NCBI GenBank assembly: GCA_022822085.1
Contig: JAJECK010000117.1
Span: 1-57,740, forward strand
DNA from: Candidatus Poribacteria bacterium
GTDB taxonomy: Bacteria > Poribacteria > WGA-4E > WGA-3G
DNA length: 57,740 bases
Direction: 5' to 3'
Below the pieces are notes generated by a model that was not told where the DNA came from, did not search any database, and saw nothing but the letters and a program-made list of their open reading frames with translations. The position numbers and the translations under genes are program-made. Shown here one piece after another: positions 1-57,740 of this stretch (within the stretch, counting starts at the first letter, position 1; each line of letters begins with the position of its first letter).

Positions 1-217
1 AACTGCCCTTGCCCCTCGTGCCGCTGGCGAGGTTTCCTAACCTCGCCACAGGACCTAAATTATACCAATTCTAATTATAGTTAAATCCATAATTACCCTG
101 ACATTAGCGAGGTTTCCTAACCTCGCCAGCAGGAGGACAACTGCCCTTGCCCCTCGTGCCGCTGGCGAGGTTTCCTAACCTCGCCACAGGACCTAAATTA
201 TACCAATTCTAATTATT
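1..217. repeat. Direct duplication carrying GGCGAGGTT palindromes
   Basis: The stretch 1-79 recurs almost exactly at 139-217. Each copy holds the palindrome with arms GGCGAGGTT and AACCTCGCC around a TCCT loop (25-48 and 163-186); a third copy with one changed flank lies at 105-128. Each duplicated unit ends in a tataccaattctaatta motif that recurs elsewhere in the window. No gene is visible here. This is a member of the dispersed palindrome family described for the rest of the window. Confidence 0.85.
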
Positions 218-237
218 TTTGGACCATTCTTCCGTCC

Positions 238-309
238 GTCGGGTAGAGGCCCGAAACCCGACATGATAGACAAAATCATCACGTGTCGGGTTTCGTGCCT
301 CTACCCGAC
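238..309. repeat. Long hairpin repeat, family gtcgggtagag
   Basis: Outer arms 238-250 and 297-309 are perfect reverse complements (gtcgggtagaggc / gcctctacccgac), and an inner arm pair (cgaaacccgaca / tgtcgggtttcg) extends the hairpin. Related copies lie at 2420-2507 and 12586-12694, so it is a dispersed element. It sits just downstream of the threonine synthase-like gene's stop codon and could act as a terminator there, but its recurrence near unrelated genes argues for a mobile or REP-like origin. Confidence 0.8.
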
Positions 310-327
310 AGACAAGCTTAGAATGGA

Positions 328-1431
328 CTATCCACCAGACTTCAACCCACTACCCGTGAGTATTGAAACTGCCACATCATCTTCTTGGATAATGCCTTGA
401 TCTCTAAACTGCTCATAACCGCTTATCACAACAGCAGAGGTCGGTTCAACATAAATACCTTGCGCAGCAAGCGTCCGCATTCCAGAAATGATGTCATCAT
501 CAGCTACGGTGGCAAATGCACCGTTTGAGAATTGGATTGCTTCCATAATCATCTCAGCACGGATAGGGAGTTCAGCCGTGATACCCTCAGCAAGTGTCTG
601 TGATGTTTGTAGCATGCGTGTTATAGAAGGCCTCCCATCACGAAACGCGTTATAGATGGGGCAACAAGCGGCAGGTTGAACACCGAGCAGACGAGGAACA
701 CGATCTATCGTACCCGCATCAATCAGTTCGGAAAAACCGAGGTATAAACCCAGATAGATGCTACCAAATCCCACAGGACAGATAATGTGGTCAGGCACAT
801 CACCGTGCAACTGATCAGTTATTTCAAAAGCGAGTGTCTTTATACCCTCTAAAAAGAAAGGGTGCCAGTTGTGAGAAGCATAGCAGGTGTTCTCTGCAGC
901 GTGCTGCACGGCTTCTGTTGTGGCGGTCCGATTTCCCGGCACCAGTTTTAACTCGGCACCGTAAGCAGAAATCTGTCGTAATTTAGCCTGTGATGTAGAT
1001 TCAGGGCAGTAGATTGTACAGTGGATACCAGCACGCGCACTGAACGCAGCAATTGCAGCACCCGCATTACCAGATGAGTCTTCAACCACCGAATCAACAC
1101 CCGATGCCTTGAGATGTGTCAACAGGACAGAGGCACCTCGGTCTTTATACGAACCGGTAGGACAGAGGTAATCTAATTTTACCAAGTGGTTGGGATTATC
1201 GGTAGAATCTAATGGGACGAGAGGCGTAACACCTTCTCCAAGTGTAACGATGTCAGTCCCTGAAGGAATGGGTAATGCCTGACGATACCGCCAAAGGGAT
1301 GCTATGGAAGGGTCCCATTCATAAGAAAAGGCGGTGTTTTTTTGGAGTGTTAACGGAGAACCGCAATCACATTGATAACGCAGCGGTGATATATTATAGA
1401 TGGTCTTACATTTATTACACTGATATTGCAT
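328..1431 (-). CDS. thrC: Threonine synthase-like PLP enzyme
   Basis: Predicted pyridoxal-phosphate enzyme of the threonine synthase group (fold type II), which converts O-phosphohomoserine to threonine. The N-terminus has a zinc-ribbon-like Cys pattern (C5, C8, C21, C23) often seen in short bacterial/archaeal ThrC. The Schiff-base lysine is K96 in GSYKDRGAS, followed by an SGNAGAA phosphate/substrate loop near residue 120 and a C-terminal TGSGLK motif. At 367 residues it has the length of the short ThrC class. It starts 2 bases after the stop of the upstream gene on the same strand, so the two are probably cotranscribed. Related enzymes such as other fold-II lyases cannot be fully excluded from sequence alone. 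Confidence 0.85.
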   Translation of the reverse strand: MQYQCNKCKTIYNISPLRYQCDCGSPLTLQKNTAFSYEWDPSIASLWRYRQALPIPSGTDIVTLGEGVTPLVPLDSTDNPNHLVKLDYLCPTGSYKDRGASVLLTHLKASGVDSVVEDSSGNAGAAIAAFSARAGIHCTIYCPESTSQAKLRQISAYGAELKLVPGNRTATTEAVQHAAENTCYASHNWHPFFLEGIKTLAFEITDQLHGDVPDHIICPVGFGSIYLGLYLGFSELIDAGTIDRVPRLLGVQPAACCPIYNAFRDGRPSITRMLQTSQTLAEGITAELPIRAEMIMEAIQFSNGAFATVADDDIISGMRTLAAQGIYVEPTSAVVISGYEQFRDQGIIQEDDVAVSILTGSGLKSGG

Positions 1432-1433
1432 AG

Positions 1434-2114
1434 TTATTCAGTATCAGTTTTTAGCTGTCCCCATATCGTTGCCAACTTTGAAATTGGATCAACAGCATGT
1501 GGCGTCCCAAACAAACCTTCTGGATCGAAATTCTCTGGCGGTTCAATCGTACTGACCCAGACGCGGTTGATCCAGATGGGTCCCTTACCGTGAGAGGAAA
1601 ATCGGAAGTCTGAACCGTTTGCTCGATTCTCAAAACGTCCATCTTTGATTACCCAAATGTGAACCCGCCATTCATCTGTGCCTTCCGGTTTTACAACAGG
1701 AAAAGCACCGTCTCCAGCACCACGGAATGCACCGCCAACGAGACCGGCACCGTTACTGTCATATTGGCAATCAATTTGTTCTGCCTTATTAGAGTCGAAA
1801 TATTCCATTACAATCCATGCTTCACGGTTTCCACCGAATAGAAACGCATCATCAATTTTGAAATACATGTGGTTGTTTCCTGGTCCATTATATGGCCAAG
1901 GGTTTTCTAAGCAGTCAACATTGTTCTGTTCCGCAGGTTCTGTTATACCGTCCCCTTGTTCGCTTTGAGTTAATAAAACACCTTCGTTTTCCTTACCGAG
2001 GTCTATCCAAATGAAGTTTTCGCCTTCAACAGGTTCTTCAGCAGCAAATGCTCCAAATGAAATCAGGGCGGAGTAAATTAAAATTATCATTATCCATTGA
2101 ATCAGATGTGTCAT
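1434..2114 (-). CDS. Secreted protein of unknown function
   Basis: A 226-residue protein with a clear N-terminal signal peptide (hydrophobic stretch about residues 5-22, cleavage likely after AFAA). The mature part is acidic and aromatic-rich, with WIVMEYFD, VHIWVIKDGRF and WINRVWVS segments suggestive of a beta-sandwich, as in carbohydrate-binding or laminin-G-like domains. That is only a guess from strand-like patterning; no catalytic motif is seen. The stop is 2 bases before the threonine synthase-like start, so they form a likely two-gene unit although the functions have no obvious link. It has a good AAGGAG ribosome binding site 7 bases upstream of the ATG. Confidence 0.7.
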   Translation of the reverse strand: MTHLIQWIMIILIYSALISFGAFAAEEPVEGENFIWIDLGKENEGVLLTQSEQGDGITEPAEQNNVDCLENPWPYNGPGNNHMYFKIDDAFLFGGNREAWIVMEYFDSNKAEQIDCQYDSNGAGLVGGAFRGAGDGAFPVVKPEGTDEWRVHIWVIKDGRFENRANGSDFRFSSHGKGPIWINRVWVSTIEPPENFDPEGLFGTPHAVDPISKLATIWGQLKTDTE

Positions 2115-2283
2115 TTTTTCTCCTTATATTTGTGATACTATGGTGAAACACAGCAGAAACTTAATATAATACCATTTCTAATAATTATAGTCTCTATTAT
2201 GTAGTACAAACTTCATGAAGATTATAGTAAAATCCGAAAATATGTTCACATTTCAATTAACAACAATCCCACACCATCGCCGC

Positions 2284-2507
2284 TGGCGAGGTTTCCTAAC
2301 CTCGCTAATGTCCGGGTAATTATGGATTTAACTATAAAAATTAATTTCGGTAATGTGGCGCGGTTTGGAAACCTCGCCAGCGGCCTTGGGAAGAGAGCGG
2401 GATTAGTCATAAATTCACTGTAGGTCGGGTAGAGCGAAGCGAAACCCGACATTGAAACTCTGTCTACCTCTACGTTTCGGGTTTCGATTCGCCTCTACCC
2501 GACCTAC
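2284..2507. repeat. Intergenic repeat block: two palindromes and one long hairpin
   Basis: The gap 2115-2551 contains the GGCGAGGTT palindrome at 2284-2307, an inverted variant at 2356-2379 (GGCGCGGTT / AACCTCGCC) and the long gtaggtcgggtagag hairpin at 2420-2507 whose ends are gtaggtcgggtagag and ctctacccgacctac. A short open frame across this block (2246-2452) is a by-product of the repeats. An ataccatttctaata motif near 2168 resembles the left end of the element at 5750-5930. Confidence 0.8.
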
Positions 2508-2551
2508 GAAATAAGGCTACTATGACACTTGTCCGTTCTTATGGATTGACC

Positions 2552-4399
2552 CTACTTTAGAATCACGAGTCGTCGTGTCTGCTGGAAAGCGGGTGTCGTT
2601 AACTGGTAAAAATACACACCACTTGCAACGCCTTCACCTAAGCTATTCTTTCCATCCCAATACGCAGCACGTCCACGGTTATGGTAGAAACCTTCGGACT
2701 GATAACCCATAGTAAGTGTCCGAACAAGTCCACCTGTTGCATCATAAATTGATATGGATACAGGGGACGCAACCGAAAGCTGATACGGAATCCACGTCTC
2801 CGGATTGAACGGATTCGGATAGTTCTGCAACAACTGATCTTTATTCGGTTGACCGATGCTATCAAGTATGACAGGAAGCAATGCATTCGCTAAATTATCT
2901 GGTGTTACCTTAAAGATGTCCGTCTCTGAAGCAACATTACCGGTTGTATCAGTAACGGTCAATTCCAAAGCGTCACCAACCTGCACAACACTTCGTCGAG
3001 AAAGATCGGCAGTTGCAGCGGCGAAATAGTTATCACTGACTTGAGCTGTCATAACGGTGTTTGTCCGCTTGTTTCGGACTGTGATACGATAACCGTTATA
3101 TTGCTGTGTGCTATTTGTGCTATTTAAATGTCCACTGACAACGAATGCCCACGTTTCTTGGACAATCCCCCTTGTCAAAGGCGTAATGGTAGAAGGTGCT
3201 GTAGCGACTTGCATCTGATTTGCCCACCTTGTTCCCGTGAAGACAACGTCGCGTGCTTTTGGTAAATTGACGATGTACCCTTTTGCTCCTTCGATGGGAA
3301 ATCCGTCGTTGGGCGCGTTTGGTGTCCATCCTATGAAATTTTGCGTTGCGCCATCAAGTGCTATTACAGCTGTTGCACCTGTCTTTAGTGCAAGTGACCG
3401 TGCTGTCATGTGGACAGTCGGTTCCAACGGTACAGACAGCATGTTCAAACCTTTAGAGAGGCGCATAGAGAAAATACTGCCGAAACCTTCTCCGTTCGGT
3501 TGTGTCTTAGGCCTGCCGACGAATCCCAATCTACGATCATCGGTTAAGTCGTAATAACCGATAATACTCCCGTCCTGATTAATATTCCGTACTACAGTAT
3601 TAACACTGTCTGGTACCCGCAATTCTTGGAGGGTACCGCCTGGCAGGAGAATATAGGAACGTTGGATATCGTCTACAGCCATGGCTCTGAAGACGATGAC
3701 ACCGACATCGTTGATGGCATTCACGAATAGGAATCTGAGTTCTGGGGTCTCCGGGATGTCGATGGTGATAAAACTGCCATCAGGGTTACGCATGAACCCG
3801 TGAGGCATGCCATCGGCATCTACGTAACTGCCAACAACCACACCCGCAGCGTTGACAAAGTCCCCATAAGTTTTGACTGCCCCCGGGAACGTAATTGTCA
3901 GCTCACCTGAAAAGGCACGGGTGACACCTGATCCATCTACGATGTTGCCGCTCAGCGCCCCTGTTTCATCACTGAGACCGAAAATGAACGTCTGGACGGC
4001 ACCTGGAAAATCGTATCGTTTCAACTCACCATTTTCGTCTAAGACGACACCATGGTAAAGTCCATCACTATCCTTGTAGTGTCCTGCAGCTTTCCCGGCA
4101 TTATCAAGGGCATAGAAATTGGTTTTTAGTGACCCTGGAAAGTCGTACGTTTTAAAAACGCCGTCTATCAATGTGAAGCCGATGGTTTTCTCACCATCAG
4201 AGCTCCGTGTGTTGCCCGCATAATCTCCGAAATCGTTACTTGCAGCCACCTCCAGAAAATCTACACCCGGGACTTCAACCGTTTCAAAGATGTAATCTGC
4301 AATCGGTATTTCAGCACTGATTTGCGTAACAGTATATCCTGTGAAACAGATAATTAGACATATCAACATGGGAAGTTTCGTTTTTATATTGTGAACCAT
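2552..4399 (-). CDS. Secreted HAF-repeat propeller protein with FlgD/T9SS-like C-terminus
   Basis: A 615-residue exported protein. The signal peptide spans about residues 1-29. Residues 35-300 are a series of HAF-type extracellular repeats (GVDFLEVAASNDFGDYAG, YDFPGSLKT, GLYHGVVLDENGEL and similar), expected to form a beta-propeller. A hydrophobic SKGLNMLSVPLEP segment follows, then an Ig-like module (TWAFVVSGHL to TDTTGNVAS), and a C-terminal FlgD-Ig/T9SS type A-like domain starting NYPNPFNPETWIPYQL and ending in LVILK. This C-terminus resembles outer-surface sorting/anchoring domains of Poribacteria and Bacteroidetes-type proteins. Close paralogs lie at 6018-7892, 8752-11456 and 12716-15399. 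The start has a good AAGGAG site. Ligand and role are unknown. Confidence 0.8.
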   Translation of the reverse strand: MVHNIKTKLPMLICLIICFTGYTVTQISAEIPIADYIFETVEVPGVDFLEVAASNDFGDYAGNTRSSDGEKTIGFTLIDGVFKTYDFPGSLKTNFYALDNAGKAAGHYKDSDGLYHGVVLDENGELKRYDFPGAVQTFIFGLSDETGALSGNIVDGSGVTRAFSGELTITFPGAVKTYGDFVNAAGVVVGSYVDADGMPHGFMRNPDGSFITIDIPETPELRFLFVNAINDVGVIVFRAMAVDDIQRSYILLPGGTLQELRVPDSVNTVVRNINQDGSIIGYYDLTDDRRLGFVGRPKTQPNGEGFGSIFSMRLSKGLNMLSVPLEPTVHMTARSLALKTGATAVIALDGATQNFIGWTPNAPNDGFPIEGAKGYIVNLPKARDVVFTGTRWANQMQVATAPSTITPLTRGIVQETWAFVVSGHLNSTNSTQQYNGYRITVRNKRTNTVMTAQVSDNYFAAATADLSRRSVVQVGDALELTVTDTTGNVASETDIFKVTPDNLANALLPVILDSIGQPNKDQLLQNYPNPFNPETWIPYQLSVASPVSISIYDATGGLVRTLTMGYQSEGFYHNRGRAAYWDGKNSLGEGVASGVYFYQLTTPAFQQTRRLVILK

Positions 4400-4506
4400 A
4401 GTTCTCCTTTATTAATGTGTGTTTGCAGATTACTAAGGAATAGATTGCCGCTTTCAGCAAGGGAAACAGACAATTCGACAAATTAGATTTATTGAAATAT
4501 GTCTAT

Positions 4507-4638
4507 CAGGACTTACGCATTTTCTCTTAAAGTCCCCTTGATAAGGGGGATTTAGGGGGTTAAAAAGACTAAAAACACTGAAATATCGCACCATTTAACC
4601 CCCTAACCCCCTTATCAAGGCGGAATGCGTAAGTCCTG
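4507..4638. mobile_element. MITE-like element, copy 1 (132 bp, 5-bp target duplication)
   Basis: Terminal inverted repeats caggacttacgcat (4507-4520) and atgcgtaagtcctg (4625-4638) bound a 132-bp element with further inner inverted repeats rich in CCCCTT and AAGGGG. It is flanked by the 5-base direct repeat TCTAT (4502-4506 and 4639-4643), the expected target-site duplication. A second full copy lies at 22044-22177 in the opposite orientation, and a truncated copy at 12151-12236. There is no coding capacity, so it must be moved by a transposase encoded elsewhere. Confidence 0.9.
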
Positions 4639-4679
4639 TCTATGTGTAAGAGTGCTATCAATAAATCAAACAAACATGC

Positions 4680-5558
4680 TCAACAGTAGGTATCCCGTGC
4701 CTGTGTTTCAATATCAAAACCCTCTTTCCGAATACGTTGGTTGAAGTAAAGAAGGGTGATACCGATGATCCAAATTGGATATGAAATTGCAAAAACACAA
4801 AGGTGTATTACGATCAAAATCGTATAAAAAAATGGTGTGCTGTTCTCAAAAGGTTCCGAGAGTAGCCCCCATTCAATAATATCAATAAAGCCAATTTCAC
4901 CAACAAGGTTTGTTAAAATAAGTATGAAGCCGATAGAAATTTCTAATATCATGTGAACAAGTTCACCAAACAAAAAGATCGCAAGTAACATTCCAAACAT
5001 CTGCCACCATGTCCCCTTGACAAGTTCACTACTGCGCCTGAGCGCATGGCTTACCTTAGGCTGTTCAAACATGACTGCGCCGAGGAATAGGCCCCAACGC
5101 ACCGCAAAATAGATGGCAAACGGAATTCCAATCATCGTAACTGTCAAACCGACAACAACTAACCACCAAAGAAATGTTGAACCTAACAATTGCCAAAACC
5201 GCTGCAGTGTTGTCTCTAAAACTGAGCGAATTGTAATTTCTTCACTTAGATAGGTTGCACCAGTTCCGATCACTATTCCACCTATACCTATAATGGAGAA
5301 AGTGACCACAAATATAACTATTCCTATTCCCAATGGAAAATAACGGAGAAAGAAGGAATCAGAAAAATCAGTTAAAAGATAGACTGCCAGTTCCCCAAAG
5401 ATCGAAAATACGACAAGTCCCAGAAATAGCGTAAAGTGTTTCCGAAAGATACTGAACGTGGTGTCCAAAATTTCCCCAAATCCCATCGGTTTAAGGGGTG
5501 TCGTTGCTAAAGTAGATTCGTTATTATCTTGTAGTGATATATCATTCTGTCCTAACAC
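4680..5558 (-). CDS. Multi-pass membrane protein, YciC/GPDPase-membrane-domain-like
   Basis: A 292-residue integral membrane protein with about six hydrophobic helices after a polar N-terminus. The entry motif MGFGEILDTTFSIFRKHFTL resembles the start of a widespread group of membrane proteins annotated as glycerophosphoryl-diester-phosphodiesterase membrane domain or DUF975/YciC-like; that is inference from pattern, and no catalytic residues are visible. The assigned start is a GTG; an alternative is the internal ATG at residue 25, which begins the conserved part. It is flanked by HAF-propeller genes on the same strand but separated from them by repeats, so it is probably its own unit. Confidence 0.65.
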   Translation of the reverse strand: MLGQNDISLQDNNESTLATTPLKPMGFGEILDTTFSIFRKHFTLFLGLVVFSIFGELAVYLLTDFSDSFFLRYFPLGIGIVIFVVTFSIIGIGGIVIGTGATYLSEEITIRSVLETTLQRFWQLLGSTFLWWLVVVGLTVTMIGIPFAIYFAVRWGLFLGAVMFEQPKVSHALRRSSELVKGTWWQMFGMLLAIFLFGELVHMILEISIGFILILTNLVGEIGFIDIIEWGLLSEPFENSTPFFYTILIVIHLCVFAISYPIWIIGITLLYFNQRIRKEGFDIETQARDTYC

Positions 5559-5747
5559 ATGCCCCCCAATCGATGATGTGATTTCAATTCAATTGGATAT
5601 GATGGTAGATTTTGGAATTAATCGGGCACTCTACCCCATCGAAGTTAGGAAGAAATCAACGGTATGAATGCCATTTAGGCATTCCCCGCCTTGCCAGCAG
5701 TCGGCTGAAAGTGTCTATTTATTTCAAAGCTTCACTATAGTATGTTA

Positions 5748-5932
5748 TTATACCATTTCTAATATATAATGTCTCTTTTTTGTACCACAATCTGTTTTCC
5801 TCTGTCGCTGGCGAGGTTTCCTAACCTCGCCACATTACCGAAATATTTTCTTAATCTTCATTTAGTTTGTGTCCTAAAGAACTAAAACCATAGCAAACGT
5901 AAATGAGACAACATTTTATAGAAATGGTATTA
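5748..5932. mobile_element. MITE-like element with taccatttct ends
   Basis: Imperfect terminal inverted repeats of about 25 bases (taccatttct at 5751 and agaaatggta ending at 5929) enclose about 180 bp, with TTA on both outer sides (5748-5750 and 5930-5932) as a possible 3-base target duplication. Inside is the GGCGAGGTT palindrome (5809-5832). The right two-thirds (5809-5930) recurs nearly identically at 53556-53677, with only a few base differences. It fills most of the 5559-6017 gap; nothing else is recognised there. Confidence 0.7.
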
Positions 5933-6017
5933 CAATAACTATAATGCGTTTTGCTTAACTAAATGTCACAGATACACCAATGGCACAACTGTAACACCTG
6001 CCCGTTTATAATTAATC

Positions 6018-7892
6018 CTATTTTAGAATCACGAGTCGCCGTGTTTGCTGGAAAGAGGGTGTCGTTAACTGGTAAAAATAGACACCACTTGCAACCTGTT
6101 CACCTAAAGCATTTCTACCATCCCAATACGCAGCGCGCCCACGACTATTATAATAGCCCGCGGATTGAATACCGAGCGAAAGTGTGCGAATCAACTTACC
6201 AGTTGTCCCATAAATGGATATCGATACAGGACTGTCTTGCGAGAGTTGATACGGAATCCACGTCTCCGGGTTAAACGGATTCGGATAGTTCTGCAGCAAC
6301 TGATTCTTGTTCGGTTGACCGATGCTATCAAGTTGAACAGAAAGCGAAGCATCCGTTAAATTATCGGGTGTTACCTTAAAGATGTATGTCTCTGAGGCAA
6401 CATTACCGGTTGTATCAGTAACGGTCAATTCCAAAGCGTCACCAACCTGCACAACACTCCGGCGCGTCAGGTCTGCTGTGGCAGCGGCGAAGTAGTTATC
6501 ACTGACTTGTGTTGTCATGACGGAGTTTGTCCGTAGGTTTCGGACTGTGATATGATAACCGTCATATTGCTGCGTGCTATCTAAATGTCCACTGACAACG
6601 AATGCCCAGGTCTCGCCAGGTTTCGGACTGGGTTTTGCAATCGGTGCAGCTGCACTCGCTTGCCCTGGATTTGTCCAATGGGCACCAACGACTGCAAAAT
6701 CGCGTGCTTGTGTCACATTGACGATATAGCCTTGTCCACCTTCTATAGCAAATCCATCGTTAGGCGCGCTCGGTGTCCACCCGACGAAACTTTGGTTTTC
6801 AGCATCAAGTGTTATGACAACTGTCGCACCTGCAAGACCAGCAAGGGACTTGGCGGTCATCGGTTTGGAAGAGGCTAAAGGCATAGACAACATGTTCAAA
6901 CCTTGAGTAAGATGTGTCCGGAAAATGTTGCTATACATTTCCGCTTCTTCTTTCGTGGAAGGTATAACGACACATCCGTGTCTCCGTCCATCAGGCGTAT
7001 CATAGTATCCTGTTATCCTACCTTGGCTGTCAATATCCCGTAAGACTGTTTCAACACTACCGGGGTATCGCAGTTCAAGGGGTTGTCTGCCAAGGTGGAG
7101 AACGTAAGAACGTTCAATATCGCCTTTGACTTTCGCTCGGAATACAATGTTCCATATATCATTGATCGCATTTACAAAGAGGTATTCAAGATTGGATATG
7201 TTCGGAATATCTATATCGTGAATACTACCGTCAGGGAGGCTGTAAAATCCGTGATAGATACCTTCGCTATCTATGTAACTGCCAACAACGATACCTGCAG
7301 CATTTATATCATCTGCATAAGTTGACATTGCCTTATGAACATTAAATTGCATTTTTCCAACAAAGCCTTGAATATTGCCGTTTTCATCAATGGTATCCCC
7401 GAGTAGTTGTCCATCTTCACCGATACCGAAGATTTGTGTATTAAGTGCACCAGGGAAATTCCACACTTTTAACTCACCATCTTGTAGTATAATGCCGTGT
7501 GTGATTTCGTTCTGATCTTCGTAGAAACCTGCTGCTTGTCCAGCATTATTTAGTCCGTAGAATACAGTCTGTCCGGAATCGGGGACATCATAAGTGGTAA
7601 ACACTCCATCAATAAGTGTGAATGCAATGAGTTTGCCATCTGCGTTTTTAGTATTACCTGCATAATGTCCATTGTTGTTACTTGCAGTTACTTCAAGGAA
7701 ATCAACACCCGGAACAGTTATCGTCTCATAGATGTAATGTTCTGTGTATGGATCAACGGGTGGGACAGAAATTGTCACAGGAACTGGAAGTTTGGGAGGA
7801 GGAAAATTATTAGAGTGCGCAGCGGTGTGCCACCCCAAACAAGCAATTAAAGTTATAATGAGGAGCATCTTAGTTTTAATACGGTGTTCCAT
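6018..7892 (-). CDS. Secreted HAF-repeat propeller protein with FlgD/T9SS-like C-terminus
   Basis: A 624-residue paralog of the protein at 2552-4399 with the same architecture: signal peptide (about 1-25), a proline-rich linker, HAF-type repeats (about 50-310), an NMLSMPLAS segment, an Ig-like module beginning GETWAFVVSGHL, and a C-terminal NYPNPFNPETWIPYQL domain ending in LVILK. The repeat region is clearly diverged from the paralogs, while the last 200 residues are nearly identical, which suggests recombination or gene conversion of the anchor. An AAAGGAA ribosome binding site precedes the ATG. It is probably displayed on the cell surface; the binding partner is unknown. Confidence 0.8.
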   Translation of the reverse strand: MEHRIKTKMLLIITLIACLGWHTAAHSNNFPPPKLPVPVTISVPPVDPYTEHYIYETITVPGVDFLEVTASNNNGHYAGNTKNADGKLIAFTLIDGVFTTYDVPDSGQTVFYGLNNAGQAAGFYEDQNEITHGIILQDGELKVWNFPGALNTQIFGIGEDGQLLGDTIDENGNIQGFVGKMQFNVHKAMSTYADDINAAGIVVGSYIDSEGIYHGFYSLPDGSIHDIDIPNISNLEYLFVNAINDIWNIVFRAKVKGDIERSYVLHLGRQPLELRYPGSVETVLRDIDSQGRITGYYDTPDGRRHGCVVIPSTKEEAEMYSNIFRTHLTQGLNMLSMPLASSKPMTAKSLAGLAGATVVITLDAENQSFVGWTPSAPNDGFAIEGGQGYIVNVTQARDFAVVGAHWTNPGQASAAAPIAKPSPKPGETWAFVVSGHLDSTQQYDGYHITVRNLRTNSVMTTQVSDNYFAAATADLTRRSVVQVGDALELTVTDTTGNVASETYIFKVTPDNLTDASLSVQLDSIGQPNKNQLLQNYPNPFNPETWIPYQLSQDSPVSISIYGTTGKLIRTLSLGIQSAGYYNSRGRAAYWDGRNALGEQVASGVYFYQLTTPSFQQTRRLVILK

Positions 7893-8002
7893 ATATCTAT
7901 TCCTTTTTAAGTTGCAGGTTAGATTGAGGGACGAAACCCATAAGTGCCAATTTATGGGTCCAAATCCGTTATGGCAGCGTCTTCAGTCCCAGTGAATGCC
8001 TT

Positions 8003-8098
8003 ATGAAGATTAATTTATTAATTCGGTCCTTTTTTATCTGTACGAGGCAGGTGTCCTCGCCAGAAGGAAAAGAACCCAATTAATAAGTTAATCTTCAT
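8003..8098. repeat. Element bounded by ATGAAGATTAA inverted repeats
   Basis: The ends tgaagattaatttattaatt (from 8004) and aattaataagttaatcttca (to 8097) are near-perfect reverse complements around a short core that contains a remnant of the palindrome family (gaggcaggtgtcctcgcc). Related elements with the same ends lie at 12239-12354 and 28688-28801, and half-copies near 8607-8633 and 53579-53608. It is a MITE-like structure without coding capacity; no clean target duplication is seen for this copy. Confidence 0.65.
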
Positions 8099-8166
8099 CC
8101 AGATTGCGGTATTTGACCCACAAACTCAAAGTTGAGGCTACAGACACACAAGGTTCCCCTCCTCCT

Positions 8167-8358
8167 GCTGGCGAGGTTTCCGAACCTCGTCTATCTGCTG
8201 CTGGCGAGGTTTCCGAACCTCATCTATCTGCTGCTGGCGAGGTTTTCGAACCTCGTCTATCTGCTGCTGGCGAGGTTTTCGAACCTCGTCTATCTGCTGC
8301 TGGCGAGGTTTCCGAACCTCGCCTATCTGCTGCTGGCAAGGTTTTCGAACCTCGCCAA
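8167..8358. repeat. Tandem array of six 33-bp palindromic units
   Basis: Six consecutive units of 33 bases each carry the GGCGAGGTT / AACCTCG palindrome plus a short ctatctgct connector, with only single-base differences between units. Because 33 is divisible by three, the array stays open in several frames, creating false ORFs full of LLARFPNL repeats. It is not a CRISPR array: the connectors are identical, not unique spacers. It occupies the gap between two HAF-propeller genes. Confidence 0.9.
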
Positions 8359-8431
8359 TTATTGAACCCCGTTTTAACAGGATAACAATTTAAAAAAAGT
8401 CAAGCAGAATAGAGTGCGTTGCCCTTGGGTA

Positions 8432-8633
8432 AAGGCGAGGTTCGGAAACCTCGTCAGCGGAGGAGGGAAACCTATCCTGCCTGCTGGCAAGGTTAGAAAA
8501 CCTCGTCAGCGGAGGAAGGAAACCTGCCCTGCCTGCTGGCAAGGTTAGAAAACCTCGTCAGCGGAGGAGGGAAACCTGCCTGCTGGCGAGGTTTCCGAAC
8601 CTCGCCAAATTACCGAAACATTTTCTTAATCTT
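8432..8633. repeat. Second palindrome cluster with about 58-bp units
   Basis: Three imperfect units of palindrome plus cagcggaggagggaaacctg connector, in the opposite orientation to the neighbouring 33-bp array, end in a standard palindrome at 8584-8607 and a ttaccgaaacattttcttaatcttcat tail (to 8633) shared with other dispersed copies (about 5833-5862, 28771-28801, 53579-53608). Together with the 33-bp array and the element at 8003-8098, this explains nearly all of the 7893-8751 gap. Confidence 0.8.
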
Positions 8634-8751
8634 CATAAAGTTTGCAGTACAAAAGAGTTCAAGTAATTATTCGCAAGCTCAATCCAACGGACAAACTTTG
8701 GATTATATGTCTTCTAATCTTGGAAATCAGCAAATCCTGGTTCAAGCAACA

Positions 8752-9378
8752 CTATTTCAGAATAATCATACGTCGTGTTTGCTGGAATGATGGCGTTTCC
8801 AATCGATAGAAATAGACACCACTCGCAACCTGTTCACCTAAAGCATTTCTGCCATCCCAATACGCAGCACGTCCACGGTTATGATAGAAACCTTCGGACT
8901 GATAACCCATAGTCAGTGTCCGAACAAGTCCACCTGTCGCATCATATATTGATATAGATACAGGCGCAGCAACAGACAGCTGATACGGAATCCACGTCTC
9001 CGGATTGAACGGATTCGGATAGTTCTGCAACAACTGATCTTTGTTCGGTTGTCCGATGCTATCAAGTATGACAGGAAGCAAAGCATTCGCTAAGTTATCG
9101 GGTGTTACTTTAAAGATATATTTCTCTGAAGCAACATTACCGGTTGTATCAGTAACGGTCAATTCCAAAGCGTCACCAACCTGCACAACACTTCGTCGAG
9201 AAAGGTCTGCTGTGGCAGCGGCGAAATAGTTATCACTGACTTGTGCTGTCATGACGGTGTTTGTTCGCGTGTTTCGGACTGTGATATGATAACCGTCGTA
9301 TGTCTGTGTGCCATCTAATTTTCCACTGACAACGAATGCCCACGTTTCTTGGGTAACCCCCCTATCCCCCCTTGTCAA
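8752..9378 (-). pseudogene. C-terminal half of frameshifted HAF-propeller protein
   Basis: This frame encodes the Ig-like module (ETWAFVVSGKLDG) and the C-terminal NYPNPFNPETWIPYQL anchor domain, ending in MIILK, of the protein whose N-terminal part is at 9375-11456. The two frames overlap by four bases (TTGA) and lie one base out of register. The only start here is a TTG at the overlap, so it would need reinitiation, slippage or a repaired frame to be made. Without a signal peptide it cannot be exported alone. Rejoined, the protein would be about 900 residues, matching the paralog at 12716-15399. Confidence 0.75.
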
Positions 9379-11456
9379 GGGGGTATAATAGCAGAGGGTG
9401 CGGCAGCAGCTGCTTCAGTTGGATTTGTCCAACGTGCGCCAACGAATGCGAAATCGCGCGCTTGTGTCACATTGACGATATAGCCTTGTCCACCTTCTAT
9501 AGCAAATCCATCGTTAGGCGAGCTCGGTGTCCATCCGACAAAACTTTGATTATCCGCATCAAGGGCAATAACAACCGTTGCACCTGTCAACCCCGCAAAT
9601 GATTTTGCGTTCATCGGTGTACGGGAAGCTAAAGGCAAAGACAGCATGTTCAAACCTTTTGTCAACTTTACATTGTAGTGGTTGCCAAAAAAATCACTCA
9701 CTGCCTCGGTAGTAGGTTTAGCGATAAAACCGTGCACGCGACCATCTGCTGATTTATAGTTGCCGACAACGGAACCGTCCTGGTTAATATTCCACCCCTC
9801 CGTGCTAACACTACCCGGATACTCCAATGTCTGTAAACCGTGCTGGAGTGAACCCACTGAGGTACGCACGACACCACCAACCCTCTTGGACCTACCAACG
9901 AGAGTTCCTACATCATTGATACCGTGAATGAAAAAGAATTCAAAGGATGCTGCATGTGGAAGGTCAAGAGATATAAATCTGCCCTCTGGAGTTCCTACAT
10001 AAGGATGATATATACCATCAGCATCCACATAACTACCCACCAGACGACCACTCGCGTTTACAAAATCGGCATAAGTTGCAGAAGCATCGGGGGCTTCAAC
10101 TATAGTGGCACCAGTGAATCCACGGCGAACACCAGAAGCATCTATGAAATTACCCGTCAGTGCGCCTGTAGCATCACTGATACCGTATATCTCCGTTTGC
10201 ACAGCACCGGGGAAATCGTACTGCCGCAATTCGCCATTTTCCAAAACAACACCATGGAAGTTACCATCGCTATCCATGTAGTGACCAGCAGCGTTCCCAT
10301 TATTACCGAGGGCATAGAAATGCGTTTTCTGTGAGTCGGGGAAATCATACATCTTGAATTCACCATCAATCAGCGTAAAGGCAACCTCTTTCTCACCATC
10401 AGCACTTTTGGTGTAACCCGCGTAATCCTCAAAATCACTACTCGCTGTCACAGATAAAAAATCCACACCCGGAACATCAATACTCTCAAAGGTAAAGTCA
10501 AAGGTAGTGGGAGTGGGAGTGGGAATGGGTTCATCTTCAACCTGTTCAGCCAGTCTAGCGATAAATCCGAGGATACGTCCATCCGTTGATTCATAGTGCC
10601 CAACGATAGAACCATCCTGATTGATATTATAACCCTCCGTGTAAACGCTGTCCGGAACACTAAATATTTTTAGTCCATCCTGAAATGTTCCGACAAGCGT
10701 GCCCGGAAGAACACCCTTCTGTTTAGCTCTGGCAACGACAACCCTCGCGTCGTTAATACCGTGCACAAAAAAGTATTCCAGATTTGCTGCACCTGGTAGG
10801 TCAAGTGACACAAACCTGCCACCCGGTGTACGGATATACGGATGGAATGTCCCTGCAGCATCTACGTAACTACCGACCATACCGCCACTGGAATTCACAA
10901 AGTCAGCATAAGTTTCCAATGCTCCGGGCACCTCAATTATTTCATCGCCTGAAAACCCACGTCGAATGCCAGAGGCATCTGTCCAATTACCCGTCAGTGC
11001 ACCGGTCGCATCACTAATACCGTATATCTCCGTTTGGACTGAACCCGGAAAATCGTATTGCTGCAATTCGCCATTTTCATCCAAGACAATACCGTGTGTT
11101 AAACCGTCGATGTCCTCGTAGTGTCCGGCAGCTTGTCCACTGTTACCGAGCGCAAAGAAATAGGTATTTTGCGAACCCGGGTAATCATAAGTTGTAAAAA
11201 CACCATCAATGAGTGTGAAGGCAACATTTTTTTCACCATCAGCACTTTTCGTGTAACCTGCGTAATCCTCAAAGTCGCTACTCGCTGTCAACGCTAAAAA
11301 ATCTACTCCCGGAACATCAATTGTCTTAAAAGTATAATTGTCACTGGCAGACGCAGTGTTAACTTGTGCAACAGTGCTCAATACGAATATTGGACTGAGG
11401 CACATAAACAATATAAGCACGTAAAAGAAATAACAGGTTTTAATCTTTGTAAACAT
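9375..11456 (-). CDS. N-terminal part of frameshifted double-module HAF-propeller protein
   Basis: 693 residues: signal peptide (about 1-31), then two consecutive copies of the HAF-repeat propeller module. The first begins NYTFKTIDVPGVDFLAL and the second FTFESIDVPGVDFLSV near residue 325; a PTPTPT linker joins them. An NMLSLPLAS segment follows, and the frame ends in AAAAAPSAIIPP just where paralogs continue into the Ig-like module. The stop lies inside a C/G-rich stretch resembling the end of the local MITE family, and the missing C-terminus is in the adjacent frame (8752-9378). As written, the product would be exported but lack its anchor. It has a good AGGGGAG site before the ATG. Confidence 0.75.
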   Translation of the reverse strand: MFTKIKTCYFFYVLILFMCLSPIFVLSTVAQVNTASASDNYTFKTIDVPGVDFLALTASSDFEDYAGYTKSADGEKNVAFTLIDGVFTTYDYPGSQNTYFFALGNSGQAAGHYEDIDGLTHGIVLDENGELQQYDFPGSVQTEIYGISDATGALTGNWTDASGIRRGFSGDEIIEVPGALETYADFVNSSGGMVGSYVDAAGTFHPYIRTPGGRFVSLDLPGAANLEYFFVHGINDARVVVARAKQKGVLPGTLVGTFQDGLKIFSVPDSVYTEGYNINQDGSIVGHYESTDGRILGFIARLAEQVEDEPIPTPTPTTFDFTFESIDVPGVDFLSVTASSDFEDYAGYTKSADGEKEVAFTLIDGEFKMYDFPDSQKTHFYALGNNGNAAGHYMDSDGNFHGVVLENGELRQYDFPGAVQTEIYGISDATGALTGNFIDASGVRRGFTGATIVEAPDASATYADFVNASGRLVGSYVDADGIYHPYVGTPEGRFISLDLPHAASFEFFFIHGINDVGTLVGRSKRVGGVVRTSVGSLQHGLQTLEYPGSVSTEGWNINQDGSVVGNYKSADGRVHGFIAKPTTEAVSDFFGNHYNVKLTKGLNMLSLPLASRTPMNAKSFAGLTGATVVIALDADNQSFVGWTPSSPNDGFAIEGGQGYIVNVTQARDFAFVGARWTNPTEAAAAAPSAIIPP

Positions 11457-11912
11457 AACAAACTCCCCTTAATAGTTTCTATAAATCTCATTAACAATAT
11501 GTCGGATTCTTATCCTAACGAACGATGCTTGCAATTGATATTTCACGAGTTTGCATCAACAAAACGGTAAGCAAGCAAAGCGTATCTTAATTATTCTTCT
11601 ATATTAAAAGTATCCAATATTTTCAAGAAAAAGGCAAGTTAAATCGTTTGTAATCTTGAATATACAGATCGGACATCTAACTCAAAGTATAAGCGGATGG
11701 TTGCTTTCAGATAGGAAGGATTTACACGTTCTTTAAAAAAACGCAATTAGTAGTTTTGGGTTTATATATCTATATGTGAATTTACACATACGAACATGTG
11801 TGGCTGTCGTCATTTCTTTCATTTTTACAACTTTAATTTGACATATACAATTTTCAATGGTATAATAATACCACTGTCCTTGATTTGCCTTATTCCCTAA
11901 GGACATAAAACA

Positions 11913-12012
11913 CCGCCAAACGCTTATGGAGGTGGCGGGAATCGAACCCGCGAATATCGGCTGACAACACCATATCCAACTCCTGTTCACCCCCATATTT
12001 AGTGTTTGGCGG
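11913..12012 (-). ncRNA. tRNA-like structured small RNA (no canonical anticodon arm)
   Basis: Read on the minus strand, the core 11994-11927 has a 7-bp acceptor-like stem (GGGGGTG with CACCTCC, one G-U pair), a perfect T-arm (GCGGG-TTCGATT-CCCGC, 11951-11935) and an A discriminator, but only 36 bases between acceptor and T-stem, too few for normal D and anticodon arms. A TTGG-containing D-loop-like segment and a bulged hairpin (ATATGG / CCGATAT) fill this space, as in a tmRNA tRNA-like domain without its mRNA part. An outer 9-bp stem (CCGCCAAAC 12012-12004 with GTTTGGCGG 11921-11913) encloses the core, followed by TGTTTTAT. CCA is not encoded. Function is unknown; a degenerate tRNA is the main alternative. 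Confidence 0.6.
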
Positions 12013-12019
12013 TTCTCAA

Positions 12020-12048
12020 ATTATACTCTCAAACCCACCAAATTACAA
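12020..12048 (-). promoter_or_regulatory. Sigma70-like promoter for the tRNA-like RNA
   Basis: On the minus strand TTGTAA (12048-12043) and TATAAT (12025-12020) are separated by exactly 17 bases. The expected transcription start, about 7 bases downstream, falls at or next to 12012, the first base of the outer stem of the tRNA-like RNA. This placement supports an independent RNA gene rather than a chance tRNA fragment. Confidence 0.6.
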
Positions 12049-12150
12049 ATAAAACACCAAATACAAGAGAAACAGCAATTGATAACTGGTTGACTGCCCT
12101 TTTTCTTGACATTCTCCCTTTATAATTGTAATGTGAGTTTGATAATAAGG

Positions 12151-12354
12151 CAGGATGGATGCATTCCTCTTAAAGTCTTCCTTGATAAGGGGGTTAAACA
12201 CTGAAATAGCGACTTTTAACCCCCCTAACCCCCCTTATATGAAGATTAAGAAAATAAATCGGTAATTTGGCGAGGTTAGGAAACCTCGCCAGCGGCGGAG
12301 GGACACCTGCCTCGTCCGAATAAAAAATTACCGAATTAATAAATTAATCTTCAT
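12151..12354. mobile_element. Truncated MITE joined to an ATGAAGATTAA element
   Basis: 12151-12236 resembles the MITE of 4507-4638: left end caggatggatgcatt, then ctcttaaagt, ccttgataaggggg and a final run of C-rich sequence, but the right end is missing. It abuts directly an element bounded by atgaagattaag (12239) and ttaatcttcat (12354) that contains a GGCGAGGTT palindrome at 12268-12291. The arrangement suggests insertion of one element into, or recombination with, the other. A further half-copy (gccagcggaggagggaaacc to ttaatcttcat) follows to about 12439. Confidence 0.7.
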
Positions 12355-12585
12355 TAGGCATTCCCCGCGTCGCCAGCGGAGGAGGGAAACCTGCTTCGGA
12401 CGGATAAAAGATTACCGCTTTATTTTCTTAATCTTCATTTAGTTTGTGCATCAAAAACGCAAACTAAAAGTTTGCGGTACAAAAGAGTTCTGCGATTTTA
12501 TCAATCCGATAATCCCGGTTCAGACACCCCCACCGCGGCGAAAGCGCGCCTGCAAGGAGACAAAATGTCTTAAATTGACACATAA

Positions 12586-12694
12586 GGGTAGAGCGAAGCG
12601 AAACCCGCAGAATGCCAAACGCGCATTCTGCGTTGATTTGGACATGATAGACGTAATCATCACGTGTCGGGTTTCGTTCCTCTACCCGACCTAC
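12586..12694. repeat. Long hairpin repeat, third copy
   Basis: Same family as 238-309 and 2420-2507: gggtagagcgaagcgaaaccc at the left and gggtttcgttcctctaccc at the right, with the gacatgatagacgtaatcatcacgtg core shared with the first copy. It lies just past the stop of the downstream HAF-propeller frame (12716). A plus-strand open frame at 12446-12733 is formed by this repeat and is not believed. Confidence 0.75.
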
Positions 12695-12715
12695 TTATTT
12701 AGTCTGGACTATCCA

Positions 12716-14410
12716 CTATTTTACAATAATTAGGCGTCGCGTTTGTTGAAAAGAAGGTGTTATCAACTGGTAGAAATAAATACCACTTGCCACGCTTTCT
12801 CCTAAAGTATTTCTGCCATCCCAATAAGCAGCACGGCCACGATTATGATAGAACCCTTCCGGTTGATAGCCGATCGTCAGTGTCCGGACAAGTCCACCTG
12901 TCGCATCATAAATTGATATGGATACAGGGGCAGCAACCGATAGTTGATATGGAATCCAGGTTTCTGGGTTAAACGGATTCGGGTAATTCTGCAACAACTG
13001 ATCTTTGTTCGGTTGACCGATGCTCTCAAGATTGACAGGAAGCACTGCATTTAATAGATTTTCGGGTGTTACCTGAAAACTAAACTTTTCTGAAGCAACA
13101 TTTCCATTAGTATCAGTGACTGTCACTTCAAGTGTATCACCAACTTGCACAACACTTCTCCGAGTTAGATCTGCTGTGGCAGCAGCGAAGTAGTTATCGT
13201 TGACTTGTGCTGTCATGATGGTGTTTGTCCGAGTGTTTCGGACAGTGATGTGATAACCGTCGTATATCTGTGTGCCATCTAATGTACCACTGACAACAAA
13301 TGCCCAAGTTTCGCGTGTTGTTGCCCAAGTTTCGCCTGTTGTTGAATCTGGAGTTGCAGTCGGTGCTGCACTCGTGTGTCCTTCATTTGTCCAACGTGCT
13401 CCGACGAATGCAAAGTCGCGTGCTTGGGGTACATTAACGATATAACCCTGACCACCTTCAATTGGGAATCCGTCATGAGGGGAACTTGGGGTCCACCCGA
13501 TGAAACTTTGATTTTCAGCATCAAGCGCTATAACAACAGTCGCACCCGTTATGCCGGCAAGTGATTTGGCAGTCATCGGTTTGGGTGATGCTAAAGGCAC
13601 AGAAAGCATGTTCAACCCTTTGGATAGCGTGACGGTGTAGACGTTGCCGAAATGGTCGCTTTCTGTCTCGGTCGTGAGTCTGGCGATAAATCCGTGCCTA
13701 CGTCCATCAGGTGAGTCGTAGTGTCCTACAACGGAGCCATCCTGATTGATATTCCAACCCTCAGTGCTAACGGCACCCGGAACCCGCAATTCTTGTAGGT
13801 TGAGGGGGCTGCCGACATAAGTGCGCGGGACATCACCCCCCGCTTTCGCTCTGCCAACGACAGTCCTTGTCCTGTTGAGGCCGTGGAGAAAAAAGTATTC
13901 CAGATTTAGTGCGTCTGGAAGATCGATAGATAGAAATCTGCCCACCGAACTACGCATATATGCATGATATATGCCGTCAGCGTCCACGTAGCTGCCCACG
14001 ATATGACCTGTCCAGCTCACAAAATCGGCGTAAGTTTCCGGTGCCTCTGGATACTCGACTATTGTGTCCCCTGAGAACCCACGGCGAATGCCGGAAGCAT
14101 CTATAAAATTACCTGTCAGGGCACCCGTCGCGTCACTATACCCGTATATCTCCGTTTCGACGGCACCCGGGAAATCGTATTGTCGCAATTCACCATTTTC
14201 TAAGATGACACCGTGGTAAAGTCCGTTGCTATCCTGATAGTGGCCGGCGGCTACCCCATTATTACCGAGCGCATAGAAATAAGTGCCTTGTGCCCCAGGG
14301 AAATCATGTGTGGTAAAAACGCCATCTATGAGCGTAAAGGCTACATCTTTTTCACCATCAGGACCCCGCATGTTGCCGGCGTAATCCTCAAAGTCGCTAC
14401 TCGCCGTCAC
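12716..14410 (-). pseudogene. C-terminal part of second frameshifted HAF-propeller protein
   Basis: Encodes the second HAF module, the NMLSVPLAS segment, the Ig-like module (with a duplicated GETWATTRETWAF junction) and the NYPNPFNPETWIPYQL anchor domain ending in LIIVK. The matching reading frame continues upstream through LNYTFESIDVPGVDFLAV to about 14500 without a start codon, so the GTG at 14410 is only the first possible initiator, inside a conserved repeat. The first half of the protein is the frame at 14422-15399. A single-base change in the linker between the two modules would restore a protein of about 894 residues. Confidence 0.75.
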
Positions 14411-14421
14411 CGCTAAAAAAT

Positions 14422-15399
14422 CTACACCCGGAACATCAATACTCTCAAACGTATAGTTAAGGTCAGGAGGTGTCGCACAGCAGTCGGCTGTAAGGGTCTT
14501 GCGATAAATCCGTGTGTACGTCCATCGGCTGAAGTATAGTGTCCGACGACAGAACTATCCTGATTGATATTCCAGCCTTCTGTGCTAACGGCACCCGGAA
14601 CCTGAAATTCTTGTAAGGCGACGGGATTGCCGACAAAGGTGATCGGGACACCATCCACCGCTTTCGCTCTGCCAACGGCGACCAGTGCATCGTTGATACC
14701 GTGCAGAAAAAAGTATTCCTGATTTGGTATTTCTGGAATATCCAGAGTTGCGAAACTACCTCCAGGTCCACGCAGGTATGCATGATATATGCCTTTAGCA
14801 TTTACGTAGCTACCCACGACATTTCCTAAGCTGCTCACAAAATCGGCATAAGTTTCCGATGCCCCAGGGAACTCAATGATTGTCTCTCCTGAGAATCCGC
14901 GACGAACGCCGGACGCATCTGTCCAATTACCCGTCAGTACCCCGGTTGAATCACTATATCCATAGATCTCCGTTTCTATGGCACCTGGGAAATCGTATTG
15001 TCGCAGCTCGCCATTTTCTAAGATGACACCGTGGAAAAGCCCGTCGCTATCCTCGTAGTGCCCCGCAGCAAGTCCATTATTACCGAGTGCGTAGAAATAA
15101 GTGTTTTTGGCGTCGGGGAAATCGTATGTCTCAAAAACACCGTCAATGAGCGTAAAGGCGACCATTTTTTCACCATCGGCACTCGGGGTGTTGCCGGCGT
15201 AATCCTCAAAGTCGCTACTTGCCGTCACCGCTAAGAAATCTACACCCGGAACGTCGATCGTCTCAAAGGTATAGTTGGCAGATATGCCAACGGGTTCATC
15301 GCTGGCTTGTGCAGCGGTGTTGGTTATGAAAAAGGAAGTGAGGCATAAAAACAACGTAAATATGTAAAACAAAAAACTGGTTTTAATCTGATTTTGCAT
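14422..15399 (-). CDS. N-terminal part of second frameshifted HAF-propeller protein
   Basis: 325 residues: signal peptide (about 1-31) and one complete HAF-repeat propeller module (NYTFETIDVPGVDFLAV to HGFIARPLQPTA). The frame then runs out of register and ends after 19 unrelated residues, whereas the adjacent frame resumes the second module (NYTFESIDVPGVDF). Compared with the paralog at 9375-11456, the break is in the inter-module linker. Upstream, a block near 15440-15530 is similar to the sequence upstream of the paralog, suggesting shared promoter or leader. Whether the single-module product is functional cannot be judged. Confidence 0.75.
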   Translation of the reverse strand: MQNQIKTSFLFYIFTLFLCLTSFFITNTAAQASDEPVGISANYTFETIDVPGVDFLAVTASSDFEDYAGNTPSADGEKMVAFTLIDGVFETYDFPDAKNTYFYALGNNGLAAGHYEDSDGLFHGVILENGELRQYDFPGAIETEIYGYSDSTGVLTGNWTDASGVRRGFSGETIIEFPGASETYADFVSSLGNVVGSYVNAKGIYHAYLRGPGGSFATLDIPEIPNQEYFFLHGINDALVAVGRAKAVDGVPITFVGNPVALQEFQVPGAVSTEGWNINQDSSVVGHYTSADGRTHGFIARPLQPTAVRHLLTLTIRLRVLMFRV

Positions 15400-15629
15400 A
15401 ACGAAAACCTTCCCTAAATTATTTTTCTAAAGATCAAAAATAATATGTCAGATACCCGTCCTAAGGGGATAATGCTCGGAGTTGAAGTATTGCAAGTTTG
15501 CATTCAGCCATAAAGTAAAATCGAGGATTGGGTATCCTGACACATCCGGATTTTTTAAGTATATAACATATCTGAAAAAAAGACACGAAAAATCTCATCT
15601 ATTTTTTTGCCTGTACGGCGGTGTGAAAG

Positions 15630-16634
15630 TTATTCATCCCATGGTAGTGGGACACCGAGCCGTTCACTTGCCGCACGTGCAGATGCCTGTTCCATTTCAC
15701 CGTAGCGGATGCCTTCACGACGATGTAATTCTGTTCTTTCTACTTCAATGGCACCGGGAAGTAGTGCTTGATCAGTGCCCGGCATCGGCTCATAAGTTTC
15801 GCGCACATCATGCACTAAACGATCAACTTCAGCATGGAAGAGATCGGGGGGCACAACGGATTCAATGTGTATGGCAAGGACCATGCCGCCATGACGTGCA
15901 CCGCTCCATTTTGCTGTGTCTGCCGATGGGGTTTCAGTGAAACCGGTCAACGCCCCACCCAGTAGACATGCAACAGCGGTATACCCGATACTCTTAAAGA
16001 ATGCAGCTGGAATCATTGAAAGCAGTTCATCAAATTCTTGACCCCGTTGATAATCCGCCATTATACATGTTGCTGCATCTAAAACGACTGGGGGTTCATC
16101 GCCAGATGTTATCGCGAAACAGATAGGTGGATTGCCGTAGTATCCAAGTTGTGGTTTTGGATCACGCCCCCCTGCGTTCCCATGGTTCTGGTACCCTTGC
16201 ACCGAAAATCCGATGCAACCTGATTCATTACACAAGCGAGCATAATGGCCTGCTGAACCGTAGTGTCCGATATAACGGACGAGTCCCATGCCGATGCCGA
16301 CCTCTTTTGCTTTGGCAATAGCATGTTCCGTGGCACGTACCATCGGAAGATATCCAAGGGTGCCATTCCCATCCAACACAACAGCAGTAGGAGTTTCTCG
16401 GATAATGCCTATATTAGGGTTGGGATTGAGGCTGCCGTTTTCAAAACCACCGCAATAACCGCTAAGTGTCCGTGTTCCATGGCTACGGACACCACGCAAA
16501 TCGGAATTGACGAGTAAGCGACTGATGAGTGCAGCGTGTTCGTGTGTTATACCGGCTTTTTCAAAACAAGCAGTGCAAAACTTGAGAAGTCGTTCTTCAT
16601 GGACGCGAATAAATTCTTCTGGTGGTCTATTCAT
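15630..16634 (-). CDS. Malate/L-lactate dehydrogenase family (Ldh_2) oxidoreductase
   Basis: 334 residues of the Ldh_2/MDH family, NAD(P)-dependent 2-hydroxyacid dehydrogenases unrelated to classical LDH; members use malate, L-lactate, ureidoglycolate, delta-1-piperideine-2-carboxylate or sulfolactate. Recognisable family segments are the N-terminal LLVNSDLRGVRSHGTRTL (about residues 46-63), LDGNGTLGYLPM, VGIGMGLVRYIGHYGSAGHYA and the GFSVQGYQNHG region. The length is typical. It is preceded by AGGAGA 6 bases before the ATG. The exact substrate cannot be told. It stands alone between the HAF cluster and a divergent lipoprotein gene. Confidence 0.85.
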   Translation of the reverse strand: MNRPPEEFIRVHEERLLKFCTACFEKAGITHEHAALISRLLVNSDLRGVRSHGTRTLSGYCGGFENGSLNPNPNIGIIRETPTAVVLDGNGTLGYLPMVRATEHAIAKAKEVGIGMGLVRYIGHYGSAGHYARLCNESGCIGFSVQGYQNHGNAGGRDPKPQLGYYGNPPICFAITSGDEPPVVLDAATCIMADYQRGQEFDELLSMIPAAFFKSIGYTAVACLLGGALTGFTETPSADTAKWSGARHGGMVLAIHIESVVPPDLFHAEVDRLVHDVRETYEPMPGTDQALLPGAIEVERTELHRREGIRYGEMEQASARAASERLGVPLPWDE

Positions 16635-17313
16635 ATTTTATCTCCTATATTCTGAATTCTATAAGATTGTTAAGAAATTCGTTGTTAATCCGTGTGAAAG
16701 TATTATATTATATGCATATTACCGATTAAAATTCAAAGTACATCTACTGGTTGGGGTGTGTCCAGTTTTTGTCACTTATCTGTCTGAACACGGATTATTG
16801 CCAAATCAAAGGTCCGCATCATGGCGCATGCTGCTTTAAGCATTCCCCGGATTTTACCGATAGCCTGTCTTTGTGCCGTCCGCTTCCAGATTGCGATCTG
16901 TTGTACCGTAACCTTCCAGATTGCGCATTGGGGGATAGCACAACTTACGTTATGTAAAAAAACGCTTGCGAGTTTGGTGTCCTACGCTATTCTGACAACA
17001 CATGCCAAAAACTTTACATACTCCTACTGGTTATAACGCTAAATCAGACTTTCTGATGCACATAATTTGACTGTTTACAGAATAACAACCCAAGGACATT
17101 ATATATTATTGTCTACAACAATCATCATTGGCATACAAGCTAAGTATTGTAAAAAAGAGAAAGTTTCAATCATTGTGTCTAAATAAATCCATTGGAAATC
17201 CATTTATGTTGTTGACGAAAATTGGCAGTTATGGTAACTTAACATTAGGTCTAATGACAAACATCTAAATATGTTGCCATTCTCAAATGGTAGACAAGGA
17301 GGCAATTATATCT
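16635..17313. other. Intergenic region with no recognised gene
   Basis: About 680 bases between divergent genes. The stretch CTTCCAGATTGCG occurs twice (about 16886 and 16914), and ctactggtt also recurs (16744, 17023). Open frames on the plus strand here have no ribosome binding site or recognisable protein pattern. A TTGACG at about 17211 followed 17 bases later by TAACTT is a weak candidate promoter for the downstream lipoprotein, with an inverted repeat CATTAG-gt-CTAATG just after it. Confidence 0.4.
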
Positions 17314-18444
17314 ATGAAATGGTTTTTTAAGCAAACAAAATCTTGCCAAAATTTAAGGAGGAATTCATCCGGAAGTAAGCGAATTATGGGGCTGTCAAGA
17401 ACATTATTTGTGCTGAATATAGGAATGCTCTTTTTATTAGGATTTACCATATTAGGATGCGGGGGTCAGTCCTTACAAAGTATGTCACCGATTCAACCGG
17501 TACAAAACATAACTGACGCGCAAATGGAAAAAGAAAATAATCCAAATTCAGAGGTGATTGTTCCTGCCATTCCTTCTGCAAAACTGGCACAACCGATTAT
17601 TGATAAGCATGGACTACAAACAGTCGGTTTTCGTTTAGTTAAGATTCCAGATGCTAATGCAAAGGCATTAACTTATGTCTTCGCTTCACCAGAGTATATC
17701 TATTCTCCAGATGATTGGAATCAATTTTTAACAGAATGGCGTGAAGTAGAACCCGTAATTGAATTGCCCACTGAGGACGAAAATAGGAAGGTGGTTGATG
17801 TCGTGTTCGTTTCAGATTTCCCAGAGGAATTTGATATTCAGGCGAGACAACCATTCTTGACTAAAACATTGGACGATATCACCGTCTCTATCTGTTATTG
17901 GCGTAGAACCGATCTGGATCGAAAATATAACCGTGGTAACGCCTATTCTCCATTTTACGAGACTGAAGCACTACGGCAAGGGGATAAAACGGATGTGTTT
18001 TATGTTAAAATCACAAACAATCGGAAAGAATATATACTTTTTGATGTAAAGAAATGTGAGATTGCCGATCAAGGTGAAAACTACTATCCCGGTCTTGATT
18101 ATGAAGACTTAGAAGACCGTTTTGTAACTATGTCGCGTGCGTCTGGGCTCTATGTGAAACACGGTTTGGAGAAAGCACGGCAAATTCTACTTGAAAAACG
18201 TATGCATGTTGTTGAGAAACAGGTCGGTTTTCATCGTGTTGGAATTAAACCCGGGGAAAGTGTTGAAGGTTTCGTCCCATTCAGGCAGGTAAAACTCAAC
18301 GCTATTGATTTGTTAGTAATTCTGCCGATAGAAAAATCACCGCCGCCAGGTGGAGCACAACGTTATCAAACGTTAGAGTTCAATTTTCCGTTCACACATA
18401 GCAGAAGTATTCGGATCGCTCAACCTTCACCGCAACGTTACTAA
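17314..18444 (+). CDS. Predicted lipoprotein of unknown function
   Basis: About 376 residues from the chosen ATG at 17314, which has AAGGAGG (17296-17302) at 11 bases spacing; the upstream ATG at 17287 lacks one. A signal-peptide-like hydrophobic segment ends in a lipobox (LLGFTILGC), so the protein is probably lipid-anchored, although the N-terminus before it is unusually long; the internal ATG at 17386 would give a normal-length lipoprotein signal. The mature region has no motif that I recognise; it reads as a mixed alpha/beta domain followed by a C-terminal beta-rich part. It converges with the helicase gene downstream, separated by a strong hairpin. Confidence 0.65.
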   Translation: MKWFFKQTKSCQNLRRNSSGSKRIMGLSRTLFVLNIGMLFLLGFTILGCGGQSLQSMSPIQPVQNITDAQMEKENNPNSEVIVPAIPSAKLAQPIIDKHGLQTVGFRLVKIPDANAKALTYVFASPEYIYSPDDWNQFLTEWREVEPVIELPTEDENRKVVDVVFVSDFPEEFDIQARQPFLTKTLDDITVSICYWRRTDLDRKYNRGNAYSPFYETEALRQGDKTDVFYVKITNNRKEYILFDVKKCEIADQGENYYPGLDYEDLEDRFVTMSRASGLYVKHGLEKARQILLEKRMHVVEKQVGFHRVGIKPGESVEGFVPFRQVKLNAIDLLVILPIEKSPPPGGAQRYQTLEFNFPFTHSRSIRIAQPSPQRY

Positions 18445-18457
18445 ATCGCAATTAAGT

Positions 18458-18512
18458 GAATCTATACGAAGAAGTTCAATGTGAAATACATTGAACTTCT
18501 TCGTATAGATTC
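18458..18512. terminator. Perfect 25-bp inverted repeat between convergent genes
   Basis: Arms 18458-18482 and 18488-18512 are exact reverse complements around a GAAAT loop. It lies 13 bases after the lipoprotein stop and before the end of the convergent helicase gene, the right place for a bidirectional terminator, but there is no classic T-tract on the plus side and the arm length and perfection are unusual. Confidence 0.6.
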
Positions 18513-18559
18513 TAATGTTTATACCAATTCTACTTGAGTATAGACTATCCACTCGTAAA

Positions 18560-20542
18560 TTAAGCAACAATATCACAGGATGGGAGGGAAGCCAAAAAAA
18601 GTTTGCCATAACTGCGCGTTTTGATACGTGAATCCAATATCACCACAATACCTTGATCAGTCTGTGTACGGATAAGTCTTCCAAACCCTTGCTTTAGACG
18701 TAAGATAGCCTCAGGTAAACTGAACTCATAGAACTCATTACCACCCCGTTCTTTTATCTGTTTAACCCGTGCTTCCATGACCGGATGCGTGGGCACTTCA
18801 AACGGTAACTTGGTGATAACGACATTACTCAGGGCTTCACCGCGAACATCAACCCCTTCCCAAAAACTGGACGTGCCGAATAGAACTGAATCTGTATCCT
18901 CACGGAACGCTTTTAGCATATCTGTCCGTGAAAGTTCACCACCCTGTTTGTATACATCAATCCCTATATCTGCCAGGAATGGTTCTACTTCCTCATAAAC
19001 TTCATCCATCATCTTGTAACTGGTAAACAGGACAAAAGCTTTACCGTGCGTCAATTTGAGATAGTGTTTGATTTCACGGATGGCGGCCGGAACAAACTCA
19101 TCACTTCTGGGATCCGGCATAGACAAGGGTATGTGCAACTTTACTTGCTCTTTGAAGTTAAATGGTGATTGAACCAGTAGTTCCCGACAATCATCTATAC
19201 CAATTCGTGTTTTGAAATAATCGAAATTATTGTTTGTGGATAGCGTCGCACTTGTCATTACGACACTTTCTTTTACATCAAAAAGACTATCTTTTAGCAT
19301 TTGGCTAACGTTTACAGGTGTAGCATTCAGGAGGATACGTGGTGTTCTTCTCCATGACGAAGTTTCACCCCAGTAGATATACTCCGGATCGGGTTGATGT
19401 ATCATCAAATCCAATATTTCTCTGAGTCGTCTACACTGAGTGTAATATGAAGATAATTCCACTTCATCATCATCAGTTTCAGCATTATCACGCAGTTGTT
19501 TAAGTATCTTTTCAATTTTCATAAAAGGAGCATCTAAAATATTTCCTTTTTCAAATACCTTGGCAACATTATCTTCATCAATTCGATGTGTCTTAGCATA
19601 CCCATCAACATTGGCAAAGTAGTCGGCAACACCTCCAAAAAAGAGGTCCGCTTGCTCGCGTGCCTCATCAACACCATCCATTAAATCTTTTGAATCGAAT
19701 CGTGTGGCAGTACCAGCTTCGTTTCTTTCGTTGTGAAGAGAATCAAATAACCATTTGACTTGTGAATTGCTGAGTTCAAGACTCGTATGTTTGGTAGCTG
19801 TAGCTTCAAGATGATGTGCTTCGTCAATAACGAGGTAGTCAAAATCAGGGAGAATACCGACAGATGGGGCAAGCTGCCGAAGTGCTAAGTCGCTAAAAAG
19901 AAGATGGTGATTGACAATGAGTAGGTCCGCATCATACATCTCATTCCGTGCTTTGAAGTAGAAACAGACATCATAAGTAGGGCATTTGCGTCCGAGGCAG
20001 TTATCTCGATCAGATGCCACCTTGTCCCATACCTGAGAAGTGGGTTGTATGGACAAGTCTGCGCGACTACCATCCTCTGTAGTTTCCACCCACTCAACTA
20101 TCTTCTTGACCTGATCTACCTCTTCTAATGTGTCAAACAGTCCGCGTTCGTAGGTTAGCAGATTATTCAATCTCCGACGAGATAGATAGTTACGTCTTCC
20201 TTTGGCAAGGACTGCATTGAACTCACGGGGTAGGACATTATGTAGAAACGGTATATCTTTTGTTACTAACTGTTCTTGCAAACTGATAGTGTTTGTTGAA
20301 ATTACAACAGTCTGATCGGTTTTGACCGAAAGTGATACGGCGGGTATGAGATAGGCAAAACTTTTGCCGACTCCTGTTCCTGCTTCAACAATCAGATTTT
20401 CAGAGGCAGCGAATGCACGCGCAACTGCGTTCGCCATTTGCAGTTGTTCTTCACGATACTCATAACCCGTAAGATGTTGGGAAATGATACCTCCCGGACT
20501 AAAAATATCTTTCAGGGTGAGCGTTTTCGGTTTTTGCGTCAT
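18560..20542 (-). CDS. dinG: DinG/XPD-type ATP-dependent DNA helicase
   Basis: 660-residue superfamily 2 helicase of the DinG/Rad3 group, 5'-3' DNA unwinding enzymes linked to repair and R-loop removal. Seen: Walker A EAGTGVGKS (residues 53-61), a four-cysteine iron-sulfur cluster candidate (CLGRKCPTYDVC and neighbours, about 182-193), DEAH box (VIDEAHHLEATA, about 238-248), motif V/VI region GTSSFWEGVDVRGEALSNVVI and QGFGRLIRTQTDQG with the arginine fingers. Full length. No exonuclease domain is fused. The AAAGG site sits 5 bases before the ATG. The next upstream gene on the strand is an HtrA-type protease only 43 bases away, so cotranscription is possible. Confidence 0.88.
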   Translation of the reverse strand: MTQKPKTLTLKDIFSPGGIISQHLTGYEYREEQLQMANAVARAFAASENLIVEAGTGVGKSFAYLIPAVSLSVKTDQTVVISTNTISLQEQLVTKDIPFLHNVLPREFNAVLAKGRRNYLSRRRLNNLLTYERGLFDTLEEVDQVKKIVEWVETTEDGSRADLSIQPTSQVWDKVASDRDNCLGRKCPTYDVCFYFKARNEMYDADLLIVNHHLLFSDLALRQLAPSVGILPDFDYLVIDEAHHLEATATKHTSLELSNSQVKWLFDSLHNERNEAGTATRFDSKDLMDGVDEAREQADLFFGGVADYFANVDGYAKTHRIDEDNVAKVFEKGNILDAPFMKIEKILKQLRDNAETDDDEVELSSYYTQCRRLREILDLMIHQPDPEYIYWGETSSWRRTPRILLNATPVNVSQMLKDSLFDVKESVVMTSATLSTNNNFDYFKTRIGIDDCRELLVQSPFNFKEQVKLHIPLSMPDPRSDEFVPAAIREIKHYLKLTHGKAFVLFTSYKMMDEVYEEVEPFLADIGIDVYKQGGELSRTDMLKAFREDTDSVLFGTSSFWEGVDVRGEALSNVVITKLPFEVPTHPVMEARVKQIKERGGNEFYEFSLPEAILRLKQGFGRLIRTQTDQGIVVILDSRIKTRSYGKLFLASLPSCDIVA

Positions 20543-20585
20543 GTGCCTTTTACATCATCAAGAATAGGTCTGTATACATAGAACA

Positions 20586-21914
20586 CTATTTTTGTAACTG
20601 TACTGTTAACTTTTCTGTTCCGTGGCTGCTCTTTATGTCAAGGATCAGTTCTTTAAGTTCTTTATGTGTTTGTAACAATGCTTCAAGCGACTGTACATCA
20701 GATACTTGTTCATCATTGATTGCAGTGATCAGCGCACCGCGTGGGATCTTGGCATTGAACCCAGGGGCATCAACCTTAACCCTTTCAACAATTACACCGC
20801 GATCTTCATCAGACAGATATGCGTATCTCTGTGCATCCCCCTTTTCTAACTGCCGCACAGCTAACCCAAGCGTATTCCAAGAAACAGAATCATCTTCAAA
20901 AGGCAAGCCTGCCATTTCTGGTGGCATCTCAACAATTGTGGTTCTGAGTGTTCTTTGCTGTCCACGTCGTAGGACCTTGATAACTGATTCTTTACCGACT
21001 GGAGATGCCGCTATGAGCATCTGAAATTGAAGTGTGTCTTTGACCTTTTTCCCGTTGTATTCATAGATGATGTCACGCCACTGTAAACCTGCTTTGTCTG
21101 CAGGTGTTCCCAACAACACTCTTTCAACACGAATACCTTGTGCCACCTCCCGCATACTAATTCCGAGATAACCACGAATGATTTTTCCGTTAGAGATGAG
21201 TTGTTCACCAATGACACTTGCAAGGTTGCTGGGAATAGCAAACCCCGCACCTGCCATCGCTGGGGCAGGTGTATTTTCTACCTTTCGAATTAGGGCGTTG
21301 ATACCAATAACTTCTCCATATATATTTAAGAGTGGACCACCGCTGCTACCTGTATTAATCCACGCATCTGTCTGGATGAAACTTTGATACCGGATGATAG
21401 GTGTTCCCCCCAAAACGTTACGGCTCTTACCGCTGACAACACCCGTTGTTACTGTATAGTCAAGTTGAAAAGGGTTCCCAATTGCAATGGCAAATTGCCC
21501 AACCCGAACTTTTTCAGAATTAGCTAATGGAAGAATAGGGTATTCCTTGTTTCCTTCAACCTTTAGTACTGCAACATCTGTGTTGACATCTGTTCCAACT
21601 AATTTCGCATCTATAATGCTACCGTCTAACAACTTGACTTCAAATCGTTGTCCGCCGTGAACGATATGGTCGTTTGTAAGAATATAACCATCTTCACGGA
21701 AAAAGAATCCGGATCCCCATCTATTTAATCGTCTATCTGAATGTCTAACAAAAATGCCTACTATAGCAGGTTTGCTTTGGTCAGCGATGTCAACAAATGC
21801 ATTCTCAATTGTACTCAATAGTTCTAAACTGGTTGGCTGTTTAGCTTGGAATGCACACGATGAAAAAATAACAAAAATGAAAAAGGCACAAATCAAATAA
21901 CACTGTTTTCGCAT
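20586..21914 (-). CDS. HtrA/DegP-like serine protease lipoprotein with PDZ domains
   Basis: About 442 residues from the ATG at 21914 (AGAGG upstream), giving a lipoprotein signal ending FSSC; the longer frame to 21959 adds 15 residues of no signal character. Trypsin-like domain with triad His in TNDHIVHG (H83), Asp in NTDVAVL (D113) and Ser in NTGSSGGPL (S191). A first PDZ domain follows (GYLGISMREVAQGIRVERV to LQMLIAA) and a second, more diverged one at the C-terminus (GVIVERVKVDAPGFNAKIPRG). Expected role: envelope protein quality control. The tandem paralog at 22179-23507 suggests duplication. Confidence 0.87.
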   Translation of the reverse strand: MRKQCYLICAFFIFVIFSSCAFQAKQPTSLELLSTIENAFVDIADQSKPAIVGIFVRHSDRRLNRWGSGFFFREDGYILTNDHIVHGGQRFEVKLLDGSIIDAKLVGTDVNTDVAVLKVEGNKEYPILPLANSEKVRVGQFAIAIGNPFQLDYTVTTGVVSGKSRNVLGGTPIIRYQSFIQTDAWINTGSSGGPLLNIYGEVIGINALIRKVENTPAPAMAGAGFAIPSNLASVIGEQLISNGKIIRGYLGISMREVAQGIRVERVLLGTPADKAGLQWRDIIYEYNGKKVKDTLQFQMLIAASPVGKESVIKVLRRGQQRTLRTTIVEMPPEMAGLPFEDDSVSWNTLGLAVRQLEKGDAQRYAYLSDEDRGVIVERVKVDAPGFNAKIPRGALITAINDEQVSDVQSLEALLQTHKELKELILDIKSSHGTEKLTVQLQK

Positions 21915-22043
21915 AGATAATCCTCTTTGGTGAGTTCTGACAGTTGGAGCGGAGAGCAATCTTGTTTCAACGTAATTATATTGCGTGAATTGGTAGGAAC
22001 GGTGCCCTCACTCCACCTTACCTACCAATTCTTTTTAACTTAT

Positions 22044-22177
22044 CAGGACTTACGCATTCCCCCTTGATAAGGGGGGTTAGGGGGGGTAAATGGTGCGATA
22101 TTTCAGTGTTTTTAGTCTTTTTAACCCCCTAAATCCCCCTTATCAAGGGGACTTTAAGAGAAAATGCGTAAGCCCTG
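22044..22177. mobile_element. MITE-like element, copy 2, inserted at a stop codon
   Basis: Same element as 4507-4638 in reverse orientation: ends caggacttacgcatt (from 22044) and atgcgtaagccctg (to 22177), 134 bp. It is flanked by the 5-base direct repeat CTTAT (22039-22043 and 22178-22182). The right-hand copy contains the TTA that is the TAA stop codon of the protease gene on the minus strand, so insertion occurred precisely at the gene end and the duplication preserved the stop. Confidence 0.92.
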
Positions 22178-22178
22178 C

Positions 22179-23507
22179 TTATTTTATCAGACTTACTTTT
22201 TCTGAACCTTGGATACTTTTTATTTCAAGAATAAATTCCGATAGGTCTGTGTTATTTTCAAGGAAAGTTTCCAGGGTGTGAACATCGCTGATTTCTTGTC
22301 CATTGATGGCAGTGATGAGTGTACCCCGTTGAATATTGGCATTAGAACCGGGTGATTTCCTTTTAACCTTTTCGACCAAAATACCACGATCTTGTTCATT
22401 TAAATAGGCGTATCTTTGATAATTGGCGTTCTCTAACATTCTCACTGCTAACCCAAGTGTCTTCCAAGAATCAGCCTCTGTATTAACAGAACGTCCTACT
22501 AATTCAGGCGGCATTTCATCAATAGTTAAATCAAGTGTGATTTTCTGATCTTGGCGCAATACCTTGATCGGGTATTGCTGTCCAATCTTGCATTCCATAA
22601 TTCGCAATTCAAAATCGAAAACACCTGGCACCCTTTCCCCATCAAATTCAACGATAATATCATTTCGTTTTAATCCACACTGTGATGCAGATGTGTTCTG
22701 TTTTACACTTGCTATTTTAAGTCCTTGCGCAACACTTTGCATCTCAGCATTAAGGTGTCCACGGATAATTCTGCCATGAGCAATGAGTTGGTCGCTAATT
22801 TTTTGGGCAAGACCGCAATCAATAGCTAAGGTAGATCCTTCACCTGGGTTTAAGGCAGTAACACCGATGACTTCCCCTTGTATATTTAGTAGAGGACCAC
22901 CGCTGCTACCGGGGTTAATCCATGCATCTGTTTGGATGTAATTGTGGTGATATTGATAAAGATTGTTCTTCTCGTGAAAACAGCGGTTTTTCCCGCCGAC
23001 GATGCCAGCAGTCACTGTAAACCTATATCCTATGGGATGTCCGATTGCAATAGCAAATTGCCCGACTCGAACTTCTGTAGAATCCGCTAATGTGAGTGCT
23101 GGAAACTCTTTTTCTCTATCTATCTTAATTACGGCTATGTCTGTGTTTCGATCCCCCCCAACCAATCTTGCCTCATGTGTGCTGCCATCATTCAAACTGA
23201 CAGTGATCTTTTTTGATCCGCGCACAACATGTTCATTCGTCAGGATATAGCCATCATTTCTGATAAAAAAGCCAGTCCCTCCTCCTGATGTCTCGGTTGG
23301 TGTGTTATCCTTAAGCTCCACTTTTCTAATTGCAAGACTGACAACAGCGGGTTTACTTTGCTCAACGATATTAGTTACGGTATTTTCAAAGGAACTTACT
23401 ATATTGAAATCAGTTGTTTGTTGGGCTTGAACGGTTGGTGAAGCGCAGGAACTTATTATTGCTGCGAATACAAGCAATAGAGTGGTGAGTGTTGTGTTAC
23501 TTTGCAT
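22179..23507 (-). CDS. HtrA/DegP-like serine protease lipoprotein, second copy
   Basis: 442 residues with a lipoprotein signal (lipobox IISSC, Cys21), trypsin-like domain with intact triad: H93 in TNEHVVRG, D123 in NTDIAVIK, S202 in NPGSSGGPL. Two PDZ domains follow, a canonical one after GHLNAEMQSVAQGLKIASV and a diverged one near GILVEKVKRKSPGSNANIQRG. Similar throughout to the neighbour at 20586-21914, so a tandem duplication. Both members keep the catalytic residues. The stop codon lies in the target duplication of the MITE just downstream, so any original terminator has been displaced by 139 bases. ATG is preceded by AAAAAGGA. Confidence 0.87.
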   Translation of the reverse strand: MQSNTTLTTLLLVFAAIISSCASPTVQAQQTTDFNIVSSFENTVTNIVEQSKPAVVSLAIRKVELKDNTPTETSGGGTGFFIRNDGYILTNEHVVRGSKKITVSLNDGSTHEARLVGGDRNTDIAVIKIDREKEFPALTLADSTEVRVGQFAIAIGHPIGYRFTVTAGIVGGKNRCFHEKNNLYQYHHNYIQTDAWINPGSSGGPLLNIQGEVIGVTALNPGEGSTLAIDCGLAQKISDQLIAHGRIIRGHLNAEMQSVAQGLKIASVKQNTSASQCGLKRNDIIVEFDGERVPGVFDFELRIMECKIGQQYPIKVLRQDQKITLDLTIDEMPPELVGRSVNTEADSWKTLGLAVRMLENANYQRYAYLNEQDRGILVEKVKRKSPGSNANIQRGTLITAINGQEISDVHTLETFLENNTDLSEFILEIKSIQGSEKVSLIK

Positions 23508-23727
23508 TTTGAAATCCTTTTTGTTATGTATTTTTCTATTTCTTAAACCGTGTTACATAGTTGTTAACACACTACAATAAATGTATGGTTCCGAACAATG
23601 TGCAATTTGATGTTGTCCTGTTCAATACCGCATAAAAAGTTCTTCTTAGGTAAGACTTTTACATTTCCAGCTACATATAACTTGAAATGTACTGGAAAAA
23701 CGGAAAGACAACAGATACTAATCTATG

Positions 23728-24627
23728 TTATTCATCAAGCATTAGTTTGAAGGCATCAAGACTTTGTACTTGTGCAGCAGCGAGATGTAACTGTTCAAGA
23801 TGCTGCAAATCGGTAATGCCTTGTAGCACAGGGATTAGGTCATTAACAGCATCTGTTGCAAATTTGTCTTTTAGCAATGCTAAGGTGTTTTTAATCGTAG
23901 TTTCTCTTGTACCTTGTTCAAGTCCTTGTTCAAGTCCTTGTGCGATAAATTCTTCGCGTAGAAGTTGATAGTATTTAGATTCTTGCATGAGTTTCTCCGA
24001 TATAATTCTTTGAAATAGTTGTGCGTCATGGACTATACTACCGAAAAGAGAGATAGCACAGAGTAAATCCGCCTGTGTCTGTTGATCCACAGGAGCAGTA
24101 GACACGGCATTGACACATTCTTGCACCCACTGTGATATGTTCATTCCTGTAGGCGGTTTCATCAGTGGGGTAAATGGTAGAAGACCTGGGGCTTGCATCT
24201 CTAATACCGCTTGTCCATCTATGTCAATCAGTCGTATCACCTTATATCTCAAAGTGTATTCGTAACCGTGTGAACTATAATGATATAAACCGGTATCATT
24301 TCTCCCGGCATTCGGATGAAAATAGATGACATTGGAATAAACAGGTATTTGATGTTTTCCGATCAGGTGTCCTTGATATGTAGCGTTTCGTGCCCACATC
24401 GGTATACGGGTGCTATCGTGAAGTTGGAACTCAATATGTAGGATTATTTCGCTATTATTGATGCGGATACGTTTTACACTATCTGTTCGCTGACCTAAAA
24501 CGAGCTGTTGTTCTGTGTCAATATTTTCTATTACTTCAATACCTTGTATGCCAAGTATAAACTGTGAAATTTCGGTAGCATAATCTGAAAGAAGATATTT
24601 CGTTATTTTATCATATTCTTGTGCCAT
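23728..24627 (-). CDS. Rpn/PD-(D/E)XK nuclease-like protein
   Basis: 299 residues resembling the Rpn/YhgA-like group (recombination-promoting nuclease, putative transposase of DUF4351-type). The N-terminal part (KYLLSDYATEISQFIL) is followed by a likely PD-(D/E)XK core with Asp in GQRTDSVKRI and Glu-x-Gln in LHIEFQLH (about residues 49-77). The C-terminal region has a repeated LEQGLEQG segment, typical of the family's charged linker, and a helical tail. These genes are common, mobile and often decayed; a shorter frameshifted relative is at 45602-46221. It is divergently placed to the metal-operon regulator. Function in the cell is uncertain. Confidence 0.7.
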   Translation of the reverse strand: MAQEYDKITKYLLSDYATEISQFILGIQGIEVIENIDTEQQLVLGQRTDSVKRIRINNSEIILHIEFQLHDSTRIPMWARNATYQGHLIGKHQIPVYSNVIYFHPNAGRNDTGLYHYSSHGYEYTLRYKVIRLIDIDGQAVLEMQAPGLLPFTPLMKPPTGMNISQWVQECVNAVSTAPVDQQTQADLLCAISLFGSIVHDAQLFQRIISEKLMQESKYYQLLREEFIAQGLEQGLEQGTRETTIKNTLALLKDKFATDAVNDLIPVLQGITDLQHLEQLHLAAAQVQSLDAFKLMLDE

Positions 24628-24782
24628 AAAGGAATTATATATCTTTAACTTCTAATTGTCAAGGTGAAAAAAATATAACGGAACCATTGAATTGTTGCTA
24701 TTTACAGTTATTGAATGGGTTTCCAATCCAGATTTCTTACACGACAGAATCGGGACGATTGAATTATCTTAGAAATAAAATG

Positions 24783-24829
24783 TTGACGTTAATTTGACAT
24801 TAATATATAATTTAGTCATACCTAAATTA
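24783..24829 (+). promoter_or_regulatory. Promoter with overlapping DtxR/MntR-type operator
   Basis: TTGACG (24783-24788) and TATAAT (24806-24811) are 17 bases apart. A perfect inverted repeat with 8-base arms, TAATTTAG (24808-24815) and CTAAATTA (24822-24829), spaced by TCATAC, covers the -10 region and the expected transcription start. Its position directly upstream of a DtxR/MntR-type repressor gene suggests metal-dependent autorepression of the whole operon. The 130-base leader that follows holds a small hairpin (ACACG / CGTGT, 24913-24927) before the ribosome site. Confidence 0.72.
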
Positions 24830-24950
24830 ATTTGTAGACAGATTTAAATATTGTGGTATAGCTCAACTAAATTTATGTGGGTTAGACCTGCTATAAACCG
24901 CACAATAAGGTTACACGTTGAACGTGTATTCTTGCGGATAGGAAAGACGA

Positions 24951-25622
24951 ATGCTTACACAAGCGGCTGAGGACTACCTCAAGTCAATCTATAAGTTACA
25001 AGAAAAAGGTGGCAAAGTTTCAACCGGTATTTTGGCAGACTACCTCAACGTAAAACCGGCATCTGTAACAGGGATGATCAAAAAACTTAAGTCTATGAAA
25101 CTTGTGAGACACGAACGTTATCAAGGCGTTACGCTCACAGATGCAGGCATGGTGATAGCACTTGAAATCATTCGCCATCATAGATTGTTGGAACTTTATC
25201 TTTTCAAGGCATTGGGTGTTCCGTGGGATGGTGTTCATGAGGAAGCGGAAAAATTAGAACACGTTATTTCCGAAGACGTTGAGGCGAGAATGGACGCGTT
25301 TCTTGGATACCCCACCACTGACCCGCACGGCTCACCGATTCCTGATAAGAATGGTGTTGTCCTGAAAACACATTCTATTCCGATGACCGACTTAAAAAAT
25401 GGACAATCTTGTGTCGTAGTTGAAGTGAATGATAGTGATTCCGCTTTGCTACGTCATCTTGGTAGTTTCAATCTTTATCCTGGCACAGCTTTCCGGGTTA
25501 TAGAAGTAGCTCCATTTGAAGGTCCTTTCACCATTGATATTGCGGGACAACAAGCCGTTATTGGACGTGAGGTAGCAAAACATATATTTGTCAATAATGT
25601 GAATGAAACAGATAATGTGTAA
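24951..25622 (+). CDS. mntR: DtxR/MntR-family metal-dependent repressor
   Basis: 223 residues: N-terminal winged helix (about 1-70, recognition helix KPASVTGMIKKL), dimerisation/metal domain (about 75-140) and C-terminal FeoA/SH3-like domain (about 145-220). Residues H77, E81, H96, E100, E103 and H104 align with the DtxR ligands H79, E83, H98, C102, E105, H106; Glu in place of Cys102 is usual in Mn-responsive members such as TroR/MntR. It heads a six-gene set with an MbfA-like exporter/ferritin and a complete metal ABC transporter, so control of Mn or Fe uptake is likely. AGGAAAG precedes the ATG by 5 bases. Whether Mn or Fe is sensed is not settled by sequence. Confidence 0.88.
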   Translation: MLTQAAEDYLKSIYKLQEKGGKVSTGILADYLNVKPASVTGMIKKLKSMKLVRHERYQGVTLTDAGMVIALEIIRHHRLLELYLFKALGVPWDGVHEEAEKLEHVISEDVEARMDAFLGYPTTDPHGSPIPDKNGVVLKTHSIPMTDLKNGQSCVVVEVNDSDSALLRHLGSFNLYPGTAFRVIEVAPFEGPFTIDIAGQQAVIGREVAKHIFVNNVNETDNV

Positions 25623-25623
25623 G

Positions 25624-25644
25624 CGCGCTTTGAAGGCGCGCTAA
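25624..25644 (+). promoter_or_regulatory. GC-rich hairpin between mntR and the next gene
   Basis: agcgcgc and gcgcgct pair around a tttgaag loop immediately after the repressor stop codon and 20 bases before the next start. Without a following T-run it is more likely an mRNA processing or stability element, or a weak attenuator, than a strong terminator. Confidence 0.5.
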
Positions 25645-25663
25645 TTACCAATGGGAATCCAAA

Positions 25664-26803
25664 ATGGAACAACAGAATAAAATCAAACCGGACAATAAAA
25701 CAATAAAGAAATGGAGACATCATCTACAAGATGAAGTGGATGCCAGTTTCCTTTACAGCGTTTTCGCACAACTTGAATCGGCACCTGATCGGAAAGATAT
25801 ATTACTTGAACTCGCTGACGTGGAAAGTCGGCATGTGGCGCGTTGGGAACAGATGTTAACTTCTTATGATATAAATATTAAGAAACAAAATCCGACTTTA
25901 AAAGCGCGTTTCTGGGGATGGTATGCCCGTAAGTTTGGTAGTAAGTTCCCGCTTGCGCGTATGCTTGAAGAAGAGGCAAGTGAGGTAAAAGATTATCTCA
26001 CACTACATAAAAGTAGCACTTTGGAAGATGCCAAAGAAACCGCACTTATTCTCGCTAAGGAATCCGCGATACATACCGAAAGTTTGAAAGAACTTACTGG
26101 TTCAAGTGGCGAACCGTGGCATAAGACCGAATCTGGTGGTATGCTGGGAAATATAGTTTATGGGTTCAACGATGGGTTAACGGCGAACTTCGGTTTACTT
26201 GCTGGTGTAATAGCCGCCACAGAAGGTACATCCACTATTCTGATAATGGGTATTGTAGGGACAGTCGCAGATTCTCTCTCTATGGGGGCTTCGGGATACC
26301 TTGCTGCGAAGAGTGAACAAGAGGTATACGAACATGAAATAGAGTTAGAAAAAGATGAAATCCTATATATGCCTGACATTGAAGAGGACGAACTCACCCT
26401 TATCTATACCGCGCGTGGTGTACCAAAAGAACATGCACGTCTCCTGGCACAAGAAGTGATGAGTGATCCCGAAAGAGCATTAGAAGAAAAAATCCAATCC
26501 GAACTCAAGATTGGTGAAATGCATACAACACCTTTTAAAGAAGGATGGATCACTGGACTTGCAACTGCTGTTGGCGCATTTATTCCTGTTGCCCCTTTTC
26601 TGTTTACTTCAGGTTTCGCAGCGATATGGATCTCTTTTACGCTGGCAATGTTGTCGCACTTTGGTGTCGGTGCCGCGCGGAGTCTATTTACAGGTCGTAG
26701 TTTAATTCGCAGTGGTATTGATATGTTTGTTGTTGGTCTCGGGGTGGCCGGATTCGGCTACCTTGTTGGTAAAGTTTTAGAACACTTTTTCTTAGGGAAT
26801 TGA
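25664..26803 (+). CDS. mbfA: MbfA-like ferritin-domain/VIT1-CCC1 membrane protein
   Basis: 379 residues. Residues about 12-150 form a ferritin/rubrerythrin-like helical bundle with carboxylate/His motifs (LQDEVDASFLY, ADVESRHVARWEQML, LARMLEEEASE, AKESAIHTES). The rest is a VIT1/CCC1-type membrane domain (YGFNDGLTANFGLLAGV, DSLSMGASGYLAAKSEQEVYEHEIELEKDEI, then three C-terminal helices). This is the layout of membrane-bound ferritin A, described as an iron/manganese exporter in alpha-proteobacteria. It follows the metal repressor by 41 bases and precedes the metal-binding lipoprotein by 4, so efflux and uptake genes share one operon. That is unusual, because they would normally be regulated oppositely. 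Confidence 0.85.
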   Translation: MEQQNKIKPDNKTIKKWRHHLQDEVDASFLYSVFAQLESAPDRKDILLELADVESRHVARWEQMLTSYDINIKKQNPTLKARFWGWYARKFGSKFPLARMLEEEASEVKDYLTLHKSSTLEDAKETALILAKESAIHTESLKELTGSSGEPWHKTESGGMLGNIVYGFNDGLTANFGLLAGVIAATEGTSTILIMGIVGTVADSLSMGASGYLAAKSEQEVYEHEIELEKDEILYMPDIEEDELTLIYTARGVPKEHARLLAQEVMSDPERALEEKIQSELKIGEMHTTPFKEGWITGLATAVGAFIPVAPFLFTSGFAAIWISFTLAMLSHFGVGAARSLFTGRSLIRSGIDMFVVGLGVAGFGYLVGKVLEHFFLGN

Positions 26804-26807
26804 ACGG

Positions 26808-27734
26808 ATGCAGAAGTTATATTTAACACTATTTACAATTATTATGCTCGCGAGTATCGGTTGTGATACAAAGCAACCTGATGTTGTTGCTACAATTGGA
26901 ATGATTACTGATGTCGTTAAAAATGTTGGGGGAGGCAAGGTTGAGGTTGTTGGTATGATGGGGCCCGGTGTGGACCCACACCTCTATAAACCGACTGCTA
27001 AGGATATTCAAAGGTTGAATTCCGCTCGTATCATCTTTTATAACGGATTGCATCTTGAGGCTAAATTAGGAGACGTTCTTGCTAAAATGTCAGGTGGTCC
27101 CAAATCAGTTGCTGTAACAGAGGGAATAGATAAAACATATCTATTATCACCACCCGAATTTGACGGACAATATGATCCACACTTATGGTTTGATGTAACC
27201 CTATGGATGAAAGTGGTCGAAAAGGTTCGGGACACGCTAATTGAATTAGATATAGATAACGCGGTTACATACCAAGAAAATGCGGAACGTTATCTCACAC
27301 AACTCACTGAATTGCATCAATATGTCAAGACACAAGCAGAACGTGTACCGCCTGAACAACGCGTGCTCGTTACTGCACACGACGCTTTCAACTACTTTGG
27401 AAAGGCGTATGGGTTCGAAGTGCGCGGGTTACAAGGAATTAGCACTGTTTCGGAGGCAGCCATATCTGATGTTCAGGAATTAGCCACCTTTATTGCAGAA
27501 CGACAAATTCCTGCTATTTTTGTGGAGTCGTCCGTTCCATCACGCAGTCTTGAGGCAGTAAAAGCCGCAGTCAAATCAAAAGGGTTTGATGTGCAGATTG
27601 GCGGAGAACTCTTTTCTGACGCAATGGGACCTGAAGGGACACCTGAAGGTACGTATGTCGGTATGGTGAAGCATAATATCGACACCATTGTCCAGGCATT
27701 GATCGGAGAAACTGCTCCTACAGAGGATGAATAA
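26808..27734 (+). CDS. troA: TroA/ZnuA-type metal-binding lipoprotein
   Basis: 308-residue cluster A-I substrate-binding protein of a Mn/Zn/Fe ABC transporter. It has a lipoprotein signal with lipobox LASIGC (Cys19). Expected ligands are H58 (VDPHLYKP), H125 (YDPHLWFD), H191 ([10 protein letters not shown]) and D271 (LFSDAM); the H-H-H-D set and spacing match Treponema TroA (H68, H133, H199, D279), which binds Zn and Mn. It lacks the His-rich loop of many zinc-specific ZnuA proteins. It starts 4 bases after the mbfA-like stop, and its last codons overlap the ATPase start by 8 bases, indicating tight cotranscription. The symbol is given by family resemblance. Confidence 0.88.
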
Positions 27735-28479
27735 ATTGCAAACACCTGACGCAAAAGCTATTGAAGTAACTGACCTAACGGTCGCATATCAAGAGACACC
27801 TGTTTTATGGGACATAGACCTTGATGTTCCACCAGGAGTGCTATTGGCAATCGTTGGTCCCAATGGTGCAGGCAAAACAACTTTGATCAAAGCGATCTTA
27901 GGTTTAGTACGTCCTGCTGCGGGTAATGTTCTCATATATAATAAACCGTACGAGGTACAGCGGAGAATGGTCGGCTATGTGCCGCAACGCGGGAGTGTTG
28001 ACTGGGATTTTCCGACTAACGTGCTTGACGTCGTCATGATGGGAAGGTATGGTGCACTTGGTTGGATAAGACGACCTGGAAAACGTGAGCGTGAACTGGC
28101 AATGAATGCACTTGAAAAAGTTGGTATGGAAAATTATACGACTCGACAAATAAGTCAACTTTCCGGGGGGCAACAGCAGCGCGTTTTCCTGGCACGCGCA
28201 CTCGTTCAAGATGCAACAATATATCTTATGGATGAACCCTTTCAAGGTGTGGATGCTACGACTGAACGGGCAATCGTCACGTTACTTCAGGAACTTCGAG
28301 AAAATGGCAAAACAGTTGTTGTAGTACATCATGACTTACAGACAGTTACAGATTACTTTGATTGGGTTACACTTCTGAATATCCGTAGAATTGCAAGTGG
28401 TCCTGTTGAAGAAACTTTCACACCAGATAATTTACGTGAAACCTACGGTGGACGGATAGCATTCATCAAGAACCGATAA
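27727..28479 (+). CDS. troB: Metal ABC transporter ATPase
   Basis: 250 residues with all ABC ATPase motifs: Walker [10 protein letters not shown] (about 41-49), Q-loop at [12 protein letters not shown], signature LSGGQQQR, Walker B IYLMDEP, and H-loop VVHHDL. The DWDFP sequence after the Q-loop is typical of the Mn/Zn/Fe (MntB/TroB/ZnuC) group. Its ATG overlaps the end of the binding-protein gene by 8 bases. The permease genes expected next are displaced by about 450 bases of inserted repeat DNA, which may reduce or separate their expression. Confidence 0.9.
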
Positions 28480-28574
28480 CGCAAATATATTGCCATAGTG
28501 TTAGGTGTCAACTTAAGAAAGTCCCTGGGGTACTGTGAACACCTCTAAATATACATGAGTATTGATATTGTCCC

Positions 28575-28688
28575 GTATTTAGTCCCGTAGGGACGGAATG
28601 TTTATAAAAAACGTCATACGACCCCTCTTTAGTCCCGTCCGGACGATATCTGTGGTGTAGCGGTATTCTATAAACATATCGTCCCTAA
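28575..28688. repeat. Cluster of tagtcccgt...ggacgatat palindromic repeats
   Basis: Copies of a short palindrome (tagtcccgtagggacgga near 28581; tttagtcccgtccggacgat near 28628) alternate with tttata(a)aca and acatatcgtcccta segments. The same motifs occur at 43102-43131 and 53749-53822. They sit inside the metal-transport operon between the ATPase and the first permease gene. Confidence 0.75.
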
Positions 28689-28801
28689 TGAAGATTAACT
28701 TATTAATTGGGTGATTTTTCTTCTGAAGAGGACAGTTGTACTCCTGCTGGCGAGGTTTCCTAACCTCGCCACATTACCGAAATTATTTTTTAATCTTCAT
28801 A
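28688..28801. mobile_element. ATGAAGATTAA-bounded element inserted in the metal operon
   Basis: Inverted ends atgaagattaacttattaat (28688) and ttttttaatcttcat (28801) enclose a GGCGAGGTT palindrome (28748-28771). On each side lies a copy of aaacatatcgtccctaa (28672-28688 and about 28803-28819), either a long target duplication or two resident repeats. Its family members are at 8003-8098 and 12239-12354. No coding capacity. Confidence 0.7.
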
Positions 28802-28935
28802 AAACATATCGTCCCTAACGGGACTGAGGAGGAACACTCAAAATCAAAAAATCTTTAGTTGACACATAAGGTTTTGTGTCTCAACCCAACGGACAATCTC
28901 CTTCTATAACATACAACTTATTCAATCGCGGAATC

Positions 28936-29874
28936 ATGCAATTTATATCCTATCTATTTCAGAATTATTATACGCTTATTATAGTTGCAATTGGGGCTGC
29001 TTTACTTGGTGCAGTTAGCGGAGCACTCGGCACTTATGCAGTTCTAAGACGGCAAAGCCTGCTCGGTGATGCGATCTCACATGCCGCACTACCGGGGATT
29101 GCCTTGGCATTTCTACTTACAGGGAGTAAGACACCCCTGATCCTTGTACTGGGTGCTGCCATCGCTGGATGGGTAGGCACATTGATAATTTTAAGTATAG
29201 TCCGACTGACACGAATCAAATATGATAGTGCCCTTGCCCTTGTTCTATCTACTTTTTTTGGTTTCGGTTTGGTTTTGCTCACATTTATTCAGCGTACTGG
29301 TAATGCTAATCAGGCAGGATTAGACACGTTCATCTTTGGGCAAGCAGCAACTATTTTGGAACGGGATGTCCTGATAATCGGTATCCTTGGTGGGGTGGCA
29401 CTTGTTATCGTGTTTATCTTGTGGAAAGAGTTGAAACTGCTTATTTTTGATGAAGGGTTCGCTGCGTCCATCGGGTTTCCGATCCGAACACTTGATATAT
29501 TGTTAACAAGTCTGCTTGTTATTGCGATCGTTCTCGGGCTACAAGCGGTTGGAGCAGTCCTTATGAGTGCCATGATAGTCGCACCCGCTGTCGCCGCAAG
29601 GCAGTGGACCAATAAACTTAACTTAATGGTGGTCCTCGCAGCAGGATTCGGGGCATTTGCTGGTGTGTGTGGCACTATAATCAGTAGTAGCGTCACAGAT
29701 ATACCTACCGGTCCGATGATTATCCTCTGTGCGGCATTTTTTGTGAGTATTTCAATTGCTTTTGCACCGAAACGTGGATTAATCTGGAACGGAATCAGGC
29801 AACGAAAAAACAGGCGCAGCCTGAAGTTAGCAGCGAGACGGGTACTGGAGCATCCGCAAAAGGAGATTGATTAG
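28936..29874 (+). CDS. troC: Metal ABC transporter permease (ABC-3 family)
   Basis: 312 residues from the ATG at 28936; the longer frame from a GTG at 28876 adds residues without signal character and was rejected. It has eight or so hydrophobic helices and the ABC-3 family markers LRRQSLLGDAISHAALPGIALAF (about residues 36-58) and LGLQAVGAVLMSAMIVAPAVAARQ. The C-terminus is short and basic. It follows the inserted repeat block and is followed by the second permease after 5 bases. Together they form the membrane channel for the TroA-like lipoprotein. Which permease corresponds to TroC or TroD is only by order. Confidence 0.87.
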   Translation: MQFISYLFQNYYTLIIVAIGAALLGAVSGALGTYAVLRRQSLLGDAISHAALPGIALAFLLTGSKTPLILVLGAAIAGWVGTLIILSIVRLTRIKYDSALALVLSTFFGFGLVLLTFIQRTGNANQAGLDTFIFGQAATILERDVLIIGILGGVALVIVFILWKELKLLIFDEGFAASIGFPIRTLDILLTSLLVIAIVLGLQAVGAVLMSAMIVAPAVAARQWTNKLNLMVVLAAGFGAFAGVCGTIISSSVTDIPTGPMIILCAAFFVSISIAFAPKRGLIWNGIRQRKNRRSLKLAARRVLEHPQKEID

Positions 29875-29879
29875 GAACA

Positions 29880-30989
29880 ATGACACAAGATCATCTTGAA
29901 ATCCTATTGATTGCAATTGTCACTGCCTCAGCATGTGCGTTACCCGGTGTATTCTTGGTGTTACGGAGAATGACGTTGATGAGCGATGCGATCAGTCACG
30001 CTATTCTTCCCGGTATTGTCCTGGCATTTTTCCTCACACATAACATTTCATCTCCGTTGCTGATTCTCGCTGCTGCAGCAACCGGTGTACTCACCGTTGT
30101 CTTCGTTGAATTGTTACAGAAAACAAAACTTGTGAAAGAAGATGCTGCAATAGGATTAACTTTTCCAGTACTTTTCAGTATTGGGGTAATTCTAATCTCA
30201 AGGTTTGCAAGTAATGTGCATCTGGATACAGATGCTGTCCTTCTCGGTGAACTCGCCTATGCACCACTTAATCGTCTTAAGTTATTCGGTTACGATCTGG
30301 GTCCTATATCTCTATATGTCATGGGTGTTTTGCTAATGTTGAACCTCACCTTTATCCTGATTTTCTATAAAGAATTGAAGTTAGCGACATTTGATGCAAG
30401 TTTGGCTGCGACTTTAGGATTATCCCCAGTCCTCATTCATTACGGTTTGATGACGTTAGTCTCTATGACAACTGTGGGGGCGTTTGATGCGGTTGGTTCA
30501 ATTTTAGTTGTTGCATTGATTGCCGGACCACCTGTTACTGCTTATTTGATGACAGATAGTCTCACACGCATGCTTATTTATAGTGTTGTGATAGGATGTG
30601 TGAACGCAGTGGGCGGATATTGGCTTGCCTACATAACCAATGTCTCAATCGCAGGTGCTATTGCCACGGTTACATTCCTTGTTTTTGTTGTTGTATTTTT
30701 GATTGTCCCGAATCGGGGTATTATTGCTATTGCGCTGAGACACGTTCGACAAAAATGGGAGTTTGCACAGACAATGCTGGTCATTCACCTCTTTAATCAC
30801 GAAGGACTGCCGGAAGCACAAACTGAATCTGAGATTGCTCACCTTCACGAACATCTGCAGTGGGAGCCGGCATTTTCCTCACGCGTCGTTAAATACGCGC
30901 TAAACAATCGGTATGTTTCTCAGGAAGCAGCGCAACTGACATTGACAGATCGGGGGCGCGCAATAGCACAGAAAGCACTTGTGCAATAG
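29880..30989 (+). CDS. troD: Metal ABC permease with C-terminal winged-helix-like extension
   Basis: 369 residues. Residues 1-285 are a normal ABC-3 permease (LRRMTLMSDAISHAILPGIVLAF; FDAVGSILVVALIAGPPVTAYL). Residues about 288-369 extend past the last membrane helix and look like a cytoplasmic winged helix: predicted helices, SRVVKYALNNRYVS, then a wing-like LTLTDRGRAIAQKAL, the closing pattern common in MarR/DtxR-like regulators. Chlamydial YtgCR is a known permease-DtxR fusion in which the repressor part is cleaved off, so this may be a shorter analogue. No DtxR metal ligands are obvious in the extension. AGGA ribosome site; 5 bases after the first permease. Confidence 0.82.
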   Translation: MTQDHLEILLIAIVTASACALPGVFLVLRRMTLMSDAISHAILPGIVLAFFLTHNISSPLLILAAAATGVLTVVFVELLQKTKLVKEDAAIGLTFPVLFSIGVILISRFASNVHLDTDAVLLGELAYAPLNRLKLFGYDLGPISLYVMGVLLMLNLTFILIFYKELKLATFDASLAATLGLSPVLIHYGLMTLVSMTTVGAFDAVGSILVVALIAGPPVTAYLMTDSLTRMLIYSVVIGCVNAVGGYWLAYITNVSIAGAIATVTFLVFVVVFLIVPNRGIIAIALRHVRQKWEFAQTMLVIHLFNHEGLPEAQTESEIAHLHEHLQWEPAFSSRVVKYALNNRYVSQEAAQLTLTDRGRAIAQKALVQ

Positions 30990-31077
30990 CGTTGCTGTCA
31001 ATGCTAAGTTCAATCATCTTGACATCACTGCCTGCCTGCGTTATAATGAGACTATCAATACATAAGCGGAGAAAAAC

Positions 31078-31668
31078 ATGGCAATAAGTGCAGTCCAAAC
31101 ATACCTAAGTCCAGAAGAATACATAACTTTAGAACGTAAAGCGATCCCTACCTATGACACAGTCAGAAGTGAATATGTCAAAGGGAAAATAGTCGCTATG
31201 TCCGGGGCAAGTCGCTTGCATAATCTTATTTCAATGAACATCTCTGGTGAACTGCGTAATCTTCTGAAAGAGACTGGATGCGAAACCTATAAAGGTGAAA
31301 TGCGTGTAAGCACACCCGGCACTTCATCCTATTTCTATCCAGATGTTGTAGTCGTTTGTGATGAACCCCGATTTGAAGACGATGTTTTTGACACACTCCT
31401 AAACCCAATCGTTCTTGTAGAAGTGCTCTCGCCAAGTACCGAGGCTTATGATAGAGGAGAGAAATTCCTACACTACAGACAGCTTGAATCATTGAAGGAG
31501 TACATACTCGTATCACAAGACAGAGTAAATGTGGAAAGGTATCTCCGAATGCAAGATGAGTGGAGATATACTTACTACCAAGACCTTAATGATGTTCTTC
31601 CGATTGCTTCCATTCAGTGTGAATTACCGCTGCAGGAAATTTATGAACGTGTCACATTTCCTGAATAG
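31078..31668 (+). CDS. Uma2-family (DUF820) restriction-endonuclease-like protein
   Basis: 196 residues of the Uma2/DUF820 family, PD-(D/E)XK-fold proteins abundant in cyanobacteria and other lineages rich in mobile DNA. Seen: LSPEEYITLER start, EYVKGKIVAMSGAS with the conserved Glu/Gly, the core YFYPDVVVVCDEPRF with the catalytic Asp, and PIVLVEVLSPSTEAYDRGEKFLHYRQLESLKEYILV with Glu-Val as the second acidic position. Length is typical. CGGAGA lies 8 bases before the ATG. Biological role of the family is not established; it may be an orphan mobile nuclease. Confidence 0.85.
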   Translation: MAISAVQTYLSPEEYITLERKAIPTYDTVRSEYVKGKIVAMSGASRLHNLISMNISGELRNLLKETGCETYKGEMRVSTPGTSSYFYPDVVVVCDEPRFEDDVFDTLLNPIVLVEVLSPSTEAYDRGEKFLHYRQLESLKEYILVSQDRVNVERYLRMQDEWRYTYYQDLNDVLPIASIQCELPLQEIYERVTFPE

Positions 31669-31893
31669 TCTACGTAGATCGTCCTAAGAAACTACTCTTA
31701 GATCCGATAATCATGAATTCCGATCCTACAATTACGATGGAAGCTTTCCAGTAAGTTGATAGCAATATTTTAGAACACAGCAGACCGAGCACCAGATGTC
31801 TTCTGATTTCTCAATTTCAAAATGTGAAGATGCTATGTGTATCCCTCAACTAAAAAATCGTATGCAAAGCATTTACACAAGAAAGAGGATAAC

Positions 31894-32433
31894 ATGAAAC
31901 TATATACATCTATCTATCTGCTGACATTGATCGTAGTTATGTCCGGTTGTGGTGAAAATAATGATGTGATTATCTCACCTATGGCTATTGGAGATATCCA
32001 AATACACGTTTCAAATATAGACGAAGACATTAGAGGTATAAATCCTCACTATACACCATCCGTAAGGGATTCTGATGATATGAATCCCGATTTTTATGCT
32101 GTTCACGTTCTGGTAAGCAGTGGTTTAGGAGGTTGTCGTAGATATCATCGGACCCGTCTATTTTCTAACTCTCATGACAATGAAATTAAGGCGGGTTTAG
32201 TGACATGGCATGGTAATATTCCATGGACTTGGAAACAAGATGACACTATCATATTAGAGATAACAGAGAGTGAACCGGTACCTGATGGGAGTTTTGATTG
32301 TACGACTGATTTTTATTACTGGCACCAATCCATATTCATTGGTTTCTGCATACCGGGTAAATATACTATCGTTGTGAACGGCAATAGATATACATTTCAT
32401 ATTAACGAATCGGATGGCACAGTTCGTATTTAG
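31894..32433 (+). CDS. Small predicted lipoprotein, unknown function
   Basis: About 179 residues from the ATG at 31894, which is preceded by AGAGGATAAC and gives a clean lipoprotein signal (YLLTLIVVMSGC). The longer frame starting at 31837 lacks such a site. The mature part has several Cys and Trp residues and strand-like blocks ending FHINESDGTVRI, suggesting a small beta-sandwich. No family is recognised. It precedes the DUF255 gene on the same strand by about 145 bases. Confidence 0.65.
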   Translation: MKLYTSIYLLTLIVVMSGCGENNDVIISPMAIGDIQIHVSNIDEDIRGINPHYTPSVRDSDDMNPDFYAVHVLVSSGLGGCRRYHRTRLFSNSHDNEIKAGLVTWHGNIPWTWKQDDTIILEITESEPVPDGSFDCTTDFYYWHQSIFIGFCIPGKYTIVVNGNRYTFHINESDGTVRI

Positions 32434-32577
32434 GACAACGCCCAAGCCTTTTAAGTTAGTCCACTCTCCTCTATAAAGGACTGCAGGTATTAAGATAATA
32501 TGCAAGATAACTATTGATAACACTATTGAGAGAATACATATATGATTTCAAACTATTATTTCACCGGAGTTTCAACT

Positions 32578-34959
32578 ATGAAAAACAGAATTCGAACAAT
32601 CCTTGCCTTTATAATTCTTCTAAATATCACATGGATAGGGAGTGCGGATGAAAGTGCACTCAAAAATCCAGATGGGACATGGAAATGGACAAATCAACTT
32701 ATCAAGGAAACAAGCCCCTATCTGCTTCTTCATGCGCATAACCCAGTAGAATGGTATCCGTGGGGTGATGAAGCGTTGGAACGCGCAAAGAAGGAACACA
32801 AACTGATATTTCTGTCAGTAGGTTATTCCACGTGCTACTGGTGCCACGTGATGGAACGTGAGGTGTTTTCTAACCCAGAAATCGCTAAGCAGATGAACAA
32901 AGACTTTATCAATATCAAAATTGATAGAGAAGAACGACCAGACCTTGACGAAATCTATATGACTGCAACACAGATATTGATGCAACGTGGTGGATGGCCA
33001 AACTCCGTCTTTCTTACACCTGATTTAAAACCTTTCTTTGCTGGCACGTATTTTCCACCTACAGATATGCCGAATAGGCCAGGTTTTCCAACGATTTTGG
33101 AAGCAGTACAGGACGCTTGGATAACACGAGAGGACGAGGTAATTGACACTGCAAACGAAATTACGAGGATCATTGAAGCAGTAACAAGCAAAGCGTTCAC
33201 TGCACTCAACGCAAATGAACTTAAACGTTCTGCTATCACAACTGCTGTGGAACACTTGAAGAAAACCTATGATCATCTTCATGGCGGATTTGACGCTGCT
33301 CCCAAATTTCCAAGTCCTGCGAATTTGGAGTTTTTGCTGAGAGCGTATGAACGACAAGCGGAATTAGAAACTCCACCTACAGATAATGAATTACTGTTGA
33401 AGATGGTGACACACACCTTGAATATGATGGCTTACGGAGGGATGTATGACCAGATTGGTGGTGGGTTTCACAGATATTCTGTTGATGATAGGTGGCTTGT
33501 CCCTCACTTTGAAAAGATGCTTTACGACAACGCACAATTGGCGAAAATCTATCTACAAGCATATCAGTTAACTAAAAAAACGCAGTATAAGCGTGTGGCT
33601 GAGGAGATTTTCAGTTTTGTCGCTCGTGAAATGACATCTCCTGAAGGTGGATTTTATGCGGCATTAGACGCAGAAACAGATGCAGAAGAAGGAAAATACT
33701 ATGTTTGGACTAAAGACGAAATAGAGAACATTATGCATAAAAAAGATCTAAAGCAGTTCACCTCTGTTTACGGTGTGGATGAGGAACCTAATTTTGAAGG
33801 GAAAAATGTGTTATATGTTCCCAAGGGGGAAGAATCGGAAGTATCATTAAAATCCTTACAATCTGCGCGAGAAACGCTTTTAGCTGCTCGAACTGAACGG
33901 GAATATCCACTGCTTGATACAAAGGTAATCGTGAGTTGGAACGGTTTGATGATTGATGCCCTTGCCTACGGTTATGAAGTGTTAGGGGACGAAAAGTATC
34001 TCACTGCTGCAACAAAAGCAGCACAGTTTATTCTGGATAACATGACCAAACCGAATGGTGAATTATGGCATACATATACTGCAAATGTTGCCAGTTATGA
34101 TGCTTATCTTGATGATTATGCCTTTTTGGTGCGAGGTTTGATAGGGGTGTCAAATGCCACTGAAGATGGACAATGGTTAGAGGCTGCGAAAACAATTACC
34201 GACAAGATGATTGAACTTTTTTGGGATGACAAAAATGGCGGTTTCTTTTACACAAAAGCAGATGCAAAACAACTGATTGTTCGCACCAAAAAACCACACG
34301 ATTCGGCAATTCCTTCCGGTAATGCTGTTGCAGTTAATAACCTCTTAATGCTTGATGCAAGTTATGGTGATTATGTTGAAAAAACGTTGCGCAGCTTCGC
34401 AAGATCTATGGAAGAATCCCCATCGTCTTTCATGCACATGCTCTACGCACTCAATGGATATTTTAACTTAGATGATACATCACCTAAAGAAAAACCGTCC
34501 TCTGATGTTTCAATCCTACCACAAACACCTATAGGAGAATTGGGACTTGGTGATGCAACGCAATCCCTTGTAACCGCAACTGCTAAGATAAAAACGCCTG
34601 TTAAGGGTAAGCAGATTAACGTGGAAGTGCAGGTTAAAATTGCCAAAGGGTGGCATATCAATGCCAATCCCGCAGGCCAAGACAACCTTATCCCAACAAC
34701 AATCACTGTTGCAGAAGATGCTCCCATTGAGATATCTAATGTGAAATACCCGAAAGGTAAATCGGTGATTTTTGAGTTTAGTCCTGAGGCAGTGAGCGTA
34801 TATGAAGGAACGTTTACGATTCCTTTGAAAATAAAACAGAAACCGAATACTGTTCTTAAGAAAGACGTTCCGATTATCTTAAAACTTGATTATCAGTCTT
34901 GTAATGAGACAGAGTGTTCGTTTCCTCAGACGTTAGATGTTCCGTTGAAGTTGCAGTAA
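32578..34959 (+). CDS. YyaL/DUF255 thioredoxin-fold protein with DsbD-N-like tail
   Basis: 793 residues from the ATG at 32578 (CCGGAG upstream), which gives a signal peptide; an upstream ATG at 32542 adds 12 residues. Residues about 30-190 are the DUF255/thioredoxin-like domain with the family signature [14 protein letters not shown] (CxxC) and RPDLDEIYM. The centre is a (alpha/alpha)6-like toroid as in YyaL/SPATA20 proteins ([32 protein letters not shown]). Residues about 690-793 resemble the N-terminal domain of DsbD, with a CNETEC pair. Export plus two cysteine modules suggests an envelope thiol role, whereas YyaL is usually cytoplasmic. Confidence 0.82.
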
Positions 34960-34967
34960 TAGTCGAG

Positions 34968-35020
34968 AATCGGAGTTCCTTCCTACAATAGACGACACCC
35001 TGTAGGAACGATCTCCGAAT
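34968..35020. terminator. Imperfect hairpin between convergent genes
   Basis: TCGGAG (34970) pairs with CTCCGA (about 35013), and TCCTACA (34981-34987) with TGTAGGA (35001-35007), between the stop of the DUF255 gene and the end of the convergent aminotransferase gene. Placement fits a bidirectional terminator; the motif may also be one of the dispersed repeats. Confidence 0.45.
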
Positions 35021-35035
35021 CGCTTCCCTTATAGA

Positions 35036-36226
35036 CTACAACTCATCTACATTCGTTCGAATCTTTTGGAATGCGTCTAAAATCAGTTGCATATCGTCTG
35101 TATCGCCTAAAAACATGGCATGTCCGAAACTGCAGACTTCATCGTGATACACCCGTTCTGCCTCCGGGCAGTGAACTTTGCTGTAGTCAATTGCTTTATC
35201 ACCGAGATATTCGCGCGGTAATCCGAGGCGGTCAAACAAATCCGCATCCGCAAAAGGACCTTCGTTATAGATAGGTTGCCCGTGTGCACCGACACCGCAC
35301 GGCACCCCTTCTGCACCGAGTGCTTCTAAAAATCGTCCGCGTGAGATACCACCGAACTCATCGGAAACGAAACGGAAATCCCAATAGTAGAAACACCATC
35401 TTGTGACACGTTCATCGCGTGGTATTGGATGGATTCCCTCTATTTGCTCCATGCCCTTCACAAAATACGCCATATTACGCTCGCGTGTCTGGACCTGTTC
35501 ATCTAACCGTCCCAATTGCGATAACAGAAGTGCAGCTTGCAGGTTTGTCATACGCATGTTTAGATTTGCGATTTGACCTGCCCTATTTGCGAGGTCTTCG
35601 TCATTTGTCAGTACCATCCCGCCTTCGCCACACGTTAGCGTTTTACCAATCTGAAAACTGAATGTGCCGAGATGACCAATAGAACCGACCCCTTTACCAC
35701 GCCATTGTGAACCGTGTGCATGTGCGCAATCTTCAATCACCTTGAGATCGTGTTTTTCAGCAATCTCCATAATTGCGTCCATATCGGCAGGGTAACCCCC
35801 GTTGTGTACTGGGATGACCGCGCGGGTTCGTGGTGTAATCGCTGCTTCAATTGCATCCGGTGCGATGTTGTAGGTGAGTGGATCTATATCAACGATAACT
35901 GGCACTGCATTGACGCAGACAGCTGATGTGCCTGTTGCTACGAATGTAAGTGCAGGAACAATAACTTCATCACCTGCAGTGATTCCAGCGGCTTTCAATG
36001 CACACTGTAACGCCACCGTACCATTGGCAAGCGGAATGCCGTATTTTGCATCGTGATATGCTGCAAATTTTTCGGCGACTTCATCAACCTTTTCGCGTCT
36101 GTTCCATGCACCGCTGCGTAGCACTTCTAACAGCGCGTTCTCTTCTGTTTCGTCATGAATGGGCCACCCTTTGCCTAAACCTCGTTTGACAACGGGTTCA
36201 CCACCGTTTATTGCTAACTTTGCCAT
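35036..36226 (-). CDS. DegT/DnrJ/EryC1/StrS-family aminotransferase
   Basis: 396 residues of the DegT group of PLP-dependent sugar aminotransferases/dehydratases. Seen: LRSGAWNRR near residue 37, NGTVALQCALKAAGITAGDEVIVPALTFVATGTSAV, VIEDCAHAHGSQWRGKGVGSIGHLGTFSFQIGKTLTCGEGGM with the likely Schiff-base lysine in QIGKTL (about residue 190), and a C-terminal CPEAERVYHDEV motif. The usual SFHxxK(N) is here SFQIGKT, a slight variation. The standard start has AAGGAGGAC 6 bases before ATG. No sugar biosynthesis genes are adjacent, so substrate is unknown; related members in such genomes act on unusual substrates. Confidence 0.85.
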   Translation of the reverse strand: MAKLAINGGEPVVKRGLGKGWPIHDETEENALLEVLRSGAWNRREKVDEVAEKFAAYHDAKYGIPLANGTVALQCALKAAGITAGDEVIVPALTFVATGTSAVCVNAVPVIVDIDPLTYNIAPDAIEAAITPRTRAVIPVHNGGYPADMDAIMEIAEKHDLKVIEDCAHAHGSQWRGKGVGSIGHLGTFSFQIGKTLTCGEGGMVLTNDEDLANRAGQIANLNMRMTNLQAALLLSQLGRLDEQVQTRERNMAYFVKGMEQIEGIHPIPRDERVTRWCFYYWDFRFVSDEFGGISRGRFLEALGAEGVPCGVGAHGQPIYNEGPFADADLFDRLGLPREYLGDKAIDYSKVHCPEAERVYHDEVCSFGHAMFLGDTDDMQLILDAFQKIRTNVDEL

Positions 36227-36258
36227 GTTTTGTCCTCCTTTCGTTTTTGCGACCTTGA

Positions 36259-37659
36259 TTAACGATTGGCTTCTATAATTTGCAGGTGTGGAATCTGTTT
36301 GCGGAGTTTGCGAATTGCTGTTTTATCCTGAATTGGGTTCTCCCATATAGTTAACATTCTGAGATTCTTCAAGTTTTCAAGATTGCTGATGTCTGTGATT
36401 CTGTTTTTTGAAAGTGTTAATGCCTCAAGATTTGTCAATGCGGAAAGTGGTGAAATATCGCTAATTTGATTGTTATCAAGCATTAGAAACTGAAGCTTAT
36501 TCAATTCAGTAAGTGATGAAATATCGCTAATTTCATTATCTCTAAGGAATAGAGAATCAAGTTCATGCAATTCAGCAAGCGGTGAAATATCGCTTATTTC
36601 ATTATTGTTAAGAGTCAGATGGTTGAGATGTTTTAGTTCGCTTATAGGGGTGAAGTCGCTAATATTGCAGTTTGTGAGAGATAAGTAGATTAACTTGTCT
36701 AATCCACCGAGGAATTTTAAATCCTTGATCTGATTACTGCCGATCCCAAAGAATTCCAAGTGCTTCATTTCGGTAATCGGTGTGAAGTCTGGGACTTGAC
36801 AGTTATATAGGGAGAAAGTTGTGAGTTCTGTCATTTTAGTGAAAGGTGTAATATCCGAAATCTGACAGTTTGTAAGTGATAACTGCGTGAGTTGTGTCAT
36901 CTCAGTAAGCTGGCCAAAGTCTGTAATCTGACTACCATCAAGTGATAATCTTGTAAGCTGTGTCATTTCTGCAATCGGCTTAATGTCTGTGATTTGGCAT
37001 TTATAGAGCGACAAATCTGTCAAGTGCGTTAATTTTGTAATCGGCGTAATATCTGCAACTTGACTGCCATCAAGTGATAAACTTGTAAGTTGAGTCAATT
37101 TCGTGAGTGGTGTAATATCGCTTATTTTGTTTAGTCCAAGATTGAGTTTCGTAAGTTTGGGCAATTCCGCAAGCACACCAAAGAGATGTTTCGGGTCATT
37201 GATTTGATGCTTTTTTAGATCTAAGTTTGTAAGTTGGTTTAACTTTGCTATGGGAGAAATGTTACCTATTCTGTTGTTTGATAGGTGTAACGTCTCAAGT
37301 CCGGTCATATTAGCAAGAGGTTTGATATTGCGCATTTTATTGTTTCCGAGAGATAAGAAGGTAAGTTGTTTTAGGCTTTGAATCGGTTTGATGTTCTGAA
37401 TATCTGTACTGTCAAGATATAAATGTGTTAGACTGGTTGCTTTTTCCAAGCCATTTAGTTTCTTTAGTCTTCTCCCTACAACAGTGAGCATTTCTAACTC
37501 TCTCAGATCATCTTCTGTAATAGGAGCGTTTAGGGCTAATCCGAGCTCTAATCGTATTGCATCGGCTAAGTTCTTATCTGGTATTATCTTCGGTTTTACA
37601 AGTGAACAACTGAGGAAAACGGTGAGAAGTGCACAAATTAGGCAAATATGCCTCATCAT
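36259..37659 (-). CDS. Internalin-like leucine-rich-repeat lipoprotein (third of three)
   Basis: About 466 residues from the ATG at 37659 (AAGGAAAG upstream, 10 bases after the stop of the previous LRR gene); a longer frame to 37689 would overlap that gene. Lipoprotein signal with lipobox VFLSC. The short cap region (PDKNLADAIRLELGL) is followed by about 16 LRRs of the 22-residue internalin type (LTxLxLxxNQIxDIxPIxxL) and a short C-terminal cap. Surface or periplasmic protein-binding role is likely. Some central repeats carry Cys in place of Asn (LSLTNCQISDI), as in LRR proteins with Cys-ladder variants. Confidence 0.85.
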   Translation of the reverse strand: MMRHICLICALLTVFLSCSLVKPKIIPDKNLADAIRLELGLALNAPITEDDLRELEMLTVVGRRLKKLNGLEKATSLTHLYLDSTDIQNIKPIQSLKQLTFLSLGNNKMRNIKPLANMTGLETLHLSNNRIGNISPIAKLNQLTNLDLKKHQINDPKHLFGVLAELPKLTKLNLGLNKISDITPLTKLTQLTSLSLDGSQVADITPITKLTHLTDLSLYKCQITDIKPIAEMTQLTRLSLDGSQITDFGQLTEMTQLTQLSLTNCQISDITPFTKMTELTTFSLYNCQVPDFTPITEMKHLEFFGIGSNQIKDLKFLGGLDKLIYLSLTNCNISDFTPISELKHLNHLTLNNNEISDISPLAELHELDSLFLRDNEISDISSLTELNKLQFLMLDNNQISDISPLSALTNLEALTLSKNRITDISNLENLKNLRMLTIWENPIQDKTAIRKLRKQIPHLQIIEANR

Positions 37660-37669
37660 GCTTCTTTCC

Positions 37670-40207
37670 TTATGGATGTATGCCATCAATATCTACCTCT
37701 AAATCTGGATTATGTTTACGTAGTCGCTGAATCGGGGATATATCACGAATTGGGTTATCTTTGACCTGCAAACGACTTAAATTCTTCAAAGACTCTACAA
37801 CGCTAACATCACGAATCTGATTGTTTTTAAGTTGCAAAAACTGCAGTTGTGTTAATCCTTTGAGCGGAGTGATGTCAGAAATTTGATTTCCATTCAACCA
37901 TAAGACATAAAGTTTAGACAATTGTGAAATAGGGGTAATATCGCTAATTTTGTTCTGAACAAGTCTTAATTGCTTTAATTCTGTCAACTGCGCGAGTGGC
38001 GTTATATCGGTAACTTCGCTATCTTTGATTGTTAAGAAGAAAAGACTCGGTAATTTTGTCAAAGCAGAAGTGATATGTGTAAGGTCTTTAAAATTGTTTC
38101 CACCCACTATTATTTCCACGAGACTGTTTGATTCTGCAAGTGGTGTGAAGTCATCAATATTATTGTTCACAAGAGATAAAGCTGAAAGTTTCGTAAACTT
38201 CTTAACTGATGTTAAATTACTAATTTTATTGCTATCCAAAAATAAGACTGTCAGATTATTTAAACTTGTGAGAGGCGTCCAATCACTAATCATATTATTT
38301 TCAAGGTGTAACCTTTCAAGTTGAGTCAATCCTGCTAACGGAGTGAGATCAATAATTTTGTTTTTCAATAGTGAAAGCCGTTTGAGTTGTGTTTTTCCAC
38401 TTAGTGATGTAATGTCGGTGATTTGATTGTTGTTAAGTGATAGGTCTGTAATTTGTGTTAATTTCGTAAGGGGTTCAATGTCTTCTATCTGATTGTCATT
38501 AATTTCCAAATTGGTAATTTGTGTTAATCCATCAAGAGAAGTGATGTCATTTATTTGATTAGAATTTAGATTTAATTCTGTAAGTTCTGTTAATCCAGCA
38601 AGTGAAGAGATGTCGGTAATTTGATTGTTATTTAATCGGAGATTTTCAAGATTTGTAAGACCTTTAAGCGGTGAAATATCTGTAATATGATTTCTATCAA
38701 GCGACAAACTCCAAAGTTGTTTCATCTCTACCAGCGGGTTAATGTCAGTTATTTTATTCTCACTGATTAATAACGCTCTAAGTGAACTTAACCCAGTAAG
38801 CGGAGAAATATCACTAATTTGGTTATTCTGTAGGAAAAGGAGTTCAAGGAACTTAAATTCACCAAGTGAAGTGATGTCTGTAATTTGATTTTCATAAAGT
38901 GCTAAACTATAGAGTTGTGTTAATTCTCTGAGAGGTGTGACATCACTTATCATATTGTTGGAAAGGCTTAAATCTTGAAGTTGTGTCAAATTAGCAAGCG
39001 GTTCAATGTCGCTAATCTCATTAGAACTAAGATCTAATCCTGTAATTTGCGTCATCTTTTCAAGAGGAGTAATGTCGTTTATTTTATTATGAGCAAGGGA
39101 CAAGGATGCAAGTTTAGGCAAATTTTCAAGCATCGCAGCAATAGATGTCAAATCACGTATCTCATTATAATCCAAATCTAATCGCGAAAGATGTTCAAAA
39201 CCATTGATGAATTCTATCTTACTGATTTTATTATGTTCAAGCGATAATTTTGTCAGTTGTGTTAATCCTGCAATCGGGGAAAAATCACTAATGTTGTTTC
39301 TACGTAATACTAATTCATTCAACTGTGTTAGTCCCTCAAGAGGCGTTAGGTCGCTGATTAAATTGTCTTCAAGGCCTAAGTCTACCAGTTGCGTCAGACC
39401 TGCCAACGGAGTCAGATCATAGATTTTATTACCGGAAAGGCTTAAAGTATTTAGTTGTTTTAACATTGTTAGTGGTGTAATATCACTAATTTCGTTAGAT
39501 GAAAGCCTTAATTCTTTGAGTTGTGTTAATCCAGCGATCGGAGAGATTTCACTAACTTTGCTACCGTATAGTGATAATATCGTTAGTTGCGTTAAATCTG
39601 TGAGAGGTTTTAGGTCATTAATGGGTATACCATCAAGTCTTAATTCCTTAAGTTGTGTCAGACCTGCAAGGGGAGTAAGATCAATGATAGGGTTATAGGC
39701 AAGCATTAACGACTCAAGCTTTGTTAATCCTTCAAGTGATGTGATGTCGTTAATATCATTAGAACTGAGGAATAAGTCTGTCAGCTGCGTTAGATGCGAT
39801 AAGGGTTGGATTTCTTTAATACCGTTTGCTCCGAGTGTGAGGCGCGTTAGGTTTGTCAATCCGGCTATCGGTATAATATCACTAATTTCGTTATTTATGA
39901 GATCCAAATGCGTCAGCTGCTCTAACCCATTTAACTGAGTAATATCCACAATCTGATTACTTCTAAGCAATAGTTCTGATAATCCCGTCATTTTTTCTAT
40001 GCCAGTTAAGTCGCTTATTTGTCTATTGCTTGCATTAAGTTTTTCAATTTTTGTCAGTTCCTTTTCTGTGAAGGGTGTCCCTTCATCCAAATTGAGTACT
40101 TCCCGAATGACAGCGGCTAAGTTTGGGTCAGGGAACTCCACGGGTGCTGGTGGTGAACAACTGACAAATACAACAAGAAATAACAACAGCAGGCATACAT
40201 GTTTCAT
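37670..40207 (-). CDS. Large internalin-like LRR lipoprotein (second of three)
   Basis: 845 residues: lipoprotein signal (lipobox VFVSC), cap motif FPDPNLAAVIREVLNL, then more than 30 consecutive 22-residue LRRs with consensus LTxLxLxxNxIxDIxPLxxL and a short C-terminal cap. Two repeats near residues 360 and 690 are slightly longer (SIAAMLENLPKL, HITSALTKLPSL). The repeat series suggests growth by internal duplication. It lies 27 bases downstream of the larger LRR gene and 10 upstream of the smaller one, forming a three-gene operon. The ATG has a GGAA site (GAAAGGAAT). Ligand unknown; LRR proteins in sponge symbionts are often proposed to engage host proteins. Confidence 0.87.
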   Translation of the reverse strand: MKHVCLLLLFLVVFVSCSPPAPVEFPDPNLAAVIREVLNLDEGTPFTEKELTKIEKLNASNRQISDLTGIEKMTGLSELLLRSNQIVDITQLNGLEQLTHLDLINNEISDIIPIAGLTNLTRLTLGANGIKEIQPLSHLTQLTDLFLSSNDINDITSLEGLTKLESLMLAYNPIIDLTPLAGLTQLKELRLDGIPINDLKPLTDLTQLTILSLYGSKVSEISPIAGLTQLKELRLSSNEISDITPLTMLKQLNTLSLSGNKIYDLTPLAGLTQLVDLGLEDNLISDLTPLEGLTQLNELVLRRNNISDFSPIAGLTQLTKLSLEHNKISKIEFINGFEHLSRLDLDYNEIRDLTSIAAMLENLPKLASLSLAHNKINDITPLEKMTQITGLDLSSNEISDIEPLANLTQLQDLSLSNNMISDVTPLRELTQLYSLALYENQITDITSLGEFKFLELLFLQNNQISDISPLTGLSSLRALLISENKITDINPLVEMKQLWSLSLDRNHITDISPLKGLTNLENLRLNNNQITDISSLAGLTELTELNLNSNQINDITSLDGLTQITNLEINDNQIEDIEPLTKLTQITDLSLNNNQITDITSLSGKTQLKRLSLLKNKIIDLTPLAGLTQLERLHLENNMISDWTPLTSLNNLTVLFLDSNKISNLTSVKKFTKLSALSLVNNNIDDFTPLAESNSLVEIIVGGNNFKDLTHITSALTKLPSLFFLTIKDSEVTDITPLAQLTELKQLRLVQNKISDITPISQLSKLYVLWLNGNQISDITPLKGLTQLQFLQLKNNQIRDVSVVESLKNLSRLQVKDNPIRDISPIQRLRKHNPDLEVDIDGIHP

Positions 40208-40234
40208 GGTTCTCTATTCCTTTCAATGACACCT

Positions 40235-42898
40235 TTACGGTTCAACTTCAATATCCAGACTCAAATTCGGTATCTCTTTACGTAGTCTGCGAATTGGAGA
40301 TAGATTCTGAATTGAGTTGTCTTTAATATGTAGAACTTCTAACTGCTTAAAGTTCTCAACGGTGCTAATGTTTCGAATCTGGTTCTCCGACATATATAAC
40401 AATTTTAGTTTTGTCATTCCAGCCAGCGGAGTTATGTCTCGGATTTGATTTTTGCTAAGTGCTAATCTTGTGAGTTGTGTAATGTTTGCCAGTGGGGAAA
40501 TATCTTGTATTTGATTATCGTATAGCGTTAAATCGGTAAGAAGTCTCATTTTAGGCAATACTTTTCCAAGTTGTGTAATACTCTTTATATGAGTGCTTGA
40601 TAATGATAAATGCCTTAATTTAGTCAATCTACCAAGCTGTGTTAGACCCTTTACCGTCCCGCTACTTGACAATGATAGACTTCTTAACCGTGTCAATTGT
40701 CCAAGCTGTGTTAGATCCTCAATCGGACAATCATTAATTGATAGGTTTGTAAGATGTTTTAATTCTGAGAGTGGGGTGAAATCGCTGATTTGTTCCTCGC
40801 TAATAGATAATGAATTCAGATGTTTCAATTCTGCAAGGGGTGTGATGTTACTAATCTTATTATTGGACAGTGATAAACTGGTAAGGTGTTTTAACTCACT
40901 AAGAGGGGTAAGATTAGTAATTGGATTGTTATAAATCCGTAGGGATACCAGTCTTTTTAGTTTTGAGAGAGGCGTAAGGTCACTGATGCTATTCTGTTCA
41001 ATGGTTAAGTTCCTTAGGTATTTCAATTCTGAGAGAGAGTTTAAGTCATTTATATTGTTCTCATCAATAAACAACTCCATTAAACGCTTTATACTCGCGA
41101 GTGGAGTGATGTCGGTAAGTGTTCCACGACTGAGTGCCAAGGTTGTCAGTTGTGGTAACTCTTTAATCGGTGTAATGTCGTTGATCTCGTTGTGGATGTT
41201 TTTATCAATAACGTAAACTTCCCTGAAACGCAAACTTGTTAAGTTTTTCAACCCGACAAGTGGACTTATGTCACGTATCTGATTAGCACCGAGTGATAAT
41301 ATTCTCAGATTTGTTAGACCTGCAAGTGGAGTGAGATCACTTATTTGGTTGTCTCCAAGATATAAGTGTTGTAGTTGTGTCAAACCCGCAAGTGGTGTAA
41401 GATCGCTAATCTGATTATATGATAGATATAGAGTTTTCAGTTTAGTCAACCCTTTTAGTGGTGATATATCTTGAATTTGATTTATAGCGGCACCTAATGT
41501 TTCTAAACTTGTTGCATGTTCTAATCCTGTTAGATCAGTGATGTCTTTGACGTCCATTAGTGACTTTAACGAACTGAGTTTCTCTTCCGTAATAAGGTCT
41601 GTTGGACTTAATCCGAGTGCTTTTCGCACTGCAGCAGCTAAGTTCGAATCGGGGATTATCACAGATTGTGAAGTAGGGGATGGGTCTTGAATCAAATTTT
41701 CTTTTGAAGGTGAACTTGTCTGTTGATTACTGTACTTTTCTCTCTGAGACTGTCTTATAGATTCAACAAAACTGATGTCATCAATTGGATTACCTTCGAC
41801 CTCTAAATACTCCAGTTGGGTTAAGGTATTTAACGGTGTTATATCTGTTATTTCGTTGTATCTGAGTTGTAATCGGGTCAGATTAGTCAATCCATTAAGA
41901 GGGGGCACGTCTTTGATGTAATTGTTATTTAGATATAGATACTTTAGTCCTGTCAAAGTACTAATAGGGGTGAGGTCACTAATCTCATTTTGGTGAAGGG
42001 TTAAGTTTGTTATGTTAGATTTATCAGTAAGCGGTGTTAGATCGTTGATTTCATTGCTGGTCAGGTGTAATTCCCTTAATTTTGATAAATTAGTGAGAGG
42101 AGAAATATCTTTGATTTCGTTATAATCCAGATGTAATTCGGAGAGTTGTGTCAGGTTCGTAAGTGGTTTAATGTCAGTTATTTTATTGTTAGATAGTAGT
42201 AAGTTTTTCAGATTTATCTTGTTTTTGAGTCCAGAAAGGTCTGTAATTCTATTATATCTTAGACGCAATGTCATGAGTTGAGTCAATTCAGAAAGTGGTT
42301 TAGTATCGGTAATTTGGTTGTTTTCAAGGAATAATGTCCTCATATTAATCAATTTTGCCAGGGGTGCCAGGCCATCAATATGATTCATGTCTAGATCTAA
42401 GAAATATAACTTTTTTAATTCACTCAGAAATGAAATATCACTTATGTTGTTATTACTTAGTCTTAAGTGCTCAAGTTTCTTGAATTTTGAGATTGTAGAG
42501 AAATCCGTAATTGGATTTGAAGAGAGATCTATGGAATCCAATTTTCTTAGTTTTTCAAGTGGTGTGATGTCGTTTATTTGGCTGCCGTGAAGTCCTATAT
42601 TTTGAAGTTTTCTCAATTCTGCAAGTGGTGTGATGTCGTTAATTTGACTACCACTTAGATATAGGGATGTTAATCCTTTTGCTTTTTCTAAACCTGTTAG
42701 GTCTTTGATTTTCTTTCCTATAACCATCAGGTCTTTTAGATCTTTCAATCTGTTATCCATAATAGGTTCATCAGGAGATAAACCTAATTTTTCACGCACG
42801 GCTGCTGCTAAGTTTGGGTCAGGAATCTTCACTGGTTCTGGTGGTGAACAACTGGTGAATACGATAACAAGTGCTAAAATTAGGCAAATATGTTTCAT
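40235..42898 (-). CDS. Double-cassette internalin-like LRR lipoprotein (first of three)
   Basis: About 887 residues from the ATG at 42898 (GGAGGAA 9 bases upstream; the longer frame from 42916 begins within that site). Lipoprotein signal with lipobox VFTSC, cap IPDPNLAAAVREKLGLSP, about 16 LRRs, then a linker near residue 400 (QREKYSNQQTSSPSKEN), a second cap IPDSNLAAAVRKALGLSP at about 424, and a second run of LRRs. The second cap starts exactly as the cap of a separate LRR protein, so the gene looks like a fusion of two. First gene of the LRR operon. Confidence 0.87.
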   Translation of the reverse strand: MKHICLILALVIVFTSCSPPEPVKIPDPNLAAAVREKLGLSPDEPIMDNRLKDLKDLMVIGKKIKDLTGLEKAKGLTSLYLSGSQINDITPLAELRKLQNIGLHGSQINDITPLEKLRKLDSIDLSSNPITDFSTISKFKKLEHLRLSNNNISDISFLSELKKLYFLDLDMNHIDGLAPLAKLINMRTLFLENNQITDTKPLSELTQLMTLRLRYNRITDLSGLKNKINLKNLLLSNNKITDIKPLTNLTQLSELHLDYNEIKDISPLTNLSKLRELHLTSNEINDLTPLTDKSNITNLTLHQNEISDLTPISTLTGLKYLYLNNNYIKDVPPLNGLTNLTRLQLRYNEITDITPLNTLTQLEYLEVEGNPIDDISFVESIRQSQREKYSNQQTSSPSKENLIQDPSPTSQSVIIPDSNLAAAVRKALGLSPTDLITEEKLSSLKSLMDVKDITDLTGLEHATSLETLGAAINQIQDISPLKGLTKLKTLYLSYNQISDLTPLAGLTQLQHLYLGDNQISDLTPLAGLTNLRILSLGANQIRDISPLVGLKNLTSLRFREVYVIDKNIHNEINDITPIKELPQLTTLALSRGTLTDITPLASIKRLMELFIDENNINDLNSLSELKYLRNLTIEQNSISDLTPLSKLKRLVSLRIYNNPITNLTPLSELKHLTSLSLSNNKISNITPLAELKHLNSLSISEEQISDFTPLSELKHLTNLSINDCPIEDLTQLGQLTRLRSLSLSSSGTVKGLTQLGRLTKLRHLSLSSTHIKSITQLGKVLPKMRLLTDLTLYDNQIQDISPLANITQLTRLALSKNQIRDITPLAGMTKLKLLYMSENQIRNISTVENFKQLEVLHIKDNSIQNLSPIRRLRKEIPNLSLDIEVEP

Positions 42899-43101
42899 GG
42901 GGAATTGTTCCTCCATCGGATCGGACTGATTGTATTATAGCAGCATATTGAATTGTAATCTATACAATATAAAGGCCAGCTGGGTTATTTAGTTTTAAGA
43001 ATTATCGCTTTTGTGTTTTACTAAAAGTTAAAATAGATGGTCAAGTCCAACGTAGCAAAACTCATGAGATAAACTAAGGGATATGAAGGTCCGAGTAACG
43101 C

Positions 43102-43131
43102 TCTTTAGTCCCGTCCGGACGGGACTAAAGA
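43102..43131. repeat. 30-bp perfect palindrome of the tagtcccgt family
   Basis: The sequence tctttagtcccgtcc is followed immediately by its own reverse complement. It is the only recognisable feature in the 42899-43307 gap between divergent genes and belongs to the same dispersed family as the copies at 28575-28660 and 53749-53822. Confidence 0.85.
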
Positions 43132-43307
43132 CACGGAAATGATGCTGCTATAAAACATTAACGGAATAGCAAGAAATCATTGAAAATATTGAAAACTAAA
43201 TAACCCTGCTCAGAAGTTGACATATAACTCACTCCATGTTATATTATGTGGTAATGGATTATTGCTATTTCAACATTTCTACACGCCTGCAAATATATCA
43301 CTAAACT

Positions 43308-45521
43308 ATGCCTCAACTTACAAAATACCGACTCGCCATAATATTCATGCTTCTTTTCATTCCATTGACTTTTCTATGTGGTTGTAATTCACAAGATGAC
43401 CCACAGAAACCCAGACCGTCATCCCCTAAATCAACCATTCCTAAAGTTGTAGAACCTGTTGAGTTGCCGCGTCCTGAAGATTGGCACATGTTCATGCACG
43501 ATTTGCAATTCTCTGGCAAGAGTTCAGATCAGAAACTTAAACCGCCGTTCCAATTAGTATGGCAATTTAAGACAGGTGGGCCCCTGACTGCTTCACCTGT
43601 AACCGCAAATGGTATACTCTATATCGGTTCTGCAGATGGAAAATTTTACGCATTAAATGCAAAAGAATGGGGCATAAAATGGGTTTTTGATGCTGGCAGT
43701 GCGATCCGGTTTTCTGCTGTCGTATGGGGTAATCGTGTCTATTTTAACACACGCGATAACATATTCTATGCTCTTGATGCAGAAACAGGTGATATGCTAT
43801 GGGAATTTGAGACGAAAGGGTGGATGGATTCACCACCCGTTGTATTTGATGGGATCGTCTACACGGGGGCATATAGATCGCGGATATATATGCTGGATGC
43901 ATTTACGGGGAAACTCAAATCAGAACGGCGACGTACGGTCACAATTAACGGCATAGAATACGGATGTTCCAATGCAGAGTTCCGGCCTGTAATACCAAAT
44001 TACAATGCTGAATTATGGCGTAGTTATACTATCGCAAGTGAGAGTTACCCCGTCATCGCGAATGATCATGTCTATATCGGCGCGCGGGATGGAAAGACAC
44101 ATGCATTCAATCGGACATCAAAGTCAGAGGTGTGGACGCATCAGGCTGCCGGTCCTGTTGATGCTGCACCCGCAATTTCCGACGGTATGCTCTATGTCGC
44201 TTCTACAGATGGGTCAGTCTATGCATTTGCCAATGCAAGAGAAAACACATCAGTTGCTGTAGGTCCGCGTAAACACGGTGTGGTTACACGCGATAACGTT
44301 GCCGTATTTACCGAAAAAGAGAACACTTCACCTATATACCATCTCAATGATGGCACAAGTCTACCGATTGTTCAAATCGAACAGGACTGGTATCAGGTGG
44401 AATTGCCGAACACAGAGGTAGTCTGGATCAATAAATTTACCTTCGGGGAATTTGAGGAAACCGATGGTGTGATGTTCAACAAAAACTATTGTGGAACACC
44501 GCGGGTGATGCATTTAATTGAAGGGGCGGAATACCCTAAATGGAGTCCAAACGGTGAACTCGTTGCTATGCTAAAGAGAAATGACCTGAGTGGAAGTTAT
44601 TGGAAAGCAAACGAATTATGGATTATGGACAAAGAGGGAAAACAAACGAAACAGCTTTATACCGGTGATTTCTACAATCCCCATGTCTCTTGGTCTCTGG
44701 ATAGTCGTCTCTTGGCATTTGAGGTAGAAGTTGACGGTGAACGTTATATCCATATTGTTGATTGGGAATTGGGACATATCAAAAAACTGGTCAGAGGAAC
44801 AGCACCAGCATGGTCACCGACTGCAAATCAGGTGGCATTCAAACGACGAGACAAAGGGCATGATATCGTTTATCGGATAAACAGCGATGGTAGTGGTGTC
44901 AGAGAGATAGCGCGTGTTCCATTCAAACAATCTCGGTATACCTATACTTATATACACGCACCTTCTTGGTCGCCACATGGAGATATACTTGCTTTTGAGG
45001 TGGCACAAGATCAAAAAGTAGGGGACGGGACAGTCTCTTATGCAGCTATCCGAATTCAAAATGTAGAAGGTGAACGGCTACGACAGATCATAACACAACA
45101 TCAACGTGCCCGTCAGCTGCAATGGTCATCGGATGGAACACGACTGGCTTATGTGGTATCTGGTAGTATCCGACAGGCTCCTGTTCTTGATAAATGGATA
45201 CATCTTGCTGAGATTACAAATAATTCGGCAAAACACCAAGTACTCAAACATACTTCACCAGCATGGTCCCCCTCAGGAAACCGATTGGCATATTTTGAAC
45301 GTGAAGATTGTGCAGGACTTCGGTGGAAGGTCTGGATTTATGATTTAGACAACGGAAAGAGATATCCGATTGCCCGGACATCTATGAATCTTACCTCAAT
45401 TGTGTGGATGCCGGACAGTAAAAGTCTCTGTTTATGGCATACCTCAGAATATTTGCGAAATAATAAATATAAACCTGCCAATACAATGGGGTGGATAGTA
45501 CCAATCAACCTCTCTCAGTAG
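43308..45521 (+). CDS. Lipoprotein with PQQ-type propeller, SH3-like and PD40/TolB-like domains
   Basis: 737 residues. Lipoprotein signal with lipobox FLCGC. Residues about 55-300 are PQQ/WD-like propeller blades (WQFKTGGPLTASPVTANGILYIGSADGKFYALNA and repeats of it). Residues about 310-370 look like an SH3-type module (VGPRKHGVVTRDNVAVF to VELPNTEVVWINKF). Residues about 395-737 are PD40/TolB-like blades (YPKWSPNGELVAML, PAWSPTANQVAFKR, PSWSPHGDILAFE, PAWSPSGNRLAYFE). Two propellers bridged by SH3 suggest an extracytoplasmic scaffold or sensor; no catalytic site is visible. It stands alone on the plus strand. Confidence 0.8.
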   Translation: MPQLTKYRLAIIFMLLFIPLTFLCGCNSQDDPQKPRPSSPKSTIPKVVEPVELPRPEDWHMFMHDLQFSGKSSDQKLKPPFQLVWQFKTGGPLTASPVTANGILYIGSADGKFYALNAKEWGIKWVFDAGSAIRFSAVVWGNRVYFNTRDNIFYALDAETGDMLWEFETKGWMDSPPVVFDGIVYTGAYRSRIYMLDAFTGKLKSERRRTVTINGIEYGCSNAEFRPVIPNYNAELWRSYTIASESYPVIANDHVYIGARDGKTHAFNRTSKSEVWTHQAAGPVDAAPAISDGMLYVASTDGSVYAFANARENTSVAVGPRKHGVVTRDNVAVFTEKENTSPIYHLNDGTSLPIVQIEQDWYQVELPNTEVVWINKFTFGEFEETDGVMFNKNYCGTPRVMHLIEGAEYPKWSPNGELVAMLKRNDLSGSYWKANELWIMDKEGKQTKQLYTGDFYNPHVSWSLDSRLLAFEVEVDGERYIHIVDWELGHIKKLVRGTAPAWSPTANQVAFKRRDKGHDIVYRINSDGSGVREIARVPFKQSRYTYTYIHAPSWSPHGDILAFEVAQDQKVGDGTVSYAAIRIQNVEGERLRQIITQHQRARQLQWSSDGTRLAYVVSGSIRQAPVLDKWIHLAEITNNSAKHQVLKHTSPAWSPSGNRLAYFEREDCAGLRWKVWIYDLDNGKRYPIARTSMNLTSIVWMPDSKSLCLWHTSEYLRNNKYKPANTMGWIVPINLSQ

Positions 45522-45601
45522 TTTCGGTACAATTGAATGCCTCTGTAGGACCAATAATTTCCTTGACAAACACTTTCATTATATAATATGCTTTAATTGT
45601 T

Positions 45602-46221
45602 ATGCAGGATGATGCGTTTGAAGAACTAAAATATTTTGAGTTTCCGAAATTTGATATTCTTTTTCTGAGTGTGAAGGAAACCGAAGCATCTGAGTTAACC
45701 AGAACGGATCATCCGATTGGCTGGTTGTTCACCGTTCTCCAAAAAGAACATGCAAACAAGGATGAAATAAGCAGAACATTGATTGATGCTGCAAAGCATA
45801 TCAATACGCTTGACGCTGAAGATAAAGGACAGTGGCGGCGTGCAATTTTCTATCTATATCTACTGATTTTTCACCGTCGTCCATCTGTAGAGCATGATGA
45901 GTTAAAGACGTTGGTTCATCAAGAAGTACAACAATCTGCTTTTAGAGAGGAGGGAGCAGTCATGGCACAGACAATGGCTGATTATTTATTTGAACAAGGT
46001 CAAAAACAAGGTCTAATTTTAGGTGAAAAAAGGGTGAAAAAAAGGGTGAAAAAAGAGGCGAAAAAAGGGGTGAAACACGAGCGAAGCGCGATAGTCTCTT
46101 GAAACTACTTAGCCTTCGTTTTGAATCAGTTCCGGAACCTATTATCAAGAAGGTCTCTGGCCTGCGGAGCCATGCTAAACTGGATACACTTTTCGAGAAA
46201 GCAGTTACCACACACACTTGA
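45602..46221 (+). pseudogene. Frameshifted Rpn-family nuclease/transposase remnant
   Basis: The first frame (45602-46102, 166 residues) has the family's helical middle (HPIGWLFTVLQKE, QWRRAIFYLYLLIFHRRPS) and then a tail of near 12-base repeats (ggtgaaaaaag). The first unit has lost one A, so the frame leaves the GEKRGEKR register and ends soon after. In the register of the other units the frame continues GETRAKRDSLLKLLSLRFESVPEPIIKKV to a stop at 46219-46221, the usual C-terminus of this family. The N-terminal nuclease motif region is short or missing. Either decayed or switchable by slippage in the A-runs. Confidence 0.7.
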
Positions 46222-46333
46222 TGAAATTGACTGGGATAATGTGTAATCTTTGAATATGTCAACCGTGGTATTATCTGAAAATCATCAGGTATTCGTTTCC
46301 TTAAATACTACCTATCCTCTTTGGTATGTAGAA

Positions 46334-47515
46334 TCAAAACGCAGCCTCAAGCAGATGCAGCATATCCTGTTCTGTGCACTGCCGAGGATTGAATTTATGG
46401 CAGTGATCAAGCATAGAATCGGTGGCAAGTTTCGGTATTTTTTCTCTGGCTAATCCTGCTGAACCCAGACCTGTGGGCATTTTGAGTTCGTCGTTCAATG
46501 AACAGATTTCATCAATTGCAGCACATGCTGCTTCACCTTTAGACATACTTTCCACATTTACACCCAAGGCAACAGCAATTTCAGCATACTTGTCAAGGGC
46601 ATGAGGCAAGTTAAATTCCATCACAGGCGGTAAGAGAATTGCATTAGCAACACCGTGTGGAATCGGTGCGTCTGTTGACAATTGATGGGCGATGGAGTGG
46701 ACTGCTCCAAGTCCTTTTTGAAACGCGAACGCGCCCATACACGATGCTAACAACATCTCACTTCGTGCCTTCAGGTCTCCTCCCTGATGGTATACGGTTC
46801 GGATATTCGCTCCCAACATCTTCACTGCTTGCAATGCTACGCCTTCTGAAATTGGGTGATATTTCGTTGCAACATACGCTTCAATCCCGTGTGTAATTGC
46901 ATCCATACCTGTTGCTGCAGTCAACGCCTGCGGCATTTCCACAGTCAATACAGGGTCAAGCAGGGCAAGGTTAGACATATTGAAACGTGTTATAATAGCA
47001 CGTTTTCGCCACCTGTTTGTCGTTTGTAATGAGGTGTCGGTAATGATAGCACCTTGAGATACTTCGCTACCTGTTCCCGCTGTTGTCGGCACACATATCA
47101 ACGGTGGCATGTCGTTGCGTATCTTATTGGCACCATCCGAATCAACATAGTACGGTTCTAATGGTGGTGAGTGGGTAGTCAAGAGTCGGATAGCCTTAGC
47201 GGCATCCATCACACTGCCACCACCTACAGCGATGACAATATCACATTTTTCTTTTTGATAGACTTCCAGACCTTGTGTGATGCTAATATCCGTGGGGTTC
47301 GGTTCAATGTCAATGTAGCTCGCATAAGGTATATTCGCTGCATCTAACGGTGCGACTGCTTGACTCAATATACCCGCGTTCTGGATTCCCGTATCACTAA
47401 CGATATAAGGTTTTTTGCTTCCAAAAGCCTTGACATGCTCAGCCAAATTTGCGATTGCACCTTCCCCAAATTCAATTTGTGGTGGCAAAAAATAGGTATG
47501 AATATCTCGGTTCAA
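46334..47515 (-). CDS. Iron-containing alcohol dehydrogenase
   Basis: 393 residues of the Fe-dependent ADH family (group III), NAD(P)-linked oxidoreductases of alcohols and aldehydes. Seen: GGGSVMDAAKAIRLL (about residue 97, nucleotide-binding), PTTAGTGSEVSQGAIITD, DAITHGIEAYVA and the metal-binding region AVHSIAHQLSTDAPIPHGVANAILLP with conserved His/Asp. Start is TTG at 47515 with AGGAA 7 bases upstream, and the frame begins 18 bases after the stop of the Dam-like gene on the same strand, so the two may be cotranscribed. The exact substrate is unknown. Confidence 0.86.
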   Translation of the reverse strand: MNRDIHTYFLPPQIEFGEGAIANLAEHVKAFGSKKPYIVSDTGIQNAGILSQAVAPLDAANIPYASYIDIEPNPTDISITQGLEVYQKEKCDIVIAVGGGSVMDAAKAIRLLTTHSPPLEPYYVDSDGANKIRNDMPPLICVPTTAGTGSEVSQGAIITDTSLQTTNRWRKRAIITRFNMSNLALLDPVLTVEMPQALTAATGMDAITHGIEAYVATKYHPISEGVALQAVKMLGANIRTVYHQGGDLKARSEMLLASCMGAFAFQKGLGAVHSIAHQLSTDAPIPHGVANAILLPPVMEFNLPHALDKYAEIAVALGVNVESMSKGEAACAAIDEICSLNDELKMPTGLGSAGLAREKIPKLATDSMLDHCHKFNPRQCTEQDMLHLLEAAF

Positions 47516-47533
47516 ATTAGATTCCTATTATCT

Positions 47534-48364
47534 TTAGTAGTTTTTGATAAACAACTCATTTCCCTTTGCAGCAGTGTGTTTTTTGTAATTATTCATCCCG
47601 TATTGTAAGGTCCACTCTTGAATCTCAGCAAAATCAAAAATGTCTCGGATTATAGGTGAATCATCATAAGTAATCAACCATTTGTGTTGACAGTTTTTCA
47701 TGTTTTCGGCGAATTGAACATGGTCAAAGGTCGTATGCAACATGCCTCTTGGACCATACAACTTTGATTCGGTAGCTTTCCAATAGGGAGGGTCGAGGAA
47801 AATAAATACATCATCACCGTCGTGGAAAAGAGAATTAGTGTAATCATCTGATGTGATTTTGACACCAGACAGATAAGGTGAAATCATCTTGACTCTCTCT
47901 ATAGATGAATCCGTAAATCGTTTTTGATACGCGGCTTCTGAGTAGCCCCCTGAATCCACTATGCCTGAGAATGTAATTCGGTTAAGAATAAAGAATCGAA
48001 CAGCCCGTTCAAATTCCGGAAGCAGTTTTCTGTTTTGACTAAGCAAATCCTTGGCCTGTGTTAAGTCTTCAAATAGAACTCTACCGTTTTTATTATTCGT
48101 TTTTGTGTCTGTTAATGTCTTGACTAAATCAACATGATTGTCCCGTGTTTGTTTCCAGAAACAGTATAGGTCGTAATTTAGGTCATTGATCCAGTAGGAA
48201 ATTGTATTTTGAAAAATGCTGCGGACAGCAAAAAAGACAGAACCACCACCGACAAAGGGTTCTCTAAACTCTGATATGCCCGGTGGAATATGTGGAAGAA
48301 TCTGCTTTAACGCTCTGGATTTTCCGCCAGGGTACCTTAATGGACTTTTTGCTAACTCACACAC
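47534..48364 (-). CDS. dam: Dam-type DNA adenine methyltransferase (D12 class)
   Basis: 276 residues, N6-adenine methyltransferase of the D12 class, alpha group. Motif X/I region SPLRYPGGKSRALKQILPHIP and FREPFVGGGSVFFAV (S-adenosylmethionine binding), and catalytic motif IV FLDPPYW (about residue 196). Target sequence cannot be read from the protein; GATC is one possibility only. No restriction endonuclease is next to it, so it may be an orphan/regulatory methylase or a phage-derived one. The frame starts with GTG and has a poor ribosome site, so the exact start is uncertain. It is followed 18 bases later by the iron ADH gene. Confidence 0.85.
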   Translation of the reverse strand: MCELAKSPLRYPGGKSRALKQILPHIPPGISEFREPFVGGGSVFFAVRSIFQNTISYWINDLNYDLYCFWKQTRDNHVDLVKTLTDTKTNNKNGRVLFEDLTQAKDLLSQNRKLLPEFERAVRFFILNRITFSGIVDSGGYSEAAYQKRFTDSSIERVKMISPYLSGVKITSDDYTNSLFHDGDDVFIFLDPPYWKATESKLYGPRGMLHTTFDHVQFAENMKNCQHKWLITYDDSPIIRDIFDFAEIQEWTLQYGMNNYKKHTAAKGNELFIKNY

Positions 48365-48594
48365 GATAATTATTGTTGATATTTATACTTTTTAGATATA
48401 ATGTACTCATTTTTAACCACTATACTACGAAAATTACAAAGTTGTCACCTGAATTTATGTTTATATGCGTATGTCTATAATATAGCACGTATAACGTTAA
48501 TATTCAAGATATTTGCACAGACATAAAAGTTGATATTTTTCATCACACACAATATAATAAATTGCATATCCGCCCAAACACATTACAACAATAG

Positions 48595-51057
48595 ATGAAA
48601 CTCAAACCACGTCCCGCACTCCTTTTTCTCATACCGTTCCTTCTCGGCATCGTAGCGGGGGAATACACCTCAATTCCAATCTTGTTGATATGGGTCCTCG
48701 TATTAGTGTGCTTCATCGGTAGCATTCTGACAAGAACTCGCGCCCAATTTCTGTGCTATCTATTGCTACACATCGCAGTCTTTACTTGTGGGATGCTGCG
48801 ATTGGAAATTGCCACCGTTCCGACAATTCCTCACCATTTTTATGACCAACCCGTTAGCTTCACAGGCAAAACAGTATACCAACCAGAACGCGGTGAGACG
48901 TGGGACGCATGTTATGCTGTTGGACAAGTTCAACTACTATCTGATCCTGCACAGAAAGTACCGGCAAAGATGCTGATCCGATTTCAGGATAGGCAACCAC
49001 TACGTTACGGAAAACACCTCACTCTGACAGGTGTGCTCCAACAACCGCGATCGCAGCGGAATCCTGGCGGATTTGACTATCGGGCATATCTTTCCCGACA
49101 AAAGGTATCTGGCATCATAGCTCATAAAGGATTGCTGCATATCGGCAAACAATCCGGATTTCTACCACTGCGTTGGATTGAAACATTACGTCTAAAAACG
49201 GAACGGGTTATTGACGGTGTATATTCGGGGTTGGAAACCGATCCTACAAGATTAAACGGACAATTGATAAAAGGGATTCTACTGGGAAAACGGAGTGATC
49301 TGCCAACAGAGACACTGGACATCTTTCGTAACAGTGGAACATTCCACGTTCTTGCAGTATCAGGCTTGCATGTCGGACTCGTGGCGATGTTTTGTTATTT
49401 CGGTTTATCACTATTTCGTATACCAAAGAAAATGCTATCCTTACTGACGATTTTGGCAGTTGTCATTTATGCTTGTTTAGTCGGTTTTCGTCCATCTGTT
49501 TTTCGTGCCACACTCATGGCAATCCTATACCTATTTGCAACCATCATAGATCGTGATGCCGATGTTTATAATCTTCTTGCAGTTGCAGCGTTAGTTTTAC
49601 TCCTGATAAACCCGGCTCAAGTGTGGGATGTTGGCTTTCAACTCTCGTTTGTGGCGGTGGCTTCCATCGTCTATTTTGTTCCGATGATGGAACGACCTTT
49701 ACGGAAGTTGTGGGAACACCCTGAATCTGTTGATGTTTTCACTATCGCGAGATATAAAAACATAACGGTGAAATGGTTAGTCCTGTCCTATCTTGTAACA
49801 TTCGCTGCACAACTCGGAACCGGTCCACTTATCACCTATCATTTTTACAGAGCGTATCCACTCGGTCTAATAGTCGGTCCGTTTGCTGTTGGTCTTGTCT
49901 CCTTAATCGTTGCAGTGGGAATGACATCGGTATGTCTGGGATTTATTTGGTTACCACTTGCTAAACTCGTGGCAATGGTCAACCATGCAATTATCTTCAT
50001 ATTTTTAGAACTCATCGGTATCTTTGGACAAAAATGGGGTGTCATGAAGTTCGTTCCAACGTTTGGTCCCATTCTTATCTACATCGCAATGTGTTTAGGA
50101 ATAACACATTGGAGATACTTGTATAAGCGATGGAAAATAGCAAGTCTAATCGGACTATCAGTGCTCGCAGTATGGATATGGGACAGTGCACTTCATGAGA
50201 AAGGTCGGTTGTTAGAGGTGATTACGCTTGATGTCGGTCAAGGAGACGCGGCTATCGTCAGATTACCAGACAAACGAACGATATTGATTGATGGCGGAAT
50301 CCAACACACCTATTTTGATGTGAAGAGACAAAAACAGGTTGATTACGATGTCGGTGAACGGATTATTGAACCTTATCTTGATGCGAACAGCATCCGGCAA
50401 CTTGATATGGTGGTCCTGACACATCCAGACCTTGACCACGGCGGTGGACTTGGACACATCCTACAAAACTATAGGGTTAAACATCTTCTCGGCATATCGG
50501 ACACGGCACTTGATGCACAAACACATCAGCGACTACGCAGCATTGCAAAGGCACGTGATATTCCTTATTCTTTCCGATATAAAAGTGAAATAGATATGAC
50601 TTCGGATGTGAGATTAAATCTCCTGCATCCAATAGATGAAGCGTCCACTAATCTGATGGACGATAATAAGAACGATGATTCACTTGTGCTGAAACTCAGT
50701 TATGGTGAGGTGGACATACTATTCACTGGCGATATTGAAACAAAAGCCGAAACTCGCTTGATTACGTCTGGGCAAGATTTAAGATCGGAGGTACTGAAGG
50801 TGCCACATCACGGCAGCCGCAGCTCCAGCAGTGCGCGATTTTTGGATAAAGTGCAACCGCGTTACGCTATTTTCTCACTCGGTAAAAACAACCGCTATCA
50901 ATTACCGCATAGTGAGGTAGTAGCACGATATCAGGAACGTAATTGTGTGCAGCTGAGAACAGATCAACTCGGGGCAATAATACTCAAAACTGATGGGAAA
51001 CGGTGCTGGTTTAGGTATACCGTTTTACCAAAAGGTAGTATCAATGATCTGTACTGA
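48595..51057 (+). CDS. comEC: ComEC/Rec2-type DNA uptake channel
   Basis: 820 residues. N-terminal membrane helices and an OB-fold-like region (about 60-185, SFTGKTVYQPERGETW), the Competence membrane domain (about 220-500, GILLGKRSDLPTETLDIFRNSGTFHVLAVSGLHVGLVAMFCYF), and a C-terminal metallo-beta-lactamase-like domain (about 540-820, LDVGQGDAAIVRLPDKRTILIDGG, VVLTHPDLDHGGGLGHIL, LKVPHHGSRSSSS). This is the inner-membrane DNA channel of natural transformation in other bacteria; no other competence genes are in the window. The start ATG is 5 bases after an AACAATAG stretch with no strong ribosome site. Its 3' end overlaps a convergent WD40 gene by 17 bases. Confidence 0.9.
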   Translation: MKLKPRPALLFLIPFLLGIVAGEYTSIPILLIWVLVLVCFIGSILTRTRAQFLCYLLLHIAVFTCGMLRLEIATVPTIPHHFYDQPVSFTGKTVYQPERGETWDACYAVGQVQLLSDPAQKVPAKMLIRFQDRQPLRYGKHLTLTGVLQQPRSQRNPGGFDYRAYLSRQKVSGIIAHKGLLHIGKQSGFLPLRWIETLRLKTERVIDGVYSGLETDPTRLNGQLIKGILLGKRSDLPTETLDIFRNSGTFHVLAVSGLHVGLVAMFCYFGLSLFRIPKKMLSLLTILAVVIYACLVGFRPSVFRATLMAILYLFATIIDRDADVYNLLAVAALVLLLINPAQVWDVGFQLSFVAVASIVYFVPMMERPLRKLWEHPESVDVFTIARYKNITVKWLVLSYLVTFAAQLGTGPLITYHFYRAYPLGLIVGPFAVGLVSLIVAVGMTSVCLGFIWLPLAKLVAMVNHAIIFIFLELIGIFGQKWGVMKFVPTFGPILIYIAMCLGITHWRYLYKRWKIASLIGLSVLAVWIWDSALHEKGRLLEVITLDVGQGDAAIVRLPDKRTILIDGGIQHTYFDVKRQKQVDYDVGERIIEPYLDANSIRQLDMVVLTHPDLDHGGGLGHILQNYRVKHLLGISDTALDAQTHQRLRSIAKARDIPYSFRYKSEIDMTSDVRLNLLHPIDEASTNLMDDNKNDDSLVLKLSYGEVDILFTGDIETKAETRLITSGQDLRSEVLKVPHHGSRSSSSARFLDKVQPRYAIFSLGKNNRYQLPHSEVVARYQERNCVQLRTDQLGAIILKTDGKRCWFRYTVLPKGSINDLY

Positions 51058-52057
51058 ATGTTCGCACGAGCTTACCCGTGTCCACATTCCACAGTTGGAT
51101 TACACCCATACAGGCACTGGCAACAATCCTATCATCGGGATCCGGACTGAATAGCACCCAGGGACCGCCATGTCCAGAATAACTCGTCCGCGGTCCTGAA
51201 AGTACTTGGAGGTGTTCACCTGTTTTCGCATCCCACAGATGGGATGAAAAACCACCTGCACCAGCGATTAATTTTCCATCCGGACTGAATGCAACGTTTG
51301 ATACACCCCCCATAAATGTGTCCTCACTGTTTATGTCTGAAAATGTACGGACGAGTTTTCCTGTTTTTGTTTCCCACAGACGAATAGTATTTCTCATGTC
51401 TCCAGATAGAATATACTTTCCATCAGGACTAAATGCAATGCTTTCAGCAGCATCCGAGTGTCCTGAGAGTATTTGGTGGCGTTTTCCCGTGCTCACATGC
51501 CACAGACGAACGGTTCTATCATAACTTCCGGTAGCTAACTGCTTTCCATCCCGACTGTAGGCAATGCACCTGACAAAATTCGAATGCCCTTTAAATGTTT
51601 GGAGAAGTTGTTCCGTTTTCGCATCCCACAAACTGACGGTTCTATCGTCATTAGTATATGCGATAGTCCTCCCAACAGGACTTAACGTGACGTAATGTGT
51701 CCCTTGTGGCGGAAAATTATTGAGTGTTCGTAAGTGTTCTTTAGTTTTCGAATCTCGCATCTGAATGGTACCGATTGAATTAACACTTATCAACGTCTTA
51801 CCATCCTGACTAAACGCGACACGCCAAGGTCTGCCTACATCCTCTGTAAATACTTCGGGTTTGTCATCTGTCTGTGTATTAAAGATCAGAATACCAGACT
51901 CAATCACAACAGCGAGTCGTTTGCCATCAGCTGAATACCTTACATCATAGATTCCATGTTTGTCATTTTCTGCCTGTGAAATTTGGGTGAAGTTGTTGGT
52001 TGTAATTGTTAGTGCCATTAACAAGACTATAAATATCGTAAACAATCCATTTTTCAT
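51041..52057 (-). CDS. Secreted WD40-repeat protein
   Basis: 338 residues: signal peptide (about 1-28) and a single seven- to eight-bladed WD40 propeller with repeats such as VAFSQDGKTLISVNSIGTIQMRD, IAYSRDGKQLATGSYDRTVRLWH and IAFSPDGKYILSGDMRNTIRLWE. No extra domain or catalytic motif. Its last 17 bases overlap the 3' end of the convergent comEC gene. One of four WD40 proteins in 6.7 kb. GGAGAA precedes the ATG. Confidence 0.85.
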   Translation of the reverse strand: MKNGLFTIFIVLLMALTITTNNFTQISQAENDKHGIYDVRYSADGKRLAVVIESGILIFNTQTDDKPEVFTEDVGRPWRVAFSQDGKTLISVNSIGTIQMRDSKTKEHLRTLNNFPPQGTHYVTLSPVGRTIAYTNDDRTVSLWDAKTEQLLQTFKGHSNFVRCIAYSRDGKQLATGSYDRTVRLWHVSTGKRHQILSGHSDAAESIAFSPDGKYILSGDMRNTIRLWETKTGKLVRTFSDINSEDTFMGGVSNVAFSPDGKLIAGAGGFSSHLWDAKTGEHLQVLSGPRTSYSGHGGPWVLFSPDPDDRIVASACMGVIQLWNVDTGKLVRTFSTDH

Positions 52058-52132
52058 TGTGAATTCTCCTTAGTGAGGACACAACACTATAGCGGAAAAG
52101 TAGACTTACATAAAAGCAACTCTCCCATTTTC

Positions 52133-52876
52133 TCAAAACTTCGGTTCAAATCCATATTTCTTAAGTTTTTCTAAATGCCTTTTCGCGCCTGCTTCTGAAG
52201 CAAAATTCTGTCCTTCCTGTTTAAATAATCCAAGGACTTCGTCTATCGCTTCCTCTGAATAATCTTTTGATTGCATATTTACCCTTGCTGATTCAAAAAA
52301 ATTAGGTGGCATTTTTTCAAGCACTTTACCACTTCGTATATTATCAAAGTACGCTTGCTGCTCTTTAGCAGAAAGAGTATTTAAATGATTTGCCAGTTCT
52401 GTATTTCGTATTTCTGAATGCTTCTTGAGTTCATTTATCCTGGCTTCAAATTCATTTAACTCGTTTCTGACAGTCTCAATATACTTTCTTGCCTCTTCCA
52501 TTTTCTCGACACTTAAGTCTTTGTGATTATGGTCATTAGACTCATCCGGATGATGTGTAAGTGAGTCAGACTCTTTCTGTTTACGTAGAGAGGTAGCGTT
52601 TTCGATTCCCTCATGTCCAGATTGACTCATCGCCTTTGGCCGTTTATGTGTTTTCGAAGTGTCATTTTCTTGAGTGTTTTCCACTATCGGAGATTTTTTT
52701 ATAACCGCTGCGTCTACCGTGTCATCCGTTGCTATTTGTAATTTGGTGTTGTCCCGCATGACCGGTTCCGCTATGAGTTTGGGACGAACAATAGTAAAAT
52801 ACCATGTTACCCATACCATTATGATGATAAGAAACAGAAATCCTAAACTAAAAAATAATCTTTTCCCTGTGAACAT
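52133..52876 (-). CDS. Membrane-anchored protein of unknown function
   Basis: 247 residues with one N-terminal membrane helix (LFFSLGFLFLIIIMVWVTWYF, about 7-28) followed by a polar, low-complexity linker (QENDTSKTHKRPKAMSQSGHEG) and an alpha-helical, probably coiled-coil region (VEKMEEARKYIETVRNELNEFEARINELKKHSEI, about 124-160). The C-terminal end (EEAIDEVLGLFKQEG) is helical too. No domain recognised. Start has GAGGTGAC upstream. It sits between WD40 and small membrane-protein genes on the same strand. Confidence 0.7.
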   Translation of the reverse strand: MFTGKRLFFSLGFLFLIIIMVWVTWYFTIVRPKLIAEPVMRDNTKLQIATDDTVDAAVIKKSPIVENTQENDTSKTHKRPKAMSQSGHEGIENATSLRKQKESDSLTHHPDESNDHNHKDLSVEKMEEARKYIETVRNELNEFEARINELKKHSEIRNTELANHLNTLSAKEQQAYFDNIRSGKVLEKMPPNFFESARVNMQSKDYSEEAIDEVLGLFKQEGQNFASEAGAKRHLEKLKKYGFEPKF

Positions 52877-53038
52877 TCTGTCACCTCATCCGTTTTGAGG
52901 CAAACACTTTGTAGTTAAAATTTGGTGTTTACCTCATAAGTTAGCGTGTTTTGCAACTTGCCGAGAGATTAACTGTTACAGCCTCCACCCACATATCCAT
53001 TGCTATCAATAGAAAAATAACAAGGAAGGGTATTTTTT

Positions 53039-53209
53039 ATGACAATCATCAAATTTCTATTGAATTTCTTCAGCTTTATCAAGAAGATACTTAAGAATAT
53101 CTACGGTAAGTTTTGCTTCATGCGTGCATTATCACTAGGCACTTTTATTTCTTTTTCGGTGCCCTTTAGACTTCTTGAATACTTCTATGTATTTCTGTAT
53201 AGCAGGTAA
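53039..53209 (+). CDS. Possible 56-residue hydrophobic small protein
   Basis: A short frame with AAGGAAGGG 8 bases upstream of its ATG encodes 56 residues rich in Phe, Ile, Leu and Lys (start MTIIKFLLNFFSFIKK, then a second hydrophobic part LGTFISFSVPFRLLEYFYVF). It overlaps in antisense the last 75 bases of the gene at 53135-53422. Size and character would fit a small membrane peptide or type I toxin-like product, but nothing confirms that it is expressed. Confidence 0.3.
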   Translation: MTIIKFLLNFFSFIKKILKNIYGKFCFMRALSLGTFISFSVPFRLLEYFYVFLYSR

Positions 53210-53422
53210 TACCCAAAATTTTGCAGTTAAAGGCACTCCGAGTGAAGATGTAATTATGCCTATTGAATAACTTTTTCCTCTGTAAGATGATAATTGAATA
53301 TCAGTTATCAGATAATAAATTATTAGTCCCAAAACCGTGAATAGTAAGATCAGTATAAAAACCAATGCTCCATACATATTCCATAAGATCTTTTTTTGGT
53401 GTTTGGAAAGTTCTTTTTTCAT
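53135..53422 (-). CDS. Small two-helix membrane protein of unknown function
   Basis: About 95 residues from the ATG at 53422 (MKKELSKHQKK); a GTG at 53461 would add 13. It has one strong membrane helix (MYGALVFILILLFTVLGLIIYYL) and a second weaker hydrophobic segment (SIGIITSSLGVPLTAKFWVLPAIQ), with a very basic C-terminus (KKSKGHRKRNKSA). No known family. Its 3' end faces a possible small plus-strand gene. Confidence 0.55.
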   Translation of the reverse strand: MKKELSKHQKKILWNMYGALVFILILLFTVLGLIIYYLITDIQLSSYRGKSYSIGIITSSLGVPLTAKFWVLPAIQKYIEVFKKSKGHRKRNKSA

Positions 53423-53465
53423 TTTGACCTGTTCATTTGTAGAGCGTATCTCATAAATCACTTGT

Positions 53466-53680
53466 CCGGGCGGGGTCTCCCCGCCCGTTTAGAAGGATTC
53501 TTTCTATATAGGGACGAGGTAACCTTGCCCGGACGATGCAGGTGTCCTCCGTCGCTGGCGAGGTTTCCTAACCTCGCCACATTACCGAAATATTTTCTTA
53601 ATCTTCATTTAGTTTGTGTCCTAAAGAACTAAAACCATAGCAACCGTAAATGAGACAATATTTTATAAAAATGGTATAAC
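53466..53680. repeat. GC-rich hairpin and partial copy of the 5748-5932 element
   Basis: A perfect hairpin GGGCGGGG / CCCCGCCC (53468-53486) is followed by a long segment (53556-53677) almost identical to 5809-5930: the GGCGAGGTT palindrome, cattaccgaaatattttctt and the right terminal repeat aaaatggta. The left end of the element is missing here. Confidence 0.75.
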
Positions 53681-53748
53681 TTATTGGACAATATTATTTC
53701 ACATAAGTCCAATATTCAGTGAGTTTTCCTCATTGACAGATATGCTCT

Positions 53749-53822
53749 TTAGTCCCGTTGGGACGATATGTTTATAGAAAAACGGCGAACACACCCTCTT
53801 TAGTCCCGTCCGGACGATATGG
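53749..53822. repeat. Two tagtcccgt...ggacgatat repeats
   Basis: Two copies of ctctttagtcccgt followed by tgggacgatatg or ccggacgatatg, about 44 bases apart, from the family at 28575-28660 and 43102-43131. The rest of 53681-53952 shows nothing recognisable. Confidence 0.75.
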
Positions 53823-53952
53823 GTGTATTGTAAACCTAATATATGTGAAAACTTTGAAAACAAAAAGTTAGCTGGCACAAGTCGTTAATTTTATATAAGC
53901 CTTAGAACTGACGAAGCAAATTGACACTTGAATATACAGAATTGTGGCAGCA

Positions 53953-54591
53953 TCAAAAACGACTTATGAGTGTTCTGATGAGTTGTCCTGTTTTCACATT
54001 CCATAAATGTGCTTCCTCGTGCCCGCCACTTGCAATAGTATTTCCATCCGGACTGAACGCCACAACTCTTCCGACGTTCCCGCACCTTGTGATTGTTCGA
54101 ATGTGTTCTCCCGTGCTTGCATTCCACAGAGCGATAGCAGAAGAATTTGCACCTGCAATAGGACTGCCATCCGGACTAAACGCAACGCTATGGATACCAG
54201 GCGCATCCTCTATGATTGTTCGGATTTGTTGTCCGGTGTTCACATCCCATAGACTAATACTATGAAGACTGGCACTTGCGATAGTCCTGCTATCAGGACT
54301 AAACGTCACATTTGTGGCACCAAATCCAAGTTCATCTTCATCATGGACAAGTGTTCTAAGTTGTTGTCCGGTGTTTGCATCCCATAGACGAAGAGTGTAC
54401 TGACCATGAAGCTCAGTGCCATAAAGTGCAAGCGTATTTCCGTTTGGACTAAACGCTACACCCGTAACCGTACCCCCACCTATGTGTCCAGTTAGTGTTT
54501 GCAGGTGTTTACCCGTGTGGGCATCTAATAGATGAATGGTATGGTCTTTATTCCCAATTGCGAGTGTCTTTCCATCCGGGCTAAACGTCAC
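53953..54591 (-). pseudogene. Downstream part of WD40 protein interrupted by in-frame stop
   Basis: 212 residues of WD40 blades (MTFSPDGKTLAIGNKDHTIHLLD, VAFSPNGNTLAL, VAFSPDGSPIAGANSSAIALWN) with no signal peptide. It is in the same frame as the fragment at 54622-54993; only one TGA codon and 10 codons lie between them (KIGRQVINWSV would read through). The intact product would be about 346 residues, like the other WD40 proteins here. Confidence 0.75.
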
Positions 54592-54621
54592 GCTCCAGTT
54601 TATGACCTGCCGTCCGATCTT

Positions 54622-54993
54622 TCAGATTTGTCGTCCTGTGTTGACATCCCACAAACGAATGGATTTGTCCTGCCCACTGCTTGCGAGTGTCTTACTATCA
54701 GGACTGAACGCTATGTTCCATATTTGTCCCTTATGTCCCGTGAGTAGTTCAGGTTTATAAATCTGTGTCCCGTAGAGCAAAACACCGATTCTACTTGCTA
54801 CTGCAATGTGTGTGCCATCTGGCGAATATTTTATATCTGTGATTCCGAGTTTTCCTCCCACAATGTGCTTTTTCATATTTTCAGGTAAATTCCCCGACTG
54901 TGGATCGTTCCTCGTGTCTTGGGTGGTGCTACTTGATGGAAATATTAATGCTATAAGCAGTACCATCAATATTGAAAACGATCTATTTTTCAT
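54622..54993 (-). CDS. N-terminal part of WD40 protein ending at an in-frame TGA
   Basis: 123 residues: signal peptide (MKNRSFSILMVLLIALIF), then the first WD40 blades (IKYSPDGTHIAVASRIGVLLYG, IAFSPDSKTLASSGQDKSIRLWD) and a stop after NTGRQI, where homologous proteins continue with LRTL and the next blade. The reading frame stays open beyond the TGA to the fragment at 53953-54591. A nonsense mutation is the simplest explanation; sequencing error or readthrough are possible. Confidence 0.72.
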   Translation of the reverse strand: MKNRSFSILMVLLIALIFPSSSTTQDTRNDPQSGNLPENMKKHIVGGKLGITDIKYSPDGTHIAVASRIGVLLYGTQIYKPELLTGHKGQIWNIAFSPDSKTLASSGQDKSIRLWDVNTGRQI

Positions 54994-55131
54994 CGGTTAG
55001 ATCTCCTATGTTTGTTTACGAACCTCAGATTTTTGTAAATTTAGTGGGATACTATTGACTTTTTTATCTCTCTATCAAAGCAGAAGATGGTGAACGAAAA
55101 AGTAAAAAACGATACAATTTCATTTTACTCT

Positions 55132-56274
55132 CTATTTTGTTAAACCGAGAAATTCGTAAGGATCTATTCCTCCATCGGGATATTCATATACTTTCGTGCC
55201 ATTTGGGTACACGTATACTTTTGTACCTGATTCATCAATTTCATCAGGTGTTATGTCTGTGCGTTCAAGCATACGGTCAATAAGGTATAAAGATTCCCAC
55301 TTTTTACTGGTATCTGGGTCACCCATTATTTGAGAGGGATACCGGCGACCTGCGAATTCGGGGTCATTATCTTCAACGGTAGTCCATGTCACATAAATTA
55401 CACCATGAATAGTTGGATAAACGAGACCATTACTATCAAACATAGCACCTGTCGTCTGTGTTCCCTGTTTCCATAACTTAATACGGACTCGAGCTAACAA
55501 TTCATGCTCTGGTGTGACTTCATCCCATTCTAAAACCTGTTCCCTGAAAGGAAAATCAGCAGGCACATTAGGATATTGTCCAAATCCAAAGGGAGATAAG
55601 TTGAATTCAGTCAATACTGTTTTTGCTTCTTTAATATAGGATTCTGCACTCTCAGTATTATAGTATTTTCTGACTAATAATTCCAGTGTACGTATTGCTT
55701 CTTCGTCATCTTCAAGGTGTTGTCGTTGTATTCGCGCTTTATTGACGAGAACTTGTGGCGTGCGTTTGCTTTGCGGGTTCTGTTGTACAAAAGTATTATA
55801 CACTTCTACAGCTTGTTTATATTTTTCCACATTCTCATAACTTTTTGCCAACAACAATTGTGCATTGTGCGCCAATTCCAATTGAAGAAATTGGTTAACG
55901 ATAATTTCAAATCGAGTTTGTGCTTGGTCAAAATCCCTTTGACGATATGCTTGTAATCCAAGACGATAGTGTGCCACTGCAGCTTCATCACTTGTTGGTG
56001 CATCAGTAATGACCGCTTCATAAACTTGTATCCCGTGTTCGGGTTGATCAATATGTTTAATGTAGATTTCACCGATGGCAAGTTGTGCTGCACGCGCATC
56101 TGAAGTTCCAGGTTTTGTCTCAACAATGTTCTGATAAACTTCTATCGCACCACGATAATCCTTTACTTCAACTAATTTCTCCGCACTGTCCATTACATTC
56201 ACAGATAAGCAACCGATTTGTAAGACTGTTGTAAGAACAAAAGAGACAAAAAGACAGAAACTAACAAATTTCAT
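55132..56274 (-). CDS. TPR-repeat lipoprotein
   Basis: 380 residues: lipoprotein signal with lipobox LQIGC, then a row of TPR-like helical hairpins (YRGAIEVYQNIVETKPGTSDARAAQLAIGEIY, ALAHYRLG-like and KYKQAVEVYNTFVQQNPQSKRTPQVLVNKARI) to about residue 230, resembling BamD/YbgF-type tetratricopeptide proteins. The C-terminal 150 residues are different, beta-rich, and contain a repeated TKVYVYPNGTKVYEYPDGG motif. It may act in envelope assembly, but the added domain is unlike BamD. It lies between WD40 genes. Confidence 0.8.
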   Translation of the reverse strand: MKFVSFCLFVSFVLTTVLQIGCLSVNVMDSAEKLVEVKDYRGAIEVYQNIVETKPGTSDARAAQLAIGEIYIKHIDQPEHGIQVYEAVITDAPTSDEAAVAHYRLGLQAYRQRDFDQAQTRFEIIVNQFLQLELAHNAQLLLAKSYENVEKYKQAVEVYNTFVQQNPQSKRTPQVLVNKARIQRQHLEDDEEAIRTLELLVRKYYNTESAESYIKEAKTVLTEFNLSPFGFGQYPNVPADFPFREQVLEWDEVTPEHELLARVRIKLWKQGTQTTGAMFDSNGLVYPTIHGVIYVTWTTVEDNDPEFAGRRYPSQIMGDPDTSKKWESLYLIDRMLERTDITPDEIDESGTKVYVYPNGTKVYEYPDGGIDPYEFLGLTK

Positions 56275-56395
56275 GATTTTTCTCCAAGCGATTACGAAAT
56301 TAACGAGGTTTATTTTATTCTCGAACGGAGAGGCGGTTCCCTAACTAATACAAAATAGCATGCATGCCTTCTGTCCAACTACAGACCGAAGAAAA

Positions 56396-57523
56396 TCAAT
56401 TTCGGCGAGATGACCGAAATTGTTTGATGCGATGTCCAAATTTCGTAGAACGTCCGTTTTGGATACCTGTTATGAGTGTTCTTAGATGATGTCCCGTATT
56501 CACATCCCATAGATTGACTTCATTGTAACCACAAGATGCAAGCATACTACCATCCGGACTGAAAACAACTTTGAATCTGACTGCAGTAACATTATATCGA
56601 TCTCTGAATTTCCCTAATATCTGTCCTGTGTGTACATCCCACAAGATGATAACAAAACCATCATAACTTGCGATCTTCCTGCCATCTGGACTATACGCTA
56701 CGCTTCTGATATAACTAATATCCTCAGTTGTGAGTGTTCGTAGAAGTTGTCCCGTGTTCACATTCCACAGACGGAGAGTACCGTCCGAACTTGCACTTGC
56801 AATTATCTTTCCATCCGGACTAAACGCCACACTATTGACAGCATGAGTATGTCCAGATAGTGTGTGTAGGAGGTTACCTGTATCAGCCTCCCACAGACAG
56901 AGAGTTTTATCATCACTCCCTGCAGCTATTACCTTGCCATCGGGACTAAACGCCATGTGATTGATAAATTTCTTATGTCCAGAGAATGTGCGTAAGAGTT
57001 TACCAGTATCCATATCCCACAGACGGAGGGTGCTGTCCTTCATTTCATTATGTCTACTAATAATTGTGTTGCCATCTGGACTATACGAAACGCCAGATAT
57101 CATTAGTTTCTTATCCTTCTTGCGTATTCGTCCATTAAGTGTTTGAAGGAGTTCTCTTGTATTCGCATCCAATAGACGAATTGTACCATTAGGACCAGCA
57201 CTTGCGATCACTTTTCCATCCGGACTAAACACTACATTCCAAGCTACACCTGTCCTACCTACTTTTATAGGTTTGTCAACTTTCTGTGTCCCATAGAGCA
57301 AAATACCAAAATCCCCTACCACCGCGAGACGTGTGCCAACAGGGGAAAACTCTATATCATAGACGTAGACTTTATCAGGTAGAATTTTCTCTGGTCGAAC
57401 TTTCGCGCCATCAGGAAAATCTCCTTGTTGTGGATCGTCCTGCAGATCTTGGGCGAGGCTGCTCGACGTAAAAATGAATGCTATAAATAGGACTGTTAAA
57501 ATTGGAATCAAACTATTTTTCAT
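56396..57523 (-). CDS. Secreted WD40-repeat protein
   Basis: 375 residues: signal peptide (about 1-25, MKNSLIPILTVLFIAFIFTSSSLA), a DDPQQGDFPDGAKV linker also found in the fragment at 54622-54993, and about seven WD40 blades (VVFSPDGKVIASAGPNGTIRLLD, MAFSPDGKVIAAGSDDKTLCLWE, VAFSPDGKIIASASSDGTLRLWN). The C-terminus ends in a basic, unrelated tail (FGHRIKQFRSSRRN). It is the most regular of the WD40 proteins here. Cell-surface or periplasmic scaffold is the likely role. Confidence 0.85.
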   Translation of the reverse strand: MKNSLIPILTVLFIAFIFTSSSLAQDLQDDPQQGDFPDGAKVRPEKILPDKVYVYDIEFSPVGTRLAVVGDFGILLYGTQKVDKPIKVGRTGVAWNVVFSPDGKVIASAGPNGTIRLLDANTRELLQTLNGRIRKKDKKLMISGVSYSPDGNTIISRHNEMKDSTLRLWDMDTGKLLRTFSGHKKFINHMAFSPDGKVIAAGSDDKTLCLWEADTGNLLHTLSGHTHAVNSVAFSPDGKIIASASSDGTLRLWNVNTGQLLRTLTTEDISYIRSVAYSPDGRKIASYDGFVIILWDVHTGQILGKFRDRYNVTAVRFKVVFSPDGSMLASCGYNEVNLWDVNTGHHLRTLITGIQNGRSTKFGHRIKQFRSSRRN

Positions 57524-57565
57524 CGGTTAGATCTCCTATGGTCCTGTACTCAACTCCACAAAATA

Positions 57566-57740
57566 TTAATATCCAGGTTTACTTATGAGTACTCGGATAA
57601 GTTCTTCTGTCTTTACATCCCATACATGTGCTTCATGCCAACCAATACCTACGATAGTGCTACCATCCGGACTAAATGCAACATCTGTGGATATATCAGG
57701 ATACTGTCCATTGTGGAGTATTCTGTGGTCCTGTCCCGAG
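57566..57740 (-). CDS. C-terminal end of a further WD40 protein (cut by window edge)
   Basis: The minus-strand frame entering from the window end reads SGQDHRILHNGQYPDISTD, then VAFSPDGSTIVGIGWHEAHV and WDVKTEELIRVLISKPGY, to a TAA at 57566-57568. It contains one clear WD40 blade and the end of another. It is 42 bases upstream of the WD40 gene at 56396-57523 and continues beyond the window. Too short to say more. Confidence 0.8.
   Translation of the reverse strand, partial: SGQDHRILHNGQYPDISTDVAFSPDGSTIVGIGWHEAHVWDVKTEELIRVLISKPGY

Follow-up and report, generated by a model that had tools for sequence, protein, structure and literature searches.

The minus strand of the window (the whole stretch of DNA analysed, 57,740 nucleotides from a Candidatus Poribacteria bacterium) carries at 11906-12048 a promoter, an outer stem, an acceptor stem, a T-arm and the discriminator A73. 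This element belongs to a family of tRNA-like RNAs with covarying stems, in which G3:U70 and A73 are conserved, whose copies lie at unrelated loci and vary in presence or absence at one locus. Judged from sequence, the family looks like a set of alanine-accepting, atypical tRNAs. The original prediction of a tRNA-like non-coding RNA that has a promoter of its own and lies between preserved flanks was supported, as the element is a copy of a multi-copy family with a conserved promoter and not a lone relic.

Anatomy of the window element

The predicted promoter is present, with TTGTAA at 12048-12043 and TATAAT at 12025-12020 separated by a 17-nt spacer, and agrees with the consensus at 10 of 12 positions (Table 1). 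Transcription had been proposed to start at the first base of the outer stem; as only 4 nt separate TATAAT from the stem, the usual start would fall within the first few nucleotides of the stem. Most family copies have the same -35 box, spacer and -10 box, the latter approximately 4 nt ahead of the outer stem. The enclosing stem itself was confirmed and is slightly longer than the 9 bp first described, with 10 contiguous pairs followed by an A.C mismatch and further pairs. The 7-bp acceptor stem, the perfect T-arm and the A discriminator were all found on the minus strand as described, and the acceptor stem is lengthened by TAT/ATA pairs outside G1.

The gap between the acceptor stem and the T-arm is exactly 36 nt, as stated, but is not empty, since alignment with relatives shows a D-like hairpin and an anticodon-like arm within it. 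The small arms of the window copy are read from this alignment, tentatively in the case of the D-like hairpin, for which the aligned stems are AAC/GTT in the relative G014C58 and AGC/GCT in G014C315. Energy minimisation of the bare 68-mer core favours another long, non-cloverleaf hairpin by approximately 6 kcal/mol. For the 116-nt region the folding energy is -52 kcal/mol (z = -6.5), a value that none of 200 shuffled sequences reached. A simple terminator scan missed the T-run of the window element, the loop of which exceeds the size limit of that rule.

Table 1 Features of the window element (positions in the window)
Feature	Position	Strand	Basis
Promoter TTGTAA-17-TATAAT, conserved spacer motif GGTGGG	12020-12048	minus	no chance match expected in the window
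Outer stem, 5′ arm GAACCGCCAAACACT	12001-12015	minus	double changes at 11 of 15 outer-stem pairs (16 members)
Acceptor 5′ strand GGGGGTG, including G3 of G3:U70	11988-11994	minus	tRNA comparison and family alignment
Shrunken D-like hairpin AAC-AGGA-GTT (putative)	11978-11987	minus	alignment reading, weak; absent from the minimum-energy fold
Anticodon-like arm TGGT-GUUGUCA-GCCG	11958-11972	minus	stem covaries in 16 members; paralog has the same loop
T-arm GCGGGTTCGATTCCCGC (GCGGG-TTCGATT-CCCGC)	11935-11951	minus	sequence, covariation and family alignment
Acceptor 3′ strand CACCTCC, including U70	11928-11934	minus	tRNA comparison and family alignment
Discriminator A73, no encoded CCA	11927	minus	same as most tRNAs of the genome
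Outer stem, 3′ arm GCGTTTGGCGGT	11912-11923	minus	fold and covariation
TTTT, terminator-like end past the outer stem	11907-11910	minus	T-run after the stem in most copies

Two features of the opposite strand were also observed. A plus-strand promoter at 11838-11866 of the window matches the sigma-70 consensus at 12 of 12 positions (TTGACA-17-TATAAT, extended -10), lies just past the element and is aimed through it, making an antisense transcript across the element possible. The outer stem is sufficiently symmetric for covariance model R1 to match the plus strand as well (31.8 bits).

Members and distribution of the family

Covariance models were built first from six copies and then from 16 (R2), and matches of 48.6 bits or more with R2 were taken as secure members; the E-values of the models are rough. 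The R2 search identified 21 secure members in 6 of the 85 genomes of the phylum, counts that depend on incomplete assemblies. These genomes comprise five of the 18 of the window's genus (G000, the genome of the window, with 2 members; G014 with 3; G007 with 5; G013 with 1; G015 with 9) and one of a sister genus (G028, 1 member). A more divergent candidate beyond the 21 is present in G004. Those matches below approximately 47 bits across the phylum that were inspected were ordinary tRNAs, among them one of 46.9 bits in G061 overlapping tRNA-Ala(cgc). A pattern combining the start of the outer stem, the acceptor and the T-arm gave three true matches over 85k species and IMG/VR, all of them in Poribacteria, and a viral or wider bacterial origin was rejected. 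No published description of this tRNA-like family was found in the literature searched, which was covered in part.

The paralog in the window's own genome (5.6-Mb assembly), at C20:14690-14807, has the promoter and outer stem in common with the window element (71% over 245 bp) around a core that is a fuller cloverleaf, named tRNA-Thr by ARAGORN. Across the family, the D region ranges from a canonical arm down to the possible three-pair stub of the window copy. The loops at the anticodon position are heterogeneous, approximately (G/C)UUNNCA, and mostly have C37; position 37 of decoding tRNAs is a purine. In G015, seven units of two alternating acceptor types form a tandem array behind one promoter, with a further pair on the other strand. 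Directly upstream of this array (L120:7206-7646) is a CRISPR-like array with an approximately 30-nt repeat, CTTCTAATCGAACCAATTTGGAATAGAAAC, and a 66-nt period; no cas gene was recognised near it among the ORFs of the stretch examined. At L127:895-1001, on the minus strand, a canonical-looking cloverleaf combines a Gly-type anticodon, GCC, with an alanine-type acceptor (G3:U70, A73) approximately 380 bp upstream of an IS1595 transposase gene.

Covariation and conservation

Compensatory changes in the outer, acceptor and T stems of relatives, on which the original prediction staked its structure, were looked for by alignment and found. Double changes, in which both bases of a pair are altered, occur at 16 of 30 pairs across 16 members and in 62 cells, compared to 21.8 ± 4.5 in shuffled alignments and at most 12 in slid controls, in an alignment fitted to the covariance model, which favours structure. 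A six-sequence MAFFT alignment gave the same picture, with double changes at 8 pairs in 10 cells (shuffled mean 3.7 cells). The anticodon-like stem, which lies outside the model, also covaries in the 16 members (22 double-change cells; shuffled mean 8.0). These substitution patterns indicate that the family structure is under constraint.

In the orthologous pair G007C152/G014C185, the tRNA-like part is identical at 73 of 73 positions and the promoter at 42 of 45, and the outer stem contains a compensated GC to AT pair. The upstream flanks match at 69 of 135 positions (approximately 51%) and the downstream flanks at 134 of 160, so that the downstream side is also fairly conserved. This comparison shows strong conservation for one orthologous pair, to which the window copy does not belong.

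The acceptor carries the marks of alanine tRNAs

G3:U70 is present in 20 of the 21 secure members, the exception being the last unit of the array, which has A3-U70. Only two of 42 canonical tRNAs examined in the window's genome have this pair, tRNA-Ala(cgc) and tRNA-Ala(tgc); the 43rd tRNA prediction of the genome, left out of the 42, corresponds to the C20 element in a register shifted by one base. All 16 aligned members have A73 and G4-C69, and 14 have G2-C71. The bacterial alanine identity set comprises A73, G2-C71, G3.U70, G4-C69 and G20 (PMC9976931), and the window element has A73, G2-C71, G3:U70 and G4-C69. An encoded CCA follows 8 of the 43 tRNA predictions of the genome; as most of its tRNAs encode none, the missing CCA of the window element is unremarkable. 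The family shares with the genome's two tRNA-Ala the acceptor 5′ strands GGGGCAG and GGGGGTG, G3:U70 and A73, and differs from tRNA-Ala in the C37 of its anticodon-like loop, its often reduced D-arm and its outer stem.

The closest published group is that of the allo-tRNAs and irregular tRNA polycistrons, atypical bacterial cloverleaves whose diverse anticodons bear no relation to identity, which in some cases have G3:U70, and for which polycistronic arrays and a suspected link to transposons are described (PMC7609411, after Mukai et al. 2017). In allo-tRNAs the acceptor branch comprises 12 bp arranged 8/4 or 9/3 (PMC7609411), whereas the family has the standard 7/5, and the family adds an enclosing hairpin, its own promoter and a T-run. 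The family could consist of missense, dual-identity tRNAs that receive alanine but decode codons of other amino acids. Such dual-identity tRNAs (PMC11415595) and allo-tRNAs with G3:U70 (PMC7609411) are known, ARAGORN reads the loops of these alanine acceptors as Ser, Thr, Val, Pro, Leu and Gly, and the G004:C41 copy pairs a canonical-looking GCC loop with G3:U70. Nearly all members, however, have C37 and an unusual loop, the D-arm is reduced in the window type, and there are mismatched stems, and we regard this explanation as distinctly improbable.

Comparison with tmRNA and Y RNA

ARAGORN, and Rfam at its curated cut-offs, both proposed as checks with the original prediction, made no call on the window element. 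Under relaxed settings the window core scored 27.5 bits with the tRNA model RF00005, below the cut-off of 29, and with the tmRNA model RF00023 it scored 46.3 bits, below the cut-off of 47, which G014C58 exceeds (47.8 bits). The element had been likened to a tmRNA domain without an mRNA region, and part of this likeness held up: it shares with the tRNA-like domain of tmRNA an alanine acceptor with G3:U70, a T-arm and a reduced D region, it has the same acceptor as the genome's tmRNA and a T-arm that differs from the one there by a single base. The C20 paralog, by contrast, in the same kind of hairpin, scores 47.6 bits as a tRNA, passing RF00005, and 28 as a tmRNA. The common denominator of the family is therefore the alanine-type acceptor and not tmRNA.

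The window element was rejected as a tmRNA itself, as it has a 68-nt core with 36 nt between the halves, without tag reading frame or pseudoknots, and ARAGORN finds an intact tmRNA at C148. A stripped-down tmRNA-like RNA could still act in ribosome rescue, or compete with tmRNA for AlaRS, EF-Tu or SmpB, as the acceptor, T-arm and tmRNA scores would suggest; given the absent tag frame and pseudoknots, the intact tmRNA and the tRNA-like paralog, we consider this very unlikely.

Bacterial Y RNA (YrlA) also combines a terminal stem with a tRNA-like part, and the long terminal stem of the family could in principle bind Ro60, leaving the tRNA mimic as the effector end. Among the proteins of the genome is one of Ro60 type, with TROVE and vWA domains, and TROVE is present in each of the five genus genomes that have secure members; as it also occurs in 14 of the 18 genomes of the genus overall, this co-occurrence is uninformative. 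YrlA has a permuted order and lies beside the Ro60 gene, whereas the family keeps the unpermuted order acceptor-D-anticodon-T and its copies are dispersed. The window element scored 12.3 bits with the YrlA model RF02553 (cut-off 69) and was rejected as a canonical Y RNA. The Ro60 gene of this genome has its own upstream YrlA-like RNA, permuted as in the YrlA model, and no family copy was found beside it. A role as Y RNA is accordingly most improbable. At L067:2287-4140, a Ro60-type gene (TROVE and vWA) is preceded by a YrlA-like RNA of permuted tRNA-like order that scores 31.4 bits against the cut-off of 69.

A possible pathway for the family RNA

The reading that we favour, to which we give an even chance as a whole, is that an approximately 110-nt family RNA with a hairpin-enclosed alanine-type tRNA-like part is trimmed, charged and put to use apart from ordinary decoding, as a donor of alanine or a competitor. 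Each copy would be transcribed from its sigma-70-type promoter, or from the one common to the array, with the start expected in the first bases of the stem because of the position of the -10 box, and transcription would end at the T-run, so that the outer hairpin would serve as leader, trailer and terminator. The enclosed part would then be trimmed by RNase P and 3′ processing and CCA added. The 3-bp TAT/ATA extension might impede RNase P or keep the RNA caged, in which case it could act uncut, as a decoy. Charging of the trimmed, CCA-bearing RNA by AlaRS would be expected, as this enzyme needs little beyond the acceptor G3:U70. The charged RNA would serve mainly as an alanine donor or competitor; we infer a role outside ordinary decoding from the loop sequences, which are heterogeneous with C37, and from the often reduced D-arm.

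In a bolder form, which we put forward tentatively and think somewhat unlikely, these would be a dedicated class of alanine-charged non-decoding tRNAs, freed from terminator hairpins and dispersed in the form of very small mobile cassettes, that feed alanine to a non-ribosomal process or control the supply of alanyl-tRNA in Poribacteria. The family adds a group of structured RNAs that escape tRNA and RNA-family tools or are wrongly labelled by them, as Thr, Ser, Val or Pro tRNAs or as tmRNA. As the alanine mark is kept and the decoding parts vary, the family can be used to test directly whether bacteria retain tRNAs for non-decoding tasks.

Genomic context and movement

Copies lie at unrelated intergenic sites, with a shared neighbour only in the orthologous pair, and no linked partner gene was common to the non-orthologous loci examined. 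As read from ORFs without family searches, the sites include positions that follow a hem-type gene cluster, that are flanked by ilvN- and ilvC-type genes or that adjoin a restriction-system gene. Non-orthologous copies are usually homologous from approximately -40 to just past the T-run, i.e. from promoter to terminator. At the one locus searched, the corresponding site in the close relatives G006 and G016 lacks the G013 copy together with some 60-70 bp to either side of it, a pattern that fits gain and loss alike. Transposase genes of the IS1595 type are found close to copies in G015 and G004. Neither target duplications nor terminal repeats could be recognised at copies.

The family could alternatively represent decaying copies of tRNA-Ala or tmRNA in small mobile cassettes, in which the acceptor and T-arm remain as the parts slowest to decay. 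Cores ranging from near-canonical to short, broken pairs in G007C276 and G014C315, an orphan promoter copy without RNA upstream of G007C276 and the presence/absence polymorphism are consistent with this. The covariation of the stems, including the outer and anticodon-like stems, argues against it, as do the maintained promoter spacing, the core identity of 73/73 in one orthologous pair and position 3:70, which is never G-C. We consider decay unlikely; a degenerate tRNA, as first suggested, is possible for the single window copy but does not explain the family. Under the favoured reading of a charged, non-decoding RNA, the genes would spread or be lost as small cassettes, and the distribution of copies suggests cassette-wise gain or loss of very short tRNA-like genes.

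The sequence CAAAACTACTNATTGCGT was considered as a transposon end. It occurs at 11741-11758 of the window (minus strand) and at L128, L121, L123, L130, L131 and L129, 70-490 bp from many copies, and is found seven times in the genome compared to none in a reversed control. Its distance to copies is variable, it has no consistent partner end and it also occurs without a copy, and it was therefore set aside as a separate dispersed repeat. In the window, both sides of the element are occupied by tandem paralogous secreted-type proteins (6018-15399, minus strand) with repeated IDVPGVDF modules and C-terminal FNPETWIPYQLS sorting-like domains.
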